From NCBI RefSeq assembly GCF_011320225.1, contig NZ_JAAOEN010000007.1, positions 183,253-247,252 on the forward strand: a stretch of DNA of 64,000 bases. Direction: 5' to 3'. Positions 1 through 64,000 of the stretch are shown here, one piece after another; the stretch's first letter is position 1, and every line of letters begins with the position of its first letter. This stretch comes from Phytoactinopolyspora limicola. Its GTDB lineage: Bacteria; Actinomycetota; Actinomycetes; Jiangellales; Jiangellaceae. Made by a program: the position numbers and the translations under genes. The notes beneath the pieces are model-generated. The model did not search any database, was not told the origin of the DNA, and saw only the letters and a program-made list of their open reading frames with translations.

Positions 1-882
1 CCGGTTACCTGGGGCTTTTCCCTCCCGGTCCGTGTCCCAAAATCCAATGCACCCCCGGGACTGGGGAGGGTTGGTGTCTGGATCGATCTCCGCGACGTGG
101 ACGTTGACCCCGCGGTCCCGCAGCGCCCGGATGGTGTCCGGTGCCGCCCCGCCGTCGACGACCACGTCGTCGAACTCCGACAGCGGCGCCAGCTGGTGCA
201 GGGCCGTGTTCCCGAGTTTGGTGTGGTCGATCAGCAGGACACTACGCCCGGCCGATCGCATCATGGCCCGCTTGACCAGCACGATCTCCTGTTCCTGGTG
301 GAACGCGTGGCTGGTGGAGACGGCCGAGGTCGACGTGAAGAGCACGTCGGCCCGCAGAGACTCGATGGCCTCGATACATGGGACGCCGAGGAAGGAGTCA
401 TGGGTCGGGTAGTACTCCCCACCCAGCGACAGCAGCCGCATGCCCGGCACCTGGCTGACCGTCTTGATCACTTCAAGGAAGTTGGTGATGACCGTCAGCG
501 GGGTGATATCCGGCAGCAGGTGGGCGAGTTCGAGAGTGGTGGTGGAGTCGTCGAGCATGACCGCCATCCCGGGCTCGATCATCACCCGGGCATACTGCGC
601 GATGGCCGCTTTCTCCGCCTTGGCGGTGCGCAGCCGGAAGGCGACGTTGCTCTCGAAGACACTCGACGGTTGGGCGCTGACGCCACCGCGGAACTTACGC
701 ACCACACCCTGGCGTTCAAGCTCGTCGAGGTCGCGGTGCACGGTCATGAGGCTGACCCCGAACAACTCGGCCAGCCGGCTGGCCGATACCGACCCTTCGC
801 GGAGCACGTAGTCGGCTATCTCACTCTGCCGGGTCGCCCGCGAGTTGCGTGCCGCCGCGGCGGGCTCAGGTGACTTGGACAC
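1..882 (-). CDS. DeoR-family transcriptional repressor (3' end outside window)
   Basis: This is a DNA-binding repressor of the DeoR/GlpR family, which usually senses a phosphorylated sugar or polyol. Residues about 17-58 form the DeoR helix-turn-helix (VSASRLAELFGVSLMTVHRD, then RKFRGG). A DeoRC effector domain follows, with DDSTTTLELAHLL and IDHTKLG motifs. I start it at the GTG at 882, preceded by GAGG, which overlaps the end of the histidine phosphatase gene by 17 bases. The frame stays open to the window edge; at 294 codons it already exceeds the usual ~260, so little should be missing. It is the last gene of the kinase-phosphatase-regulator unit. It probably controls the facing ABC transporter operon through a sugar phosphate made by the kinase, but that link is inferred. 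Confidence 0.85.
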   Translation of the reverse strand, partial: MSKSPEPAAAARNSRATRQSEIADYVLREGSVSASRLAELFGVSLMTVHRDLDELERQGVVRKFRGGVSAQPSSVFESNVAFRLRTAKAEKAAIAQYARVMIEPGMAVMLDDSTTTLELAHLLPDITPLTVITNFLEVIKTVSQVPGMRLLSLGGEYYPTHDSFLGVPCIEAIESLRADVLFTSTSAVSTSHAFHQEQEIVLVKRAMMRSAGRSVLLIDHTKLGNTALHQLAPLSEFDDVVVDGGAAPDTIRALRDRGVNVHVAEIDPDTNPPQSRGCIGFWDTDREGKAPGNR

Positions 883-1522
883 CGGACACCTCTTCGTTCG
901 GGACGGTGGATGGCGTTCGGTTGTAATACTGGAGCATCACCGGCTGGTCTGGGGAGAACAACAACCGGGTGGTCGCCACCGGATCCAGCCCGCGCAGCAC
1001 CGTACGGTAGCGGCCCATCGGAACTCCCAGGTAACGGCAGACGATCAATCTGATGAGCGTGTTGTGACAGATCACCAGCACGTGCTCACCCGGGTGCCGG
1101 GCGGCGATATCGGTCAGCGCGGCCGTGGCCCGGTCGGCGGCCCGTTCGGGATGTTCACCACCTGGCAGATGGTGCTGAGCCGCGTCGGCCTCGAACAGCG
1201 CCACCACCTCGGGATGTGTCGTCCGCAGCTCGGCCAGCGTCGTCCCCTCGGCGGCACCGAAGTCCAACTCGACCAGCCGGGCGTCGGTGTGTACCGGCAC
1301 CCCCAACACGTCGGCCACCGGCCGGGCGGTCTGGCGGGCTCGGCGCAGCGTGGACGCGTACAGCACGCTGGGACGTTCATGTGCGGCCCAGGCGGCCAGC
1401 TGGTTGGCCTGGCGGCGGCCGACATCGTCGATGTCGACGTCGCTGGACCCGGTGTATCGGTTGCCCTTATGCCACGGGGTGCGTCCGTGCCGGGCCAGAG
1501 TGACGATGGTCGAGCTGGTCAT
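866..1522 (-). CDS. Histidine phosphatase (phosphoglycerate mutase-like) family protein
   Basis: A member of the branch-2 histidine phosphatase superfamily that probably dephosphorylates a small sugar-phosphate-like metabolite in the cytoplasm. The N-terminus carries the catalytic RHG box (TLARHGRTPWHKGNRYTG), and the second catalytic histidine sits in VICHNTLIR near the C-terminus. Length (~218 residues) is normal. An upstream GTG at 1534 is possible, but its Shine-Dalgarno would be too close. The ATG at 1522 has GGAG six bases upstream and forms an ATGA overlap with the stop of the kinase gene, so translation is probably coupled. The substrate cannot be read from sequence; context suggests a phosphorylated sugar or polyol. 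Confidence 0.85.
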   Translation of the reverse strand: MTSSTIVTLARHGRTPWHKGNRYTGSSDVDIDDVGRRQANQLAAWAAHERPSVLYASTLRRARQTARPVADVLGVPVHTDARLVELDFGAAEGTTLAELRTTHPEVVALFEADAAQHHLPGGEHPERAADRATAALTDIAARHPGEHVLVICHNTLIRLIVCRYLGVPMGRYRTVLRGLDPVATTRLLFSPDQPVMLQYYNRTPSTVPNEEVSGVQVT

Positions 1523-3006
1523 GGTGTGCTCCACTCCCTGTCTGCCACGTCGTGTTCGACGTAGCCCCGGTCGACGAGTTCGGCGACCAGCCGAACGTAT
1601 CCGGCCGACAAACGCTCGTGGCCACCCGGACGTGGCTGGACCACGCCGCGGCGGGACACCATCCCGGCCGCTCGCGCCGTGACGGCGTCGTGTCGCGCGG
1701 AGGCCAGCACCGCCATGCCGAACGCTGGTTCGGGGGTGGCGGGCAGGACGAGTGGCCGGCCGAGCACGTCGGCGCGGAGCTGATTCCAGTACACGTTGCG
1801 GGTGCCGCCCCCGGTGATGGCGATGTCACCGCTGGTATCGGCGCCCAGCGCCGCCAGGTGCTCGAAGCACAGCCGCTCGACGAAGGCGACCCCTTGCAGC
1901 AGGGCGGCGAACCGTTCGCCCGGCCCGCCGGGGTCACCTGCCTGGAAGCGCACGGCGTCGGGCCGGACGAACGGGAACCGCTCACCCGGCGCCGTCAGCG
2001 GGTAGACCACCGCCGACGCCGGCTCGAATCCGCTGGCCGCGACGCTGAGCGCGTCGAGATCGGCGTCGGGGAACTCGTCGGCCAGCACCCCGGCGCCAAC
2101 GTTCGAGGCACCGCCGGGCAACCAGCCACCATCCGGATGGCGATGACTGTAGACCGACCCGCCGGCCACGTCGATCAGCCGCTCCGACACCCCCTTGAGC
2201 ACCAGGGTGGTGCCGAGCACCGAGTTCCACGACCCCGGCGAGAGGGCACCGGCCGCGATCTGCGCCGCACATCCGTCCGTCATGCCGGCGACGACGGGTG
2301 TTCCGGCCGGGATCCCGGTGTGCGCCGCTGCCCGCGGGGTCACCACCCCCAGCGGCGTGCCGGGCCGCACCACGTCGGGCAGGACGGCCGGATCCACCCC
2401 GGCCGCCTCCATCAGCTGGTGATCCCAACGGTCGTGCTGGAGGTCGTAGCCGGACTTCAGGGCGTGACTGTTGTCCGTGCAGACGCGGTGTCCGACGAGC
2501 GCGGCGGCGACGACATCGGCGCTGTGCGCGACGTATCTCACCGCCTTGTCGGGGTGGCGTCGCCGGAGCAGCCAGCCGATCTTCGGCAGCGCCCACGAGA
2601 GTTGTACGTCGGGTCCGCCGCCGTGGTGCACCGAGTTGTTGATCCGGGCCAGCTCGTCGACCGCGCGAGCGTCGTCGTACATCAGGGCCTGGCTCACGGC
2701 TGCGCCACTGGCGTCGGTGAGTGCGATGGTGCCCGACGTACTACAGATCGCCAGCGCGCCGACGGGACGGCGGATCACCGGTGGCGGCAGACTGGCGAAC
2801 GCCTGCCGGGCCGCCTCGCCGATCGCGGCCCACCATTGCCTGGGGTCCTGCTCGTGGTGCCGGTCCGGTGCTGCGCTCCGCCGGCTCTCGAGGGCGGCCG
2901 CCCCCAGGGCCAGGACGGTGCCGCCGTCGTCGACGATCACCACCCGGACACTCTGCGTGCCCAGATCGATGCCGGCCCACAGCTGGTCACTCGCGGGATC
3001 CCCCAC
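1519..3006 (-). CDS. FGGY-family carbohydrate kinase
   Basis: An ATP-dependent sugar or polyol kinase of the xylulokinase/gluconokinase/glycerol kinase superfamily. The N-terminal actin-like domain begins with WAGIDLGTQSVRVVIVDDGG, the phosphate-1 loop. The C-terminal domain has SWNSVLGTTLVLKG and the adenosine motif ITGGGTRNVYWNQL. The frame extends upstream to 3120, but that part is non-homologous and overlaps the promoter. I chose the GTG at 3006 because GGAGG lies just before it and the family N-terminus begins within ten residues. The result is 495 residues, a typical length. It heads the minus-strand unit kinase-phosphatase-DeoR and faces the ABC transporter operon, so it probably phosphorylates the imported substrate. 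Exact substrate unknown. Confidence 0.87.
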   Translation of the reverse strand: MGDPASDQLWAGIDLGTQSVRVVIVDDGGTVLALGAAALESRRSAAPDRHHEQDPRQWWAAIGEAARQAFASLPPPVIRRPVGALAICSTSGTIALTDASGAAVSQALMYDDARAVDELARINNSVHHGGGPDVQLSWALPKIGWLLRRRHPDKAVRYVAHSADVVAAALVGHRVCTDNSHALKSGYDLQHDRWDHQLMEAAGVDPAVLPDVVRPGTPLGVVTPRAAAHTGIPAGTPVVAGMTDGCAAQIAAGALSPGSWNSVLGTTLVLKGVSERLIDVAGGSVYSHRHPDGGWLPGGASNVGAGVLADEFPDADLDALSVAASGFEPASAVVYPLTAPGERFPFVRPDAVRFQAGDPGGPGERFAALLQGVAFVERLCFEHLAALGADTSGDIAITGGGTRNVYWNQLRADVLGRPLVLPATPEPAFGMAVLASARHDAVTARAAGMVSRRGVVQPRPGGHERLSAGYVRLVAELVDRGYVEHDVADREWSTP

Positions 3007-3042
3007 CACACCTCCGTCGTCGCAGCACCTGAATGCGGTCAA

Positions 3043-3064
3043 TATAACAGCGATTGCTGTTATA
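3043..3064. promoter_or_regulatory. Perfect inverted repeat, candidate operator of the kinase operon
   Basis: A 22 bp palindrome with 9 bp perfect arms (TATAACAGC / GCTGTTATA) around a GATT spacer, in otherwise GC-rich DNA. It lies 37-58 bases upstream of the kinase start, where an operator would overlap the core promoter. The natural candidate ligand is the DeoR-type protein encoded at the end of the same unit, but this is inference. Confidence 0.55.
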
Positions 3065-3248
3065 ACCACACAACCAACGCCCCCGACGCGCACTCCCGTA
3101 ACCTTCCAGGCTGGCCTCATGGTGCACGGCTCGCCACCACATGGCGCTCATTAATGGGCGACGACGCTGGCCATCCACCCTGACCAGCGAGCTGCGGCAA
3201 GGCGTCGTACGACACCTGAGCGACGCCCGCCATTCATCTCGACATTAG

Positions 3249-3279
3249 GTTAAGTCTATCGCTCATTGATGTTAAGTCT
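3249..3279. promoter_or_regulatory. Direct repeats GTTAAGTCT upstream of the ABC transporter operon
   Basis: The 9-mer GTTAAGTCT occurs at 3249-3257 and 3271-3279. The start-to-start spacing is 22 bp, about two helical turns, so both would face the same side of the DNA. This is the AT-rich part of the gap between the divergent kinase and ABC operons, 100-130 bases before the permease start. It fits a regulator-binding or promoter region. The rest of the 3007-3377 gap shows nothing else I recognise. Confidence 0.4.
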
Positions 3280-3377
3280 GTTATGGTCATGGCCACGCCG
3301 CACCGAGCGGACCCACCAGGCAGTGGCCCTCGGCACGGAGCGACAAGGCCATTCGTCCATCTCGGGGAGGCACTTCG

Positions 3378-4370
3378 GTGGCATCTCGGACCGCGTCGAC
3401 CACCACCGGGGCACCAGCGCCGCGACCGGACCCAGGCAGCACCCCTGGCTCGCCCCGGACGATCGACCGCCGGGCACAGCGCCGCCGCGGCTGGCGTCGG
3501 AACCGGGGCGAGTACGCCCTCTTCCTCCTGCTCCTGTCGCCCAACCTCTTGATCATCGCGACGTTCGAGTATTGGCCCGTCATCTACAACGCCTACCTGA
3601 GCATGACCCGATGGAACATGCTCTCCGGCGTACCTCAGTGGGTCGGCCTCGACAACTACCACACGCTGCTCAACAGCGAGACGTTCCACCAGGTCATGCG
3701 GAACACGCTGGCCTTCACCGGCACGGTCGTCATCGGCAGCGTCGTACTGGGGTTGGCTTTGGCGGTCCTGTTCAACCAGCGCCTCCACGGCCGTGGACTG
3801 GTGCGGACCGTTGCTTTCGCGCCACACATCGTCAGTGGGGCCGCCGTGGCCACCCTCTGGCTGTTCATCTTCGACCCCAACTACGGGTTGTCGCGTGTGG
3901 TGCTCAACCAGTTCGGCTTCGGTTCTCCCCGGTGGGTGACCGACAGTGATTGGGCGCTCGCCAGTCTGATCATCGTCTACCTCTGGAAGGGGGTGGGCTT
4001 CGTCGCCATCGTGTACCTCGCCGGCCTGCAGAGCCTGCCGGAAGAGCTGTACGAGGCGGCGAAGATCGACGGCGCCGGAGCGTGGACGACCTTCCGGCGG
4101 ATCACCCTGCCCCTGCTGTCGCCAGTGACGTTCTTCGTCATGGTCATCACCATCATCGGCACGTTCCAGGCCTACGACATGATCGCGGTGTTGACCGGCG
4201 GTGGTCCAGGCAACGCCACCACCACTCTGTCTTGGTACATCTACGAACAAGGCTTCCAGGCGTTCGACGCCGGCCGGGCAGCGGCCAGCGCCATGATCCT
4301 CTTCATCATCCTGCTCATCGTGACCGGGCTGCAGACGAAGTTCGTCCAGCGCAGGGTCCACTACCAATGA
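3378..4370 (+). CDS. ABC sugar transporter permease (UgpA/MalF-type)
   Basis: Inner-membrane permease subunit of a carbohydrate-class (CUT1) ABC importer. After a charged, Pro-rich cytoplasmic N-terminus the first membrane helix begins near residue 48 (YALFLLLLSPNLLIIATF), with five more following. The EAA loop that docks to the ATPase is at about 222-247 (EELYEAAKIDGAGAWTTFRR). The GTG start is preceded by GGGGAGG at seven bases. It is the first gene of permease-permease-binding protein. No ATPase gene is present in the window, as is common for actinomycete sugar importers that share one MsiK-type ATPase. The substrate may be a glycerol- or sugar-phosphate derivative, judging from the neighbouring glycerophosphodiesterase and kinase. 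Confidence 0.9.
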   Translation: MASRTASTTTGAPAPRPDPGSTPGSPRTIDRRAQRRRGWRRNRGEYALFLLLLSPNLLIIATFEYWPVIYNAYLSMTRWNMLSGVPQWVGLDNYHTLLNSETFHQVMRNTLAFTGTVVIGSVVLGLALAVLFNQRLHGRGLVRTVAFAPHIVSGAAVATLWLFIFDPNYGLSRVVLNQFGFGSPRWVTDSDWALASLIIVYLWKGVGFVAIVYLAGLQSLPEELYEAAKIDGAGAWTTFRRITLPLLSPVTFFVMVITIIGTFQAYDMIAVLTGGGPGNATTTLSWYIYEQGFQAFDAGRAAASAMILFIILLIVTGLQTKFVQRRVHYQ

Positions 4371-4388
4371 GGAGAGTCGGCCACCACC

Positions 4389-5327
4389 ATGAGCGAGCAC
4401 ACCACGTCCCGCGAGCCGACCACCGGGCAGCCGCCACGCCGGCGCTCCCCGGATCGGCCGGCGCTGACCAAGCGGGTATCGTCGCGACGCCGCCGGCTCA
4501 ACGAGGACCCACTCGTGCGTCGCGTCCTGCTCTACGCTGCCCTCGTCTTCGTTGCCCTGCTGTTCGTCGGCCCGTTGTACTGGCTGTTCACGTCGGCCCT
4601 CAAAGAGCCCGGCGACATCTACCAGTATCCGCCGGAGTGGGTGCCCAGCAGCCCGCACGTGGAGAACTTCACCGAGGCGTGGCGCGCGGCACCGTTCGCG
4701 AACTTCTTCGTGAACTCGCTGATCGTCACCGCGGGTGGTGCGGCCATCAAGCTGATCAACGCCACCCTCACCGCCTACGCCTTCGTGTTCCTGCGGTTCC
4801 CGTTCAAGAACGTGATCTTCCTGGTGATGCTGGGCGCCTTGATGGTGCCCAACAACGTCACCCTGATCGTCAACTACATCACCGTGTCGAACCTCGGGTG
4901 GATCAACACCTACCTCGGGTTGATCATCCCGAGTGCCGGCTCGATCTTCGGGATGTTCCTGCTGCGGCAGTACATGATGACGTTGCCCAAGGACATCATC
5001 GAGGCGGCCCGCGTCGATGGTGCCGGACATCTACGCACTATGTGGCAGGTGGTCCTGCCCATGTGCAAACCCATGCTGGTCACCGTCGGCATCATCGCGG
5101 TCGTCGACATGTGGAACGACTTCATCTGGCCGCTGATCGTCACGAACACGGTCGAGATGCGCACCCTGCCCATCGGCCTGCTCTACCTCAGGACTACCGA
5201 GGGTTACGCCAACTGGGGCGCGATCATGGCGGGCACCGTCATGGTAGCGCTGCCCATGCTCATCCTGTTCCTCTTCGCTCAGCGGCATATCGTCCGCGGC
5301 CTCACCGGCGGCGCGGTCAAGGGATGA
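4389..5327 (+). CDS. ABC sugar transporter permease (UgpE/MalG-type)
   Basis: Second membrane subunit of the CUT1 importer; it pairs with the preceding permease. A ~45-residue Arg-rich N-terminus leads into the first helix (VLLYAALVFVALLFVGPLYW), and six helices can be recognised. The EAA loop is at about 200-226 (PKDIIEAARVDGAGHLRTMW). The final residues before the stop (RGLTGGAVKG) match the usual C-terminus of MalG-type proteins. The ATG follows the stop of the first permease by 18 bases with GAGGAG between them, so the two are co-translated. Length, 312 residues, is slightly long because of the N-terminal extension. Confidence 0.9.
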   Translation: MSEHTTSREPTTGQPPRRRSPDRPALTKRVSSRRRRLNEDPLVRRVLLYAALVFVALLFVGPLYWLFTSALKEPGDIYQYPPEWVPSSPHVENFTEAWRAAPFANFFVNSLIVTAGGAAIKLINATLTAYAFVFLRFPFKNVIFLVMLGALMVPNNVTLIVNYITVSNLGWINTYLGLIIPSAGSIFGMFLLRQYMMTLPKDIIEAARVDGAGHLRTMWQVVLPMCKPMLVTVGIIAVVDMWNDFIWPLIVTNTVEMRTLPIGLLYLRTTEGYANWGAIMAGTVMVALPMLILFLFAQRHIVRGLTGGAVKG

Positions 5328-5382
5328 GCGCCTACGCAAGCACCCACTTCCATCGAATCCTCCCGAAAGGACGTGCTGGATA

Positions 5383-6777
5383 ATGCGATACCGCACCGCT
5401 CAGCGCCCGTTGACCGGACGCCGGCACAGCCGGCGCGATTTCCTCGGCCTCGCCGCGGCCGCCGGCATCAGCGTGCCGCTGCTCAGCTCCTGCGCCGGAG
5501 GCGTCGGCGGCGATGACGACGATTCCGGCGGCGGGATGGGCCAGGTCGACGTCAACCCGCCCAGCCAGTACCGCGACCGCGAGTACAACGTCGTCATGTG
5601 GAGCGCCATGGGCGGCGTCAACGGCGAGGCGCTCGACGCACTCGTCGAGAAGTTCAACGAGTCGCAGGACGATATCTACGCCGAGGTCCAGTTCCAGGGT
5701 CCGTACCACGAGTCCGCACCCAAGCTGACCGCCGCGCTACAGGCTGGGAGCATCCCCGACATCGCCATGCTGGCCGACACGTTCTGGGGCCGGTTCTTGC
5801 TCAACGACGTTCTGGAACCGCTCAACGGGTACCTGACCGACGACTTCAACCGGGACCACTACGTCGAGACATTGTTCGACGAAGGCCTGGTGGGCGACGA
5901 GCTGTACTGGCTCTCGTTCGGCCGCAGCACCCCGCTGTTCTATTACAACAAGGACCTGTTCGCCGAGGCCGGCCTGCCCGACCGTGGCCCGGAGACCTGG
6001 ACCGAGCTGCGCGAATGGGGTGCTGAACTGTCACGGCTCACGGTGGAGGGACAGTCGCTGAAGACCCACGCGTTCACCCGCGACGACGACTGGCAGTTCA
6101 TGGCGGCTGCCTGGCAGTTCGGCGGCCGGCTGTCCGACGGGCTCGACGTCACCATCAACGACGGTGGCGCGGTCGAGGCGGCCGAATGGCAGAAGCGGTT
6201 CGTCTTCGAGGACGAACTCGGATACATGGCGCAGAGCTCGGCGACCGACTTCGGCGCCGGTGTCGTGGCTACAGCCATGACGTCCACCGGTGCTCTGCGC
6301 GGGATCTACGAAAACGCCCGGTTCGAGGTGGGCGCCGACTTCCTGCCCGCCGAGGTGCAGCGCGGCGTGCCAACCGGCGGTATGGGGTTCTCCATCCTCA
6401 AAGGGGCGTCGCAAGAGCGCAAGGATGCCTCCTTCGAGCTGCTCAAGTTCCTCGGCCAGCCGGCCAACGCCGCCGAGTGGACGCTGGCCACGGGGTACTT
6501 GCCGATCATCAAGGCCGCTATGGACGAGCCGGAGCTGGCGCAGAGGATCGCCGAAGACCCCAATTACAGCATCGCCATCGACCAGCTTCCCGAAGCTGAA
6601 CCCAGCGACGCGATCCGCTCCTACCTACCGAACGGGACCGACCTCATCATCGGTGGCATCCAGCGTGTGTACGGCAACCGCAGTGAAGCCGTGCAGGACG
6701 TGTTCGACCAGGTCGCCGACGAGTTGCGGGCCGGCGCGGACAACATCCGGGACAGCTACGACCGCTACTTCGGCTAG
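5383..6777 (+). CDS. Extracellular solute-binding lipoprotein of the ABC sugar importer
   Basis: Substrate-binding protein (family 1) anchored outside the membrane as a lipoprotein. The signal peptide has a Tat-type SRRDFLG motif at residues 16-22 and the lipobox LLSSC with the lipidated Cys at 37. A Gly/Asp-rich linker and a typical binding-protein fold follow (YNVVMWSAMGG near the start of the mature domain; FYYNKDLFAEAGL is the usual hinge region). Length, 464 residues, is normal. The gene order permease-permease-binding protein is inverted relative to many such operons. The 55 bp gap before it contains AAAGGA as ribosome binding site. A strong hairpin follows its stop codon. Ligand unknown; UgpB-like glycerol derivatives or oligosaccharides are candidates. 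Confidence 0.9.
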   Translation: MRYRTAQRPLTGRRHSRRDFLGLAAAAGISVPLLSSCAGGVGGDDDDSGGGMGQVDVNPPSQYRDREYNVVMWSAMGGVNGEALDALVEKFNESQDDIYAEVQFQGPYHESAPKLTAALQAGSIPDIAMLADTFWGRFLLNDVLEPLNGYLTDDFNRDHYVETLFDEGLVGDELYWLSFGRSTPLFYYNKDLFAEAGLPDRGPETWTELREWGAELSRLTVEGQSLKTHAFTRDDDWQFMAAAWQFGGRLSDGLDVTINDGGAVEAAEWQKRFVFEDELGYMAQSSATDFGAGVVATAMTSTGALRGIYENARFEVGADFLPAEVQRGVPTGGMGFSILKGASQERKDASFELLKFLGQPANAAEWTLATGYLPIIKAAMDEPELAQRIAEDPNYSIAIDQLPEAEPSDAIRSYLPNGTDLIIGGIQRVYGNRSEAVQDVFDQVADELRAGADNIRDSYDRYFG

Positions 6778-6796
6778 CCCCTCCCCCTCCCCCCTC

Positions 6797-6854
6797 CCCA
6801 TGATCATGAACACTTTGCCGTGCTATCGCACGGCAAAGTGTTCATGATCATGGG
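6797..6854. terminator. Perfect 27 bp hairpin between binding protein and glycerophosphodiesterase
   Basis: Arms 6797-6823 and 6828-6854 are perfectly complementary with a TATC loop. The outer part reads CCCATGATCATGAACACTT, shared word for word with the hairpin between ilvN and ilvC at 19255. There is no U-tract, so it could terminate transcription, protect the 3' end of the upstream message or be a REP-like repeat. Confidence 0.75.
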
Positions 6855-6872
6855 TGCGAATCAGGAGTGTGA

Positions 6873-7589
6873 ATGGACTTCGTCAACTGTGGGCATCGCG
6901 GAGCGATGGCGGTAGCCCCCGAGAACACCATGGTGTCGTTCCAGCTCGCCGCCGAACTCGGCGCCAACGAGGTAGAGCTGGACCTCCGACTGTCCAAGGA
7001 TGGCGTACTCGTGGTGGTGCACGACGCCACCGTAGAGCGCACCACCAACGGTGCCGGTGCGGTAGCCGACCTCACCTATGCCGAGTTGCGTTCTCTTGAC
7101 GCTGGAGACGGGCAGCCGATCCCGACGTTCGAGGAAGTACTCGACGGCACCACGGTCGCGCTACAAGCGGAGATCAAAGCACCTGAGGCGGTCGACCCGC
7201 TCGTCGCGCTGCTAAACCGCCGCCCGCGGGATGCCGCCCGCGTCTCGCCGTGCTCTTTCGACCCCGACGTGGTGGCCGAGCTAGCCCGCCGGCGCCCGTC
7301 GAACCTCGTTGGCTGGATTGGTCGAGAAGCGTCACCGGCCGCGGTACACCGGGCCCGGACACTGGGCGCCGGCCGGATTCTGTTCGGCTGGCCGGGAATG
7401 GACGACGATCTAGTAGGGCTGGCCAGAGAGCTAGACCTGCACGTCAACGTGTGGCCGGTGAACACGCCGGACCAGGTCCATGCCGCGGCGGCGCTGGGTG
7501 TCGACGGATTCACGACGGATCAGCCGTCACTGCTGTTCGACACCGGATACACCATCCGCGACGGCCGCCTGGCACCGAAGGCGAGCTAA
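6873..7589 (+). CDS. Glycerophosphodiester phosphodiesterase family protein
   Basis: Hydrolyses glycerophosphodiesters to glycerol-3-phosphate and an alcohol. The TIM-barrel GDPD signature is intact: His8-Arg9 (NCGHRG), Glu17 (PENT), the EVELD metal ligands at 33-37, and His50-Asp51 (VVVHDATVERTTNG). There is no signal peptide, so it is cytoplasmic, acting on imported substrate as UgpQ does in the classical Ugp system. Length, 238 residues, is typical. The ATG follows AGGAGTGTGA. It sits 96 bases after the binding-protein stop, beyond a hairpin, and is probably read through from the transporter operon. A gene order of permeases, binding protein and GDPD supports glycerophosphodiester uptake, though this is indirect. 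Confidence 0.9.
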   Translation: MDFVNCGHRGAMAVAPENTMVSFQLAAELGANEVELDLRLSKDGVLVVVHDATVERTTNGAGAVADLTYAELRSLDAGDGQPIPTFEEVLDGTTVALQAEIKAPEAVDPLVALLNRRPRDAARVSPCSFDPDVVAELARRRPSNLVGWIGREASPAAVHRARTLGAGRILFGWPGMDDDLVGLARELDLHVNVWPVNTPDQVHAAAALGVDGFTTDQPSLLFDTGYTIRDGRLAPKAS

Positions 7590-7627
7590 CTGCCCGGCCA
7601 CTAGTGGCCCACCCAGGCCACTAGCTT

Positions 7628-7678
7628 GATCATGTGCGAGTTACACCCCGCAGGGTGGGGGTAACTCGCACATGATCA
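7628..7678. terminator. GATC-type hairpin between convergent genes
   Basis: Perfect 18 bp arms, 7628-7645 (TGATCATGTGCGAGTTAC) and 7661-7678, with further imperfect pairing of C-rich and G-rich stretches inside. It lies between the convergent GDPD and propeller genes and would serve as a bidirectional terminator. It belongs to the same GATCATG-ended group as the hairpins at 6797 and 19255. Confidence 0.7.
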
Positions 7679-7706
7679 TGACCAGGCGCTCAACCGGCCC
7701 CGGCCC

Positions 7707-8840
7707 TTATCGGAGGGTGTCCTTGTAGAAGATGGTGCACAAGCGGTCGTCGGCCGGGTCCGCCGTCAGACTGGTCCCGAAGGCGAACCCGAGTCGAGCG
7801 CTCGACAGCCGGCCCGGCTCGGCCAGCCACACACCCATACCCTCTGGCTCACGCCGGTGCAGTTCGTGCCCGTCGATAGTGCGAACTCGCTGCTCTACCT
7901 CACCGGTACGCCAGTTGACCCTGGTCAGGTGCGCGTTGCCTTTGCCTTCCGGTGGGTTGGTGTCGCTGTAGATCTGCCCGTCGAGCAGGTAGAGGTACTG
8001 CCCGAACGTCGCGTATCCCTGGAAGACGGTGCCACTGAGAACCCCTGGCTGGGCCACGTCGGCGATCGGTGTATACGACGAGCGTTCTTGTCGGACGTGG
8101 CTCAGCCGGAATAGCCCATATCGGAACAGGCCGTCCCTGCGATAGCGCATGACCAGCGTCTTGTACACCGGGTCGACGTTGACCGTCGTCCGGTCCACAC
8201 CCGGCAGGAGTTCCCGGCGCTGAAGGCCGGCGGTGGCGTCGGCATCGATGACCTGACCATCGTGGAACGGAAACCGCACCAGCCTGGTGCCCCAGCCGTT
8301 GGCGCCCTCCGTCACCGCGTCGATCTCGGTCCACAGATGGACGTGTGGGCCGATGCGCTCGACCCCGATGGCCACGCCGTGACCGAACCGCTTCAGGTAC
8401 ATGTGGCCGAGCAGGGTGCCGTTCATGTCGAGCTTGCTCAGGGTCAGGTCGCCGCGGGCGGCGCGCCGCGCATACGCCTCGTCGCCAGGTTCGTCACCGG
8501 GCAGCGTCGTCCCGGCCTGGGTGACCTGCACGACGTAGACATGCCCACCGATGCTGTCCACCGCGAACGACTGCATGATGGTGCGATAGTCGCGTAACCG
8601 CTGGTTGACGAACAACGGTTGGCCGGGCGTGTCCAGCTCGAACCACCTCGACGACGGCGGCCTGGGTAGCACCGCGGAGGCCGCCCCTGCCGCGGCCGTA
8701 CTCCCGACTGCCCCCAGGCCGAAGCCGGCAGCCACGGCCCCGCCACCCCACTGGAAGAGTCGCCTGCGGCTCACGGCGTCGGAGTGGCTGCTCCCCGGGG
8801 GAAGGTTGCGGGTGTGGGGACGGTGTGACTGCTGTGTCAT
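7707..8840 (-). CDS. Tat-exported TagC-like / phage-receptor-type beta-propeller protein
   Basis: A secreted protein of 377 residues. Its Tat signal has SRRRLF at about 24-29, a hydrophobic stretch and an Ala-rich cleavage region near 55. The mature part contains RLRDYRTIMQSFAVDS, resembling actinomycete proteins annotated as teichoic acid biosynthesis protein C and the propeller of phage P68-type receptor-binding proteins. That assignment rests on memory of the motif and is moderate. Repeated Trp/Tyr-rich segments (LYLLDGQIYSDTNPPEGKGN) fit propeller blades. The gene is convergent with GDPD. A teichoic-acid or polyol-phosphate connection would suit the glycerophosphodiester theme. Start ATG has GAGGAGGGAAC upstream. 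Alternative: an unrelated secreted surface propeller. Confidence 0.7.
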   Translation of the reverse strand: MTQQSHRPHTRNLPPGSSHSDAVSRRRLFQWGGGAVAAGFGLGAVGSTAAAGAASAVLPRPPSSRWFELDTPGQPLFVNQRLRDYRTIMQSFAVDSIGGHVYVVQVTQAGTTLPGDEPGDEAYARRAARGDLTLSKLDMNGTLLGHMYLKRFGHGVAIGVERIGPHVHLWTEIDAVTEGANGWGTRLVRFPFHDGQVIDADATAGLQRRELLPGVDRTTVNVDPVYKTLVMRYRRDGLFRYGLFRLSHVRQERSSYTPIADVAQPGVLSGTVFQGYATFGQYLYLLDGQIYSDTNPPEGKGNAHLTRVNWRTGEVEQRVRTIDGHELHRREPEGMGVWLAEPGRLSSARLGFAFGTSLTADPADDRLCTIFYKDTLR

Positions 8841-8872
8841 GTTCCCTCCTCGACATGCGGCCCGAGGGCAGT

Positions 8873-8913
8873 GTTAACAATGTTCCGTTAACTTAACAGC
8901 AAATTTAGTTAAG
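8873..8913 (-). promoter_or_regulatory. AT-rich promoter/operator region of the TagC-like gene
   Basis: Two GTTAAC palindromes (8873-8878 and 8887-8892), a TTAACA and a GTTAAG cluster within 41 bases, 33-73 bases upstream of the propeller gene. On the minus strand CTTAAC and GTTAAG form an inverted pair ten bases apart. The GTTAAG word is shared with the direct repeats before the ABC operon, which suggests common control. The remaining 8914-9223 DNA holds nothing I recognise. Confidence 0.4.
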
Positions 8914-9223
8914 CGACAAGATCCCCATCATGAACTCTTGGTGGCGTTTGACTGGACGAGCCACCCAGCTGACTGCCCGCAGAACCAGACACCCGCGTCG
9001 AACAGGCGTAACACGCCAGCGACGTTCCGCTTCGGAGTGCCGGCGGACTGATCAGAGTGCTACCCAAAGTTATCGACGAGGTGTTACAACCGGCCGCTGT
9101 ACCACCTGACGGCACGTTCCAGCCGGTGCACGACGCTTAGGGCAACAAGGATCAGCCCCGACGGATCGAGTTGACCCGCCAAGCGAGCGATGGCGCCTCG
9201 ACCATGACCGACCAATGATGACG

Positions 9224-9277
9224 ACGGCCCTGGCCGGGTGCGACACCAGCGAACGTGTCGCACCCGGCCAGGGCCGT
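9224..9277. terminator. Perfect 23 bp hairpin downstream of the first symporter gene
   Basis: Arms 9224-9246 (starting ACGGCCCTGGCCGGGTGC) and 9255-9277 are exact complements with an eight-base loop. No T-run flanks it. It lies about 160 bases past the symporter stop and just beyond an 18 bp tandem array, and may end the symporter transcript. Confidence 0.65.
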
Positions 9278-9283
9278 GGAACC

Positions 9284-9427
9284 GGTCAACTCCGCCGCGT
9301 CGGTCAACTCCGCCGCGTCGGTCAACTCCGCCGCGTCGGTCAACTCCGCCGCGTCGGTCAACTCCGCCGCGTCGGTCGACTCCGCCGCGTCGGTCAACTC
9401 CGCCGCGTCGGTCAACTCCGCCGCGTC
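9284..9427. repeat. Eight-copy 18 bp tandem repeat
   Basis: Eight head-to-tail copies of GGTCAACTCCGCCGCGTC, identical except for one A-to-G change in copy six (9374-9391). Because the unit is a multiple of three, all frames stay open and encode hexapeptide repeats (VNSAAS on plus, TDAAEL on minus). No start signal or coding context supports a gene. It lies directly downstream of the symporter stop at 9440. Confidence 0.9.
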
Positions 9428-9439
9428 GTCTCGCTCAGC

Positions 9440-11122
9440 TCAACTACGCGAGTCGTCACCTACCGGCACTCGGCGTCTCGCCGCGGGATAGCGGATCCGC
9501 TCCACCATCTCGGACAACTCTCTCGACGGCGGCGCGGTCAGCTTCGACACCACGATCGCCACGGAGAAGTTCACCAATGCGCCGATGGTGCCGATACCCT
9601 CCGGACTGATGTTGAGGATGTGCTCGTTGGCCGACGTTCCGAAGACTTCGAGCGTGTACACCATGTAGGTGATGGTCAGTGCCAGCCCGGCGATCATGCC
9701 GGAGGCCGCACCCACCGCGTTGCATCTCTTCCAGAAGATCCCCAACACCAACGCGGGGAAGAAACTCGCGGCCGCGAGGCCGAAGGCGAAGGCGACCACT
9801 TGTGCCACGAACGCCGGCGGGTTCATTCCGGCCACCACGGCCACCACTACGGCACCGGCCATCGCGATCCGGCCGACCAGGAGCCGCTCGCGATCGTTGG
9901 CGGTCTTGCGGATCCGCCGGAAGTAGAAGTCGTGTGACACCGACGACGAGATGACCAGCAGCAGCCCGGCGGCCGTGGACATCGCCGCCGCCATTCCCCC
10001 GGCGGCCACCAGACCCACAATCGGCGCTGGTAGGCCGGCGATCTCCGGCGAGGCCAGCACCAGGATGTCGTTGTTCACCACTAGGTCGGCTCCGGACGCT
10101 GCGTTGTTGCCGACCGATGTGATCACGTCGACGTCGTCGCCGATGGTCACCAGGCCCGTGGCGGCCCAGTTCTCGATCCATTGCGGAAGTTCCGACACCG
10201 GCGTGTTCCGTACACCCTCGAGGAGGTTGAACTTGGTGAAGGCACCAACCGCCGGAGCTGTGGTGTACAGCAACGCGATGAAGAACAGCGCCCAGAAGGC
10301 CGAGTATCTGGAACCACGGACGGTTTTCGTCGTGTAGAACCGGATGATCACGTGTGGCAGACCGGCCGTGCCGATCATCAGCGCCATCGTCACCATGAAG
10401 ATGTCCACCTGCGGCCGCTCGGTGAACGCCTGCGTGTACTCGTTCATCCCGAGTTCGGTGCCGAGTGAGTTCAGCGCGTCGAGCACCTGCCCGAAGGACA
10501 CCTGTGGAACTGGTACCCCGGTGATCGTCTGCGCCACCGCGACCGCCGGGATCAGGTAGGCGGTGATCAGCACGGTGTATTGGGCTACCTGGGTCCACGT
10601 GATGCCTTTCATCCCACCCAGTACGGCGTAGATGAAGATGATCGCCGCGGCGATCATCACACCGCCGTTGAGGCCGATGTTGAGGAAGCGGCTGAAGACG
10701 ATGCCGCCACCGTTCATCTGCCCGACCACATACGTGAACGAGATGATGATGGCCGCGCCGGCCGAGATGGTCCGGACCAGCTCCGAGTACCGGTCGCCTA
10801 CGAACTCCGGGACCGTGTACTTGCCCCACTTGCGCAGGTACGGCGCTAGGAGCAGGGCCAGCAGTACATAACCGCCGGTCCATCCCATCAGGTAGATGGA
10901 TCCGTCGGAGCCGAGGAACGCGATGAGCCCGGCCATCGAGATAAACGATGCCGCCGACATCCAGTCGGCCGCGACGGCCGCACCGTTCGCCACGGTCGGG
11001 ATGCCGTGTCCGGCGACGTAGAAGCCCTCGGTCTCCTTCACCCGGCTGCGCCAGGCGATGAAGATGTAGGTTCCGAAGGACAGCGCGATGAAAACCGTGG
11101 TCCATGCCTGGATGTCGCTCAC
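9440..11122 (-). CDS. Sodium:solute symporter (SSS family), DUF4212-associated
   Basis: A 560-residue membrane carrier with about 13 predicted helices that imports a small organic anion or amino acid with sodium. Family features include the GFYVAGHGIPTVANGAA segment after the first helix, WMSAASFISMAGLIAFLG, and MKGITWTQVAQYTVLITAYL. The GTG start overlaps the stop of the upstream small-subunit gene as GTGA, with GGAGGG ahead. In this branch the carrier works with a DUF4212 subunit, encoded immediately upstream here, which separates it from the second symporter of the window. The substrate may be acetate, lactate or a similar acid; the sequence does not decide. Confidence 0.9.
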   Translation of the reverse strand: MSDIQAWTTVFIALSFGTYIFIAWRSRVKETEGFYVAGHGIPTVANGAAVAADWMSAASFISMAGLIAFLGSDGSIYLMGWTGGYVLLALLLAPYLRKWGKYTVPEFVGDRYSELVRTISAGAAIIISFTYVVGQMNGGGIVFSRFLNIGLNGGVMIAAAIIFIYAVLGGMKGITWTQVAQYTVLITAYLIPAVAVAQTITGVPVPQVSFGQVLDALNSLGTELGMNEYTQAFTERPQVDIFMVTMALMIGTAGLPHVIIRFYTTKTVRGSRYSAFWALFFIALLYTTAPAVGAFTKFNLLEGVRNTPVSELPQWIENWAATGLVTIGDDVDVITSVGNNAASGADLVVNNDILVLASPEIAGLPAPIVGLVAAGGMAAAMSTAAGLLLVISSSVSHDFYFRRIRKTANDRERLLVGRIAMAGAVVVAVVAGMNPPAFVAQVVAFAFGLAAASFFPALVLGIFWKRCNAVGAASGMIAGLALTITYMVYTLEVFGTSANEHILNISPEGIGTIGALVNFSVAIVVSKLTAPPSRELSEMVERIRYPAARRRVPVGDDSRS

Positions 11123-11490
11123 CGCTGCCCTCCGTCCCGAGAGTCCCCACCGGCGTCCGGACCAGCGTCAGCATCGGCGCCCGGCCCATCGTCGTCAGTC
11201 TCACTGACCCCGAACTGCCGGTCCAAGCGGTCCATGCGCAGCGCGTAGACGAGGATCAGAACGACGAACGTGTAAATGGACCCTTGCTGTGCGAACCAGA
11301 AGCCCAGCGGGTAGTCGAAGAAGGTGATCTCGTTCAGCTGCTCGACGAACAGGATCCCGCAGCCGAACGAGACGGCGAACCAGATCACGAGGAGCACGGC
11401 CATCAGGCGTAGGTTGCGCCGCCAGTACTCACGTCTCCAGTCGTCCGACGGCGGCGGGCTTTCCTGCCGGGTCGTGTCGGTTTGGGTCAC
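11119..11490 (-). CDS. DUF4212 small subunit of sodium:solute symporter
   Basis: A 123-residue membrane protein with two helices (about 30-52 and 65-90). It has the family motif FDYPLGFWFAQQGSIYTFVV and an acidic, Gly/Asp-rich C-terminal tail. DUF4212 proteins are the small partners of a subset of SSS carriers, and the gene overlaps the carrier start. The reading frame opens upstream at 11514. I prefer the GTG at 11490 because GGGAG stands five bases before it; the longer start has no ribosome binding site. Confidence 0.85.
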   Translation of the reverse strand: MTQTDTTRQESPPPSDDWRREYWRRNLRLMAVLLVIWFAVSFGCGILFVEQLNEITFFDYPLGFWFAQQGSIYTFVVLILVYALRMDRLDRQFGVSETDDDGPGADADAGPDAGGDSRDGGQR

Positions 11491-11530
11491 GCCCGCTCCC
11501 TTCATGTCGGCCACATCCCGCCGTCCCGCC

Positions 11531-11653
11531 CGTGATCGTCAGCGGCTTCCTGTCCCCCACCCCGGTGATCGTCGGCGGATCTGCGTCGCTATAGCGACCG
11601 GAAACGGCTAACGATCACCGGGGGTGGGGGCGGGATTGCGGCAACGATCACGG
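11531..11653. repeat. Nested GATC inverted repeats in a divergent intergenic region
   Basis: An outer pair CGTGATCGT (11531-11539) / ACGATCACG (11644-11652) encloses an inner pair of about 19 bases, beginning CCCCACCCCGGTGATCGT at 11554 and mirrored at 11610-11628. The element belongs to the window's TGATCG-type hairpins. It lies between the divergent starts at 11490 and 12002. The rest of 11491-12001 shows no gene; the last ~100 bases must hold the promoter of the 12002 gene. Confidence 0.65.
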
Positions 11654-12001
11654 CGGATGCGGGTCGGGCATTCAACGGTGGATCAACGAACCCACCTCGA
11701 GACACCCAAGGACAAGACCCACCCACACGAGTGGCGGGTTTCGGCTTCCGAGCGGTCGCACCAACGGCGATGTCAGCCGTGGTGGACCCCGCCGGCACCG
11801 CTCGGGCGCCGATTCTCGCCGCTCGGACGTCCCCGCCGACCTCTGGCGAACCAGCGCTGCCAGTGGTCGCCGCAACCGCGTTACACTCCGGAAACACCCA
11901 ATTCACCAGGGCGTTTCTCATCAGAGGCGGTGCCTCTTGGTCTCGGCCTTCGCCCACCGCGTAGGTACGGACCGGGATCTCGAGAACCCAGGAGGTCACG
12001 C

Positions 12002-12433
12002 ATGGCAACGACCGCTCATCCGACCACCACCGTCGGTCGCCGCCGCGTCCTGCACGTGGGCAGCGCCGGCATGATCCTCGGGGGCCTGCTCGTAGCCGTC
12101 GGGTCGTTGCTGCCCTGGGTGGCCACACCGGCCGGCAGCCTCTCCGGGGTGGCCGGCGGCGGGTTGTGGACCCTGTGCGCGGGCATGATCGCGATCGCCG
12201 GGGCGCTGCTCCCCTTCCGCCGCCTGGCACTGGCCCATGCCGCGCTACCAGGCATCATCGCGGCCGGCATCGTGGGATGGCAGCTCGTCCGGCTGGCGGA
12301 GTTGAGCGCGGTCACCGGCAGTTGGGGCAAACTCCTGCCTGGTGTCGGCCTCGTCATGGTGGGTGGTGGTGCGGTGTTCCTGCTCCGCTCGGCCTTTCGG
12401 ATCCGCTCGGCAGGCGTGGCGACCACCCCTTAG
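12002..12433 (+). CDS. Small four-helix membrane protein, unknown function
   Basis: I do not recognise this family. The 143-residue product has a short charged N-terminus and four hydrophobic segments (about 18-38, 50-66, 75-93, 115-132). Small Gly/Ala-rich helices and a single WQLVRLAEL loop separate the middle pair. The frame extends far upstream, but the ATG at 12002 is the first one with a ribosome binding site (GGAGGT seven bases before). It ends ten bases before the next membrane protein gene and may be the first gene of the second symporter operon. Confidence 0.7.
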   Translation: MATTAHPTTTVGRRRVLHVGSAGMILGGLLVAVGSLLPWVATPAGSLSGVAGGGLWTLCAGMIAIAGALLPFRRLALAHAALPGIIAAGIVGWQLVRLAELSAVTGSWGKLLPGVGLVMVGGGAVFLLRSAFRIRSAGVATTP

Positions 12434-12442
12434 AGTGCCAGC

Positions 12443-12853
12443 GTGGCACTGCGCTGGAGGTCGTTCAGCCGCGGCCGCGCTGCACGGCGCGCCGGGCGCT
12501 CAGATCCGCACGGGCAAACCCCCGCCCCGGACCCATGGGTGTTCGACTCCCCCGACGAGTACGACATGCCTGCCGAGGTGGACGCGAGCGTACGCACCCT
12601 TCGGCGCGTGGCCATCGCCCACTTCGCGGTCTTCCTGGGGGCGGTGCTGCTGGTCCCGCTTCTCACGGTGGCCCTCGACTGGTGGTCCGAAGGACGGCTG
12701 TTCGGCGGGATGAGCCCTAACTTCGCGATGGCGGCGTTCGGTCTCTACCTGTTCTTCTTCGTCGTCGCCGTCGCCGCGGCACGCTTGTCGAACGCCATCG
12801 AGCATCGCATGCTCGGGGGCTCCTCCGCCCAGAACGTCGAGGAGCCGCGATGA
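12443..12853 (+). CDS. DUF485-like small membrane partner of the second symporter
   Basis: A 136-residue protein with a basic N-terminus, an acidic linker (DSPDEYDMPAEVDASV) and two membrane helices (about 59-80 and 93-116). Its placement immediately before an SSS symporter, with an ATGA overlap, and its architecture match the YjcH/DUF485-type partners of acetate permease ActP. Sequence similarity is not obvious by eye, so the family name is provisional. GTG start at 12443; no strong Shine-Dalgarno is visible, and it may be coupled to the preceding gene. Confidence 0.65.
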   Translation: MALRWRSFSRGRAARRAGRSDPHGQTPAPDPWVFDSPDEYDMPAEVDASVRTLRRVAIAHFAVFLGAVLLVPLLTVALDWWSEGRLFGGMSPNFAMAAFGLYLFFFVVAVAAARLSNAIEHRMLGGSSAQNVEEPR

Positions 12854-14550
12854 CCGTCAGCGTGCTCATGCTCGTTGGTCTGCTGGTCGCGGTGCTCGCC
12901 GTCGGGGTGTTCATCCAGCCCCGCCGGGCCTCCACGCTGGACTTCTACCTGGCCGGCCAGCAGGTTGGTGTGGTGACGAACGCCTGCGCCATCTGCGGTG
13001 ACTATTTCTCGGCGGCGTCGTTCCTCGGGGTAGCCGCCGCCGTCTACGTGTCGGGGTTGGACGGCGTCTGGTACGCCACCGGATTCGCCGCCGGCTTCAT
13101 CCCGGTCCTCCTCTTCGTCGCGGCACCGCTGCGTCGATTCGGTGAGTTCTCGATCCCCGACTTCCTCGCCCGGCGGCTCCAGTCGGAGCGGGTCCGGCTC
13201 ACCGCCGTGACCGTCGTCCAGCTGATCATTCTGTCGTATCTGGTCCCGCAGGCGGTCGGCAGCGGTATCACGTGGGAGTTGCTGGTCGGCACCGGCATCG
13301 CCGGCCTCTCGCCCTACGCCACCGGGGTGCTGGTGTCCACCACTCTCATCACCGCCCTGGTGACACTCGGTGGTATGCGCGGTACGACGTGGACCCAGGC
13401 GGTGCAGTTCCTGCTTCTCCTCGCGGCCTTCGTCTGGCTCACCGTCGCCGTACTCGGCTCCGGCTTCGACTATCCCGACGCGGTCTCCGAGCTGAGCAGG
13501 GAACCGCTGACCAACCCGGACATCGTCGACGGCGTTTGGCAGCTCGAAGGTGATGCCAACCGACTACACCCGGACCAGCCGGTCTACTTCGGCGAGCCAG
13601 GCGGCCGGTTCGGCCACCTCGGCCAGTTCGCGTTGATCATGACACTCGTGATGGGCACCGCCGGGCTGCCACACATCATGAACCGCTATTTCACCAGCCC
13701 CACCGGCACCGCCGCCCGGATGACGACGGTGTGGGTGCTCGGCCTGGCCGGCCTGTTCTACGCCCTGGCAGTGCTGCTCGGCACCGCCGCCCGGGCGCTG
13801 ATCCCGCAGGCCGTGCCAGACCATCCGTGGCTCGACAACCTCACCGTCGACGGAGTACTGCGCGTCCCCGAACACGCGCTGCTGGTGTTGGGCCGGATCT
13901 ACGGTGGCGACGCCGGACTCGGCTTCATCGCCACCGGCGCCCTGATCGCCGTGTTGTCCACCATCGCCGGGCTGCTGCTGGCGTCCGCGGCATCGTGGGG
14001 CCACGACGTCTACGAACGGCACATCAATCCCCGTGCCACCCAGCGTCAAGCGATCTGGGCCGGCCGTGCCGCCGTACTTGTCGTCGCGGTGTTGTCCGCG
14101 CTGATAGCACTCGGGCTACGCCCGGATTCCATGGCCGCTCTGCTCCCCTCCATCGTGGCCACCATGGTCACCTGGGCTTTCGCCCTGGCCGGATCGGCGT
14201 TGACGCCCGTGTTCATTCTCTCGATCTGGTGGCGCGGCACCACGGCACCCGGCGCCGTCGCCGGAATGATCACTGGTGCAACCGTCGCCATCACCCTGTT
14301 CGCTACCGGTACTGTCTCCGGTGGACAGGGCTTCGGAGAACTGATGCTCACCCCGACCATCATCGCGGCTCCGCTGGCCACACTGGTCACCGTCGTCGTC
14401 TCCCGTCGCACCAACACCCCACTCGATCTGGAGCAGCTGTGGCTGCGGCTCCATGGCACCGCGGCGGACCGGCAGGCCGAACGGCTGGCCCGGCTCACCA
14501 TCGCCGGCATCACCACCCGGGCCGGAAGCCGGCGGGAAGGGTCACGATGA
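12850..14550 (+). CDS. Sodium:solute symporter (ActP-like cation/organic acid symporter)
   Basis: A 566-residue SSS-family carrier with about 13 helices. Characteristic stretches are DFYLAGQQVGVVTNACAICG, GDYFSAASFLGVAAAVYVSG and GGMRGTTWTQAVQFLLLLAA, as in ActP/MctC monocarboxylate symporters. It probably imports acetate, pyruvate or a related acid with sodium. It is translationally coupled at both ends: ATGA with the small subunit upstream and ATGA with the sensor kinase downstream. The carrier, kinase and response regulator therefore form one operon, and the kinase may sense the imported acid or the state of the carrier. Confidence 0.9.
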   Translation: MTVSVLMLVGLLVAVLAVGVFIQPRRASTLDFYLAGQQVGVVTNACAICGDYFSAASFLGVAAAVYVSGLDGVWYATGFAAGFIPVLLFVAAPLRRFGEFSIPDFLARRLQSERVRLTAVTVVQLIILSYLVPQAVGSGITWELLVGTGIAGLSPYATGVLVSTTLITALVTLGGMRGTTWTQAVQFLLLLAAFVWLTVAVLGSGFDYPDAVSELSREPLTNPDIVDGVWQLEGDANRLHPDQPVYFGEPGGRFGHLGQFALIMTLVMGTAGLPHIMNRYFTSPTGTAARMTTVWVLGLAGLFYALAVLLGTAARALIPQAVPDHPWLDNLTVDGVLRVPEHALLVLGRIYGGDAGLGFIATGALIAVLSTIAGLLLASAASWGHDVYERHINPRATQRQAIWAGRAAVLVVAVLSALIALGLRPDSMAALLPSIVATMVTWAFALAGSALTPVFILSIWWRGTTAPGAVAGMITGATVAITLFATGTVSGGQGFGELMLTPTIIAAPLATLVTVVVSRRTNTPLDLEQLWLRLHGTAADRQAERLARLTIAGITTRAGSRREGSR

Positions 14551-15812
14551 GCAACGGCAGCCTGCCCCTCGCCGGCGCGGTCTCCTTCACCTGGGGCCTG
14601 GTCTACCTGGTCACGCAGGTCATCGCCGACCCGTCGCTGGGAATGGGACCTACGTTGGTGCTCGGGGTCGGCCTGACGGTGGTATTAACCGTTGGCTACC
14701 CCTCGGCCCTGCGGGGGCTCCGCAGCACAAGGCGGCAGCCCGGCCGGCACGGCACCACCATCGCCGCGGTGGGTGGGTCGATCCCGTTGCGGTCCGGGCT
14801 GACGGCCGAGGCCGCGCGGCGCACGGCACAGCTGTTGCACCCGCTGCTCGGCGGCGACTCCGTGGCCATCACCGACCAACACCAGGTGCTGGCGTTCGTC
14901 GGCCCCGGCTCCGATCACCACACCGTCGGCGATCCTCCTCAGACGGAGTCGTCGGCGCGCGTCCTGGCCAGCGGAAAAACCGTCGTCGTCCGGCAACGCG
15001 TCAAACTCGGCTGCCCCCATCCCGGCTGCCCGTTGCAGACCGCCGTCGTCGCACCACTCGCGAACGGCAAACGCGTCGTCGGCACCCTCAAGGTTTACCG
15101 CCTCGACGACAACCCACCACACCGCAGCCTGGTCGAGGGACTGGCCGGCATCCTGTCGCTGCATCTGGAGCTGGCCGAGTTCGACCGCGAACGCAAACTC
15201 GCCGTCGACGCCAAACTCGACGCGCTCCGGGCGCAGATCAATCCACATTTCCTGTTCAACACGCTGAACACCATCACGTCCAAGGCGCGCACGCATCCGG
15301 AGGAAGCCCGGCAACTGCTGCTGCGGCTGTCCGACTTCTTCCGCTACGCGGTCCGGCAGGACGGTCACTTCGCGGAGTTCAGCCAGGAGTACTTCTTCGT
15401 CCGCACGTATCTCTCGCTCGAACAAGCTCGATACGGCGAACGGCTGCGGGTCCGCTACGACGTCGACCCCCAGGTCCTCACCGCACACGTACCCGTCCTC
15501 ACCATCCAGCCGCTGGTCGAGAACGCCGTCAAACACGGGCTGGCGGCCAAGGTCGACGGCGGCACGGTGACCCTCAGAGCCCGAGTGGACCCGCTGACTC
15601 GCACCACCACCATCCGGGTAGCCGACGACGGCGTAGGCATGACCAGGGACGTCCTCGCCGAACTCACCAACGGCGAATGCACGAAGGGCGGTATTGGCCT
15701 GCCCAACATCTCCGAGCGGTTGGCGGCCCTGTACGGTGACCGTTACCGTCTCGACATCCAATCCGATGAAGACACGGGAACGGTCGTCGACCTGCGGATT
15801 CCGTTGGGGTGA
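14547..15812 (+). CDS. LytS-type sensor histidine kinase
   Basis: A 421-residue membrane kinase. Two N-terminal helices (about 8-27 and 33-54) are followed by a GAF-like sensing region (80-200) containing CPHPGCPLQTAVVAPL, a possible Cys-based site. Next come the His_kinase domain with the phospho-acceptor in QINPHFLFNTLN (His near 234) and an ATPase domain with the N-box LVENAVKHGL and the G-boxes DDGVGM and GIGLPNISERL. The start is the ATG overlapping the symporter stop; longer frames are spurious. LytS/YehU-type kinases pair with LytTR regulators, and one follows directly. Linkage to an ActP-like symporter suggests control of organic-acid uptake. Confidence 0.92.
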   Translation: MSNGSLPLAGAVSFTWGLVYLVTQVIADPSLGMGPTLVLGVGLTVVLTVGYPSALRGLRSTRRQPGRHGTTIAAVGGSIPLRSGLTAEAARRTAQLLHPLLGGDSVAITDQHQVLAFVGPGSDHHTVGDPPQTESSARVLASGKTVVVRQRVKLGCPHPGCPLQTAVVAPLANGKRVVGTLKVYRLDDNPPHRSLVEGLAGILSLHLELAEFDRERKLAVDAKLDALRAQINPHFLFNTLNTITSKARTHPEEARQLLLRLSDFFRYAVRQDGHFAEFSQEYFFVRTYLSLEQARYGERLRVRYDVDPQVLTAHVPVLTIQPLVENAVKHGLAAKVDGGTVTLRARVDPLTRTTTIRVADDGVGMTRDVLAELTNGECTKGGIGLPNISERLAALYGDRYRLDIQSDEDTGTVVDLRIPLG

Positions 15813-15816
15813 TGCG

Positions 15817-16569
15817 ATGCGTGCGCGATGCCTGATCGTCGACGACGAAGCCCCGGCCCGGGCCGAGTTACGCTACCTGCTCACCCAGTTCGACCACGTC
15901 CAAGTCGTGGGCGAAGCCACCAATGCCGAAGAGGCCCTCACCCTGCTCCGTTCCATCAGCTACGACGTGGTGCTCCTCGACATCCGGCTTCCTGGCGGCA
16001 CCGGGCTGGAGGTCGCCGAGACGCTGCGGGCGGCGCCGAGCCCACCCAAGGTCATCTTCACCACCGCCTATCCGGACTACGCCGTCGAGGCGTTCGACCT
16101 CGAAGCCGCCGACTACCTGGTTAAACCGTTCGACGCCGAACGGCTCGGCCGCGCTCTCGACCGTGCGCTGTCGGCCGGCCCGGACGACGAGGCCCTCCCC
16201 GCCGCACCCACGCCGCCCGAGCCGCGCACCTCCGACCCGCTGGGCCGCATTCCCGTGCAGCAAGGCGACCGGACCGTACTCGTCGACGAGGCGACGATCA
16301 TCTACGCCACCGCGGCCCGCGGGTACTCGTACCTCCAGTTGGCCACCGACCGGGTGCTGGTCAGCTTCTCGCTGAACGAGCTGGAGCGGCGGCTCGGCCG
16401 ATACTTCTTCCGTGCGCACCGCTCCCACCTGGTCAACCTCGACCACGTTCGCGAGCTGATCCCCGACTTCAAGGGTGCTCTGGTGCTGGTCATGGACGAC
16501 CACCGGCGCAGCCGGGTCGAGGTGTCGCGCCGCAAGACCCGCGAACTGCGCCGCCTGCTCGGCATGTGA
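15817..16569 (+). CDS. LytTR-family response regulator
   Basis: A 250-residue DNA-binding response regulator. The receiver domain occupies 1-120, with acidic residues at 9-11 (VDDE), phospho-acceptor Asp55 (VVLLDIRLPG) and the conserved Lys in YLVKPFDAE. An Ala/Pro-rich linker leads to the LytTR domain at about 150-248 (RGYSYLQLATDRVL, FFRAHRSHLVNLDHV). The ATG at 15817 is five bases after the kinase stop with GGGGTGAT upstream. It is phosphorylated by the LytS-type kinase and would bind paired repeats upstream of target promoters. The likely target is the symporter operon, but I found no clear LytTR direct repeats there. Confidence 0.93.
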   Translation: MRARCLIVDDEAPARAELRYLLTQFDHVQVVGEATNAEEALTLLRSISYDVVLLDIRLPGGTGLEVAETLRAAPSPPKVIFTTAYPDYAVEAFDLEAADYLVKPFDAERLGRALDRALSAGPDDEALPAAPTPPEPRTSDPLGRIPVQQGDRTVLVDEATIIYATAARGYSYLQLATDRVLVSFSLNELERRLGRYFFRAHRSHLVNLDHVRELIPDFKGALVLVMDDHRRSRVEVSRRKTRELRRLLGM

Positions 16570-16593
16570 GCGGCCGGGGTCGGCCGAGCGGTA

Positions 16594-17019
16594 TCAGTTG
16601 TCGGCCAGCCGGGCCTGCACGTGCGCGTCGCTAAGATTCTCAGTAGGGCGGGAGACGATCCACTGGTAACCGTAGGGATCCTTGACCCGGCCCTGGCGGT
16701 AACCATAAGCCATGTCGCCGACGGGGAACACCTCGCTGCCGCCGGCATCAAGGACGGCCTGGGCCACAGCGTCGGGGTCGTCGACGTTGAGCGTCAAGAT
16801 GATCGCCGACCCGCCAAGGGTGGTGGCGGCCGCGTCGTAGCTGTCCTCGTCTTTGACGTTGATGGTGCTGGCGCCGATCCGTAGTTCGGCGTAGACCACC
16901 GTGCCATCGCCGGCGGTGTAGCGGGTGATCAGCTCGGCGCCGAGGGCCTTGCGGTAGAACTCGATGGCCTCGTCGGCACCGCGGATCACGAGTTTGGGTA
17001 CAACCGTTGCTTCAGTCAT
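16594..17019 (-). CDS. VOC (glyoxalase/bleomycin-resistance fold) family protein
   Basis: A 141-residue PhnB/YdcJ-type VOC protein. Its paired beta-alpha-beta modules begin PKLVIRGADEAIEFYRKALG and DPDAVAQAVLDAGG, and it ends with the typical GRVKDPYGYQWIVSRP. Such proteins range from metal-dependent lyases and dioxygenases to antibiotic-binding proteins, and the sequence does not show which. The ATG at 17019 is the first in-frame ATG, but GGAGG is only one base away, so initiation may be leaderless or inefficient. It stands alone, convergent with the LytTR gene (24 bp gap) and downstream of the AraC gene on the same strand. Confidence 0.85.
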   Translation of the reverse strand: MTEATVVPKLVIRGADEAIEFYRKALGAELITRYTAGDGTVVYAELRIGASTINVKDEDSYDAAATTLGGSAIILTLNVDDPDAVAQAVLDAGGSEVFPVGDMAYGYRQGRVKDPYGYQWIVSRPTENLSDAHVQARLADN

Positions 17020-17162
17020 GCCTCCAGCATGCGCCGGGGGTGCGTCGCCGCGATTGGAATTTCTTGCCGCCGTCGCCAACGGTGGCGGGTTCTACCGGCC
17101 AGAGCAGGGAAAACCCTCCACCGTCGACCCTGAAAAACCTCCACCGTTGAGCCCACCCCGCG

Positions 17163-18077
17163 TCAGTCGGAGATGGGCACGTGGTTGGGTTCGGTTACCG
17201 AGCGAGGCTCGTAGGCCCCGGGGGTGATGCCGACGAGGCTGCGGAACTCGTTGATCAGGTGAGCTTGGTCGAAGTAGCCGTGCCGCGCAGCGACGTCAGC
17301 CCAGTCGATAGCCGCGTCGCGCCCGTAGCCCGGCTCGCCGATCCGACCAGCCGGCTCGCCGATCCGACCAGCCGGCTCGCCGATCCGACCAGCCGGCGCC
17401 GATGCGGAGACCTCACCGAGGACCCGCTGCAGCCGCATCACCCGGGCGAACGGCTTGGGGTTGAGCCCGACGGTGGCCCGGAAGCGGCGGCTGAACGTCG
17501 ACGGCAGGAAACCTAGCTGGTCGGCGACGGCCTGCACGGGTGTGCCCCGCCGCAGCGCCTGGACACCGAAGTCCAGTGCGGGGTCCGGGGGTGACCCGGG
17601 CGCGGCCCGCATGAGGTCGGGCCGGATGACCCGTCGCAGTAGTAGCCGCTCCAGGGTGGACATCATGGCCGCCGGGGACGGTTGCTCGAGCAGCCGTTCC
17701 CGCAGCGTGCTGCCGTCGCGCCCCCACAACACGTCGAGTCCGATCACCGGCTCGGCCAGCGTGTCGGCGGGTGGGTGGAAGAACGGGACCGCACCGCCGG
17801 CGCGGAACGATACGCCGAGGCAGTGGCGTTGTTCGGCGGCGTCGATCCGCACCGGCCGGGCGAGTGGTCCGCAGAGTCCGGCGCCGTTCGAGATACTCGG
17901 GTGGCGCGCGCCCTCGTCATACCAGTGAATGGTGTCGGCGGCAAGGTTGATCACGATCTGCATCGTGCCGTTGGGCACGGCGCGTTCCAGGCCGGCCAAG
18001 GCTGGCTCGTCGACATACCAGATGGCGTCGACGAACGCAGCGAGGTCGGCTACCGGCGGGCGCGATGTGAACACCAC
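17163..18077 (-). CDS. AraC-family transcriptional regulator with internal 21 bp repeat
   Basis: A 304-residue regulator. The N-terminal ~150 residues are a sensing domain of the type found in many actinobacterial AraC proteins (FTSRPPVADLAAFVDAIWYVDEP, then GVSFRAGGAVPFF). The C-terminus carries the two AraC helix-turn-helix motifs: TPVQAVADQLGFLPSTFSRRF and, after an insert, DWADVAARHGYFDQAHLINE with GITPGAY. Between the motifs a PAGRIGE unit is repeated three times (about 228-249), lengthening the linker helix region. The start is uncertain: the GTG at 18077 fits the family N-terminus, while the frame is open to 18161. Target unknown; the VOC gene on the same strand is one candidate. Confidence 0.8.
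   Translation of the reverse strand: MVFTSRPPVADLAAFVDAIWYVDEPALAGLERAVPNGTMQIVINLAADTIHWYDEGARHPSISNGAGLCGPLARPVRIDAAEQRHCLGVSFRAGGAVPFFHPPADTLAEPVIGLDVLWGRDGSTLRERLLEQPSPAAMMSTLERLLLRRVIRPDLMRAAPGSPPDPALDFGVQALRRGTPVQAVADQLGFLPSTFSRRFRATVGLNPKPFARVMRLQRVLGEVSASAPAGRIGEPAGRIGEPAGRIGEPGYGRDAAIDWADVAARHGYFDQAHLINEFRSLVGITPGAYEPRSVTEPNHVPISD
17331..17393. repeat. Three-copy 21 bp tandem repeat inside the AraC gene
   Basis: Three exact copies of CGGCTCGCCGATCCGACCAG plus C, in frame, adding three PAGRIGE units between the two DNA-binding helices of the regulator. The exact identity of the copies suggests recent slippage expansion. Confidence 0.9.
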
Positions 18078-18134
18078 ACGTCCGAGCCTACCCACGTGGG
18101 GCCAATCCCGCCCCGCGCACGCCGCCGCACCGCC

Positions 18135-18170
18135 CGGTGATCGTTGCTGGAAATCCGGCAACGATCACCG
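18135..18170 (-). terminator. Hairpin after ilvC
   Basis: Arms 18135-18150 (CGGTGATCGTTGCTGG) and 18155-18170 with one G:T pair and an AAAT loop, 30 bases past the ilvC stop. It probably marks the end of the ilv operon; no T-tract follows. It belongs to the TGATCG hairpin group. Confidence 0.65.
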
Positions 18171-18199
18171 AGGCGAGTGTCGTGAACCCGGGCGGAAGG

Positions 18200-19314
<1,115 letters not shown>

Positions 19315-19338
19315 AGGCATGATCATCTGGCTGGGTGG

Positions 19339-19872
19339 TCAGGCGGTGCGATCGAGGCGGTCCAGCGGGCGCAAGGTGCGATCGGTGATGGAACGCGCAC
19401 CGCGGCCCACCGCCACCACGCCGGATTGTACGAGTTCGCGGATTCCGTAGGGTTCGAGGACCCGCAACAGCGCGTCCAGCTTGTCGGGCGATCCCGTGGC
19501 TTCGATGGTCACCGCATCGGCAGCGACGTCGATCACCTTCGCCCGGAACAGCTCCACGGTCTGCAGGATGTGCGGGCGGGTCTCGTTGTCCGTACGCACC
19601 TTGAGCAGCAGCAGCTCCCGCTGCACCGACTGCGTCGGTTCCAACTCCACGATCTTGATGACGTTGACGAGTTTGTTGAGTTGTTTCGTGACCTGCTCCA
19701 GTGGAGAGTCTTCGACGTCGACGACGACGGTCATCCGCGACACCGCCGGATACTCCGTTGGACCAACCGCCAGCGAGTCGATGTTGAAACCGCGCCGCGA
19801 GAACAGCGACGCGATCCGCGCCAGCACGCCGGGTTTGTTCTCGACCAGCACCGACAACGTATGCTTGCTCAC
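19339..19872 (-). CDS. ilvN: Acetolactate synthase small (regulatory) subunit
   Basis: Regulatory subunit that activates IlvB and confers feedback inhibition by valine. The N-terminal ACT domain (about 1-80) starts [20 protein letters not shown] and continues [17 protein letters not shown]. The C-terminal ALS_ss domain contains [19 protein letters not shown] and [21 protein letters not shown]. Length, 177 residues, is typical of the long IlvN form. The true start is the GTG at 19872, which overlaps the ilvB stop as GTGA, so the two subunits are translated in step. Longer frames upstream lie inside ilvB. Confidence 0.95.
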
Positions 19873-21638
19873 TCTTCTTCGCTCCTGTCCCAGTCCGGCG
19901 CCATACCTTTGGCGATCTGGATCTCGTCGTTGCTGGTTCCGGCGGCCACCATCGGCCACACCATCGCATCGCGGTGCACCCCGAAGTCGACCACCACCGG
20001 GCGGTCGTCAACGGCCATCGCCTTCTCGATGGTGGCGTCGACGTCGTCGGCCTTGTCGCAGCGCAGCCCGACACAGCCGTAGGCCTCGGCAAGTTTGGCG
20101 AAGTCGGGGATGCGCTGGCTGTGCAGGTCGGTGTTGGAGTAACGCTTGTTGTAGAACAGCGTCTGCCACTGCCGGACCATCCCGAGGCTAGCGTTGTTGA
20201 TCACCGCCACCTTGATCGGGATACCTTCGATGGCGCAGGTGGCCAGCTCCTGATTGGTCATCTGGAAGCAGCCGTCGCCGTCGATCGCCCACACGGTGGA
20301 ATCCGGCTTGCCGACCTTGGCCCCCATCGCCGCCGGGACCGCGAACCCCATGGTGCCGAGCCCGCCGGAGTTCAGCCAGGTGCCGGGTTTCTCGTACGAG
20401 ATGAACTGCGACGCCCACATCTGGTGCTGGCCGACACCAGCGACGTAAAGCGCGTCCGGTCCGGCGATCTTGCCGAGACGATCGATGACGTGTTGCGGGG
20501 CCAACTCGTCGCCCTCCGGTGCGGTGAACCCCAACGGGTACCGGTCGAGCCACTGGTTGAGCTGGCTCCACCACCCGGCGTGATCACCCTGCCGGCCCGC
20601 GGTGTGCTCCGCGCGCACGGCGGTGATCAAGTCGGAGATCACCTCTTTGCAGTCGCCGACGATCGGCACGTCGGCCACTCGGTTCTTGGAGATCTCCGCT
20701 GGGTCGATGTCGGCGTGTACGACGGTGGCCCCGGGGGCGAACGACGACAGCTTGCCGGTCACGCGGTCGTCGAACCGGGCACCAAGTGCGATGATGAGAT
20801 CCGACTTCTGCAGCGACGTAACCGCCGCCACCGTGCCGTGCATACCCGGCATACCCAGGTGCTGGGGGTGGCTGTCCGGGAAAGCGCCCCGCGCGGTGAG
20901 CGTCGTGACCACCGGCAGCCCGGCCAGCTCAGCCAGCTCACGCAGCTCGGCCCAGGCGCGGGCCCGCAGCACACCACCGCCGACGTACAGGACGGGGCGC
21001 TTCGAGGTGACGATGAGCCGGGCCGCCTCGCGGATCTGCTTGGCATGCGGCCGGGTGGTGGGGTGGTACCCGGGCATGTCCAGCATGGCCGGCCAGTCGA
21101 ATGTGGTGGTCATCTGCATGGCGTCTTTGGCCACGTCGACGAGCACCGGGCCGGGCCGGCCGGTCGAGGCGATATGGAACGCTTCGGCCACCGTGCGCGG
21201 GATCTCCGCCGGATCGGTGACCAGGTAGTTGTGTTTGGTGATCGGCATGGTGATGCCGCGGATGTCGGCTTCTTGGAAGGCATCGGTACCGATGGCGGCG
21301 GTAGCCACCTGGCCGGTGATCGCCACCATAGGCACGGAATCCATGTACGCGTCGGCGATCGGGGTGACCAGGTTGGTGGCGCCTGGCCCGGACGTAGCGA
21401 TACACACCCCGACCTTCCCGGTGGCCAGTGCATACCCTTCGGCGGCATGCCCCGCTCCCTGCTCGTGCCGGACGAGGATGTGCCGGATCTGCTGGGAGTC
21501 GAAGATGGGATCATAGGCGGGGAGGATCGCCCCACCTGGGATGCCGAATACGGTGTCGACGCCGGCTTCCTCAAGCGAGCGGATCAGGCTCGCCGCACCA
21601 GTCATCGTCGTCGCGTCGTCGCGTCGTTCCTGCACCAT
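19869..21638 (-). CDS. ilvB: Acetolactate synthase large (catalytic) subunit
   Basis: Thiamine-diphosphate- and FAD-dependent enzyme that condenses two pyruvates, or pyruvate with 2-oxobutyrate, as the first common step of branched-chain amino acid synthesis. TPP activation Glu lies in [17 protein letters not shown]. The central FAD region includes [18 protein letters not shown], and the TPP/Mg motif is [18 protein letters not shown]. The ATG at 21638 has AGAGG six bases upstream, giving 589 residues, the normal size. Longer frames run through the attenuator and are discarded. Transcription is controlled by the leader-peptide attenuator 62-154 bases upstream. Confidence 0.97.
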
Positions 21639-21699
21639 GTGGGCCTCTTCTGCCTCGTCGTCCCCTACTTGACCTGCGTTCCGGCATTCCCGTGACAAC

Positions 21700-21733
21700 A
21701 AAAAACCCCTCGGCCCGAGGGCTCACGAGGGGT
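21700..21733 (-). terminator. ilvB attenuator: intrinsic terminator
   Basis: Read on the minus strand, ACCCCTCG (21733-21726) pairs with CGAGGGGT (21712-21705), with an additional internal CCCTCGG/CCGAGGG stem, and runs straight into TTTTTT. It is a canonical rho-independent terminator placed 62 bases before the ilvB start and just after a leader peptide with branched-chain codons, hence the attenuator. Confidence 0.9.
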
Positions 21734-21764
21734 AGCGCGCCGACGATGTGTCGTCGAACGCGCT
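21734..21764 (-). promoter_or_regulatory. ilvB attenuator: pause/antiterminator hairpin
   Basis: AGCGCG-TT-CGACGA-CACA-TCGTCG-G-CGCGCT forms a strong two-part stem that begins one base inside the leader-peptide stop codon and ends one base before the terminator stem. A ribosome stalled on the Ile-Leu-Val-Leu codons would change which of these stems can form. Confidence 0.75.
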
Positions 21765-21792
21765 AAGGAAGTACGAGAATGTCGTATCGCAC
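21763..21792 (-). CDS. ilv leader peptide (MRYDILVLP)
   Basis: A nine-codon open frame, GTG CGA TAC GAC ATT CTC GTA CTT CCT TAG, encoding M-R-Y-D-I-L-V-L-P. Four consecutive codons specify Ile, Leu, Val and Leu, the products of the operon. The design and position match actinomycete ilvB leader peptides (which contain an ILVL run), so translation speed would report branched-chain aminoacyl-tRNA supply. The ribosome binding site is weak (TAGG about 13 bases upstream). The promoter should lie between about 21800 and 21900; CAATAT near 21870 on the minus strand is a possible -10 element. Confidence 0.85.
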   Translation of the reverse strand: MRYDILVLP

Positions 21793-22065
21793 GGAAGTAC
21801 CGTGACCTACCGTGGTGGTCCGCGTCAAGCACATCGCGCAGATATCTCACCATCCGGACCTTGGGTCCGCATATTGAACTACGACGGCTGTCGTGGCTGG
21901 TCAGCTGCGGTGAGCCTGATCTACCTGCGCACAGAGTGGAGTTAGTGCGTGATCGGAGTGCCATCAGTGTCGCCAGAACAACACCTCCGCCGCTCCAACG
22001 CTGCACCGACTCCACTCCTTTCACCAACACCACTCCATTCGCCAACTCCAACCCCCAGGGCGCAG

Positions 22066-22180
22066 CCACAAGGAAGCTTGCTGCAACCGCACCCTCGCCA
22101 TAAGGAAGCTTGTGGTTGCCTGGACGACAGTAAGGAAGCTTGCTGCAACGCCGGTCTAGCCATAAGGAAGCTTGCTGCCG
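22066..22180. repeat. Phased SD-like repeat element, copy A
   Basis: The 10-mer AAGGAAGCTT recurs at 22070, 22102, 22132 and 22164, i.e. spaced 32, 30 and 32 bp, each followed by variants of GCTGCAAC. The same word and the same 32-30-32 phasing recur at 25989 and 55073. The element is intergenic, between the ilv promoter and the 22738 gene. The surrounding 21793-22737 DNA contains no gene I would support; short frames there encode only repeat peptides. Confidence 0.8.
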
Positions 22181-22402
22181 CTCGACCGCCACGGCATGCC
22201 GACCGGCCGTCGTGAACGTGAGCTTCGGCGATTCGCGGCTGGGCCGTTCCGCGATGTTCCCGTAGCGGGCCGGTCACATTTGCGGGCTCCCAGTTGTCAA
22301 AGAGCTGACCGACCACAACCCCACGGCGTGGATTGGATGCCGTGGGCCACCCACGATTCGGAGGATCGATCGATGCCCGCACGGATGGAGAATCCGGCAA
22401 CG

Positions 22403-22568
22403 CTAGTGTGTCGCGCCGGAGATCCGCGTCTGAAGTTGGTGGTCAGGTGGATGCATCGCAAGGCGCCGGAGGAGGTCGATGTGGTGCATCGATCGACGAC
22501 GGCAACGCAGCGAGGCGCCGCCTGGGCACTAAATTCAGACGCACGGATCTCCCGGCGCGACACACTAG
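22403..22568. mobile_element. MITE-like element with ~35 bp terminal inverted repeats
   Basis: A 166 bp element. The left end CTAGTGTGTCGCGCCGG (22403 on) and the right end (…CCGGCGCGACACACTAG, ending 22568) are near-perfect inverted repeats for about 35 bases, differing by two single-base indels and a few mismatches. The interior has no transposase, so it would be non-autonomous. The CTAG at each tip is palindromic and may be the duplicated target. No second full copy is in this window, but its tip word recurs at four other sites. Confidence 0.6.
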
Positions 22569-22737
22569 TTCCCGACGCCCTGCCCGCGCTCGCCGCGATC
22601 AATGAGGCGCTCCAGAAGGTCCGGCCCGCAACGTCGTCGATAATGGACGCACAACCCGGAAGATGTGATCGATGAACCACCAGGAATGGCTCGCCCGGCT
22701 GGGGTCAACCGGGTAACCCGGCTACCGCGAGGGCTAC

Positions 22738-23370
22738 TCACTCGATCAGCAGCCGGATTCGGCTTGCCCGGAGCTGCCCCGGACGTCGTCGTGTCAGCAT
22801 GCTGGCCGACGCCACCACCCCTAAGCCGGCTACGAACACCCACGCCGTCCAGCCAGATCCGTCGTGCAACGGCCACGCCCACCACGCATACTCCCGATCT
22901 CCGGCGGCCGTCACGGTGGCCCCAAAGGCGGCGCAGCCCAGCGGCACCAGCATCACCGCCAGGTTTGCCAGTACCGGCCCAACCACCCGCGCCACCAGGA
23001 CGCCGACGGCGATATACCCCATGGTGTTGCGGACCACCATCAACGATTCCGCCGACGGCACCCATGCCATGGTGATGACGGCCGCCACGATCTGGCTGAA
23101 CACGACAACACCCAACAGGGCTAGGTCGTACGCCGGCGGCGTGCGCACCGCGATCGCTTCCTGATCCGGCTCACCGCGGGTCATATTCCACTGAGCCAGC
23201 CACGCCACTAGACACGGCGCCAAGACGGAGAGCGGCAAGGGGAAGTCCACACCGGACAGTGCCCTCGGCACACCGACCGTTGCCGACGCCAGCACCCCGG
23301 CCGTCACCACCACCAGGACCGCCACGACGACCGTCAGCCACCAGCGGCGCGCGGCCAGGTACCACCTCAC
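22738..23370 (-). CDS. Integral membrane protein of an ABC-linked operon, unknown function
   Basis: A 210-residue protein with about six hydrophobic helices (near 12-32, 45-62, 82-100, 115-133, 137-155, 168-188) and a basic tail. No catalytic motif is visible. The GTG start overlaps the stop of the preceding membrane protein as GTGA. With that protein and the ABC ATPase upstream it forms a three-gene operon, so it is probably a membrane component of the same exporter. The family is not recognised; a permease or an immunity-type role are both possible. Confidence 0.7.
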   Translation of the reverse strand: MRWYLAARRWWLTVVVAVLVVVTAGVLASATVGVPRALSGVDFPLPLSVLAPCLVAWLAQWNMTRGEPDQEAIAVRTPPAYDLALLGVVVFSQIVAAVITMAWVPSAESLMVVRNTMGYIAVGVLVARVVGPVLANLAVMLVPLGCAAFGATVTAAGDREYAWWAWPLHDGSGWTAWVFVAGLGVVASASMLTRRRPGQLRASRIRLLIE

Positions 23371-24617
23371 TCGTCCCGCTCCGGCGTGTTCACGGCGGCC
23401 TGGTCGGCGGCCTGCGCCGGGTCAGCGAAGCCGCACGCCGAGAGGACGTCCAGCTCGCTCCGATACCAGTTCAGCTGCTCCGGCGGTGCCATGTGCTCGT
23501 GTACTGCCCGGCTCTGCCGGAGAGCGTCGACGGGAATGACGGACTCGACGCCGGCATCGCTGACACCCACCGTGAGGTGCAGCCAGCCGGCCACCCGATC
23601 CTCGGTGTCGAAGAACACGTCGGTGACGCCGTTCTCACACACCACACTGGGCATCAGGTGTGCGGCCACCGTCGCCCGCACTCGGTCGGGGTCGAGCCCG
23701 GTCACGTCGAAACTGAGCGGATCTAACTCAGGTGGATATTCGAGCCCGGCCGCGTCTAGCCGCTCCAACGGCTCGGCTGCCCACACCCGCACATCATCGG
23801 CCACCCGATGCTGCTCCGGCCAGATACACAGCTCTGGTTCAGCGTCGTAGCAGCTAGCGTCCGCCATCGGTCGCGGTTGCGTCGGCGTCCAGTCCATCGG
23901 GGCGACGAGACGTACTGCGACGACGCCCGAGACGGCCAGTGGCAGCACGGCCACGATCCGCCAGGCCGGGCGGAGTAAAGCGAACCCAACCACCGCTACC
24001 AGCGCCGCGCCGTAGAACAGCACGGGCGCCCACAACGCCGCCGGGTCCGGAACCTCGTCCAACCAGCAGCAGGTGTCCAGGCCGGTGCCGACGATATGCC
24101 GGAGCCAGACCGGCTCCATGGCCGGTGGCATCGCACCCAGCAGGTACGAGCCGATGGCGACGAGCGGCACGGCCATCACCACCGGCAACAGCCGTCCGAC
24201 GACATACCCCACGGCCGTGTGGGCCGCGAGCAGCAGGATGAAGACACCAACGATCCTCGGCTCCGGCCCGCCCGGTGTGCCACCGGGAGGCAGATAGAGC
24301 CACAACGACAGGCCGAGGGCGGCCAGACCTAGCAGACCAACCGGCCAGCACACATTCAGCATCAGGCGGATCGGAGAGCGGACGGGAATGCCGACAGCGC
24401 GCTCCAGGCGACGGCTGCGAAATCCGTCCCAGGCCGCACATACCGCGCAGGCCGGCGCCACAAAGATCATCAGCAAGACGCCGGCAGCAGTTGCCGAGAC
24501 CCAGTACCGGTCGTCCACCGGTGGACTGTCAGCAGCGTAGACAGCGATGAAGATGGCTACGACGGGCAATGCCCACGGCGCCCACGAACCTCGCAACACA
24601 ACCCCGACCGGCGGCAC
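23367..24617 (-). CDS. ABC-associated membrane protein (DUF7224-like), putative permease
   Basis: A 416-residue protein. Residues 1-250 hold about six membrane helices (WALPVVAIFIAVYAADSP is the first). The C-terminal ~140 residues are soluble and include YDAEPELCIWPEQHRV, which recalls the CxWPE motif of actinomycete permeases adjacent to ABC ATPases (DUF7224-type); this is from memory and moderate. The frame extends to 24740 inside the ATPase gene. I start it at the GTG at 24617, five bases after the ATPase stop. It is probably the transmembrane half of the exporter whose ATPase is encoded upstream. Confidence 0.7.
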   Translation of the reverse strand: MPPVGVVLRGSWAPWALPVVAIFIAVYAADSPPVDDRYWVSATAAGVLLMIFVAPACAVCAAWDGFRSRRLERAVGIPVRSPIRLMLNVCWPVGLLGLAALGLSLWLYLPPGGTPGGPEPRIVGVFILLLAAHTAVGYVVGRLLPVVMAVPLVAIGSYLLGAMPPAMEPVWLRHIVGTGLDTCCWLDEVPDPAALWAPVLFYGAALVAVVGFALLRPAWRIVAVLPLAVSGVVAVRLVAPMDWTPTQPRPMADASCYDAEPELCIWPEQHRVADDVRVWAAEPLERLDAAGLEYPPELDPLSFDVTGLDPDRVRATVAAHLMPSVVCENGVTDVFFDTEDRVAGWLHLTVGVSDAGVESVIPVDALRQSRAVHEHMAPPEQLNWYRSELDVLSACGFADPAQAADQAAVNTPERDE

Positions 24618-24621
24618 CGAC

Positions 24622-25374
24622 CTAGTCCTCTCGTACAACGAGCCTGGCGTAGGCCGCCTCGACCCGCTGCTCGGGCCGCGTATCGCCCGGAGCGACGGCA
24701 AGAAACGACGCCATGTCGCCGTGCTGCCGAACCCGCCCATCGGCGAGCACCACGACGTCGTCGTACATGGAGGTCAGGTCTTCGGTCTGATGCGTCGACA
24801 CAACAACCGCTGCCGTCTCCCGGAGATCCGCCACCAACTCCCGGAACACGTGACGTTGCCCTGGGTCGAGCCCCGCCGTGGGTTCGTCCATGACGATGTA
24901 GTCGGCGTCATGGACGAGGCCCTGCGCGATCGCCATCCGGCGCAGTTGCCCGCCGGACAATTGACCGGATGGCCGGGAAGCTAGATCGGTCAGCCGCACC
25001 CGGTCGAGGGCCGACTCCGAGGCGTCCCACGCAGCAGAACGCGTCATACCTTTCAGCCAACCGCAGTAGGCGACCTGCTCTCGTACTCGCAGCCCGGGAA
25101 CGGCCGTTACGTGCTGCGGGATCCAGGCGATCCGGCGGCGGAACTGGCGCACACCGGACCGGCCCTGCGGGTCGAGTCCGTCGAGACCGACCGTGCCCGC
25201 CCGTGGGCGCAGCGCCGTCACGGCGACACCCAGCAGCGTCGATTTACCCGCGCCGTTGGGCCCAAGCACCACGGTGGCCTTCGCGTCGAAGCCGAGCGAC
25301 AACCCGTCGAAGACCAGAGACTTCCTGCGATAACCGAAGACAATGCTGTCCAGCGTCAGCGACATCCTCAACAT
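24622..25374 (-). CDS. ABC transporter ATP-binding protein
   Basis: A 250-residue nucleotide-binding subunit. Walker A is LGPNGAGKST (about 37-46), the Q-loop lies in IAWIPQHVTAVPG, the signature is GQLSGGQLRRMAIAQGL, Walker B is YIVMDEPTAGLD and the switch His is in STHQTED. The CcmA-like layout fits ABC-2 type exporters of peptides, antibiotics or lipids. The first ATG (25374) lacks a good ribosome binding site; the ATG three codons later has GAGG too close, so the exact start is open. It is the first gene of the ATPase-membrane-membrane operon. Confidence 0.92.
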   Translation of the reverse strand: MLRMSLTLDSIVFGYRRKSLVFDGLSLGFDAKATVVLGPNGAGKSTLLGVAVTALRPRAGTVGLDGLDPQGRSGVRQFRRRIAWIPQHVTAVPGLRVREQVAYCGWLKGMTRSAAWDASESALDRVRLTDLASRPSGQLSGGQLRRMAIAQGLVHDADYIVMDEPTAGLDPGQRHVFRELVADLRETAAVVVSTHQTEDLTSMYDDVVVLADGRVRQHGDMASFLAVAPGDTRPEQRVEAAYARLVVRED

Positions 25375-25443
25375 CCCGTGCCGTAGCGCCCCCGGTGCGG
25401 GCGCTGATCAACGGTGAGTACACCACGGACCGGCCACGAGACA

Positions 25444-25899
25444 CTAGTGATGGAACTTGTCTGCCCAAGCGGGCCGCAATGTGTATCGTCGCCGGCGCCG
25501 CCACTCGGCGACCAGCTTCCCCACCACCGAGAACACCATGCAAACAGCACAAAGCGCGAGCACGGCACCTACCGAAACCGGCCACACCGATACGGCGTAA
25601 GCGCCGCCGACGCCGATGCCGACGAGGACATACCACAGGATCCGCGCCCAGAGATGAACAGTCACACTCCGGCGTTCGATCCACCATCCGACAACGAACC
25701 AGGCCACGGCGCCGGGCATCCAGTAGAACGTACCGATCGCAACTCCGGCAAGTAGGCTGCCGCCGCCCGGCAACCCGACCTCGAACAAGACTGCCAACGG
25801 GGCGGATATGAGCAGCCACATGGCGAATAGTCCCCAGAGGAGGTCACGTCCGTTGATCCGAAACCTCGCTCGCGCCCTCGGCGCGCCCACGTCCGCCAT
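25444..25899 (-). CDS. Four-helix membrane protein, unknown function
   Basis: A 151-residue protein starting at ATG 25899. A basic N-terminus (RARARFRINGRD) precedes four hydrophobic helices (about 20-40, 47-70, 84-104, 107-125) and a strongly basic C-terminus (AEWRRRRRYTLRP). No motif identifies it. It is 70 bases upstream of the ABC operon on the same strand. Its stop codon lies inside a one-mismatch copy of the CTAGTGTGTCG word (25437-25447). Confidence 0.65.
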   Translation of the reverse strand: MADVGAPRARARFRINGRDLLWGLFAMWLLISAPLAVLFEVGLPGGGSLLAGVAIGTFYWMPGAVAWFVVGWWIERRSVTVHLWARILWYVLVGIGVGGAYAVSVWPVSVGAVLALCAVCMVFSVVGKLVAEWRRRRRYTLRPAWADKFHH

Positions 25900-25984
25900 G
25901 GTGTACCTCGCCCCAGCCTCGACTTGCCTGACAGCAAACTACGGGATCAGAGGATCCGGAAGGAACTCGTCGTCGCACCGGCGA

Positions 25985-26128
25985 CAACAAGGAGGCTTAC
26001 GGCCCAGCGCTCGTCGGCACGAGGAAGCTTGTTGTTGCCATGGCGACAACAAGGAGGCTTACTGCAACGCCGGGTGCACCACAAGGAGGCTTACTGCAAC
26101 GCCGGGTGCACCACAAGGAGGCTTACTG
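25985..26128. repeat. Phased SD-like repeat element, copy B
   Basis: AAGGAGGCTT or its variant GAGGAAGCTT occurs at 25989, 26021, 26051, 26083 and 26115: spacings of 32, 30, 32 and 32 bp. The last two units are near-identical 32-mers (beginning ACAAGGAGGCTTACTGCAAC). The linker of unit two contains the palindrome GTTGTTGCCATGGCGACAAC. It lies between the divergent genes starting at 25899 and 26284. Confidence 0.85.
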
Positions 26129-26142
26129 CAACGCCAGGTGCG

Positions 26143-26198
26143 CGACCGCCCGACCGCCCGACCGCCCGACCGCCCGACCGCCCGACCGCCCGACCGCA
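26143..26198. repeat. Seven-copy 8 bp tandem repeat CGACCGCC
   Basis: Seven copies of CGACCGCC, the last ending CGACCGCA, directly after the SD-like element and 86 bases before the amidohydrolase start. A simple slippage-prone microsatellite in the promoter region of that gene. Confidence 0.9.
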
Positions 26199-26283
26199 CT
26201 GAGCGTGCCGCCCGCCCCAGCCGTCCTGCCTCGCCGCGCTGATGCGTGGCACCATGAGCAGCCGACCACAAAGGGAGGGATAC

Positions 26284-27495
26284 ATGACCGACGGCCAGGT
26301 CACCCGGCTGCTGAACGTCCGCCCCTGGGGTGGTGATCCGGTCGACATCCATCTGGAGGCCGAGAGCATCACCCGGATCACTCCGCACAGTCCCGACGAG
26401 GCCGTCGCACCGGCCGATCGCCGCGGGACGGTCGACGGTCGCGGGTTGCTCGCCCTACCCGGATTCATCAACGCCCACGCCCACATCGACAAGAGCTGGT
26501 GGGGTAAGCCGTGGGTCAGTTATGGGGGCGAGACCTCCACACAAGGCCGCATCGCCCACGAGCGCGCCCACCGCGACGAGCTGGGTATCCCCGGTGTGGA
26601 GCCGACCGTGGAGGTCCTTAGGCAGATGCTGCGGACCGGTACCACCGCCGTGCGCACCCATGTGGACGTCGACACCGGCATCGGCCTGCGTGGGCTCGAC
26701 GTCGTGCGGGAAGCGGTGGCGGCGGTCGACGGCGCGGTAGAAGTGCACATCGTTGCCTTCCCGCAGGACGGGGTGCTGCGCCGGCCTGGCGTGCTCGACC
26801 TGCTGGACACCGCCGCCCAGCAGGGTGCTCAGTACATTGGTGGCCTCGATCCGGCCGGTATCGATCGCGACCCGGTTGGCCAGCTGGACGCCCTCTTCGA
26901 CATCGCCGAACGCCGCGGCGTCGGCATCGACATCCACTTGCACGACGGCGGCGAACTCGGCCTGTTCGAGATGGAGCTGATCGTCGACCGGACTCGTCGC
27001 ACCGGGCTGGGTGGTCGGGTGAACGTCGCCCACGGCTTCGCGGTTGGGCAGATCGACACCGCTCGACAGGCCGATCTCGTCGCGTCGTTCGCCGATGCGG
27101 AGGTGTCGATGACGACGGTCGCGCCGCCGCGGGTCGCGCCGCTGCCCTTACGGACGTTGCGTTCGGCCCAGGTGCCCGTCGGCCTCGGCACCGACGGTAT
27201 CCGGGACCTGTGGTCGCCGTTTGGTGATGGTGACCTGCTCACGCTTGCCCGCCAGCTCGCGCAGCTCAGTGGATTCCGCCGCGACGAAGAACTCGTCGAC
27301 GCCGTCCGGGTCACATCGACCGATGCGGCGTCGTTCGTCGGCCGCGACGTGCATGATCTCGTCGAAGGTGCCAGGGCGGACATCGTGCTCGTCGACGCCG
27401 AGAATCCGGCCGACGCTCTCGTCCGGGCGCCGCGGCGAGAACTCGTGATCGCGGGTGGACGAGTCGTGGCGGATGCCCGCGTGGTGACCGGCTAG
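26284..27495 (+). CDS. Amidohydrolase, cytosine deaminase-like
   Basis: A 403-residue TIM-barrel metal hydrolase of the CodA/cytosine deaminase type. It deaminates or hydrolyses a cyclic amidine or amide such as cytosine, isocytosine or creatinine-like rings; the exact substrate is not evident. The metal-binding HxH is in GFINAHAHIDKSWWG; further ligands are HLHDGG and VAHGFAV, with Asp in GLGTDGIRDLWSPFG. The C-terminal beta-sandwich reads ADIVLVDAENPADALV. Start ATG 26284 follows AGGGAGGGATAC. The gene is monocistronic; its stop overlaps by four bases the stop region of the small minus-strand gene that follows. Confidence 0.85.
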   Translation: MTDGQVTRLLNVRPWGGDPVDIHLEAESITRITPHSPDEAVAPADRRGTVDGRGLLALPGFINAHAHIDKSWWGKPWVSYGGETSTQGRIAHERAHRDELGIPGVEPTVEVLRQMLRTGTTAVRTHVDVDTGIGLRGLDVVREAVAAVDGAVEVHIVAFPQDGVLRRPGVLDLLDTAAQQGAQYIGGLDPAGIDRDPVGQLDALFDIAERRGVGIDIHLHDGGELGLFEMELIVDRTRRTGLGGRVNVAHGFAVGQIDTARQADLVASFADAEVSMTTVAPPRVAPLPLRTLRSAQVPVGLGTDGIRDLWSPFGDGDLLTLARQLAQLSGFRRDEELVDAVRVTSTDAASFVGRDVHDLVEGARADIVLVDAENPADALVRAPRRELVIAGGRVVADARVVTG

Positions 27496-27635
27496 TCTCG
27501 CGGTTGGTCACCGGCGGTGGGGACGGCGCAGACCCCGTCGACGCACTCGCCGGCGCCGGGCTCCCCCATCATGACGAGGCCGGCCATCGACGGGGTGTCG
27601 GGCTCACCGACCGGCTCGCTGTCACGGTCGGTCAT
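27492..27635 (-). CDS. 47-residue Cys-containing protein coupled to a DsbA/FrnE-type gene
   Basis: A short open frame: ATG at 27635 with GGAGGTGTCACC upstream, overlapping the stop of the DsbA-family gene as ATGA, ending with TAG at 27492-27494. The product is acidic at the N-terminus and ends GECVDGVCAVPTAGDQPRD, so its two Cys residues (31 and 36) form a CxxxxC pair followed by AVP. It has no membrane segment. The strong ribosome binding site and coupling argue that it is real. The Cys pair suggests a redox partner or substrate of the thiol oxidoreductase, or a metal-binding peptide; that function is inferred. Confidence 0.7.
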   Translation of the reverse strand: MTDRDSEPVGEPDTPSMAGLVMMGEPGAGECVDGVCAVPTAGDQPRD

Positions 27636-28294
27636 GGTGACACCTCCTGCCGGGCGACGCGGTCGAGCACGTCGGTGAAGACGTCGGATGGTTGCGCTCC
27701 GGAAACCCCGACGCGCCCGTCGAAGACGAAGAACGGCACGCCGTTGATGCCCAGTGCACGCGCCTGCGCGATGTCCGCGGCGACGTCGTCCGCATACCTA
27801 CCGGAGTCCAGCGCCTGCTGGGCTACGGCCGGGTCGAGGCCGACGTCTCCGGCCAAGGCGACGAGGTTGTCCGTGTGGCCAACGTGGACACCTTGCTCGA
27901 AGTACGCCTTCAATAGCCGTTCCTTCAGCTCGACCTGCTTGCCCACCGTCTTGGCGTGGTGGAGCAGTTCATGCGCCTTCAGGGTCTTCGTGTGCTGAAG
28001 TGCGGCGAAGTCGAACGCCAAGCCTTCGTCGGCGGCCAGGCTGGTCATCTGGGCAAGCATCTGCTCCACCTGGTCGTGTGGCATCCGCTTGTGACGCACC
28101 AGGAAGTCGACCTCTGAGCCGGCAAAATCGACCGGTGTGTCCGGGGCGAGCTCGAACGAATGGAACTCGACGAGGACCTTCCCGCCGAACGCGGCCGTCG
28201 CCCGCTCGAACCGGCGCTTTCCCACGTAGCACCACGGACAGGCCACGTCCGACCAGATGTCCACCTTGATCTCGGACTCATCGGCAACAGTCAC
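27632..28294 (-). CDS. DsbA-family oxidoreductase (FrnE-like)
   Basis: A cytoplasmic thiol-disulfide oxidoreductase of the FrnE/2-hydroxychromene-2-carboxylate isomerase group, 220 residues. The thioredoxin-fold active site is VDIWSDVACPWCYVGKRRFE, with the CPWC pair near residue 19. The helical insertion and the cis-Pro motif GINGVPFFVFDGRVGVSGAQ are intact. There is no signal peptide. The frame starts at a TTG (28306); I prefer the GTG at 28294 with GAGGG upstream. A 47-residue Cys protein is translationally coupled downstream. FrnE proteins act as disulfide isomerases in oxidative stress (Deinococcus) or in polyketide pathways (Streptomyces); nothing here indicates the latter. Confidence 0.88.
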   Translation of the reverse strand: MTVADESEIKVDIWSDVACPWCYVGKRRFERATAAFGGKVLVEFHSFELAPDTPVDFAGSEVDFLVRHKRMPHDQVEQMLAQMTSLAADEGLAFDFAALQHTKTLKAHELLHHAKTVGKQVELKERLLKAYFEQGVHVGHTDNLVALAGDVGLDPAVAQQALDSGRYADDVAADIAQARALGINGVPFFVFDGRVGVSGAQPSDVFTDVLDRVARQEVSP

Positions 28295-28355
28295 GTCCAC
28301 CCTCAACCCGGAACGACGGCCACCTATTCCGGCCGACCACCTACACCGGCCGCGG

Positions 28356-31037
28356 TCACCGACGAATACGCACGGTGCCGCCGCTCAGCCGACCACGAAG
28401 CACATGACCCCCTTCGATCGTGATGGCGACGACGGTCTGGCCATCCGCCATCGGGTCGTGCTGATCCACCGTCATCACGAACGCTCTCTCAGCTGGTTCA
28501 TCGGCGAGATTGCCCCTACCGGTCAGGCTGAACCAGCCGTCAGCGGTTTGGAGCATGCCGATAGCCGTGCTCCGAAAACTGATCCCACGATCGGGAACGT
28601 TGAGGACCAGTCGCCCGTCGGAGTCACGACCGTGCCGCGACGCGCTGAAGGCAAGCTGGGCGTGCCGCCACACCTCAGGGTCGGCCGGAGCGTCGCCCGG
28701 CATCCGTGGTGCGCGCTTCCCACCAGTACCAACACTCAGATACGACCAGTCGGTGACCGCACCCGAACAGCAGTGCGACGGGCCGACACCACCGGTCAGT
28801 GTCATGATCTCGGGGTCGAACGGTGCCACCTGCACCTGCCAGTCGAGCGGTTCGTCCGCTGAGTCCGGCCACATCTTGCCGCGCAGCATGTTGCCGGCCC
28901 GCCGCAGGACCACCCGATACCAGGCATCGTGTTGCACCGGGAACGGCATGGTCGCGCTGTCCAGGGTGTAGTAGCCGCCGTCGAGATACCGGCCGACCTG
29001 TAGCTGGTTCGGGGTGCTGTCGTGTTCCTGGACCCGCGCCCGGATGAAATACGACGTCTCCGAACTTGCCTCACCCGAGGTCAGGATCCCGAGGTGGAAC
29101 AGCGTGCTGTGCCCGCGCGCACGGACCCGGCCGAACATCTCGACGTCACCGTCAACATCACCGACGTCATCCCAGGTCAACGCCCGTCGCCCAGACGTCG
29201 ATCCCATCCGCAGCCGACGCGGGTCGTCGGCGATCGTCCACGACCCGTCGCGCCAATGCCGCGTCCAGCCGGCCGGCGGCTGGCCCACCTCGCCGCCGGT
29301 GAAATCGGCCACGAAGGTCTCGCCGTCGGCGTCTGGTGTTTCCATAGGCAGCAACCGGCCGTTCACGGCGACGCGGGCGCTGGCTTCGCCCGTTTCCGGC
29401 CGGGAGATCATGTTGTGCTCTCGACGCAACGCACGACCGCTGCGTGCACCGGTCAGGACACCGTCGTGCAGGGCGAGGCGACCGTTGACGATCACGTGCT
29501 CAACCCCTTCGGCGTACTGGCGGGGCTGCTCGAACGTGGCACGGTCGATCACTGTGTCCGGGTTGAATATCGCGAGGTCGGCGACCATGCCGGGCGCGAT
29601 CACGCCACGATCGACCATGCCGAGGATCGTGGCCGGCAGGTAGGTCATCTTCCGGACGGCGTCCTCCAGGCTCAGCACACCGGCGTCCCGGACGTATCTG
29701 CCCAACACCCGCGGGAAGGTGCCATACCGGCGCGGATGGGTGCTCGACGACGTGCTCGCACCCCCGTCGGAGGCGATCGCCACGAGTGGGTGCCGCATGA
29801 TCCGCCGGAGGTCGTCTTCGTGGCCGAAGTGGAAGATCGACGCGGTGTTCCCGTGGTCCTCGATGATCCGCATGGCAGCCTCGCCGGCGCTGACCGGAGA
29901 ATCGTCCCACGCTCCGGCTGCGGCCTGAGCCAGGGTTTGCCCGATGGAATGGATGTAGACGTTCCCGGCCTCGCCGACCTTGCTCTCGACCAGTTCGTGG
30001 ATCTCATTCTCGATCTGCGGGCGCAGCTGCGGATCCGCGAATCGTTGTAGATACGCCGAGCGGCCGCCCTCGAGCACCCATCGGGGAGCGATCCACGTCA
30101 ACCCGGTCGACGCCGCCAGATAGGGGTACTGGTCCATCGCCGTGTAGACGCCGCGCTCGTTGAAGTCGTCGAGGATGGCCAGAGTGGTGGAGGACCGTCC
30201 CCAGCAACAGTTCATGATCTTGTGGTGGGTGACGACGGGGAGTAGGCCCGCGTTCTCGCCGATGGTGAAGTGTTCGCTGACGGCATCGACCACACCAGAA
30301 TGCTCGTTGCGGATGTGACTGCCGGTGTTGGTCCGCCAGTCTCGGGCTACCTCGACGACGTCGACGACCTGATCGGTCTGGGCGAAGTAGGCCCGTGAGT
30401 ACTCCAGGCCCAACGACACACCCCATGCCCCGTTCTTCAGCCCACTGAGCACGTTCCACCGCATACGCTCGATCTCCTCGGGCGTGGCTCGCCGGTCCTC
30501 GGTTCCGACGGTCTGCCCCCACACCGCGTTGAACCCGATGTAGGCACCGATGTTGATGCCCAGGCCCTGTTCCTCCAACGACAGCCGCTCCGCGATGCGG
30601 AGAATGCCACCACCATCGGGATGCAGGATCTCGGTGGTTACGCCTTGCCGCAACGAACTCTCGGCTATCGGCAACGCCCCATCCGCGGCATGCGAGTGCA
30701 GATCGATGAATCCGGGAGCGACGACGAGGCCCCGGGCGTCGATCTCGACCGACGCCGATACGGCGGAGAGATCGCCGATACCGGTGATGAAGCCGTTGTC
30801 CACCCCGATGTCGGCCACGACCCGATCTTGACCAGTGCCGTCGACCACCATCCCGCCCCGCACCACGATGTCGATGTGGGATCCGGTGCCGTCTACGTCG
30901 GCCGTTGACGGGCGCGCGGATCTATCCGCCCAGGCATGGCCGCCGACGGCGGTGACCACCGCCCCCGCCAGCGGGAGCGCCAGAAAACGGCGCCGTTCGA
31001 TGGGCCGCCGCGGGGTGTCCTCCGACTCGTCACACAT
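28356..31037 (-). CDS. Tat-exported D-aminoacylase-like amidohydrolase with C-terminal lectin-like domain
   Basis: A secreted 893-residue protein. The Tat signal has ERRRFLALPLAGAV at 14-27. The catalytic amidohydrolase domain (about 54-560) resembles N-acyl-D-amino-acid deacylases: metal HxH in APGFIDLHSHAADG (His114, His116), THHKIM, YIHSIG and IASDGG. Aligned by eye, the Cys ligand usually found in a GNCG motif is replaced here by LHPDGG. The C-terminal ~330 residues form a beta-rich concanavalin-like domain (FVADFTGGEVGQPPAGW, YYTLDSATMPFPVQHDAWYR, CCSGAVTDWSYLSVG). It probably acts on cell-wall or external N-acylated D-amino acids. ATG preceded by GGAGGTTGCCAG; 66 bases after the M23-like gene. 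Confidence 0.82.
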   Translation of the reverse strand: MCDESEDTPRRPIERRRFLALPLAGAVVTAVGGHAWADRSARPSTADVDGTGSHIDIVVRGGMVVDGTGQDRVVADIGVDNGFITGIGDLSAVSASVEIDARGLVVAPGFIDLHSHAADGALPIAESSLRQGVTTEILHPDGGGILRIAERLSLEEQGLGINIGAYIGFNAVWGQTVGTEDRRATPEEIERMRWNVLSGLKNGAWGVSLGLEYSRAYFAQTDQVVDVVEVARDWRTNTGSHIRNEHSGVVDAVSEHFTIGENAGLLPVVTHHKIMNCCWGRSSTTLAILDDFNERGVYTAMDQYPYLAASTGLTWIAPRWVLEGGRSAYLQRFADPQLRPQIENEIHELVESKVGEAGNVYIHSIGQTLAQAAAGAWDDSPVSAGEAAMRIIEDHGNTASIFHFGHEDDLRRIMRHPLVAIASDGGASTSSSTHPRRYGTFPRVLGRYVRDAGVLSLEDAVRKMTYLPATILGMVDRGVIAPGMVADLAIFNPDTVIDRATFEQPRQYAEGVEHVIVNGRLALHDGVLTGARSGRALRREHNMISRPETGEASARVAVNGRLLPMETPDADGETFVADFTGGEVGQPPAGWTRHWRDGSWTIADDPRRLRMGSTSGRRALTWDDVGDVDGDVEMFGRVRARGHSTLFHLGILTSGEASSETSYFIRARVQEHDSTPNQLQVGRYLDGGYYTLDSATMPFPVQHDAWYRVVLRRAGNMLRGKMWPDSADEPLDWQVQVAPFDPEIMTLTGGVGPSHCCSGAVTDWSYLSVGTGGKRAPRMPGDAPADPEVWRHAQLAFSASRHGRDSDGRLVLNVPDRGISFRSTAIGMLQTADGWFSLTGRGNLADEPAERAFVMTVDQHDPMADGQTVVAITIEGGHVLRGRLSGGTVRIRR

Positions 31038-31103
31038 CTGGCAACCTCCTGAAGGGTTGGGTTCTCGGTGTGTCGTCGTGCTGCTCCGTGCGCCCCCGGA
31101 TGG

Positions 31104-32513
31104 TCAGTGCGGGCCGCCGGTGAACCAGCCTCGGGTCCAGGCGATCTCTCCGCCGCGGACGGTCCGGTACCAGCCGTTCTTCACCTCACGGGTGAGGACA
31201 AGCGCACGGCTGGCCCCGTACTCGTCGATCTTGTTGCTCGTGTCGGGCCAGTTCTGCCCGTCGACCACCTTGTTGCCGTAAACATTGAGCCCGTCGATCC
31301 GGGTTCGGCTGTGGAAGATGTCGCTGTCCTCGGCATCTCCGGGCGCCATCCAGCCGTACTTCCATATCGCCGACTGCCCGGACACCCGATGTGGACAGCC
31401 GCCCAGCGCCGCGTAGCGGTCGTCGGGGTCGTCGCTGCGGTTCTGGGCCTCGGTGCACCGCCACAGCACCAGCCGCCACGAATCGCTGGTCCCACCCCGT
31501 CCGTACCCCAACAGGTAACGATCGGCCGAGCCACGCGACGGGTCATGCACGCCGATCAACTCCCCCGATGCACTCGGGGTCCGGCGCACGTCACGCGGGC
31601 CCGATCCCGTCACCCGGACCGGAAACAGCTGCGAATCCGCCGGTGCCGTGCCCGAGTGTGCGATCCAGCCCAGCTGCCCGTCGTCGAGCTCCACCCGATA
31701 TTGACCTCGCCGGCTCTCCCGCACGGTGTAGACGTCGCCGACGTCGAGATCAGCGAGCCGCCCACTGGTTTGGCGGCCCGTCGTGGCATAGGCCCGCATG
31801 CCGCCCGCGGTCACCCGCACATCGAACAGCCGCGACGGCTGCTGGATCGGGCTCAACCCTTCGTATTCACCGGGAATGAACTCGTTGACGTCCACCCAAT
31901 CGCCGATCTCGAAACCCGGGATCGAGAACGGCGGACCACCCATGGTGTCTTTACGAATTGAGAAATGAACATGTGGCCCCGCCCAATACGCGCTGCCAGT
32001 CCGGCCGACATAACCGAGCGGAGTGGAAAGTCCGACGTCGTCGCCCACCGACACCAGCGGCTGGTCGGCCATATGGACGTAGGACGTGAAATACAGTTGC
32101 CCCTGCTGACCCTCGTGCCGGATCACCACCTGATAGTTGTTGCTGGAGAAACGGGCCCGGGTCACGGTTCCCGGCCGCGCCGGATAGACCACCGCATAGT
32201 GCGGTGCGGTCAAATCCGCCGAGCCGTTGTGATGGCTGCCCGTCGGGTAATAGTCCGTGGCCGACACCCACGACGAGACAGGCCAGACGAACTGCCGACC
32301 GTTGCCGGGCCCCGGCGTCACGTGCGACATCGTGGTGACGTGCCCTTCGGGGCCGGAGCTTCCTACATTGACGTTGCGCGCCCAGGTGTCCACTGCTCGC
32401 CCCGCCGCGTGTGCCTGACCGCCGAGTGCCACCGCCAGTGCGCCGGCCACAGGCAACGCCAGGAATCGTCGCCTGCCGAGTTCGTTTGGCACGTCTTCCG
32501 GCTCGCCACTCAT
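31104..32513 (-). CDS. Tat-exported M23-type peptidase-like protein with SH3-like domain
   Basis: A 469-residue secreted protein. Its Tat signal (GRRRFLALPVAGALAVALGG) is strikingly similar to that of the neighbouring hydrolase. The M23/LysM-peptidase fold follows: GSHHNGSADLTAP (His and Asp ligands), a core HEGQQGQLYFTSYVHMAD, and the C-terminal HxH in AGPHVHFSI. M23 enzymes cut peptide crossbridges of peptidoglycan. A bacterial SH3-like segment is at about 255-310 (YTVRESRRGQYRVELDDGQL), followed by an unassigned C-terminal domain. I start at the ATG at 32513, eight bases after GGAGG, not the longer frame from 32621. The 287 bp upstream holds an AT-rich promoter-like stretch and no gene. 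Confidence 0.8.
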   Translation of the reverse strand: MSGEPEDVPNELGRRRFLALPVAGALAVALGGQAHAAGRAVDTWARNVNVGSSGPEGHVTTMSHVTPGPGNGRQFVWPVSSWVSATDYYPTGSHHNGSADLTAPHYAVVYPARPGTVTRARFSSNNYQVVIRHEGQQGQLYFTSYVHMADQPLVSVGDDVGLSTPLGYVGRTGSAYWAGPHVHFSIRKDTMGGPPFSIPGFEIGDWVDVNEFIPGEYEGLSPIQQPSRLFDVRVTAGGMRAYATTGRQTSGRLADLDVGDVYTVRESRRGQYRVELDDGQLGWIAHSGTAPADSQLFPVRVTGSGPRDVRRTPSASGELIGVHDPSRGSADRYLLGYGRGGTSDSWRLVLWRCTEAQNRSDDPDDRYAALGGCPHRVSGQSAIWKYGWMAPGDAEDSDIFHSRTRIDGLNVYGNKVVDGQNWPDTSNKIDEYGASRALVLTREVKNGWYRTVRGGEIAWTRGWFTGGPH

Positions 32514-32796
32514 GTGCATTCCTCCTCGGAGTTCCGAACGCTGAGATCGTCGACGATCCGCTCTATTTCGGCGCGGATTGTTCTGGCATGGCAGAAGTTT
32601 CCGATGAAGCTCGGAATTCACGTCGAGCCTGGAGAAACGAATCCCGAACTACTACCACCGTTTCGAGTAACGCTCATCTAGGGAATGCAACTTGAGCAAC
32701 ATTTGAGGTCGGGTGAATATAAGGTCAGCGCGTCGAACACACGAAATTCACTGCACAGTCGACCCGCGCCGAGGCATCCCGGGTGGAGAGGACACG

Positions 32797-32829
32797 AAAA
32801 GGCGGCCCGGCCGATAAGGCCGGGCCGCC
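32797..32829 (-). terminator. Intrinsic terminator of the csbD-like gene
   Basis: Perfect 12 bp arms (32801-32812 GGCGGCCCGGCC and 32818-32829) with a five-base loop, followed on the minus strand by TTTT. It lies 57 bases past the CsbD stop and is the clearest rho-independent terminator in the window besides the ilv attenuator. Confidence 0.88.
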
Positions 32830-32885
32830 ACAGGGAGGTGGTCGTCGTCCCCCGTTAGTACGACGACCACCCGTTCATGTGTGAA

Positions 32886-33059
32886 TCAGCGGTCGAAGGC
32901 GTCCTTGATGTTCTCGCCAGCTTGCTTGACATCGGACTTGGCCTGATCGGTTTTACCCTCGGCCTCCTTCTCCTCATCGCCGGTGAGTTTGCCCCAGGCC
33001 TCCTTCGCCTTGCCAGCGATGTCTTCGGCCATGTTCTTGGCCTTGTCCTCAGCACCCAT
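32886..33059 (-). CDS. CsbD-family small stress protein
   Basis: A 57-residue, highly charged, predicted helical protein (GAEDKAKNMAEDIAGKAKEA, TGDEEKEAEGKTDQAK) that matches the CsbD family. These are abundant general-stress proteins of unknown biochemical role in Bacillus and actinomycetes. The ATG at 33059 has GGGAG eight bases upstream; a GTG three codons earlier is less likely. It is the last gene before the terminator and lies 79 bases after the AmaP-like gene. It may be controlled with the Asp23 cluster, since both respond to envelope or alkaline stress in other bacteria. Confidence 0.92.
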   Translation of the reverse strand: MGAEDKAKNMAEDIAGKAKEAWGKLTGDEEKEAEGKTDQAKSDVKQAGENIKDAFDR

Positions 33060-33138
33060 GAGTGCCACTCCCTTTCCTTACTCGACGCGTCGAGTCACTC
33101 AGTGACCGACACGTATCGCCGTCCCCCGACGGCGACGT

Positions 33139-33714
33139 CTACTGCACCCGGCTGGTCTTCGACGTGGTTCCCCGCCCGGTGAGCACGATCCGATAGCGCA
33201 GCCCCGACTCGAGGCCAACCTGAGCGCTCAGCACTGCCGAGGCATGACGCGCCGCGTCAGTGGCCTCGCCGAGATCGGCGCCCGGATCGATGCCGGCACG
33301 CAGGTCGACCAGCCGCTCCCCCCGTTCGTCGACGATCACCCGGCCGGACCGCAGCTGCAATCCGGTGGCTCCTTCCAACGTGTCGCGCGCGGACTCGACG
33401 AGCGCGTCGCAGCTCACGGTGAGCCGCCCACCACGGCCACTGCCGGACAGCTCAAGACGGTGCACCGTCCGTCGCCGCAGGTGTGCTGCCAACCAGGCGA
33501 CACCAACAACGGTAAGCACTATCCCGGCGCCGCCGACGGCCCACGGCCACCAACGGGTGTCCGTCCAATCGAGAACCGGGCCAGCATCCAGTTGATCGAC
33601 CGCGCCGGAAATCCAATCCTGGCGCCAAGCCACCGCCGCCGCCCCGGCCGCGAGCAGAAGGAGCCCCATGACGAAGACAACCACCCGCTCCGTACCAGCT
33701 GCACCGCGTCTCAT
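33139..33714 (-). CDS. AmaP-like alkaline shock membrane anchor protein
   Basis: A 191-residue protein with two N-terminal membrane helices (about 9-28 and 49-73) and a cytoplasmic Asp23-like domain (LELSGSGRGGRLTVSCDAL onward). In Staphylococcus AmaP anchors Asp23 to the membrane, and this arrangement matches. The long frame to 34299 is an out-of-register shadow of the next gene. I start at the ATG at 33714, with GGAGG seven bases upstream. It ends the five-gene minus-strand Asp23 operon. Confidence 0.8.
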   Translation of the reverse strand: MRRGAAGTERVVVFVMGLLLLAAGAAAVAWRQDWISGAVDQLDAGPVLDWTDTRWWPWAVGGAGIVLTVVGVAWLAAHLRRRTVHRLELSGSGRGGRLTVSCDALVESARDTLEGATGLQLRSGRVIVDERGERLVDLRAGIDPGADLGEATDAARHASAVLSAQVGLESGLRYRIVLTGRGTTSKTSRVQ

Positions 33715-33748
33715 GGCCGCACCTCCATCCGCTCCATGTCCACCCGTC

Positions 33749-34765
33749 TCATGGCTGAACCCCGCTGCGCCGCACCGACGTGCGGACGTCGTAGGGGCCG
33801 TCCAGACGGTCGAGCCGTTCATGCACGGCGTCGCGCACCTCGCTCTCCGCGGCGGCCTCACCGTCGGTATCGAGCCGGACGACAACGGACGTGCCGCGGG
33901 CCACCGCCCTGACCTTGATGACGCCGGGGTGCTGACGAGCGGTGTCGGCCACGAGCCCCTCGACTGCCCCACGTGACACATACACTCCGGTGTCCGAGGT
34001 GAGCGGTAGTGAACGGCGCGGACGTCGCCACAGCGCCGCCAGCACGAGCCCCAGACCCACGACCATGGCCAGCGCGCCGGCCACCACCATCCAGTCGGCC
34101 GGGCGCAAGCCGTCCACCCGCTCCAGCACCGCACCGATCGGACCGTCGCCCTCGATGACGCCGGACGCGACGAGTGCATCGAGGCCGGCGACGACGCCCA
34201 GGGCGACGGCGACCAAAGCCAGCAACACCCCGGCCGCTCGTGCTGGGCCGGGCCGCGCGGGCCGGTCGGCCGCCGGCAGGACGGGTGTGTTGTCGGCAAC
34301 CGATGGTGTTCCGACGGCGGCCAGGTGGACGTGGGCGATGTCGACCGTCAGCCCCGCCAATTCACCCACCCGCCGGCGGACCACATCGCGCACCCGACGG
34401 GCCCAGTCCGGCAGCGAGCCACCGTCGGGTGTGGCGACCTCGATCTCGATCCGCACATGCCGGCCGATCACCTTGACCTGGGCCTGCGGCAATGACCGCG
34501 CGCCGAGACCGGCCAACCCCTGCTTGGATCTGGTCCGGCCGGTGACCTCGGCGGCGGCCTGTTCGGCTATCCGCCGCACCGCCCGTTCGTCGATCCGCAG
34601 CCGGCCGCGGTCCGATGGGTCCGGCACCCCCAAGGATTCACCCATCGGTTCCGCGCCGGACTGCCCCATCGGTTCCGCGCCGGACTGGCCCGCCGATGCC
34701 GCGGCTGGCGACGCCATCGGCTCGGCGCCGAGCTCGGGCTCGTGCTCGTCGACCTCCCGCGACAT
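33749..34765 (-). CDS. Asp23-like protein with two membrane helices and DUF6286-type domain
   Basis: A 338-residue protein. The N-terminal ~50 residues are acidic with near-repeats (AGQSGAEPMGQSGAEPMGES). An Asp23-like domain follows (about 55-155: RLRIDERAVRRIAEQAAAEV, VKVIGRHVRIEIEVATPDGG). Two hydrophobic helices lie at about 180-202 and 226-246. The C-terminal domain has TGVYVSRGAVEGLVADTARQ, as in DUF6286 proteins. The ATG at 34765 is three bases after the stop of the small upstream gene. The longer frame from 35029 is discarded because it overlaps two real genes. It is a structural part of the envelope-stress cluster. Confidence 0.78.
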   Translation of the reverse strand: MSREVDEHEPELGAEPMASPAAASAGQSGAEPMGQSGAEPMGESLGVPDPSDRGRLRIDERAVRRIAEQAAAEVTGRTRSKQGLAGLGARSLPQAQVKVIGRHVRIEIEVATPDGGSLPDWARRVRDVVRRRVGELAGLTVDIAHVHLAAVGTPSVADNTPVLPAADRPARPGPARAAGVLLALVAVALGVVAGLDALVASGVIEGDGPIGAVLERVDGLRPADWMVVAGALAMVVGLGLVLAALWRRPRRSLPLTSDTGVYVSRGAVEGLVADTARQHPGVIKVRAVARGTSVVVRLDTDGEAAAESEVRDAVHERLDRLDGPYDVRTSVRRSGVQP

Positions 34766-34767
34766 GG

Positions 34768-34947
34768 TTAGTCCCGCTCCCGGCCTCGCAGGGCGGCCCG
34801 TAGGTCGAGTTCGCCGGACAGCTGGCCGGCGATCAACCACCCCAGCGCGCCAAGCCCCAACGCCACCAGGAAACCTCCGACGCCGCCGGCGGCCGCTGCG
34901 ATTCCCAGCAGCAACCCGGCGAACAGCCCGGTGTTCATCGCGTTCAC
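34768..34947 (-). CDS. 59-residue glycine-rich membrane peptide of the Asp23 cluster
   Basis: A short gene between two Asp23-like genes: GTG at 34947 (GGAGGGAAC upstream) forming a GTGA overlap with the preceding stop, ending with TAA at 34768. The product is an amphipathic hairpin of two Gly/Ala-rich helices (GLFAGLLLGIAAAAGGVGGF, VALGLGALGWLIAGQLSG) with a charged tail DLRAALRGRERD. It resembles the DUF2273/GlsB-like small proteins that accompany Asp23 and probably helps anchor the complex. The tight coupling on both sides supports it. Confidence 0.8.
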   Translation of the reverse strand: MNAMNTGLFAGLLLGIAAAAGGVGGFLVALGLGALGWLIAGQLSGELDLRAALRGRERD

Positions 34948-35351
34948 GACGTTCCCTCCTCACCCTCGTCCGAGCCCTGGCCCGGCCTGTTCCGCGCCTG
35001 CGGCGTTTCGGCACCGCGAGCGGCGACATCTGCGACCATCACGTCGACGTCGCCGGGGCGCACCGCCGTCACCGCCCGGCGTACGGCGTCCGCGGTCGGC
35101 GGCACCGGCGCTCCCCACGCCACGATGACGTGCACCTCCGTGCTCCCGTCGTGCAAGCGCACACCGGGGACGCGGCGGCCGGGTAGGTAACTGCCGACCT
35201 CACCGAACAGCCCTTGGTACAGAGACGCCACACCGTCGACGGCCAGAACCGCCTCGGCGACCGCGTCGGCCACGCTGGCCTCGTCCGGCCGGCTAGCACC
35301 CGGCCGGCCGGCACTCGACGGGCTGGTGCCCGCAGGCTCCGCCGGGTTCAT
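34944..35351 (-). CDS. Asp23/Gls24-like protein (short paralogue)
   Basis: A 135-residue protein with a disordered N-terminus (Pro/Ser/Gly-rich, 1-22). It carries one Asp23-like domain with ASVADAVAEAVLAVDGVASL, a variable loop and VPGVRLHDGSTEVHVIVAWG, plus an acidic C-terminus. No membrane segment. The ATG at 35351 overlaps the stop of the canonical Asp23 gene as ATGA. It is likely a cytoplasmic partner in the same membrane-associated assembly. Confidence 0.78.
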   Translation of the reverse strand: MNPAEPAGTSPSSAGRPGASRPDEASVADAVAEAVLAVDGVASLYQGLFGEVGSYLPGRRVPGVRLHDGSTEVHVIVAWGAPVPPTADAVRRAVTAVRPGDVDVMVADVAARGAETPQARNRPGQGSDEGEEGTS

Positions 35352-35833
35352 TCGACCCGGCTCTCCCGCGGTTCGGTATCGTCGTCACCCTCCAGGTGGA
35401 CGTCGTTGACCATGATGTTCACTTCGGTGACCTGGAGCCCGGTCATGCGCTCGATGGCGGTGATGACGTTGCGACGAATACCCGCCGCCAAGTCGACCAC
35501 CGACACCCCGTACTCGGCCACGATGTCCAGATCGATGGCGGTCTGCCGTTCTCCGACCTCCACCGACACCCCCTGCTGGAAGTTGGTGGTAGAGCCTGGG
35601 AACCGTTCGCGCAGCGCGCCAACCATTCGGGCGGTGCCACCGCCGAGGTCATAGACGCCAGCCACCTCTCGCGCGGCGATGCCGGCAATCTTGGAGACGA
35701 CCCCGTCCGCGATAGTGGTGCGCCCCTGATCGGTGACCAGCGGCCCGTTGTCGTTCTTGGTCGCAACTTCGGAGGACGTTTTACCGCCGCCCTGGGAACT
35801 CGCCTGGGTGCTCTTGTCGGTCCGCTCAGCCAT
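35348..35833 (-). CDS. Asp23/Gls24 family envelope stress response protein
   Basis: A 161-residue protein and the canonical member of the cluster. After a Ser/Gln/Lys-rich N-terminus the Asp23 domain begins VTDQGRTTIADGVVSKIAGI and continues AREVAGVYDLGGGTARMVG, QTAIDLDIVAEYGVSVVDLA and VTEVNIMVNDVHLEGDDD. I use the ATG at 35833 (GGAAG upstream) rather than the TTG at 35854. It is the first gene of asp23-asp23like-small peptide-DUF6286-amaP. The 169 bp gap to the divergent sigma-factor gene should contain both promoters. Confidence 0.9.
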   Translation of the reverse strand: MAERTDKSTQASSQGGGKTSSEVATKNDNGPLVTDQGRTTIADGVVSKIAGIAAREVAGVYDLGGGTARMVGALRERFPGSTTNFQQGVSVEVGERQTAIDLDIVAEYGVSVVDLAAGIRRNVITAIERMTGLQVTEVNIMVNDVHLEGDDDTEPRESRVE

Positions 35834-36002
35834 GATCGGCTTCCTTCCGTTCAACTTCCGCCTACCGTCTCGGTGTGGCCCGTCGCCGGTAGGACACGGC
35901 TCCCACCGGAAACGTCACGCTCACGTCGACGTGACCTACATCACGCTACCGCTCGACCCATCAGCCGTACGGCCATTCAGGAAAGAACGTCACACTGGCG
36001 CC

Positions 36003-36563
36003 GTGGGCACCTCGCGAGACCCGACCGCGGTCGACGACCTAGTCCTGGCCCGGCGGGCCGGGCTGGGCGATCGCCAGGCGTTCACCGAGATCGCCCGAAG
36101 GCACGGCGCGGCCATGTACCGCTTCGCCCGACGGGTCTTACTCAGCGACGCCGACGCCGAAGAGGCAGTCCAGGATGCTTTGGTCTCCGCCTGGCAGCAT
36201 CTCGCCGAGTTCCGTGGTGACGCCGCGTTGCGAACGTGGCTGTTCCGGCTCACCCTCAACCGCGCCCACAACCTGCGACGGCAGCGGCGGCCGGAGCCGC
36301 GAGAGGTGGACGAGGACACCCTGCCGCCGGCCAGCGGAGCCGACCCCGAAGGCAGCACCATCGAACGTGAACTGGTGGCGGCACTGGATCGAGCGCTTGC
36401 TCAACTGCCCGAGCGGCAGCGGATCATCTGGTTGCTGCGCGAGGTCGACCAACTGAGCTACGAAGAGATCGCGGACATCACGCACACCTCGAAGGACGCC
36501 GTTCGTGGACAATTACACCGCGCGCGGCGCACCCTGGCGGAGAGGTTGGCACCATGGCGATGA
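36003..36563 (+). CDS. ECF-type RNA polymerase sigma factor
   Basis: A 186-residue sigma-70 family factor of the ECF type. Region 2 spans about 25-95 (AFTEIARRHGAAMYRFARRV, DAEEAVQDALVSAWQHLAEF, RTWLFRLTLNRAHNLRRQRR) and region 4 about 125-180 (LPERQRIIWLLREVDQLSYE, then EIADITHTSKDAVRGQLHRA). The GTG at 36003 is the closest start, though no strong ribosome binding site precedes it. A longer form from the GTG near 35931 cannot be excluded. It is divergent from the Asp23 cluster and overlaps another Asp23-like gene, so it is probably the dedicated activator of this envelope-stress regulon. Confidence 0.88.
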   Translation: MGTSRDPTAVDDLVLARRAGLGDRQAFTEIARRHGAAMYRFARRVLLSDADAEEAVQDALVSAWQHLAEFRGDAALRTWLFRLTLNRAHNLRRQRRPEPREVDEDTLPPASGADPEGSTIERELVAALDRALAQLPERQRIIWLLREVDQLSYEEIADITHTSKDAVRGQLHRARRTLAERLAPWR

Positions 36564-37093
36564 CACCAGACCCGCAGCACGAGTCGCGGTCCGACGGCGC
36601 GGCCACACCACAAGGCGACGCCGTACAGACGTCGAAAGACACCACCGAGCCCGAACTCGACACCCGGGTGGTCGACCGGGCCGCGTCAGCCTTGCGCGCC
36701 TACACCGACCACGGCTGGAATCGGGCGTCGCCGCGCATCCTCGATCAGATCCTCAGCGCCACTCGCCGATCCCGCCCGATCCAGGCTCGCGGCGCCACCG
36801 GAACCTTCCACGTCAGCGATCAAGTAGCCACGGCCTACCTTCGGGAAGCCATCGACGAGGTCGCGGGTGCCGAGGCCACACACATCGGCTTGGAATTGGA
36901 CGACGACGTACTCGTGGCGGTGCGGCTGGCGGTTGCCGTCGACTACCCCCGCGCCGTATATCCGCTGGCCGACGAGGTACGCAGGGCGGCACGACGCTGC
37001 CTGAAGGAGGTGCTCGGCAGTATCGACCCAGCACCGTCGATCGATGTCGACGTCCACATCTTCGACGTCAACCCCCCTCCCGAGTTGTCCTGA
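36554..37093 (+). CDS. Asp23-like protein coupled to the sigma factor
   Basis: A 179-residue soluble protein. Its disordered N-terminus (1-45) resembles the other cluster members, and two Asp23-like beta-alpha segments follow: GTFHVSDQVATAYLREAIDE and THIGLELDDDVLVAVRLAVA, ending IDVDVHIFDVNPPPELS. Its first ten bases overlap the end of the sigma gene, so the two are co-translated. Position suggests either another structural member or a modulator (anti-sigma-like partner) of the sigma factor; there is no classical zinc anti-sigma motif. Confidence 0.75.
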   Translation: MAMTPDPQHESRSDGAATPQGDAVQTSKDTTEPELDTRVVDRAASALRAYTDHGWNRASPRILDQILSATRRSRPIQARGATGTFHVSDQVATAYLREAIDEVAGAEATHIGLELDDDVLVAVRLAVAVDYPRAVYPLADEVRRAARRCLKEVLGSIDPAPSIDVDVHIFDVNPPPELS

Positions 37094-37215
37094 GTGGCGC
37101 CCCCTCCACACCCGGCGCACCAGCCCGCGCAGACGTGTACCCCAGCCGGGATGTGCGGACGTGTCTGTCCGCCATGGCACGATAAGATCCGGTTGACGCC
37201 AGAGGGGACAACACC

Positions 37216-39033
37216 ATGACAGGCGGTAATCGCGGGGCGGGCGGTGGGGCGCCCGATGAGCCGTCCGGCGCGGCGTGGGCTCCACGGTCCAGCCCGACGC
37301 CGGAACGCGCCATGCCAACAAGTGGCGATTCGTCGTTCCACCTCGCTGGCTACCACGACTTCATCGAGGTCGCCCGGGGCGGCGACAGCGTCGTCTACCG
37401 CGCCCGCCAGGATGGCCTCGAACGAGACGTCGCCATCAAGGCGGTGTCGATCGACGATCCCTCGACCCGCGCCCGCTTCCAGCGGGAACTAGACATCACC
37501 GTCCGGCTCGGCCGGCAGCATCCACACATCATCACCGTCCTCGACACCGGCACCAGCGCCTCGGGCCACGCGTGTATCGTGATGGACTTCTTCGACCTGG
37601 GGTCGGTCCACGACCGCGTCACGACCCAGGGGCCATTGTCCGTCGACGACGTCATCACCGTAGGGTCCGTGGTGGCCGACGCGCTGCATTTCGCCCATGG
37701 TCACGGCGTGCTGCACCGCGACATCAAACCGCAGAACATCCTGGTCCTGCCCACGTCATACGTGTTGGCGGACTTCGGCATCGCCCGGATGGCCGACGCC
37801 GGCCACACCGCGTCGTTGGAACGGTTCAGCTACCGGCACGCCTCGCCCCAGGTGCTCGATGGCGAGCCACCAACCCCGGCCGACGACGTCTGGTCGCTCG
37901 GGTCCACCATGTTCACTCTGCTCGACGGCCGCCCGCCGTTCTCGGCCGACGACCCCGACGACGACACCGCCCTGGCCTATCTGCGCCGCGTCCGTAGCGG
38001 TGAACTACGGTCCCTATACCGCCCGGACGCTCCTCGCGAGCTGGTGCGGATCGTCGAGTGTTGCCTCAGCGCCCGGCGGGAGGAGCGCTTCACCGACGCC
38101 GCTACCCTCGCGGCGGCGCTGAGCGGGCTGCGCGCGGCCGGATCGTCCTGGGCGCCTGGTGGCGCGGGAACCGCGGTGGGCGCCGGCAGCGAGAGCACGG
38201 GTGAAACTCCGGGCGACGGTGGGCGCGGGGTTGGCGACGCCTCGCCGACGTCGCCTCCCGGCACTCATCCAGCGCCCGCGCCTACGGGTAGCACCGTCAC
38301 CTGGGGGCCGGTCGACGCCGTGCCGTCGCTGCCTCCACCGCAGCCGGCCGCCCCAGGACCGGTTGCACCGTCGGCCTTGGCCCACCTGGCTGCGCCTGCC
38401 GCGGGCACCCAAGCACTCGGACGGGTCGCGTCCGGCCCGTCCACCTTCGATCCCGACCCCGACGTCACCGGCCTCCGGCCCGCCGAGCCGTCGCCGGCTG
38501 AGCCGGTCACCCCCGACGACACCCCCACCGGCACGCGCTCTGGGCGCTCCCGGTGGATGGTCACCGTGGCATTCCTAGGTGGGGCGCTGCTGCTCGGCAC
38601 CCTCGGCGGCGCACTCATCGCGGTGCTCGGATCCGGTGGCGACGCCGACCCGGGTGTCCAGGCGTCCACCCCACCCGCCGGCGGTCAAGAGATCCCCGTC
38701 GACCCCGAACTCACCCCGGCCAACGACGCACTCGACCCGACCGTGAACGACCCCGACGTGGCGCCCAGAAGAGTGCTCATCAGCGACCAGGGCACCAGCG
38801 TCCGAGTCAGTTGGACTGATCCGACTGAGGGCAACGCCATCTTCATCGTCGTCGACGTCACTGACGAAACCAGCACGCCGCATGCGGTCGCGCAAGTGGC
38901 GCAGGAGCGGGAAGACGTCACCATCGAGGGCATCGACCCGCAACAGCCGGAGCTGTGTTTCCAGGTGGTTGGGATCCTCGCCAACGACCCCGACCGCGCC
39001 GGTGCATCCGAGCGCACCTGCCTCACCCGCTAA
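37216..39033 (+). CDS. Receptor-type serine/threonine protein kinase with FN3-like ectodomain
   Basis: A 605-residue membrane kinase (PknB-like). The kinase domain at about 43-300 has the Gly loop VARGGDSVVYRARQ, Lys in DVAIKAV, catalytic loop GVLHRDIKPQNIL, ADFGIARM, and SPQVLDGEPPTPADDVWSLG. A Pro/Gly-rich juxtamembrane linker (310-445) leads to one membrane helix (WMVTVAFLGGALLLGTLGGA) and an outer FN3-like domain (about 515-603) with two Cys. PASTA domains are absent. ATG preceded by GAGGGGAC. It is convergent with the secretion operon across the long inverted repeat. FHA proteins encoded there are plausible phospho-targets, an inference from known kinase-FHA pairing. Confidence 0.9.
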   Translation: MTGGNRGAGGGAPDEPSGAAWAPRSSPTPERAMPTSGDSSFHLAGYHDFIEVARGGDSVVYRARQDGLERDVAIKAVSIDDPSTRARFQRELDITVRLGRQHPHIITVLDTGTSASGHACIVMDFFDLGSVHDRVTTQGPLSVDDVITVGSVVADALHFAHGHGVLHRDIKPQNILVLPTSYVLADFGIARMADAGHTASLERFSYRHASPQVLDGEPPTPADDVWSLGSTMFTLLDGRPPFSADDPDDDTALAYLRRVRSGELRSLYRPDAPRELVRIVECCLSARREERFTDAATLAAALSGLRAAGSSWAPGGAGTAVGAGSESTGETPGDGGRGVGDASPTSPPGTHPAPAPTGSTVTWGPVDAVPSLPPPQPAAPGPVAPSALAHLAAPAAGTQALGRVASGPSTFDPDPDVTGLRPAEPSPAEPVTPDDTPTGTRSGRSRWMVTVAFLGGALLLGTLGGALIAVLGSGGDADPGVQASTPPAGGQEIPVDPELTPANDALDPTVNDPDVAPRRVLISDQGTSVRVSWTDPTEGNAIFIVVDVTDETSTPHAVAQVAQEREDVTIEGIDPQQPELCFQVVGILANDPDRAGASERTCLTR

Positions 39034-39040
39034 CCCCCTC

Positions 39041-39765
39041 CCCCGTTGTGCACCTGATCGTCGTTTTGTCACCTGATCTTCTTTATGGCGACGATCAGAT
39101 GCGTAAGCGATGGCGACGTTGCTGGTCAGCGCGCGGTAGCGTCGTCTGATCGCATCCCGCGATACGGACGGTAAACGATCAGATGCACCAACGGGCCCGG
39201 CACGGCCGTTTATGCATCTGATCGTCCAGCGCTGCGCATCGCGGCATCGACCGCTCCGCCACAAATCTTCTGGTCGAATGCCTATGTACGCCAAGCGCCG
39301 GCGCCTGGTGCGTTGAACGCCGGTTGGCGCGCCCGCTATGCACCCTTTGTGGAGGCGCTCGGCGTACCAGGCGTCAGTGTCGAGGGTTGCCACTGTCACA
39401 AACAGCGACGGTGCTCTGCGGCGATGGTCGCTAGGCACGACGCGCGGAGCAGGCTGGATCGCAACGCGAAACGGCGACGATCACCGAGCAGCGCGGTGAA
39501 CGAACGAGTGGCCGGGGCCCGATCCGGCCGCACATGCCCGGACGTGGTCGCGCTTGTCCGGTCCACGACGTAGACGGCTGACGATCAGATGCATAAACGG
39601 CCGTGCCGGGCCCGTTGGTGCATCTGATCGTTTACCGTCCGTATCGCGGGATGCGATCAGACGACGCTACCGCGCGCTGACCAGCAACGTCGCCATCGCT
39701 TACGCATCTGATCGTCGCCATGAAAAAGATCAGGTGACAAAACGACGATCAGGTGCACAACGGGG
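39041..39765. mobile_element. 725 bp element with 186 bp near-perfect inverted arms
   Basis: Left arm 39041-39226 and right arm 39580-39765 are reverse complements with only about two mismatches (TTCTTTA versus TTTTTCA near 39080 and 39725) apart from the extreme ends. Each arm itself contains several CTGATCG/CGATCAG palindromes that would fold into smaller hairpins. The 353 bp centre has no supported gene; frames crossing it only reflect the symmetrical arms. It fills the whole gap between the convergent kinase and TgpA-like genes. No transposase is present. It could be a non-autonomous transposon-like unit or a giant bidirectional terminator; the class is uncertain. Confidence 0.6.
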
Positions 39766-39766
39766 G

Positions 39767-41938
39767 TTAGGGGCGGCGCAGGAGTCGGGGGTCCACCCAC
39801 CAGAGGAGCCGACGGGTCAGGCCCGCTCCGCGACGCAGGTCGCGGCTGACCGCGGAGGCGAGCAGCCACGGCTCCGACGTTCCACCGCCGGCCCGCCGGC
39901 CACTGCGGGCAGGTTCGGCACGCGGCGCGAAGGCGGCCCGTTCGGCGAGTTCGGCTAACAAGCCGGCCCCGACCCGGCCCGGCGCATCCTGGGCCAGCGC
40001 ACCGGCCAACCCCGGGGCGGGCAGGTTGGGCACCGGACGCTGCCCGGCCAGCCACCACGCGTCCAGCGTCTCCTGCCAGGCGCCGACCGCCCCGGTGCGC
40101 CGATGCCTCAGCCGGCGGCGCAGCCGCAACCCTACGATCAGCGCCGCGGCGGCAGCCACCAGCAGTCCGGCCGTACCGGCGAGTACACCGATGGCGGGTC
40201 CCGCGGCGGTGTCCTCGTCGTCGCGGTCCGCGGCCTGTGGTTCGGCCGTGGGCTCAGGAGAGTTCGCCGGATCGTCAGGGCCGTCGTCCTCGGGGATCTC
40301 GTCTTCGCCGGTGAGGATCTGCCGGTCGCCGTCGCCGAGGTCACGTTCGGATGGAGTCGGATCGAATGCCACCCAGCCCGCGCCGGAGAGGTAGACCTCG
40401 GGCCACGCTTTGGCGTGCCGGCCCATGATCACCGACACGCCGTCGGCGTCTGGTGGCGGGACGTCGAAGCCGACGACGAGCCGGCTGGGTATTCCCAGCG
40501 ACCGGGCCATGACGACGAACGCGGTGGCGAATTGCTCGCTGGTGCCTCGTTGGGCCCCGGGTAGGTCGTCGTCGCCGAACAGGAAGTCTTCGAGCCGGGC
40601 ATACGAGGATCCGACCGGCGCGACCGGGTCGAGGGTGCGGCCGACCCGGACCAGCTCCTCCAGGGCTAGCGCCTGCTCGCGCCTCGTGGTTGCGTGCTCG
40701 ACGCCGCTGGCCGCGTATTCGGCGAAGGAATCGGGTAGTCGCGGCACGTCGAGGTAGCGCTGGGGGACGACGGCGGGTACCCCGGCGCGTCGTTGTGCAC
40801 CGACCGGCGCCCGGTCGGCCGTGCCGCGCACGGTGTAGCGGAGCCCGGTGTGCAGCCCGGCTGGGCGCACGACGCTGCCGGTGTCGGGGTCGACGTAGAC
40901 GTCGTCGAGTGAACTGGCCGAGGGCAGCCCGGCCGCTGGCAGCCAGTTGCCGTCCAACTCGGCGATCTCGACGACGATGTCGTAGTCCTCGTTGTGCCGC
41001 CCAGGTGGAAGATCGGCCCGGCCCACCGATCCCAACGGCTGGAATCGAGCGTCGACCCGCCACCGGGCGCCGTCGAAGTCCGGCATGGCCACCAGTGCCA
41101 GCTGTGCCGGCGGTGTGCCTCCCACCCGGAACAGTTCCAGGTCTACCTGTTCCTCCCACCACCCCAGTAGCGGGAGTGGGCTGGTGGCGGCGACGTCGAC
41201 CACCGGGGGCGCGACGTGTTCTCGGGGCTCGAAGGCGTCGTCTCCAGGGAGCGCGGCGGCGACCAACGCTGCCGACGCCGAGACGACCAGAGCCCCGATC
41301 CCGGCCAGGGCCGCGGCGCGGCGGCCGGGCGATCTGCGCAGTGCGGCCCGGGCGGCTCTCGATCGGGCGTCGGGGCGGTCCAGCAGGATCCATCCGGCGC
41401 CGGCCAGAACCACCACCGCGACGGCCACCACGCCGTACCGGTCCGCTTCGCCGGCGGTCAGCAGCGCACCGGCGACGTACACCAGCGCGGCACCGGCCAC
41501 CGGGGCAACACCGAGCCGGTGCCCCCGGTCCACCAGCAAAAACACGGTCAGCGCCACCAGTGCTACCAGCAACCCGGTGGGCGCCAGCAACTCGGCGACG
41601 GCGGGGGCCGGCCGCGGCGAGGTCAGCAGCGTCGGCACCGCATCGATGAGCGGTCCGAGCAGCGACAACCCCGGGGAGTCCCGCCATGCCGGCAGTTCGG
41701 TGACCACGGCGGGGTCGTGTGCGGCCCGCAGGACGGCCAACGCCACGGCGGTGCACAGCCCGCTGGCGGCGGCCGCCACGAGCCATCGGGGCAGCTTGAG
41801 GGCGCGACCGGCCATCACCAGCCCGAGCGGGATCAATACGGCGAGGGCCAACGCCGGCAGGGCAGCCCAGCCTTGGTAGGCGGGTGCGAGCGTCAGGCTG
41901 GCGGTCAGCAGCACCAGTGCCGCCCAGGCGAACCTCAT
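39767..41938 (-). CDS. TgpA-like membrane protein with transglutaminase-like domain
   Basis: A 723-residue protein of the DUF3488/TgpA type. About six N-terminal helices (1-220) are followed by an extracytoplasmic region with the transglutaminase-like core, one more helix near 590-615 (IGVLAGTAGLLVAAAAALIV) and a DUF4129-like cytoplasmic tail. In the core the position normally occupied by the nucleophilic Cys reads RGTSEQFATAFVVMARSLG (near 464), so Cys is Ser. The His (GRHAKAWPEVYL) and Asp (VAFDPTPSE) are kept. It may thus be a non-hydrolytic binding domain. The ATG at 41938 overlaps the DUF58 gene stop as ATGA. It is the last gene of the secretion operon. Confidence 0.85.
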   Translation of the reverse strand: MRFAWAALVLLTASLTLAPAYQGWAALPALALAVLIPLGLVMAGRALKLPRWLVAAAASGLCTAVALAVLRAAHDPAVVTELPAWRDSPGLSLLGPLIDAVPTLLTSPRPAPAVAELLAPTGLLVALVALTVFLLVDRGHRLGVAPVAGAALVYVAGALLTAGEADRYGVVAVAVVVLAGAGWILLDRPDARSRAARAALRRSPGRRAAALAGIGALVVSASAALVAAALPGDDAFEPREHVAPPVVDVAATSPLPLLGWWEEQVDLELFRVGGTPPAQLALVAMPDFDGARWRVDARFQPLGSVGRADLPPGRHNEDYDIVVEIAELDGNWLPAAGLPSASSLDDVYVDPDTGSVVRPAGLHTGLRYTVRGTADRAPVGAQRRAGVPAVVPQRYLDVPRLPDSFAEYAASGVEHATTRREQALALEELVRVGRTLDPVAPVGSSYARLEDFLFGDDDLPGAQRGTSEQFATAFVVMARSLGIPSRLVVGFDVPPPDADGVSVIMGRHAKAWPEVYLSGAGWVAFDPTPSERDLGDGDRQILTGEDEIPEDDGPDDPANSPEPTAEPQAADRDDEDTAAGPAIGVLAGTAGLLVAAAAALIVGLRLRRRLRHRRTGAVGAWQETLDAWWLAGQRPVPNLPAPGLAGALAQDAPGRVGAGLLAELAERAAFAPRAEPARSGRRAGGGTSEPWLLASAVSRDLRRGAGLTRRLLWWVDPRLLRRP

Positions 41939-43116
41939 CGGATCACCGCCAGGTTCCATCCGTCGACGATGTCGTCGGCCCGCGGTCCACGCAGCACCAC
42001 CACGCCGGCGACCATCTCGCTGAATCGGTCACCGTGCGGGTCGATCAGCGCCAGCACTCCGAAGGCCGAGCGGCCGGCGTCGACCAGCAGCGACGCGGTC
42101 GGTGCGAACTCCCCGGAGATCACCGCGACGATGTCGGAGCCGTGCAGGGCGGTCGCCGCCGCCGCGGTCTCGTCCCGGTCCGTGGGTTCGAGCGCGGCCA
42201 AGCCGTCCAGCACCGGTCCCGTCACCGCGACCGCAGCGGCGCCGCCGTCGGAGTCGACGCTGGTCTCCCCGGGGAGTTCGACGTCGAGCGCGCCGCTGAG
42301 GGTCACGAGCCGCCCGGGGTGCCCGCCGGCAGCGGCCGCGGCCACCAATGACGCCGCGACGTCGGCGGCCTCTTCGAAGCCGTCGCCGGAGTAGCTCGAC
42401 AACCGGTCGTCCAGGAGGACGGTCAGGTGTGGCCGCGAGGGGTCGGCGTCGTCGCGGATCATCAGCGTCCCCGTGCGGGCGCTGGATGCCCAGTGCAGGC
42501 GGCGCAGGTCGTCGCCGGGTACGTACTCGTGCAGGCCAACCAGGTCCGTGCCGCCGTGTTCGACGCGTTCGTCGGCGCCGACGTGGCTTCGTTGGATGCC
42601 GCGTGGGAGGCCGACGACGGGCAGCACCCGCGGCAGCACCGTCACCGTGGCCCGGTCGCCGAATCCGCTGCGAGCTACCGCCAGGCGGGCCAGGCCGCGC
42701 CGCAGCAGGGTCAAGGGGCCCATCTCGACGATGCCGCGCCGGTGGGTGGGGACGTCGATGTCGATCCGCTCGGTGGCGCCCGCGGCCAGCACGGGGACCT
42801 CGACCGGTAGCGGCCGACCGGCCACCAGGTCTTCGCCGTCGATGCGCACCGGCAGCCACGGCGAACGGTTGGTGAGCGACAGCCCGGCCTGGCATGGCGT
42901 CAGTCGGCTGACCCGGGCCTGCGGGACCATCCGACGCACCGTCAGCGGCGCCGGAAGGGCGGCGCCGCCGACGGACACCACCACCATGGCGAGCAGGGCC
43001 GCGCCGAAGCCGGCCACTCCGGGGTAACGTGCCCATAACCCGGCGGCCAGCATCACGACACCAGTTGCGAACACTCCCCAGCCGCGGGCGGTGAGCCGTA
43101 CCGGCATCGGGCTCAC
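41935..43116 (-). CDS. DUF58 domain-containing protein
   Basis: A 393-residue membrane-anchored protein. Two N-terminal helices (about 12-50) are followed by a beta-sandwich region and the DUF58 motif GTDLVGLHEYVPGDDLRRLHW, then a VWA-like domain starting HLTVLLDDRLSSYSGDGFEE. MoxR-DUF58-TgpA triplets are common; MoxR is thought to act as a chaperone on the VWA-like partner. The GTG at 43116 overlaps the moxR stop as GTGA; the ATG three codons later is an alternative. The stop overlaps the TgpA-like start. Confidence 0.88.
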   Translation of the reverse strand: MSPMPVRLTARGWGVFATGVVMLAAGLWARYPGVAGFGAALLAMVVVSVGGAALPAPLTVRRMVPQARVSRLTPCQAGLSLTNRSPWLPVRIDGEDLVAGRPLPVEVPVLAAGATERIDIDVPTHRRGIVEMGPLTLLRRGLARLAVARSGFGDRATVTVLPRVLPVVGLPRGIQRSHVGADERVEHGGTDLVGLHEYVPGDDLRRLHWASSARTGTLMIRDDADPSRPHLTVLLDDRLSSYSGDGFEEAADVAASLVAAAAAGGHPGRLVTLSGALDVELPGETSVDSDGGAAAVAVTGPVLDGLAALEPTDRDETAAAATALHGSDIVAVISGEFAPTASLLVDAGRSAFGVLALIDPHGDRFSEMVAGVVVLRGPRADDIVDGWNLAVIR

Positions 43117-44099
43117 ACCGCGGACGGTCGCGGGACGTCGACCCGCGACAGGACGTCGTCGAGCACCCCGGCGGTCGTCTCCCCGGCCAGCAGCGCCTCC
43201 CGGCTGAGCACCAGGCGGTGCGCCAGCACCGGCTGGGCGAGCCGTTGTACGTCGCCAGGTACGACGTAGTGCCGTCCCTGTGCGGCGGCGTAGGCCTGGG
43301 CACAACGCACCAGGCCACGCAGGCCGCGGGTGCTCGATCCGAGCCGCAACCGGGTGTCGTCGCGGGTGGCGGCGCCGATGCCGCGGATGTACCGCAGCAG
43401 CGGCTCGGCCACGTGCAGCCTGGCCAGCGCCCGGGTCTGGGCGGCCACCTGCTCCGGGGAGCTCACCGTGGCGACCTGCGCGACCGCGCCGGCACCGCTA
43501 CCGGGGCGCAGCACGTCGAGTTCGTGTTCGACGTCCGGGTAACCGATCGTGGTACGCACCAGGAACCGGTCGAGTTGTGCCTCGGGGAGCCGGTAGGTGC
43601 CGTCGAGGTCGATCGGGTTCTGGGTGGCGATCACGATGAACGGGTCGGGTACGGCGTGCCCCACGCCATCGACGGTGACGGTGTGTTCCTCCATCACCTC
43701 GAGCAGCGCCGACTGGGTTTTGGCGGCGGCCCGGTTGATCTCGTCGGCGAGCACGACGTTGCTGAACACCGGGCCGGGGCGGAACCGGATCTCGCCGGTC
43801 TGGGGGTCGTAGATGGACGTGCCGGTCACGTCCGACGGCAGCAGGTCCGGGGTGAACTGGACCCGGTGCGACGAACCACCGACGGCCGCCGCCAGCGACC
43901 TGGCCAGGGTGGTTTTCCCGGTGCCGGGAACATCCTCCAGCAGCACGTGCCCACCGGCGAACATGGCGACGGCGGCCAGTTCGACGACACCTCGTTTGCC
44001 GCGCAGCGCCACCTCCACGGCGTCGACGATCCGGCTGTGCAGCGTCCGGAACGACGCGACCTCGTCCTCGGTGAGGGCGTGGGTACCCGTCACGGTCAT
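43113..44099 (-). CDS. MoxR-family AAA+ ATPase
   Basis: A 328-residue AAA+ protein. Walker A is EDVPGTGKTTLARSLAAAVG (about 55-74) and Walker B VVLADEINRAAAKTQSALLE. Sensor 1 is IATQNPIDLDGTYRLPEAQLD, one continuous stretch with the MoxR signature, and the lid domain ends with SSTRGLRGLVRCAQAYAAAQ. MoxR ATPases remodel or load metal and partner proteins for VWA/DUF58 substrates in the envelope. The ATG at 44099 overlaps the stop of the large FN3 gene as ATGA, tying it firmly to the secretion operon. Confidence 0.93.
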   Translation of the reverse strand: MTVTGTHALTEDEVASFRTLHSRIVDAVEVALRGKRGVVELAAVAMFAGGHVLLEDVPGTGKTTLARSLAAAVGGSSHRVQFTPDLLPSDVTGTSIYDPQTGEIRFRPGPVFSNVVLADEINRAAAKTQSALLEVMEEHTVTVDGVGHAVPDPFIVIATQNPIDLDGTYRLPEAQLDRFLVRTTIGYPDVEHELDVLRPGSGAGAVAQVATVSSPEQVAAQTRALARLHVAEPLLRYIRGIGAATRDDTRLRLGSSTRGLRGLVRCAQAYAAAQGRHYVVPGDVQRLAQPVLAHRLVLSREALLAGETTAGVLDDVLSRVDVPRPSAV

Positions 44100-47000
44100 C
44101 TCTGTTTCTCCATCGTTGTGGTCTTCTCCTCGTCACGGCCGCGCAGCCGCACCGCCCGCAGCGCCCCGGCCAGGCCGAGCCCGACCAGCCCGGCCACGGA
44201 CTGGGCGGACACCAGGCCGGAGCGGTCGGCTGAATCGCCGGCCGCAAGCCCGGAACCGATGTTCGGCGGCGGCATCGGGCACAACGTGTTGTCCGGGTCT
44301 GACGGGAACGGGCCAGGGTAGTAGCAGTCCATCGGCTCCCAGGCACTCACCGTTTGAGCGGCGGAGTCGGCCACGGTGCCTCCGGAGGTGTTGAACGCCC
44401 GCACATAGGCGGTGACGTCACCGGCGCTCGTATACGACGCCGAGCCCAGATAGACCGTCGAGGTGGAGCCACAGTCCACAGCCTGGCTGCCACTGACCGT
44501 CCCGGACCAGCGCAGCTCACATGTGCCGTTGTGGGCCGCCCAATGCGACGGTGCGGCCAGCGTGACGCTGTACGACGTCGTCCCCCACCTATCGTCTTGG
44601 CTGCGCGTGGTCGGCGCGCTCATGGAGCCGACGACGGCGTCACCGTTGGCCGGAGGCGGCGGCGGGGGCGCCGGAACGCTGACGCTGGCACTACCCGCGG
44701 GGCCGGTGCCCGCCGTGTTGGTTGCGGTGACGCTGACGTTGACGGTCCCGCCGCTGGTACACAGGGACTGTCCGCCACAGTTGATGGTCAGCGTGGTGCT
44801 CGTCCCGCCCGTTGTCGTGCTGGCGCCACCACCGGAGACGGTGTACTGCGTAACCGGGGCGCCGCCATCCGACGACGGCGCGGACCACGACACGTCGAGC
44901 CGGACCTGGCTGCTGTCCGGGCGATCCCGGTACGAGCCCGCGACGCTGCGCGGCGCGCTGGGCACCTCCACCTGCGGCGGTGGCTCGATGACGGTGACCT
45001 GCGGACTCTGCGACGAGACCACCTGCTCGCCGTTGCGTTCGGCGATGATCTCGAACCTGGCCGTGGTCCCGTACGGAACGTCGACGTCCAGGCGGGTCGA
45101 GGTGGGGTCGGGCACGTTCCAGGTGTTGCCGGTGCCGGCCCGGCGGACGATGAGTCGGTCCTGGACCGACGATGGCGCGGACCACTGCACCCGGACCCGC
45201 GGCTGGTCGTCGATCTGCGCGGCCTGCACATTGGTGGGCGCTTCGGGTGGATCCGGCGGGGTTTCCATCACCCGCACGTCGGCCGACTGCGTCCCGGCCG
45301 TTTCACCGTCGATGACGGCGTCGACCCGGAAGGCCACCACCGAGTCCTCCGCCAGCCCGGTGAACCGGGTGTCGAGCTGGTTGCCGGCCAGCGTCACCGG
45401 ATCGACGCCGCTCCCCCGGACCTGGACCACCCGGTAGTTGTCCGGCACCACGTCGACGTCACCATGGCGCCAGCTCAGATCCACCGTGCCCGGGGAGTTG
45501 CTCTCGGCCACGACGTTGATCGGCGCCACCGGTTCCGGCGGCGGACCCGGTACCTCGAACGGCTGGCTCCAGTCCGAGGCGACACTCTGCTCGTCGGCGC
45601 CGATCGACCACACCCGATAACGAATGGTGCGGCCCGGGGTCAGATCCCGCACGACCACACTGGTGGTGTCGCCGGACACCGTCTCCACCGAACCGCTTCC
45701 GGCGAGCTCGGGAACCACCCGGAAAGACTCGGGACGCTCCGCCGGTGGATCCCACGTCACGACGTACTGACCACCACTCTCGCCGATCTGCACGTTGGTG
45801 GCCGGCTCCGGTTCCGGTTCCGGCTCGCCGTTCTCGTCGCCACCGTCGGTGCCATCCTCGGTTCCGTCGTCGGTGCCATCCTCGGTTCCGTCGTCGGCGC
45901 CATCCTCGGCACCCTCCACGGCACCGTCGTCGCTGCCATCGTCGGTTCCGACGTCAGTCCCCACGTCGGTGCCGGTGTCGGCGCCACCGTCGCCGCCGCG
46001 ATCGCCGCCACCGTCGGTTCCGTCGCCGCCGCCATCACCACCCCAGCCCGACTCCGAACCACGGTCGTCCCGGCCGCCGTCGTTGCCCGACCCGCCGTCG
46101 TTGCCCGACCCGCCGTCGTTACCCGACCCGCCGTCGTTGCCGCCGCCACCGCGGCCACGGTCCCGGTTGTTCGAGTCGCCGTTTCCGCCTGAACCGCCGC
46201 CGTTGTCCGACGAACGGTGATCGTCGCGGTCGTTCGATCCGGAGCCGTCCCGCTGGGACCGGTCCTGGTTGTTCGGGTTCGACGACGATCCTCCGCTACC
46301 GCCGCCCGGTGGCGGCGGCCGGAGCGACTGCGGCACGTCGGGCAGGTTCACCTGGCGGGGCGGGGCGTGGGGGTCGAACACCTCGACCCCGTCGCCGCCG
46401 ATGTCGATGACCTTGGTGGAGCCGTCGGGTTCGACGACCACCACCTCGGGGCCACCCGCGGTGGAGATGAGCAGCCGCCCGTCGTCCACCACCAGCTGCG
46501 GGTCCTCGCCGTCGGGGGTCATGATGTCGGGCGCTGCACGTTGACCGGCCGGATCCAGCACGATCACTTTGCCGTCCCCCGTACAGGGCACGTATACCCG
46601 TTCGGAGAACACCGCTGGTGCGCCCGGTTCGGCGCACCCCATCGCGGAGACGTTCACCTCGAGGACGTCTTCGTCGTTGACGAGCACCACCATCGACGTC
46701 TCGGGGAACGATCCCGGGGCGAGGTCGGCCGGTGCCTCTCCGGCGACGAACACGGGGCCACCGGCGTCGAACAACACCGTGGCGAACTCGCGGCCAGTGC
46801 CCACCTGCGCCACCACCGGGCCTTCCGGCGCGAAGACACTAACCCCTTCGTCGTGTGGCACCAGACGCGTCTGCGAGCCGGTGTTCGGCATCGGCCGGCT
46901 CGACTCGACGACGAACCGGTGGACCAGATCGGAGTAGCGCAACTCGACCAGCTGCGTGTCGTGGTCGAGCAGCCACACGTGCCCGTTTTCGTCGGCTACC

Positions 47001-47518
47001 ACGTCCGCGAATGGACCGGCGCCGGTATACGGCTCGCCGAGGTCGCGCAGCGTCAGGGGGTCGACGGCGCTCACCGTGCCGTCCTCGAGGTCGGCGATGA
47101 ACGTCTGCCCACCGGCGATGAGGACCTTCGTGGCCCCGTCCGCACTGGCAGAACGCTGACCACTCTTGAGCAGGGTGGCGAGGTCGATCGAGATGATGTG
47201 GCCGGTGGTGGCGTCGTCGACGATGAGCCACCCGTCGCGTTGGGCGATACCCAGCAACGAGTCTCCGGCGGCTACCTGAAGCCGGGTCTCGGCCCGGCCG
47301 GTGGCCGGGTTGACCTGCACCACTTGGCCGGTGGAGTCGTCGGAGAGCCAGGTCAATCCGTCGAACATGTCGACCGCGGTGCGCGCCACGCCGTTGCCGA
47401 CGGCCGCCCCCACCACGAGTGCGGCGGCCACGCCGGCCACGCCGACCTCGATCGACCCACGTTCCCATGCCCGGCGCATGGATATGCGCTTCCGGGCCGC
47501 CGTCCACCAGTTACGCAC
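44096..47518 (-). CDS. Large membrane-anchored propeller/fibronectin type III protein
   Basis: An 1140-residue surface protein. An N-terminal helix (about 27-49, VGVAGVAAALVVGAAVGNGV) precedes a propeller-like region (50-390) with repeated segments such as TWLSDDSTGQVVQVNPATG and GHVWLLDHDTQLVELRY. A very Gly/Asp/Asn-rich linker (400-560) contains four NDGGSG-type repeats and several DDGTEDGTDD units. Four FN3 domains (about 565-1000) and a further beta domain with paired Cys follow, then a C-terminal helix (AQSVAGLVGLGLAGALRAVR) and a basic tail. Such scaffold-like proteins accompany FtsK-type ATPases in actinomycete loci; the function is unknown. GTG start; GGGGAG is close to it. Confidence 0.82.
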   Translation of the reverse strand: MRNWWTAARKRISMRRAWERGSIEVGVAGVAAALVVGAAVGNGVARTAVDMFDGLTWLSDDSTGQVVQVNPATGRAETRLQVAAGDSLLGIAQRDGWLIVDDATTGHIISIDLATLLKSGQRSASADGATKVLIAGGQTFIADLEDGTVSAVDPLTLRDLGEPYTGAGPFADVVADENGHVWLLDHDTQLVELRYSDLVHRFVVESSRPMPNTGSQTRLVPHDEGVSVFAPEGPVVAQVGTGREFATVLFDAGGPVFVAGEAPADLAPGSFPETSMVVLVNDEDVLEVNVSAMGCAEPGAPAVFSERVYVPCTGDGKVIVLDPAGQRAAPDIMTPDGEDPQLVVDDGRLLISTAGGPEVVVVEPDGSTKVIDIGGDGVEVFDPHAPPRQVNLPDVPQSLRPPPPGGGSGGSSSNPNNQDRSQRDGSGSNDRDDHRSSDNGGGSGGNGDSNNRDRGRGGGGNDGGSGNDGGSGNDGGSGNDGGRDDRGSESGWGGDGGGDGTDGGGDRGGDGGADTGTDVGTDVGTDDGSDDGAVEGAEDGADDGTEDGTDDGTEDGTDGGDENGEPEPEPEPATNVQIGESGGQYVVTWDPPAERPESFRVVPELAGSGSVETVSGDTTSVVVRDLTPGRTIRYRVWSIGADEQSVASDWSQPFEVPGPPPEPVAPINVVAESNSPGTVDLSWRHGDVDVVPDNYRVVQVRGSGVDPVTLAGNQLDTRFTGLAEDSVVAFRVDAVIDGETAGTQSADVRVMETPPDPPEAPTNVQAAQIDDQPRVRVQWSAPSSVQDRLIVRRAGTGNTWNVPDPTSTRLDVDVPYGTTARFEIIAERNGEQVVSSQSPQVTVIEPPPQVEVPSAPRSVAGSYRDRPDSSQVRLDVSWSAPSSDGGAPVTQYTVSGGGASTTTGGTSTTLTINCGGQSLCTSGGTVNVSVTATNTAGTGPAGSASVSVPAPPPPPPANGDAVVGSMSAPTTRSQDDRWGTTSYSVTLAAPSHWAAHNGTCELRWSGTVSGSQAVDCGSTSTVYLGSASYTSAGDVTAYVRAFNTSGGTVADSAAQTVSAWEPMDCYYPGPFPSDPDNTLCPMPPPNIGSGLAAGDSADRSGLVSAQSVAGLVGLGLAGALRAVRLRGRDEEKTTTMEKQR

Positions 47519-47554
47519 GATCTCCCCCTGCTGCCTCGGGCAACCGATCAGCGC

Positions 47555-50500
47555 TCACGCCGCCGCTCCCTTCGTCGCTGCGGTTCCAGCCGCCGAGCCA
47601 TTGGCCGCCGGAGCAGATATTACGTGGACTACTTGCATCGCGCCCGGTGTGCACAGCAGACCCCGCCCTGGGCCACTCATCGGCTCCAGCGTGTTCATCG
47701 GCACGGTCACCGATACCAGAGCACCGTCGGACATCTCCGGCGCCAGCAGAATAGCCCGGCGGAACCGGCGCACGGTGGCAACCAACCCGGGTACGTGGCC
47801 CTTGGATCGGGCTTCGTCCGGGTCGGCCGTCACTACCAGCCCGGTGCGGGTGGCCGACGCCGTGCCGGCGAGGGTCGCCAACGCTTCCAACGCCGTTTTC
47901 GCCTCGGCTGAGCCGTCCCAGGCCCGCTCCCACTCGTGGGCATCGTCGACGAGCACCAACCGCCAGTCGGCCGGATCGTCCGGGGCCGTGACAGCCGCCG
48001 CCCACTCGCCGGCCTTCTCCAGATCGTCGATGGCGACGTCCACCCCTGCCGCTGCGGCCACTCCCGGCCCGAGCAGCACCGTCTCGACCGGTGGCCGGCT
48101 GGACCGGGCGGCGAGTTCGGCCAGCCCGGCCAAGATACTCGTCCGGCCGCTGCGGGCCCGCCCGGCCACCAGCAACGGCGCCTCGGTCAGCGGCAGCGTG
48201 ACCGCGCCGGCGTACTCCGCCTCGACCGCCACACACAGGGCGTCGGCGTCCGGTGCGGGCACCAGCGCCGGCGGCAGCATGGTCGGCATCGCCGGCACCT
48301 GGACAGCGGGGCGGCCGGCATAGCTGGGCTCGACGGTGGTCGCCAAGGCCCGCAACCGCTCGAGCTGTATCGGCCCACCGGCCCCGCCAACCGTCGCGAT
48401 CTGCACCTCGTGGCCGTTGAGCAGCCCCCGCCCGGGAACGGTGTCCGCGTCGAGCACCTTGCTGGGCACGCCGAGCATCTGATAGTCCTCCTCGGCGGTC
48501 ATCCGCAACACGATCCGCTGACCGAACCCGGCCTGCATGGCGCTGGGCACACCGGATCTGCGCGGCGAGGTCCCGACCACGTGCACCCCGCACCGCCTCC
48601 CCTCCTGCAGCACAGCGGTCAGCTTCTCCAGGTGCGACCGCTTCAGCGCCGGGCCGCTCTCCAGCGTCTCCACCAGGGACGGCAGGTTGTCCACGAGGAG
48701 GTACACCCGCGGCATCCCGACGCCCTGCTCGGCGAGCGCCGCGATGTCGGGGACCCCGTACGATGCCAGGGTCGCGTTGCGGTCCTCGACCGTTTTGTGC
48801 AGCATCCGAATCATCCGCTGGATCCGCTCCATCGCCTGCTCGACGACGATCGATCCGACCGACGGCAGGGTCTCCAGCACACCGAGCGAGCCACCACCGC
48901 AGTCGATGCCGTAGACCAGCGGCGGATGGTCCCCCGCGGCGGCCGTCGCGGCGGCGGCGAGGGTACGCAGCAACTCGGTTTTGCCCGACCCAGAAGCGCC
49001 ATAGACGAGGAGGTGGCCGGACCGGGCGAAGTCCGCGTACAGCGGCCCTTGCTCCTGTTGCGCCGGCCGGTCGACCAGGCCGATCAGCACCTGCCCGTCG
49101 GCCGGTCGGAGTTCGTCGGGCGGCTCCGCTGACCCTGGGTCCAAGGTCACCGAGCCGGGCGCCGGGCAACCCAGTACCAACTCAGCCGGCAGCGGCGGCA
49201 ACCACGGCCGGCGCGGCGCGGCCAGGCCGGAGCGGTCGAATGCGGTGTTCGTCGTCGCCACGAGCCGTTCGAGGTCGGTGTGCGGGTGCACGCGGCTGCC
49301 GTCGCCGGCCGCGGCCGCACCGGGCCCGACGGTGACGGCCGTGAACGGAGAGACGTCGACGACGGACGCCCCCTCCCGGGCCGGTTCCCGCGCGCCTACC
49401 CAAGCCACCTGCACCAACTCGCGGGTGCCGTGCCCGGTACGCCGCAGCCAGGCCCGGCCGGGGGTGCGGCGGGACAGGTGCCCGGCGTCCGGGGCGTCGA
49501 TGACGTCGTTGGAGTCGTCGGTCGAGGCGACCCGCAGCGCGATCCGGAGGTCGGTGTTGGCCTTGATCTGTGGGGTGACCACACCGGCCGGTCTCTGGGT
49601 CGCCAGCACCATGTGCATGCCGAGCGAGCGGCCCCGCTGGGCGATGTTCACCATTCCGTCGACGAAGTCCGGCACCTCCGCGAGTAGCGCCGCGAACTCG
49701 TCGACGACGATCAGCATGCTCGGCGGCGCGGCGTCGGGGTGGTCGCGTTCCAACGCGATCAGGTCCTTGGCGCCGTATTCGGCGAGTTGGTGCTCCCGCG
49801 TGGTGAGCTCGGCGTGCAGCGACGTCAGGGCCCGCTGGACCAGCGCCGGCGTGAGGTCGGTGATGTAGCCGACGGTGTGGGGTAGGTCGGCGCACTCGCG
49901 GAAGGCCGCGCCCCCCTTGTAGTCGACCAGCAAGAACGAGATCCGCGACGGCGGGTTGTTCAACGCCAGCGAGCAGATCAACGTCTGAAGCAGTTCGCTC
50001 TTGCCCGCACCGGTCGTGCCCGCGACCAGGCCGTGCGGCCCGTCGTCGCGCAGGTCGATGGTGACGACGCCGTCGGCGCCCGCACCGAGTTGGGCGCGCA
50101 ACCCGCGGCTGGACGACCACCGGTGCAGCAGCGCGTCGGCGTCGTCGGCGTCGTGCAGATCGGTTCCCAGATCCGGCAGCCGGACCGCGTCCGGTAGAGC
50201 GGTGTCGGCCATGGTCACGGCCGCGTCGTCGCGATAGGCCGTCATCATCCGGGCACAGTTCCACGCCGGCGCCAAGTCGAGTGCGTCGACCGTCGTAACT
50301 GCGTCCAGACCGCCCCGATCGCGGCGGGCGATCACCCCCACGGGCTCGGGCCCGCTGGGTGGGGTCAGGTCCGCGCGACCGGGGGCGCCGAGGGACGCGA
50401 GTACACCGGTCGACGCCGGGACCCGATCGGGATCGGCGCCCATCCACACCAGGTGTAGCCGGCGTTCGGCCGCCACTTGGGCCACCGCCTCCACCACCCG

Positions 50501-51994
50501 ACGCGGCAGACCCGCGTCTTCGTCGAGCAGGCATACGGTGTGCCCCATCCCGCCTTCGTCGGCGCAGAGCAACTCCAGCAACATCTGCCCGTCGGGCGCA
50601 CCCATCGCCACCGGTGCCACACCGCCGGTGCGCCGGGCCGTGTGCGGCAACCAGCGCAGCCATGCCTCGACGTGCTGGCGTCCGTTGCCCAGCACCGCCG
50701 CCAGCGACACGTCGGCCGGTGAGTGGGTGGCGGCCAGCCGCGTCACCATCGCCCGCACACACGCATCGACCTCGGTCGGTGCACCGGCCACCGCGACCAG
50801 GCCGTGCTGGGCCAGCGGCAGCACCACCGGCATGTGCGGCAGCGACGCTCGCTGGGCCAACTCGCCACGCATCAGCGCCTGTGCGTCCCGGTCGACGCTG
50901 CCTCCGCTGCCACCACGTGGTGGTTTCGCCGTCACCAGCGCCGGGACCGGACCGCGGCCCACCCGGACCGCCAGGAAGTCCGCGTCGCCGGCCCGCCGAG
51001 TCCACAAAGTGCGGTCGCGGGAGACGATGCGGGACCGGACCACGTCCGGGTCGGGTGCGTCGTCCTCGGCGTGCGCCCGCTGAATGGTCGCTTTGCCGTC
51101 CAGCTCGTCCAGTCTCTCCTGCAGTTCGGCCCGCCACGCGGCGAGATCCTCCGCGTGTTCTTTCAGCTTCTGGCGCCGCTGCATCTGGTGGTTGAGCAGC
51201 ATCATCAGCGGGAACCCGAAGGCGAAGACCAAGGAGTAGGCCCGCTGCGTAAACATGAACATGGCGCCGCCCATCATGAGCGGCATCAGCATCATCGCCC
51301 ACGGGAAAGCCTGTTTGCCGGGTTTGCTCGGCGGCTGCGGGACGTCGAGCTCCTCTTCGCTGATGTCCGCGCCGAATCGAGGCGGACGCAGCACGGCCAC
51401 GTCGCGGCCGTCGTCGGTGCCCCGGCCCGGCTCCAGGACGATCCGGGTGTCGCCGAGCTCGATCGGCTCACCCCATTCGACGTTCACCGGGCGGGTGACC
51501 TCACGCCCACCAACGGTGGTGCCGTGCGCGGAACCCTCATCCATCACTACCGGGCCCGCGGCCAGCATCACCCGGGCGTGCAACCGGCTGACCAGCGGAT
51601 CGGCCAGCACCACCGTGCAGTCCCGACCGCGTCCAATCGTCAGCGCCGCGCCGTGCACCTCCACCGTCGCGCCGGCGTCGGCACCGGTCAACACCCGCAC
51701 CACCGCGCGAGGCTGGCGTCGCCGCGCCGGCGTCGTCAGCCAGCCGCTGGGAACCGCGGCGACCTCGACCACGTCGCCATTGCGTAACCCCGCCTCAGCC
51801 AGTGGCAACCCCGCGGGCCAGGGGGCGCCGTCGCTGTGCGGTGCGAGGAGAAGCCCGGACGTGGCGTCGCCAAGGTGCCCACCGAGCGCCTGCGCGAGAT
51901 CGGCCACCCTCGCCCCCGGCTGCGCCGCGATCACGACGTCCACCGGGTGCAAGCCGCTCTCGGCGCTGGGCAGCACCGACAACCGCCACATCAT
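47555..51994 (-). CDS. EssC/EccC-like type VII secretion ATPase with FHA domain
   Basis: A 1479-residue motor, the length of Firmicute EssC. Residues 1-90 are a ubiquitin-like/FHA-like head; an FHA domain lies at about 110-185 (LTIGRGRDCTVVLADPLVSR, LHARVML, DEGSAHGTTVGGREV). Two membrane helices are near 232-268. Three FtsK/SpoIIIE domains follow. The first has canonical Walker A GTTGAGKSELLQTL (about 656) and Walker B MLIVVDEFAAL (~763). The second has GASGSGKTELLRTL (~1000) but LLVDNLPSL instead of an Asp-Glu. The third has GRARSGRTSIL, with Arg for the Walker Lys. It recruits WXG100-type substrates. ATG at 51994 or 51991, after GAGGAGG. Confidence 0.92.
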   Translation of the reverse strand: MMWRLSVLPSAESGLHPVDVVIAAQPGARVADLAQALGGHLGDATSGLLLAPHSDGAPWPAGLPLAEAGLRNGDVVEVAAVPSGWLTTPARRRQPRAVVRVLTGADAGATVEVHGAALTIGRGRDCTVVLADPLVSRLHARVMLAAGPVVMDEGSAHGTTVGGREVTRPVNVEWGEPIELGDTRIVLEPGRGTDDGRDVAVLRPPRFGADISEEELDVPQPPSKPGKQAFPWAMMLMPLMMGGAMFMFTQRAYSLVFAFGFPLMMLLNHQMQRRQKLKEHAEDLAAWRAELQERLDELDGKATIQRAHAEDDAPDPDVVRSRIVSRDRTLWTRRAGDADFLAVRVGRGPVPALVTAKPPRGGSGGSVDRDAQALMRGELAQRASLPHMPVVLPLAQHGLVAVAGAPTEVDACVRAMVTRLAATHSPADVSLAAVLGNGRQHVEAWLRWLPHTARRTGGVAPVAMGAPDGQMLLELLCADEGGMGHTVCLLDEDAGLPRRVVEAVAQVAAERRLHLVWMGADPDRVPASTGVLASLGAPGRADLTPPSGPEPVGVIARRDRGGLDAVTTVDALDLAPAWNCARMMTAYRDDAAVTMADTALPDAVRLPDLGTDLHDADDADALLHRWSSSRGLRAQLGAGADGVVTIDLRDDGPHGLVAGTTGAGKSELLQTLICSLALNNPPSRISFLLVDYKGGAAFRECADLPHTVGYITDLTPALVQRALTSLHAELTTREHQLAEYGAKDLIALERDHPDAAPPSMLIVVDEFAALLAEVPDFVDGMVNIAQRGRSLGMHMVLATQRPAGVVTPQIKANTDLRIALRVASTDDSNDVIDAPDAGHLSRRTPGRAWLRRTGHGTRELVQVAWVGAREPAREGASVVDVSPFTAVTVGPGAAAAGDGSRVHPHTDLERLVATTNTAFDRSGLAAPRRPWLPPLPAELVLGCPAPGSVTLDPGSAEPPDELRPADGQVLIGLVDRPAQQEQGPLYADFARSGHLLVYGASGSGKTELLRTLAAAATAAAGDHPPLVYGIDCGGGSLGVLETLPSVGSIVVEQAMERIQRMIRMLHKTVEDRNATLASYGVPDIAALAEQGVGMPRVYLLVDNLPSLVETLESGPALKRSHLEKLTAVLQEGRRCGVHVVGTSPRRSGVPSAMQAGFGQRIVLRMTAEEDYQMLGVPSKVLDADTVPGRGLLNGHEVQIATVGGAGGPIQLERLRALATTVEPSYAGRPAVQVPAMPTMLPPALVPAPDADALCVAVEAEYAGAVTLPLTEAPLLVAGRARSGRTSILAGLAELAARSSRPPVETVLLGPGVAAAAGVDVAIDDLEKAGEWAAAVTAPDDPADWRLVLVDDAHEWERAWDGSAEAKTALEALATLAGTASATRTGLVVTADPDEARSKGHVPGLVATVRRFRRAILLAPEMSDGALVSVTVPMNTLEPMSGPGRGLLCTPGAMQVVHVISAPAANGSAAGTAATKGAAA

Positions 51995-52027
51995 CCGTCC
52001 TCCTCTCGCTACCTGTCGGTCGGCAGC

Positions 52028-52065
52028 GATCGTGGGCGGCCCCGTCTCCGGACCCGCCCACGATC
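52028..52065 (-). promoter_or_regulatory. Hairpin between WXG100 and EssC-like genes
   Basis: GATCGTGGGCGG (52028-52039) pairs with CCGCCCACGATC (52054-52065). It sits in the 100 bp gap between the WXG100 stop and the ATPase start. Lying inside the operon, it may reduce read-through so that the small substrate is made in excess, as is usual for WXG100 genes; this is inference. Confidence 0.6.
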
Positions 52066-52094
52066 ACCGGCCGCGACGCCATTCACGACGTCGG

Positions 52095-52358
52095 TCAGCT
52101 CGACGCGCGGCGCTGGTCCTCGGCCTGGACCCGCAGGATGTTGGCGTTGGCGTTGAGCGCCTCGACCACCCGGCCCAACGCCGGGACGAACTCCCCCGTC
52201 CACTGAGCCTCGAACGTGTTGCGGTCGTTGCCGAGCCACTCCGTGGCGGCCAGCTGCTGGGTCAGCCGCTGGGTGATCTCCGTGATGCTCTGCGCATCGA
52301 CGTCCATCACCGCAGCGAGTTGATCGGCCTGCTCGACGTTCATCCCCAGAAGAGCCAT
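52095..52358 (-). CDS. WXG100-family type VII secretion protein
   Basis: An 87-residue helical hairpin protein, a probable secreted substrate or chaperone of the adjacent EssC-like motor. The central turn carries Trp41-Leu-Gly43 (ATEWLGNDRNTFEAQW), a standard WXG variant. Long helices on each side contain ADQLAAVMDVDAQSITEITQ and LGRVVEALNANANILRVQAE. No C-terminal YxxxD/E export motif is visible. I start at the ATG at 52358 (GGAAGGACGATC upstream), since the first frame codon is seven residues earlier without support. It lies directly upstream of the ATPase gene. Confidence 0.93.
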   Translation of the reverse strand: MALLGMNVEQADQLAAVMDVDAQSITEITQRLTQQLAATEWLGNDRNTFEAQWTGEFVPALGRVVEALNANANILRVQAEDQRRASS

Positions 52359-52449
52359 GATCGTCCTTCCTTTCCGCACGTGGTGTGCTGTACCTGCCTT
52401 GCCTGTCTCCCCCGGCCCGATGGCCAGGTGAGCGTCACACGTCGGTCGG

Positions 52450-52989
52450 CTATGCCGACTCGACGCGGAACGATTCGTGAATGGCGCGCAGCGCCTGCCC
52501 GACCTCGGCTCCGGAGCCGTCGGCCCAGCTGGACACCACCGTCATCGCGTGGGTCACCCCTCCGGAGTGCCGGGTGGGCAACACCCAGACGGTCGCCACC
52601 TGGATCACGTCGACCCCGTCGACCGTGCGGCACAACCGCTGGCTGGCCGCACCGGTGGCCTCGATCTCGGCCGGCGCCCCGACGGCTACCTCGCCCGCCT
52701 GCGCCGCGACCATCGCGGCCAGCAGCGCCTTCGGGTCGGCGCCTCCGGGCACCAGATCGGCGGTCACGGTGACGTTCGGGGTGAACGCCCCGGGGCTGCC
52801 CGCGTCGGCCTCGGGCCGGACGACGGCGAGAGCACGAGGCGCGGCGTGTGCCACATACCCGTCGGGTACGTCGATCCGGAACGGCGGCGCCGCCGGTAGC
52901 ACATGGCTGGGGTAGTGGACCGTCGTCGCCTGAGCTGTCTGGTCCACCGGATCAGCCAGTTGTGCACCAGTGGTGTCGGTCATCGTCAT
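52450..52989 (-). CDS. LpqN/PsbP-like protein of the type VII locus
   Basis: A 179-residue protein with no signal peptide or lipobox. The fold signature FRIDVPDGYVAHAAPRALAV, followed by FTPNVTVTADLVPGGADPKA and ending VGQALRAIHESFRVESA, resembles mycobacterial LpqN/LpqT lipoproteins (PsbP-like fold); this is pattern recognition by eye. Its ATG overlaps the stop of the large Gly-rich gene as ATGA, with AAGGAG upstream. The role in secretion is unknown; a cytoplasmic chaperone of the two neighbouring WXG-type products is one possibility. Confidence 0.7.
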   Translation of the reverse strand: MTMTDTTGAQLADPVDQTAQATTVHYPSHVLPAAPPFRIDVPDGYVAHAAPRALAVVRPEADAGSPGAFTPNVTVTADLVPGGADPKALLAAMVAAQAGEVAVGAPAEIEATGAASQRLCRTVDGVDVIQVATVWVLPTRHSGGVTHAMTVVSSWADGSGAEVGQALRAIHESFRVESA

Positions 52990-54650
52990 CGTGCTCCTTC
53001 ATGAGTCGCTGCGCCCGGCCACACCAGGCCTGCCGTCTCCGCCGCCCGGGCCGCCGCCCCGTCGACGTCCGCCCCAGCCGACGCGGCCGACCACCAACGG
53101 GCCACGGCGCCCGCGCCATCGGCACCGGCTGTTCCGCCGGCGGCGTCCGCTCCGGCCACCGCGCTGTCCACCGCTACCCGGCCGTAAGGCGTCTCGTAGC
53201 TGATGCCGTGCTCGCCGTCGGATGCCGGCTGCCATCCGGTGTCCATGCCCGCGTCGAGTACGGACGTCACCCCGGTTCCGGCCGGTGCGACCGGATCGAG
53301 ACCAGCGTTCAGCGGCCCGGCCGCCCCGTACACCGCCCGGTCGGCATCCGCGCCGGGAGCCCAACTCGTCTCGGGCACCGCACTGGCTCGGGTCGCCGCG
53401 TCGAGCGAACCCGCGCCGAGCCAGTTCACCGGTCCGGCCGCGGCCCCGGTCCGGGCCCTCGCCGAGGCCGGTGTTTCCTCGCCGTCGTCGTCTTCGTCGT
53501 CTCCGTTGCGGGCCCGGGCGTGGGCTAGAGCCGCCGCACCAAGCCCGGCCAGCCCCAGCGGCGCGGCGAGCAATCCGGCGTTCGGACCACCGCCCGACCC
53601 TTCCGGCACGGTCCCGAGCCCCGACTCGCTGGACGTACCGTCCATCCCGCCACCGCCACCCACGATGGGGGTCGCGCTGACTGTCGGCTGGCCACCGCCA
53701 CGGCCGGTCTGCCCAGCAGCGTCTCCAGCACGAGCCGATGTGTCCCCGCCGCCGTCGGCGGAATCCAAGCCACCACCACCGAAGGAACCCGCACCGCCAA
53801 GCCCGCCGTCGGAACCGCCCGAGCCGGCCCGGCCCGCTGCTGATCCACCGAGGGCGCCACCCAGCGCGCCGAGAACGCCACCTGTGCCGCCGGCCGACCC
53901 AACGCTGCCGTCGGGCACGAACGGTGGGGTCGCCACGGACCCGCTGGGGCCACCTACCGCACCAACACCACCACCGGACCCGAAGCCGCCACCACTGGCC
54001 GGCGCGATCGGGGTGCCCGGTCCGGTACCACCCCCGGCCCCGCCGCCACCGCCGCTGACGCCACCGTGCGCCGGCGCGTTCACCTGCGGACCAGTGGGTG
54101 TGTTGACCCCGCCGCCCGATCCGCTCGCTCCGGTCGAGCCCGACGACGGCCCGCTAGGACCAGGCACATGCTGGAATCCACCACCTCCGGTGGAGCCCCC
54201 CTGATCCGGCCGGGGGTTGATCGGGCCAGGCAATACCGGCTTCTGGATCTGCACTCCGGTCCCGCCGTCGTAGACCTCGAATGCCCGGGTGTTCTGCGGC
54301 GTCCTCAGCATCGGCGGGTTCACCGGGCCACACGGCGGCAGCGCGGGTGTCTGGTACATCGGCGGGATGACCACCTGCGGCGCGTCCGCACTCACCTCCT
54401 TCTGCTGGCTGGAGGCGAACTTGATAACCGCCGCGAACCGTTGGAGGGCCTGCATCGTGGTCTGCACCCACGGGATCACGACCCCCTCGAGGTATGCCGC
54501 GAATGCCGCGGCCCAGCCGGTCCACGACATCGCCCGCAGAGCCCGGACCGTCAGCCGAAGCACCACAAGGACGGTCCGAGCGAAATCGATGGCCTGATCG
54601 AGCTTCTGCGCGATCCGGTCAAGGCCCTCGACATCGGCTCCCTTGAACAT
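52986..54650 (-). CDS. Large WXG-like, Gly-rich putative type VII substrate
   Basis: A 554-residue protein. Residues 1-100 form a helical WXG-like region (LDRIAQKLDQAIDFARTVLV, AMSWTGWAAAFAAYLEGVV). Next comes a Pro-rich segment, and then about 230 residues of Gly/Ser/Pro low complexity, comparable in style to PPE/PE-PGRS or EspB-like substrates. A hydrophobic Ala/Leu stretch (LLAAPLGLAGLGAAALAHAR) precedes an acidic and Ala-rich C-terminus containing ISYETPYGRVAVDS. I start at the ATG at 54650 (GAGGAGG upstream). It is the first gene of the eight-gene operon, 117 bases after a GGAAACTTCC palindrome. Secretion is inferred. Confidence 0.75.
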   Translation of the reverse strand: MFKGADVEGLDRIAQKLDQAIDFARTVLVVLRLTVRALRAMSWTGWAAAFAAYLEGVVIPWVQTTMQALQRFAAVIKFASSQQKEVSADAPQVVIPPMYQTPALPPCGPVNPPMLRTPQNTRAFEVYDGGTGVQIQKPVLPGPINPRPDQGGSTGGGGFQHVPGPSGPSSGSTGASGSGGGVNTPTGPQVNAPAHGGVSGGGGGAGGGTGPGTPIAPASGGGFGSGGGVGAVGGPSGSVATPPFVPDGSVGSAGGTGGVLGALGGALGGSAAGRAGSGGSDGGLGGAGSFGGGGLDSADGGGDTSARAGDAAGQTGRGGGQPTVSATPIVGGGGGMDGTSSESGLGTVPEGSGGGPNAGLLAAPLGLAGLGAAALAHARARNGDDEDDDGEETPASARARTGAAAGPVNWLGAGSLDAATRASAVPETSWAPGADADRAVYGAAGPLNAGLDPVAPAGTGVTSVLDAGMDTGWQPASDGEHGISYETPYGRVAVDSAVAGADAAGGTAGADGAGAVARWWSAASAGADVDGAAARAAETAGLVWPGAATHEGAR

Positions 54651-54766
54651 CCTTGCCTCCTCATCGCGTTGGAAGTCGGCGAGCTGGGAGCGACCCTTCC
54701 TGGCGTCACATCCGCTTGCCGACATCGAAGTTAGGCGGCTGACGGGCCCGCGGCCAGCGCGGCGGG

Positions 54767-54807
54767 GGTGGAAACTTCCACCTTGTCGACCAGCGGAAAC
54801 TTCCGCT
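54767..54807. promoter_or_regulatory. Two GGAAACTTCC palindromes upstream of the secretion operon
   Basis: GGTGGAAACTTCCACC (54767-54782) and AGCGGAAACTTCCGCT (54792-54807) are perfect 7 bp inverted repeats around AC, 25 bp apart, 117-157 bases before the operon start. The same decamer occurs before two other type VII transcription units (55569, 61051), so it is a strong candidate regulator site. Confidence 0.7.
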
Positions 54808-55068
54808 CTGGGCAGGTACGACAACGACGGGGCGGGAACGGATCGGTGGACCTGGCGATGCGGGGGTCGACGCGGGGTATTCACGCGGCCGACCGCAACT
54901 CTGCACAACAGGTTCGTATCCCCTCGCGAACACGTGTTTCCACCCGGATCCACACCAGTCGAACCGGCCTATTGTGCTGACGGTTTTCTCGCCGTGTCGT
55001 GTTTCCCAGACAATCCCGGACATCAGACCGGTGCCGTCGAAGGCACGGGACCATGGCGCCGCGTGCGG

Positions 55069-55185
55069 CTACAAGGAGCCTTGCCGCACGCCGAGCTTCA
55101 CCACAAGGAAGCTCACTGTCGCCATAGCAACAACAAGGAGGCTTACTGCGCGAGGGTGGTAGCCGTAAGGAGGCTTACTGCACGA
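55069..55185. repeat. Phased SD-like repeat element, copy C
   Basis: AAGGAGCCTT, AAGGAAGCTC and two AAGGAGGCTT at 55073, 55105, 55135 and 55167 repeat the 32-30-32 spacing of copies A and B. The second linker again reads TGTCGCCATAGCAACAAC, similar to copy B. It lies between the secretion operon promoter and the end of the upstream WXG100 gene. The rest of 54808-55068 contains nothing I recognise. Confidence 0.8.
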
Positions 55186-55213
55186 GGGTGGTGGTTTCGT
55201 GCGGAGCGACACA

Positions 55214-55489
55214 CTAGCGGCTGGCTTCTTCCTGCATCTGGGCGCGCTGGCTCAGCTCGACGGCGTTCTCCCGGATGGTCTCCGTCGCACGATCGAGCTC
55301 CGGGCGCAGCGAACCGTTCCAGTCGGACATGAACCGCTTGGCGTCGTCGCCTTCCCAGAACACGCTGTCGAGCATCGAACCAAGCATCGACACCATGGAG
55401 CCGAGGTTGTCGGCCGTGCTGTCCATCTGCTGGCTCGCCGCCCGGGTCTGCTCCGGGTCGATTCCCATGAAGTTCGCCTTGTCGACCAT
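55214..55489 (-). CDS. WXG100-family type VII secretion protein (second copy)
   Basis: A 91-residue helical hairpin with Trp45-Glu-Gly47 in DSVFWEGDDAKRFMSDWNGS, the classical WXG turn, and a C-terminal helix LDRATETIRENAVELSQRAQ. ATG preceded by AGGAGACAAGCAG. It forms its own unit upstream of the main operon. The GGAAACTTCC site lies 80-89 bases before it, and the gene diverges from the NB-ARC regulator. The stop codon is embedded in a CTAGTGTGTCG word (55207-55217). It is a likely partner or paralogue of the WXG100 protein at 52095. Confidence 0.93.
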   Translation of the reverse strand: MVDKANFMGIDPEQTRAASQQMDSTADNLGSMVSMLGSMLDSVFWEGDDAKRFMSDWNGSLRPELDRATETIRENAVELSQRAQMQEEASR

Positions 55490-55568
55490 CTGCTTGTCTC
55501 CTGTCGTCGCATCGTGTCGTCATCGAACGCTACGGCGATCGATTCCTCTTGTGCACGTAGTGACCGGC

Positions 55569-55578
55569 GGAAACTTCC
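55569..55578. promoter_or_regulatory. GGAAACTTCC site between WXG100 and NB-ARC regulator genes
   Basis: One GCGGAAACTTCC copy in the 207 bp divergent gap, 80 bases from the WXG100 start and 119 bases from the regulator start, so it could control both directions. Confidence 0.6.
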
Positions 55579-55696
55579 TAATCTGGCGGACCAGGGCTTT
55601 AGCCGGGTACCGGCAGTAGGTACCCTCACGCTGACCATATGCTCGACAGTAGCGCTGCCTTGCCCGAGCTATGCCGAACGACAACGAGAAGGACCC

Positions 55697-58366
55697 GTGC
55701 CAAAGGCTGATCCCGTCTTGACCGCCGCCATCCGCCCGCCCACCCCGGTGGGCGTCGCCACCCTTGATGATCTCAGCAACCGGCTACGCGAGCTCCGGGA
55801 ATGGTCCGGCTCACCGTCGTATGCGCAGATCGCCCAACGAATCAAAGCGCTGCGGGAAAGGCGCGGCCTGCACCCGCACCGGCAACACCTCAGCAGGGCT
55901 ACGGTCTATGACTGTTTCCGGCTCGGCCGGTCCCGGGTCGACGTCGACCTCGTGCTGGAGATCGTGCAGGCGTTGGGGGTGTCACCGACGGACGCCGTTG
56001 CATGGCGGCAAGCTCACGCGGCCGCGATGGGCACCACCTCTACCGCCGCAGTGGTCGAGGTCCTCCCGTCGATCCCGACCCCGGCTACCACGTTCACCGC
56101 CCGCGGTGACGAACTCACCGAGATCGTCACACAGCCGCTCGGCAGCACCATGGCCATTGTCGGCATGCCTGGAATCGGGAAGACCGAACTCGCCCTGCGG
56201 TCATCCGCGGAGCTCACCCGATCGCACGTCTACCCAGACGGCACGTTCTTCGTGGATCTACGTGGCCACCATCCCGCCCATCAGCCGGCTCAGCCAAGTG
56301 CGGTGGTGGCCGGCTTGCTCACGGCCACCGGCCACTCCGCGAGCAAGATCGGCCGGCTTTCTCCGGCGCACTTGTTCACCGTGTGGCAGACGTGGGCGCG
56401 TGATCGTCGGTTCCTCGCCGTGTTCGACAACGCTGCCGGGGATGATCAGCTCGATCCGCTCATTCCCACCAATCACGGTGGGCACATCATCGTCACCAGC
56501 CGCCGGCGGCTGTCCCGGCCCGCCAAACTCCAGCAACGTGAGCTGGATCCGCTCACCAGTGACAACGCCATCGAACTCCTGGCTGAGACCGCTGGCCGGG
56601 AGCGGATCCTGGCCGACCTGTCGTTGGCCAAGCGGCTGGCCGAGTTGTGCGGGTTCCTGCCGCTCGATCTCAACGTCGTCGCCGCTCATCTGAACCAGCA
56701 TCCGGCGTGGACCGTCGACGACCAGATCCGGCGGCTAGAAGCTTCCGTTCGGGGCGCATCGATGCGACCAGCGCTGAGCACGTCCTACGAGCGCTTGGAA
56801 CCGGCACAACAGCGCATGTTCCGCCTGCTCGCACTCTTCCCGGCGCCCTCGTTCTCGCCACCGGCGGCCGCCGCGCTGGCCGACTGTGACCCGGAGACCG
56901 CGCTGGACGTCCTTGCGTCGCTCCGCGCTGAACACCTCGTGCGCATCCCGGAACCCGGCCGGTTCGGATTTCACGACCTGGTACGAACATTCGCCGAATC
57001 GCTCCTCCATGAGGAGGAGCCGTATTCCGCCCAGCGCGCCGCGGTCCGCCGGCTGCTCGACCACTATTTGGCCTATTCCCTGCATGCGGTGCGAGTCAGA
57101 TGGCGGGACGAGGAGCCGATGGAGCCAGCTGTCTGGAACGGATCGGCGCCGACGGTCGACCTCGCCGACCCAGCAGGTTGGCTGGACGGTGAACACCAGG
57201 CGGCGACGATGGTGGCAGCCTTGGCGGTCGAATACGACCACGAGGATTACGTCGCCGAATTGTCCGGCACACTGGCGACCTACCTGTACGACGACGGCAA
57301 GCTGCCCGCCGCCGAGATCCTGCACAGCCTGGCGACGAGCTCCGGTGACCTGCCGAAACAAGGTGAAGCACACCGGTACCTCGCTCGGGTCTACGAGAAA
57401 CAAGGCCGCTTCGAGAAGGCGATCCACCACCTTGAACGGGCCGAATCGGTTGCCCCCAACGCCGTCGTGGGCCGGACTCACCTGCTCATCGGCAACATTT
57501 ACAAGGGGCTCGGACGTCTCGACGACGCTCTGCGGCACTACCAGCTCGGCGAGGAAGAAGCGCTAGCTGCCGACAACGCGACCCGGATCACCGCCGCCCG
57601 GAACAACCAGGCGATCATCCACCGGCTGGCCGGCGATCTAGAACTGGCGGAACGGATCTACACCGAACTCGTCGACGACTGCCAGCGCCGAAACGATTTT
57701 GGTCACCTCATCATGGCGCTCAGCAACCGGGCGGTCGTGTATCTGACGCTGGGGCGCTACGCGGAGGCCGACGACGACGTGGACCGGGGCCTCGACCTCT
57801 GCGAGTCGAGCCGGATCCGGATCGGGGTGCCGATGCTTCTCAACAGTCGGGGCCAGATCCGGCGCGAACTTGGGCGCTTCGCCGAGGCGGTCGAGGCTCA
57901 TAACAGCGCCCGGTCATTGGCGGCAGAGCAGGGAGACGTATTGGTCCAGGGCGAGAGCCAGGCACTGCTCGGCCGCGCGTTGGTAGCCGCGGGCCAACCT
58001 GCCGACGGTATGCCACATCTGGAATCCGCGCTCGAACTAGCCCGCGACGTCAGTGGCGCCGTCCTCGAGGTGGAGGTGTTGAACTCCATGGGCACCGCGT
58101 CGCTGGCTCTCGGTTCAATCGCCCAAGCCCGAACACACCACCACGACGCGCTCTCTCTCGCGACCGAAGCACGCGATCTTGACGAGATCGCTCGCGCCCA
58201 GGCAGGACTCGGACACTGCGCGCATGCCAGCGGTGACAACGGTGCGGCCGCCGAACACTGGCGGCTAGCGCTCGCCACCTACGAGCGGCTGAACGCTCGC
58301 CACGCCGCGGTCATGCGGGAGCATCTCGACGCGATCCCTCCGCCGTCGCCAGATCCTCGGCCGTGA
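55697..58366 (+). CDS. HTH / NB-ARC / TPR transcriptional regulator
   Basis: An 889-residue STAND-type regulator. An N-terminal XRE-like helix-turn-helix (about 20-110: SPSYAQIAQRIKALRERRGL, LSRATVYDCFRLGRSRVDVD) is followed by an NB-ARC NTPase domain with the P-loop AIVGMPGIGKTELALRSS (about 152-169), Walker B FLAVFDNAAGDDQ, and GLPL-equivalent CGFLPLDLNVVAAHL. About eight TPR units fill 530-880 (YLARVYEKQGRFEKAIHHLE, LGRALVAAGQPADGMPHLES). I start at the GTG at 55697 with AAGGA upstream; the longer frame is out of place. It faces away from the WXG100 gene across the GGAAACTTCC site, so it is the best candidate for controlling the secretion genes. Confidence 0.88.
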   Translation: MPKADPVLTAAIRPPTPVGVATLDDLSNRLRELREWSGSPSYAQIAQRIKALRERRGLHPHRQHLSRATVYDCFRLGRSRVDVDLVLEIVQALGVSPTDAVAWRQAHAAAMGTTSTAAVVEVLPSIPTPATTFTARGDELTEIVTQPLGSTMAIVGMPGIGKTELALRSSAELTRSHVYPDGTFFVDLRGHHPAHQPAQPSAVVAGLLTATGHSASKIGRLSPAHLFTVWQTWARDRRFLAVFDNAAGDDQLDPLIPTNHGGHIIVTSRRRLSRPAKLQQRELDPLTSDNAIELLAETAGRERILADLSLAKRLAELCGFLPLDLNVVAAHLNQHPAWTVDDQIRRLEASVRGASMRPALSTSYERLEPAQQRMFRLLALFPAPSFSPPAAAALADCDPETALDVLASLRAEHLVRIPEPGRFGFHDLVRTFAESLLHEEEPYSAQRAAVRRLLDHYLAYSLHAVRVRWRDEEPMEPAVWNGSAPTVDLADPAGWLDGEHQAATMVAALAVEYDHEDYVAELSGTLATYLYDDGKLPAAEILHSLATSSGDLPKQGEAHRYLARVYEKQGRFEKAIHHLERAESVAPNAVVGRTHLLIGNIYKGLGRLDDALRHYQLGEEEALAADNATRITAARNNQAIIHRLAGDLELAERIYTELVDDCQRRNDFGHLIMALSNRAVVYLTLGRYAEADDDVDRGLDLCESSRIRIGVPMLLNSRGQIRRELGRFAEAVEAHNSARSLAAEQGDVLVQGESQALLGRALVAAGQPADGMPHLESALELARDVSGAVLEVEVLNSMGTASLALGSIAQARTHHHDALSLATEARDLDEIARAQAGLGHCAHASGDNGAAAEHWRLALATYERLNARHAAVMREHLDAIPPPSPDPRP

Positions 58367-59138
58367 CGAGCCGGATCTCCGCCGCGCGGCGCCCCACCGC
58401 GAACCGGACGTTCTGTACCCGGCCCGACCCGGACCGGAAGGGATCGTCCCCCGGCCCGAACGCGAGACGTGCCACCACCCTGATGGCATCGTCGACCCGC
58501 TGTGGCCGGTCGAGATTCCACGCGTAGCCGTGCCAGCCCCGGATCCGCTCGTAGATCTCCCGGTTGGACGGCGGCCGCGGGTAGTCGTCGGCGCCCGATA
58601 GCCACGGCTCGGCCAGCGCAAGCGCTACGTACCACTCTCGGGTTCCCGGCTCGAGACGCGGCGCCGGGGCGGTCGGCGCGGCATCGGCGTCACCGTCGAG
58701 CCGGACCGGCGCCGGCTGCTCGTCCACCGCTGGGACCGCGACGTCCAAGACGAGCACGAGGTCGGTGTAGCTGTCCGCGCCGGCCTGCCGACCGCGAAGC
58801 AGGAGTACCTGGTTTTCGCCCTCGTCGAGGAGCGCGGCCATACCATCGGTCAGCGTGACCCGGCGGGCTCCGCCAGGGGCGTCGAACAGGCTGGACAGCT
58901 GGGCTTCGGTGGAGCCACGCCACCGCAGCCGCACCACCTCGTCGCCGACGACGACTTCGCCGACCACCCGCGACACATGCGGCGCACACCGTGGCAACGC
59001 AACCGGGGTGAGCCGGAGCTGGGCGTCGGGATCGTCGTCGGGGAGCGCGCTGGCCGGCGCCCTCCCCACTAGCAGGGTCTCACCGGAGCCGAGCACCACG
59101 GTGGGGACACCCACCCCGCGTAGGGTCACCCGGAGCAC
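58311..59138 (-). CDS. FHA-like domain protein of the type VII locus
   Basis: A 275-residue cytoplasmic protein. The N-terminal ~110 residues resemble an FHA domain (PTVVLGSGETLLVGRAPAS, then CAPHVSRVVGEVVVGDEVVR), with the Ser/His phospho-binding pair in PHVSR. The C-terminal region contains REWYVALALAEPWL and PPSNREIYERIRGWHGYAWN, which I do not recognise but have seen in actinomycete FHA-HTH-like proteins. GTG start at 59138. Its last 56 bases overlap the end of the convergent regulator gene. It may read phosphorylation by the kinase encoded at 37216. Confidence 0.68.
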   Translation of the reverse strand: MLRVTLRGVGVPTVVLGSGETLLVGRAPASALPDDDPDAQLRLTPVALPRCAPHVSRVVGEVVVGDEVVRLRWRGSTEAQLSSLFDAPGGARRVTLTDGMAALLDEGENQVLLLRGRQAGADSYTDLVLVLDVAVPAVDEQPAPVRLDGDADAAPTAPAPRLEPGTREWYVALALAEPWLSGADDYPRPPSNREIYERIRGWHGYAWNLDRPQRVDDAIRVVARLAFGPGDDPFRSGSGRVQNVRFAVGRRAAEIRLVTAEDLATAEGSRRDAPA

Positions 59139-59384
59139 GTGTCCACCGTCTCACCGGCCGCCACCCGGGTGGTGCACGAAAGGGCCCTAGTGTGTCGCGC
59201 TGCCGTCGCTCGATGGCTACGCACCGACGTCCTCCTCCACCGTGGCATCCCCGTGAACGCCACGTCCACTCCGCTGGCACGCCTGATGCCGGTGCGGGCC
59301 GCACGCCCCGCACCGGGTGTGAACACACCGTCACACACGCACCTGGCGCAGAGTATCAACCGGCCAGCCGAAGTTCGGAGAATC

Positions 59385-60020
59385 TCAGACAACTCCAGAC
59401 AGAAGATCCGGTATCTCGTCGAGGCCGATCACCCGCGACTCGTCGTCATCAGGTCCGGTCACCCGCCACGATCCAGGATCAGCGGTCAACCGCACAACAC
59501 GTTCGGTGGCATCGGTGGTCACGACGATCTCGACGTGACGCGCCTCGTCTCGTTCGGCGAACCTCGCCACCGACGGGGCGAACATGTCCACCGCACGCAC
59601 TCCCTGGCGCAACGGCACCAGGTCGAACAGGCCCGGCGGGCGCGGGGTGACCAGCAGCGTCACTTCGGGGCTCTCGACGACCAGCGTCACGAGCGCGGTG
59701 TCTTCCTCCACGAACGCGACGGAGGTCCAACGGGTCGCCGCGGTGATGGCGTATCCGGCGACCGATGCCGCTCCTACCGGCCCGGACTGTTCCCCACCAA
59801 CCTCGAACATGTCGCGCGCGACGAGCGAGGCGACTCCCGCGTCGCTCAGATCGTCGATCCCGGTATTCGGGAGTTGTAACCGCTGCCGGCTCAGCTCGGC
59901 CTCCGGGCCCGGCCGTAGCTCCAGCAGGGCCAGCAGTTCCGCCGACGTCAGGGTCACCGGGTCGATCTCCGCGGATGCCGGGGTCGCCTCTTTCGCCGCA
60001 CCCGGTGCCAACGTGTTCAT
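59385..60020 (-). CDS. Type VII locus protein of unknown function, possibly EspG-like
   Basis: A 211-residue soluble protein: LTSAELLALLELRPGPEAEL near the start, a beta-rich middle (TSVAFVEEDTALVTLVVESP) and an acidic end (DDDESRVIGLDEIPDLLSG). The opening and alternating strands vaguely recall EspG-type secretion chaperones, but I cannot confirm this. The ATG immediately follows the TAG of the upstream WXG-headed gene (TAGATG), with GGAGG ten bases upstream, so the two are co-expressed and could be chaperone and substrate. The 246 bp after its stop hold no gene, only a CTAGTGTGTCG word at 59187. Confidence 0.6.
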   Translation of the reverse strand: MNTLAPGAAKEATPASAEIDPVTLTSAELLALLELRPGPEAELSRQRLQLPNTGIDDLSDAGVASLVARDMFEVGGEQSGPVGAASVAGYAITAATRWTSVAFVEEDTALVTLVVESPEVTLLVTPRPPGLFDLVPLRQGVRAVDMFAPSVARFAERDEARHVEIVVTTDATERVVRLTADPGSWRVTGPDDDESRVIGLDEIPDLLSGVV

Positions 60021-60929
60021 CTATCGTCCACCTCCACCATGGCGTGGCGGCGGCGGCGTGAACCAGCCCGTCACGCGATCGACCGCGCCGTCCCATGTTC
60101 CTACTACCCAGTCACCGGCGGGACCGATGACGTTGTCGCCGAGCCAGATCATCGGCCCGGTATGGCCCGTCGTGTCGTAGATGAAGGAGCCGAGCGCCCA
60201 GCCGCCATGCGCAGCCAGCCCAACACCCCCTGCGGCCTTCAGCGCGGCCACACTCGACACCGACGCAATGGTGCTTCCCACGCCGATACCTTCCCAGGCC
60301 GCCCGGCCGTAGGCGCCCTCGCCGGCGGCCTCGGCCATCCGGTAACTGCCGACGCCGACGTTCAGCACGTTCAGGCCCGTGAGGAGGTTGCCCGTCCAGC
60401 CGCCGATGTTCGCCGCCCGCCACTGGTCGGCATGCCGAACCCAGTCGACGTAGCTCAACTTGACCGCGTCGCGCCAGGTGACCGCCGCGCCAACCCAGGG
60501 CGCCAGCCCGATAGCCAGGTCCACCGGCCCCCAGAGACGCTCCCACTCCCCATACAGTTCGCGGATGCGGTCCAACGTCGAGCCACCGCCCACCGCGCCG
60601 CCGCCCACCGCGCCATTCCCGCCCGGCGGATGGGGCTGGCCTGCACCCGGCACGTCGCCGCTGGTGTTCTCCTGCTCGTCCGCATGTCGTTCGACTAGGT
60701 AGGCCACGCCGTCCAGGGTTTCGGTGACAGCCATCAGCAGCCGGGCGTAATCGCCGTACCAGGCGCGGCGGAAGGCGTCGCCGTCGAATCCGCGCCACTC
60801 CAGATTGTCTAGATGTGTACTGATCCGCGCCCGGATGCCGTTGACCTGCAAGCCGGCCTGATCGCACGCGGCCGCGAAGGCTCGGAGCTGAGCGACGTCG
60901 GCACCGAGGAAGCCCACCTGCGCCGTCAT
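60021..60929 (-). CDS. WXG-headed membrane/effector-like protein
   Basis: A 302-residue protein. Residues 1-95 are a WXG100-type helical hairpin (ISTHLDNLEWRGFDGDAF, Trp45-Arg-Gly47). A Gly/Pro linker (GNGAVGGGAVGGGSTLDRI) leads to a C-terminal region with several hydrophobic, Gly/Ala-rich segments (LAIGLAPWVGAAVTW, VGVGSYRMAEAAGEG, AALKAAGGVGLAAHGG) and the tail FTPPPPRHGGGGR. This matches large type VII substrates with N-terminal WXG modules. I see no known toxin motif. ATG 60929 with GGGAGAGAAC upstream; a GGAAACTTCC site is 122 bases farther. Alternative: a membrane pore-like structural protein. Confidence 0.75.
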   Translation of the reverse strand: MTAQVGFLGADVAQLRAFAAACDQAGLQVNGIRARISTHLDNLEWRGFDGDAFRRAWYGDYARLLMAVTETLDGVAYLVERHADEQENTSGDVPGAGQPHPPGGNGAVGGGAVGGGSTLDRIRELYGEWERLWGPVDLAIGLAPWVGAAVTWRDAVKLSYVDWVRHADQWRAANIGGWTGNLLTGLNVLNVGVGSYRMAEAAGEGAYGRAAWEGIGVGSTIASVSSVAALKAAGGVGLAAHGGWALGSFIYDTTGHTGPMIWLGDNVIGPAGDWVVGTWDGAVDRVTGWFTPPPPRHGGGGR

Positions 60930-61050
60930 GTTCTCTCCCGTCCCGGGGGTGCTACCGGTGCACCTGCACCCGTTCCGCCCGACGCGCCGACCGCGTCGAA
61001 CGCAGTTCACGGTAGACGTCGGGTCCCCTATCCAGCCAGGCCAACAGGGG

Positions 61051-61060
61051 GGAAGTTTCC
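61051..61060. promoter_or_regulatory. GGAAACTTCC site upstream of the WXG-headed gene
   Basis: Reads GGAAGTTTCC on plus, GCGGAAACTTCC on minus, 122-131 bases before the start at 60929. The distance is like that of the nearer palindrome at the main secretion operon. It slightly precedes the stop of the gene at 61076. Confidence 0.6.
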
Positions 61061-61075
61061 GCTTCGTGCGGGTTC

Positions 61076-61294
61076 TCAACCGTCGGGGTCGTTGCTGGCT
61101 TCGCGGCGGAGCCGGTGACTGGCCGAACGGACGATCTCCTCCGCGTGCTCCACCACGGCTTGATCCGCCGCGGCCCGCGCGCTCTGGGCATCTGGATACC
61201 GGTGCCGGTCGACGCGGTGCCCAGCGAGCACGACGGCGAGAAGCGCCCCTACCATGATCACGGCCATTCCGACGCTGTACATCCAGGGCTCCAC
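61076..61294 (-). CDS. Small single-helix membrane protein
   Basis: A 72-residue protein with one N-terminal membrane helix (MYSVGMAVIMVGALLAVVLA) and a charged, helical C-terminal tail (SARAAADQAVVEHAEEIVRS). I start at the GTG at 61294, nine bases after GGAGG; the ATG four codons later is the alternative. The family is not recognised. It lies upstream of the WXG-headed gene on the same strand (146 bp gap) and could be a membrane accessory of it or an unrelated gene. Confidence 0.6.
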   Translation of the reverse strand: MEPWMYSVGMAVIMVGALLAVVLAGHRVDRHRYPDAQSARAAADQAVVEHAEEIVRSASHRLRREASNDPDG

Positions 61295-61432
61295 GTCACA
61301 CCACCTCCGCTGCGCACCATGCGCGTAGGTGACCGGTCCGCCGATTCGTCTGGACCTTCGTCGCCCTTCCCTTTTCACGCTACCCGCACAACGCCCCGAT
61401 CATGCCGGGGTGCATCCGCGGTCAGCGTCCGG

Positions 61433-63163
61433 TCACTGCAGGTATTGCTCGTAGAACCGGTCGACCACCTTGGCGCGCAGAGCCTCGCTGTCAGCGTCGG
61501 TCCAGCCCCTCGGCGGCGCTATAGCCGTCCAGCCATCCACGTATTCCGTGAGATAGACATGGCCGTGCCCGGGCGGAACGTCGCCAGCGACGAACATGTC
61601 CATCGTGACCTGCCAATACGTCAGCACCGGAAACCAGCGCAGCCCCGGCAGGACGTCGTCGCCGCGTGGCTCGCGCAGCCAGTCCGGCTGATGGAGCAGC
61701 AGGTCCGACGACCACCAGACCACACCATCCGAGGCGTGCTGAACGTAGACCACTCGGGGGTGTTCCCAGTCCGGTCCCGCGTCCCACACGTCGGCGGCGC
61801 TGCCCACGCCGGTACCCCACCGCACATGTTCACCTGCCTCGAACACCGGGCTACGCTCCAGCGTGCCGGTATCGCGTTGACGAGTCAGATCCCGCCACGT
61901 CTCGGTGAAACTCGGGGTGGCGACCCACAACGCACCATCGGTGCGGGTGATCATGTCTTGCATTCCGCTGAACGCGCCGTGCCCGCCGTAACTGCCCAGC
62001 GACTCGCCGTACACCAACAGCAACGGTCTACTGTGCACCGGTTGTTGCGACCACGAGTCGTAGACGGCCTCGAACAACGCCTGCCCGGCCTGCGTCGGCG
62101 AGTTGCGATCGGCGATGAAGCTCAGCCAACTGGGCACATGGGAGTACTGCATGGCCGCCGTGGCGGTGTCGCCGCCGTACATGAGCTCCAGAGTGGCCAC
62201 CGCTGCCGGGGACACCAGCCCGTTGCTCGTCGGCGTGGCTACGAGGAGCACGTCGCGGGTCCACGCGTCGGTACGGTCGAGTTCGTCGACGACGAGGGCG
62301 GCGGCCTCCCCCAGGTTGTCGGCCGAGTCCATCCCGACATACACCCGGATCGGGATGCTGACATCGTCGTGGCCACGGGCAGCGGCGAACGCGGCCATCT
62401 CGTCGTGTGGCACACCTCCGGTGACGAACGCCCGGCCCTGCGAGCCCAGCGACTCCCAGTCGACCACGGAGGTGGGAGATCCGGAGCGCTCCGGATCGAC
62501 CGGCGGCGGCAGCTCGACCGAGCCACGCCGGTCGATGGCCGCACCCACCCGCTCCATGGCCTCATTCGCCCAGGTCATCATGGTGCCGTTGGTCACGAGA
62601 ACCACCAGCGACAACGCGGCCACACCGATCACGGAATGCGCGACGGGGGTGGGGACATGCCGGCCCAGCGCGGCAGCCAGCCGCCGGCCGACCCACCACA
62701 CGCCACGTGCCACGACCACCACCAACGCCGCCACTACAGCGGCGACCAACGGCACCGCCAGGAACCCGACGCCGACCGGGGCCAAACCCATGACCTCGCG
62801 TAGATCGGCCTGCCAGCTCGCTCCGATAACCATCGCCGCGGCCCCACCCGCCACCGCACACCCGGCCAGGAACCACCAGGCCTTCCGGCGGGTGGCGACG
62901 CTCCAGGCAGGGCTGATACGCGCGCGCCGGGCGAACCAGGCCAGGAACACACCGACGCCGTACCCGATGGCGGCGCTGACCCCGGAGAAGACACCCTGCT
63001 GCTCCCAGGGGCGCGGAATCAGCGACGGCGCCAAGGACAGACAGAAGCAGACCAACGCGGCGGCCAGGCCCACCGCGGACCACGGCCAGACGGCTCGCCG
63101 GGCTCGGCCCAGGAAGCGGTCGCGGCGTCGCGGAACTGTCCGCGCCCCTTCCAGGACCGCCAC
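61433..63163 (-). CDS. Membrane-anchored alpha/beta-hydrolase (Abhydrolase_9 type)
   Basis: A 576-residue protein with four to five N-terminal helices (about 25-45, 60-78, 95-112, 127-155, 178-195) and a large extracytoplasmic hydrolase domain. The nucleophile elbow is LLVYGESLGSYGGHGAF; VVYVQHASDGVVWWSSDLLL holds the likely acid/base residues. This layout matches the actinobacterial family with N-terminal helices and an esterase-like domain. The natural substrate is unknown, perhaps a lipid or ester. Start GTG 63163 has GGGGAGG close by. It follows the DJ-1 gene by 12 bases and may be co-transcribed with it. Confidence 0.85.
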   Translation of the reverse strand: MAVLEGARTVPRRRDRFLGRARRAVWPWSAVGLAAALVCFCLSLAPSLIPRPWEQQGVFSGVSAAIGYGVGVFLAWFARRARISPAWSVATRRKAWWFLAGCAVAGGAAAMVIGASWQADLREVMGLAPVGVGFLAVPLVAAVVAALVVVVARGVWWVGRRLAAALGRHVPTPVAHSVIGVAALSLVVLVTNGTMMTWANEAMERVGAAIDRRGSVELPPPVDPERSGSPTSVVDWESLGSQGRAFVTGGVPHDEMAAFAAARGHDDVSIPIRVYVGMDSADNLGEAAALVVDELDRTDAWTRDVLLVATPTSNGLVSPAAVATLELMYGGDTATAAMQYSHVPSWLSFIADRNSPTQAGQALFEAVYDSWSQQPVHSRPLLLVYGESLGSYGGHGAFSGMQDMITRTDGALWVATPSFTETWRDLTRQRDTGTLERSPVFEAGEHVRWGTGVGSAADVWDAGPDWEHPRVVYVQHASDGVVWWSSDLLLHQPDWLREPRGDDVLPGLRWFPVLTYWQVTMDMFVAGDVPPGHGHVYLTEYVDGWTAIAPPRGWTDADSEALRAKVVDRFYEQYLQ

Positions 63164-63175
63164 CTCCCCGGCCTC

Positions 63176-63679
63176 TTACAGTGCGGCGAGTAGCGCGGCG
63201 TTGAAGGCGGGGAGGTCTTTCGGGGTCCGCGAGGTGATGAGGTTGCCGTCGGTGACCAGCTCCTCATCGACCCAATGGGCCCCCGCGTTGACGAGATCGG
63301 TGCGGATCGAGTGATACGACGTCACCGTCCTACCGCGCAGGATGTCGGCCTCGGCCAGCATCCACCCGGCGTGACAGATGGCCGCCACCGGTTTGCCATC
63401 CTCATGCGCCTGGCGGACCAGCGCCACCAGGGCGGCGTTGGTACGGACCTTGTCCGGGGAATACCCGCCGGGCACCACTACGGCGTCGATGTCGGCCGCG
63501 GTGACCTCGTCGGGTCCTTTCTCAACCGTGACCTTGGACCCCTTCTTGCCCGTGATCTCCTTGCCGGCGGCGAGCCCCACGATCACCGCCTCATGCCCGG
63601 CGTCGCGGACGTGATCATACGGTTCCTGAAACTCGGAGTCTTCGAAGACATCGTCGACAATAAACGCGACTCGCGCCAT
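63176..63679 (-). CDS. DJ-1/PfpI family protein (YhbO-like)
   Basis: A 167-residue class I glutamine amidotransferase-like protein. The nucleophile is Cys102 in AAICHAGWMLAEADILRG, with His103 following and Glu16 (FEDSEF) in the usual partner position. Other family motifs are DIDAVVVPGGYSPDKVRTN and VTDGNLITSRTPKDLPAF. YhbO/PfpI proteins are linked to protein repair or glyoxalase III-type activity and stress resistance. The ATG at 63679 has GAGAGGAG upstream. It sits between a Dps gene and the hydrolase, all on the minus strand, in a likely stress-related group. Confidence 0.93.
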   Translation of the reverse strand: MARVAFIVDDVFEDSEFQEPYDHVRDAGHEAVIVGLAAGKEITGKKGSKVTVEKGPDEVTAADIDAVVVPGGYSPDKVRTNAALVALVRQAHEDGKPVAAICHAGWMLAEADILRGRTVTSYHSIRTDLVNAGAHWVDEELVTDGNLITSRTPKDLPAFNAALLAAL

Positions 63680-63786
63680 TCGGGCTCCTCTCAACGAACA
63701 TCGAGTAGGTGCGTCACCCTCGACGGGCTTCGTCACCTGCTCTCATGGACACGATCCTAGTGTGTCGGACCGCTGCGGGTGCCAAC

Positions 63787-64000
63787 TCACGACGCGCGAT
63801 GCGCCGCGAACATCCAGCGGTGCTTCTCCAGCACTCTGAGCATGCCCAGCACGATGTCCTGGCTGGCCTGATCGATCGACTCGAGAGCGCCGAGCGTCTG
63901 CCGAGCGTGTTCGATGACCCCGTCCAGCTGCTCCACGATCAACGCGATGACTTTGTCGTCCGGGATCAGGCCATCCGGGAATTCCGCGCTGGCCGCGGCC
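63787..64000 (-). CDS. Dps-type ferritin-like DNA-protection protein (5' end outside window)
   Basis: The last 70 codons of an iron-binding Dps protein. The C-terminal helix pattern (VIALIVEQLDGVIEHARQTL, then DIVLGMLRVLEKHRWMFAAH) is typical of Dps/miniferritin, where the final helix carries the conserved EKHxWM motif. TGA at 63787-63789. The ferroxidase residues lie outside the window. It would oxidise and store iron and protect DNA in stress. The 107 bp gap to the DJ-1 gene contains a CTAGTGTGTCG word. Confidence 0.85.
   Translation of the reverse strand, partial: AAASAEFPDGLIPDDKVIALIVEQLDGVIEHARQTLGALESIDQASQDIVLGMLRVLEKHRWMFAAHRAS

Follow-up and report, generated by a model that had tools for sequence, protein, structure and literature searches.

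The window (the whole stretch of 64,000 nucleotides of Phytoactinopolyspora limicola DNA that was analysed) holds two convergent genes, each of which adjoins one arm of a long palindrome. These are a Ser/Thr protein kinase gene (PF00069; 37216..39033, + strand), with its stop codon TAA at 39031-39033, and a gene for a TgpA-like transglutaminase (PF01841, PF11992; 39767..41959, - strand), which also stops with TAA (TTA at 39767-39769). The left arm (39041..39226, + strand) is one repeat unit of about 182 bp with its head directly 3' of the kinase stop codon, and the right arm (39580..39765, - strand) is a second, inverted unit with its head directly 3' of the stop codon of the TgpA-like gene. 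The centre between them (39227..39579, 353 bp) is not palindromic. The initial annotation had placed the arms and the centre correctly and had described arms of 186 bp with about two mismatches; exactly two were counted, at 39081/39725 and 39084/39722. It had also equated the element with the whole gap, and the element does fill the space from one stop codon (39033) to the other (39767). On the kinase side, the C-rich leader CCCCCTCCCCC (39034..39044, + strand) runs from the stop codon to the unit and overlaps the outermost bases of the arm, and a C-run leader (39762..39766, - strand; GGGGG on the + strand) is found on the opposite side. The sub-hairpins previously noted as CTGATCG/CGATCAG correspond to six CTGATC/GATCAG sites per arm. 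In the left arm, cores 1, 2, 4 and 6 point forward (39054..39059, 39073..39078, 39146..39151 and 39218..39223, + strand) and cores 3 and 5 backward (39093..39098 and 39177..39182, - strand); the six mirror cores of the right arm (39583..39752, - strand) start at 39583, 39624, 39655, 39708, 39728 and 39747.

Folded as single-stranded DNA, positions 39034-39773 gave -366 kcal/mol (z -39.8 against 20 shuffles). Across the window, 163 inverted 20-mer pairs were no more than 5 kb apart; the first ten of those outside the 39-kb locus belonged to two short hairpins (6797 and 9224). No Rfam match reached the gathering score in the window, the phage and plasmid collections gave no match at E 1e-5, and viral contigs gave 0 matches for two patterns. 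Parts of the centre of 41-81 bp match stretches in three other loci of this genome (L157, L049 and L150) and in loci L187-L189 of genome G013; the matched stretch, at about 39286-39375 of the window, looks like another repeat nested in the centre.

Structure and distribution of the repeat family

The 725-bp palindrome is a member of a repeat family and not an isolated structure. A search of the genome for other copies, as the initial annotation had proposed, returned 161 matches (84 + 77) to a pattern of the 52-base unit head with at most three mismatches (6.59 Mb in 40 contigs), the reversed control of this pattern giving 0. The whole element gave at least 134 matches, 40 of 207 candidates being scored. 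From 76 stretches taken from this genome (G000), 115 units of at least 60 bits were counted at 72 loci, the remaining four stretches holding none at that score; the cut-off for relatives was 35 bits. A unit measures about 165-182 bp and carries six CTGATC cores in the order > > < > < >, which was fixed across three genera. Motif cores were 98.1% conserved versus 71.0% for the other columns (108 of the 115 units used). The motif reads mostly GCAYCTGATCG here and mostly GTCACCTGATC in relatives, all six sites differing together. Two units face each other as an inverted doublet at 41 of the 72 loci, and most of the others hold one unit each, some units being truncated. Units of relatives, by comparison with the frequent doublets found here, are mostly single. 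Two minimal palindromes of about 170 bp (L131 and L136) consist of two facing heads about 40 bp apart, with neither tails nor centre. Unit heads also lie within about 500 bases of the ends of three contigs (C1 at both ends, C2 and C6 at their start); the end of C1 and the start of C2 carry the same 52-base head, so these contigs may meet in a doublet.

A second set of hairpins, perfect over 24-34 bp, was also observed, several of them directly 3' of genes and with stems such as CCATGATCATGAACACTTTGCCGTGC, containing TGATC. They are located in the window at 6797-6854 (preceded by a C-rich leader), 19255-19314 and about 7625-7680, and elsewhere at L031, L032, L049 and L164. Among perfect hairpins that lie outside units and measure 14 bp or more, TGATC or GATCA was present in 9 of 15 in this genome, those at L048 and L145 looking like unit remnants, and TGATC was present in 1 of 7 at the loci of relatives. 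The stretch 9224-9330 of the window comprises a perfect hairpin with the stem GGCCCTGGCCGGGTGCGACAC, followed by repeats of GGTCAACTCCGCCGCGTC.

Distribution was evaluated with the motif-pair pattern CCTGATC..GATCAG, counted on both strands so that a palindrome counts twice. It was found 306 times in this genome, 189 times in G011, 146 in G004, 117 in G014 and 79 in G021, 2-6 times in the congeners G001-G003 and not at all in four family genomes out of 22 (counts of 0-1 were obtained for G016, G012, G009, G006 and G019), and it gave 0 in the controls; the counts thus span 0-306 across the family and 2-306 inside one genus. A stricter head pattern occurred 14 times in G004, once in G001 and 0 times in G002 and G003. 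When the relative-type core was searched in one genome per species (84,980 species), 40 of the 43 stretches retrieved were from Jiangella, Haloactinopolyspora or Phytoactinopolyspora, the other three being from one Opitutaceae and two Chloroflexi. A sample of 197 genomes of the class contained a related palindrome in 12: ten were among its 16 family members, and two were among the 181 genomes from outside the family, with one place each; the reversed control also matched two genomes, once each. Used as a DNA query, the whole element matched 8 of 40 relatives' genomes (its own included), all in the family. As far as searched, the repeats are confined to Jiangellaceae, and the titles and opening lines of abstracts retrieved from the open-licence literature contain no description of them.

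Placement at gene ends, copies and shared positions

Genes were called with a codon-usage script, not taken from annotation. An upstream gene was called for 108 of the 115 units (none for seven), 90 of them in sense and 18 in antisense orientation, and 69 of the 90 sense gene ends fell within -40..+25 of the unit start. Most units follow a stop codon, and some provide it themselves: 11 of these 69 gene ends lie at the TGA of motif 1, and three more genes end at the TGA of motif 2 (+33). Of the 100 units whose head is complete, 90 show a TGA at +12 and 94 at +31 when read from outside. The 72 loci comprised 33 convergent, 27 codirectional and 1 divergent gaps, 11 being undecided. The 101 units of relatives include 84 distinct ones, of which 65 follow a sense gene and 15 an antisense gene, four being undecided; distances there are wider. 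Single units in codirectional gaps were in sense orientation 13 times versus 3 antisense in this genome, and 29 versus 12 times among the 84 distinct units of relatives.

The leader before the head is C-rich and G-poor in every gene context (56-68% C versus 36% in the window), with 68% C even in the 21 units without a preceding sense gene, and it thus belongs either to the element or to the target of the element; relatives have a weaker form of it (47% C, 27% G). The 69 flush genes stop with TAA (29), TGA (24) or TAG (16), as compared with 28 TGA, five TAA (two being those of this element's own genes) and four TAG in the window. The element might itself bring the TAA; stops preceding units in relatives, however, lack such a skew (TGA 52, TAG 11, TAA 2), and sdhB of G001 carries TAACCACCC though it is devoid of a unit. 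TGATC was considered as an insertion target and rejected, being kept as a lead: 24 of 315 stops in relatives' loci were TGATC, and the moeZ orthologues are not independent. It is the native stop context in 8 of 18 moeZ relatives, all of which stop with TGA, and in the G003 kinase gene.

There is one clear case in which a whole element was copied: L159 and L161 share 97.5% identity over 611 bp, including both arms, at two loci whose flanks are unrelated, and their likeness ends in the C-tract before the head. Large parts of other elements are near copies as well (L147/L155, 93.6% over 582; L148/L149, 92.7% over 585; L055/L160, 97.9% over 513), and several families of centres are common to multiple loci, other centres matching nothing. 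Identity between the arms of a pair ranged from 0.59 to 0.99 (40 of 41 pairs scored). Arms were reciprocal best matches among the 115 units in 13 of the 41 pairs and not in 27, one being unscorable; those of the window pair are 0.989 identical to each other versus 0.811 to the next unit. Such near-identical arms may result from arm-to-arm conversion or from recent birth of the doublet. The suggestion of the initial annotation that gene conversion corrects the arms is indirectly supported by the 13 reciprocal pairs, other elements combining arms of different subfamilies.

The corresponding gap in a relative was also inspected. In the congener G003, the kinase and TgpA-like genes are separated by 59 bp without a unit, an absence which could reflect loss as well as non-insertion, and in G004 no motif was found near the end of the TgpA-like gene (the kinase gene was not recognised there). 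For a moeZ-like gene, whose end was readable in 19 of 22 genomes, a unit directly behind the stop was present in G000 alone, where the last residue of the protein corresponds to that found in 17 of the 18 other genomes; an array is located about 600 bp further downstream in G011. For SUMT (6 of 21 ends readable), the G000 gene ends in the element and the other five have no unit there, the C-terminus being VVNVATPPPVCT in G000 versus VVNVATELSKP in G001. None of 15 other ends of an E2-like gene, which is followed by a unit at L055, had an array directly behind it, these homologues being at most 58% identical. Target-site duplications were not detected in the 26 of 41 pairs that could be tested (mean longest flank repeat 0.31 versus 0.28 +/- 0.11 when shuffled), and we know of no autonomous copy of the repeat. 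The dispersed copies, the duplication of a whole element at L159 and L161 and the absence of a unit at the G003 gene pair support the earlier proposal of a non-autonomous mobile unit.

Other positions are shared between species. At least five motif sites directly follow the sdhB stop in 7 of 19 genomes belonging to three genera (G000, G004, G018, G010, G015, G014 and G011), the array being reversed in G015; a single site was found in G017, ten genomes have no array, and the G013 sequence breaks off at the gene. Comparison of flanks yielded 24 cross-species locus pairs, which include many redundant ones and represent about nine loci; two of these loci are weak, and five join different genera (the groups of L038, L105, L123, L142 and L154). 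Relative to the shared gene, orientations agree in 15 of the 24 comparisons and are opposite in the other nine. Positions shared across genera imply that the family is old, and that some positions persist or are hit repeatedly.

Mobile repeats, host function and other explanations

These repeats probably constitute a REP/REPIN/BIME-like family of non-autonomous mobile palindromic elements, confined to Jiangellaceae as far as searched. Several observations count against this reading: none of the 22 family genomes contained the RAYT domain (Y1_Tnp, PF01797), which was detected in 5 of 14 control genomes, so that the REPIN partner is missing; target-site duplications were not found in the pairs tested; 27 of the 41 arm pairs are not reciprocal best matches; and the sdhB array of 7 of 19 genomes also fits a conserved host function. 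Two or three hairpins can form from the six-motif array of a unit, and an inverted doublet consists of two units facing each other across a variable centre. According to the mechanism we propose, an enzyme acting on the hairpins or on the motifs might copy the element, although the search for PF01797 found none; conversion between arms, or recent doublet formation, would then account for arm likeness. Copies would survive where they are harmless, just 3' of stop codons and particularly in convergent gaps, and selection against damage may thus explain the gene-end positions.

A tentative extension of this mobile-family reading, which we regard as possible but doubtful, is that of a third tag class of gene-end palindromes. 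A non-RAYT enzyme would recognise a TGATC tag and place copies at stops next to C-tracts, a single machinery serving the six-motif unit, the giant doublets and the second hairpin family (stems such as CCATGATCATGAACACTT; window 6797 and 19255). The lower frequency of TGATC in the hairpins of relatives than in those found here makes this less likely.

Alternatively, the repeat could be a host-functional 3'-end element, that is a terminator, an insulator or a stabiliser of mRNA 3' ends, in which case doublets would arise from the need of each convergent gene for one. The sense bias of single codirectional units, the C-rich and G-poor leader, the units common to different genera behind sdhB and about four other loci, and the folding of one unit plus leader as RNA (-92.7 kcal/mol, z -4.4) are all consistent with this explanation, which we nevertheless judge unlikely. 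No intrinsic terminator (a GC-rich hairpin followed by a T run) was found in 38800-40000. In a covariation test that parsed 72 of 115 units here and 48 of 84 of relatives, compensatory change outside the motifs was weak and did not exceed that of control pairings; z values above 3 were scattered over single offsets, were also found in controls and were not counted as support. Likewise, the pattern is rare in the three congeners and missing from four family genomes, no unit lies directly behind moeZ in 18 relatives, behind SUMT in five or between the kinase and TgpA-like genes of G003, orientation is opposite in more than a third of the largely redundant cross-species comparisons, and the C-rich leader persists where no sense gene precedes it. 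The extreme bidirectional terminator put forward in the initial annotation fits as regards position, but no intrinsic terminator was found and covariation is weak; some of the loci may nevertheless serve the host in termination.

Selection could also have spread the units as arrays of sites for a DNA-binding protein, such as a nucleoid or roadblock protein. The conservation of motif cores relative to other columns and the joint difference of all six sites between this genome and its relatives are compatible with this idea; it is however very improbable, given the near-zero pattern counts in three congeners and that no candidate binding protein is known.

The initial annotation had further envisaged a recombination site allowing inversion of the centre. 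Long, inverted and near-identical arms would suit an invertible switch in which they flip the 353-bp centre, and among 6173 comparisons of units, seven gave an inverted match of the segment between motifs 5 and 6. Yet the four pairs of elements that were compared (L159/L161, L065/L156, L046/L051 and L055/L160) show no change in the orientation of the centre relative to the arms, no promoter match was found in 38800-40000, many centres have no similarity to others, and no frame is open throughout all five family-A centres looked at, so we attach scarcely any likelihood to such a switch. For the same lack of a frame open across these five centres, the centre was rejected as a gene. It was also observed that a loop of about 26 bp between motifs 5 and 6 exists in both orientations in one group of loci (L034, L053, L057, L143 and L153), which contains 6 of the 7 inverted-loop matches, as would be seen after the flip of a hairpin loop.

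Finally, that the palindrome is an assembly artefact has a negligible probability: as contigs C1, C2 and C6 have heads close to their ends, the repeat probably hampers assembly, but the two 186-bp arms differ at two positions, the centre and the flanking genes are not mirrored, and facing unit pairs recur at 41 of the 72 loci scored.

Comparison with known repeat systems

RAYT transposases are the usual explanation for how REP-type repeats spread. The family described here has the habits of REPs, with much larger units and with no Y1 transposase found in 22 relatives, and whether a different enzyme can sustain such populations is a testable question. The range of copy numbers inside one genus, together with the positions shared across genera, provides a natural series for comparing selfish spread with host use. 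As far as searched, the family is new in size, motif and host group.

As in REP and REPIN populations, the elements are dispersed extragenic palindromes in high copy number, occurring as singlets and inverted doublets near the stop codons at gene 3' ends, mostly in convergent or codirectional gaps, with termini that may supply the stop (PMC3733652 and PMC3116915). According to the former, most published REPs are located less than 20 bp away from a 3' end, and the stop codon is often provided by the terminus of a GTAG-REP. Several features differ, however. Units here are about 165-182 bp long with six motifs, whereas REP/REPIN units are palindromes of 20-40 bp; the consensus of 108 units has no conserved GTAG (or CGTC) foot at its hairpins; and the host belongs to Actinomycetota, the word actinobacteria being absent from the main text of PMC3733652. 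The family works like a REPIN population but, having neither this foot nor a RAYT gene in the genomes searched, stands outside the GTAG/RAYT class.

CGTC-tagged REPs (dRS3, RPE-4/6) are similar in being gene-end palindromes without a known dedicated transposase, but they differ in sequence, are much smaller and, in passages of PMC3733652, are reported from five phyla that do not include Actinomycetota. BIMEs, as described in parts of PMC2817692, are likewise composite arrays of palindromic units alternating in orientation; the order of the six motifs is by contrast fixed in three genera here, and the motif is different. MITEs share with the present elements a short, apparently non-coding and dispersed nature and the terminal inverted repeats that bound them, but no target-site duplication was found here, and the arms of these elements are long and structured.
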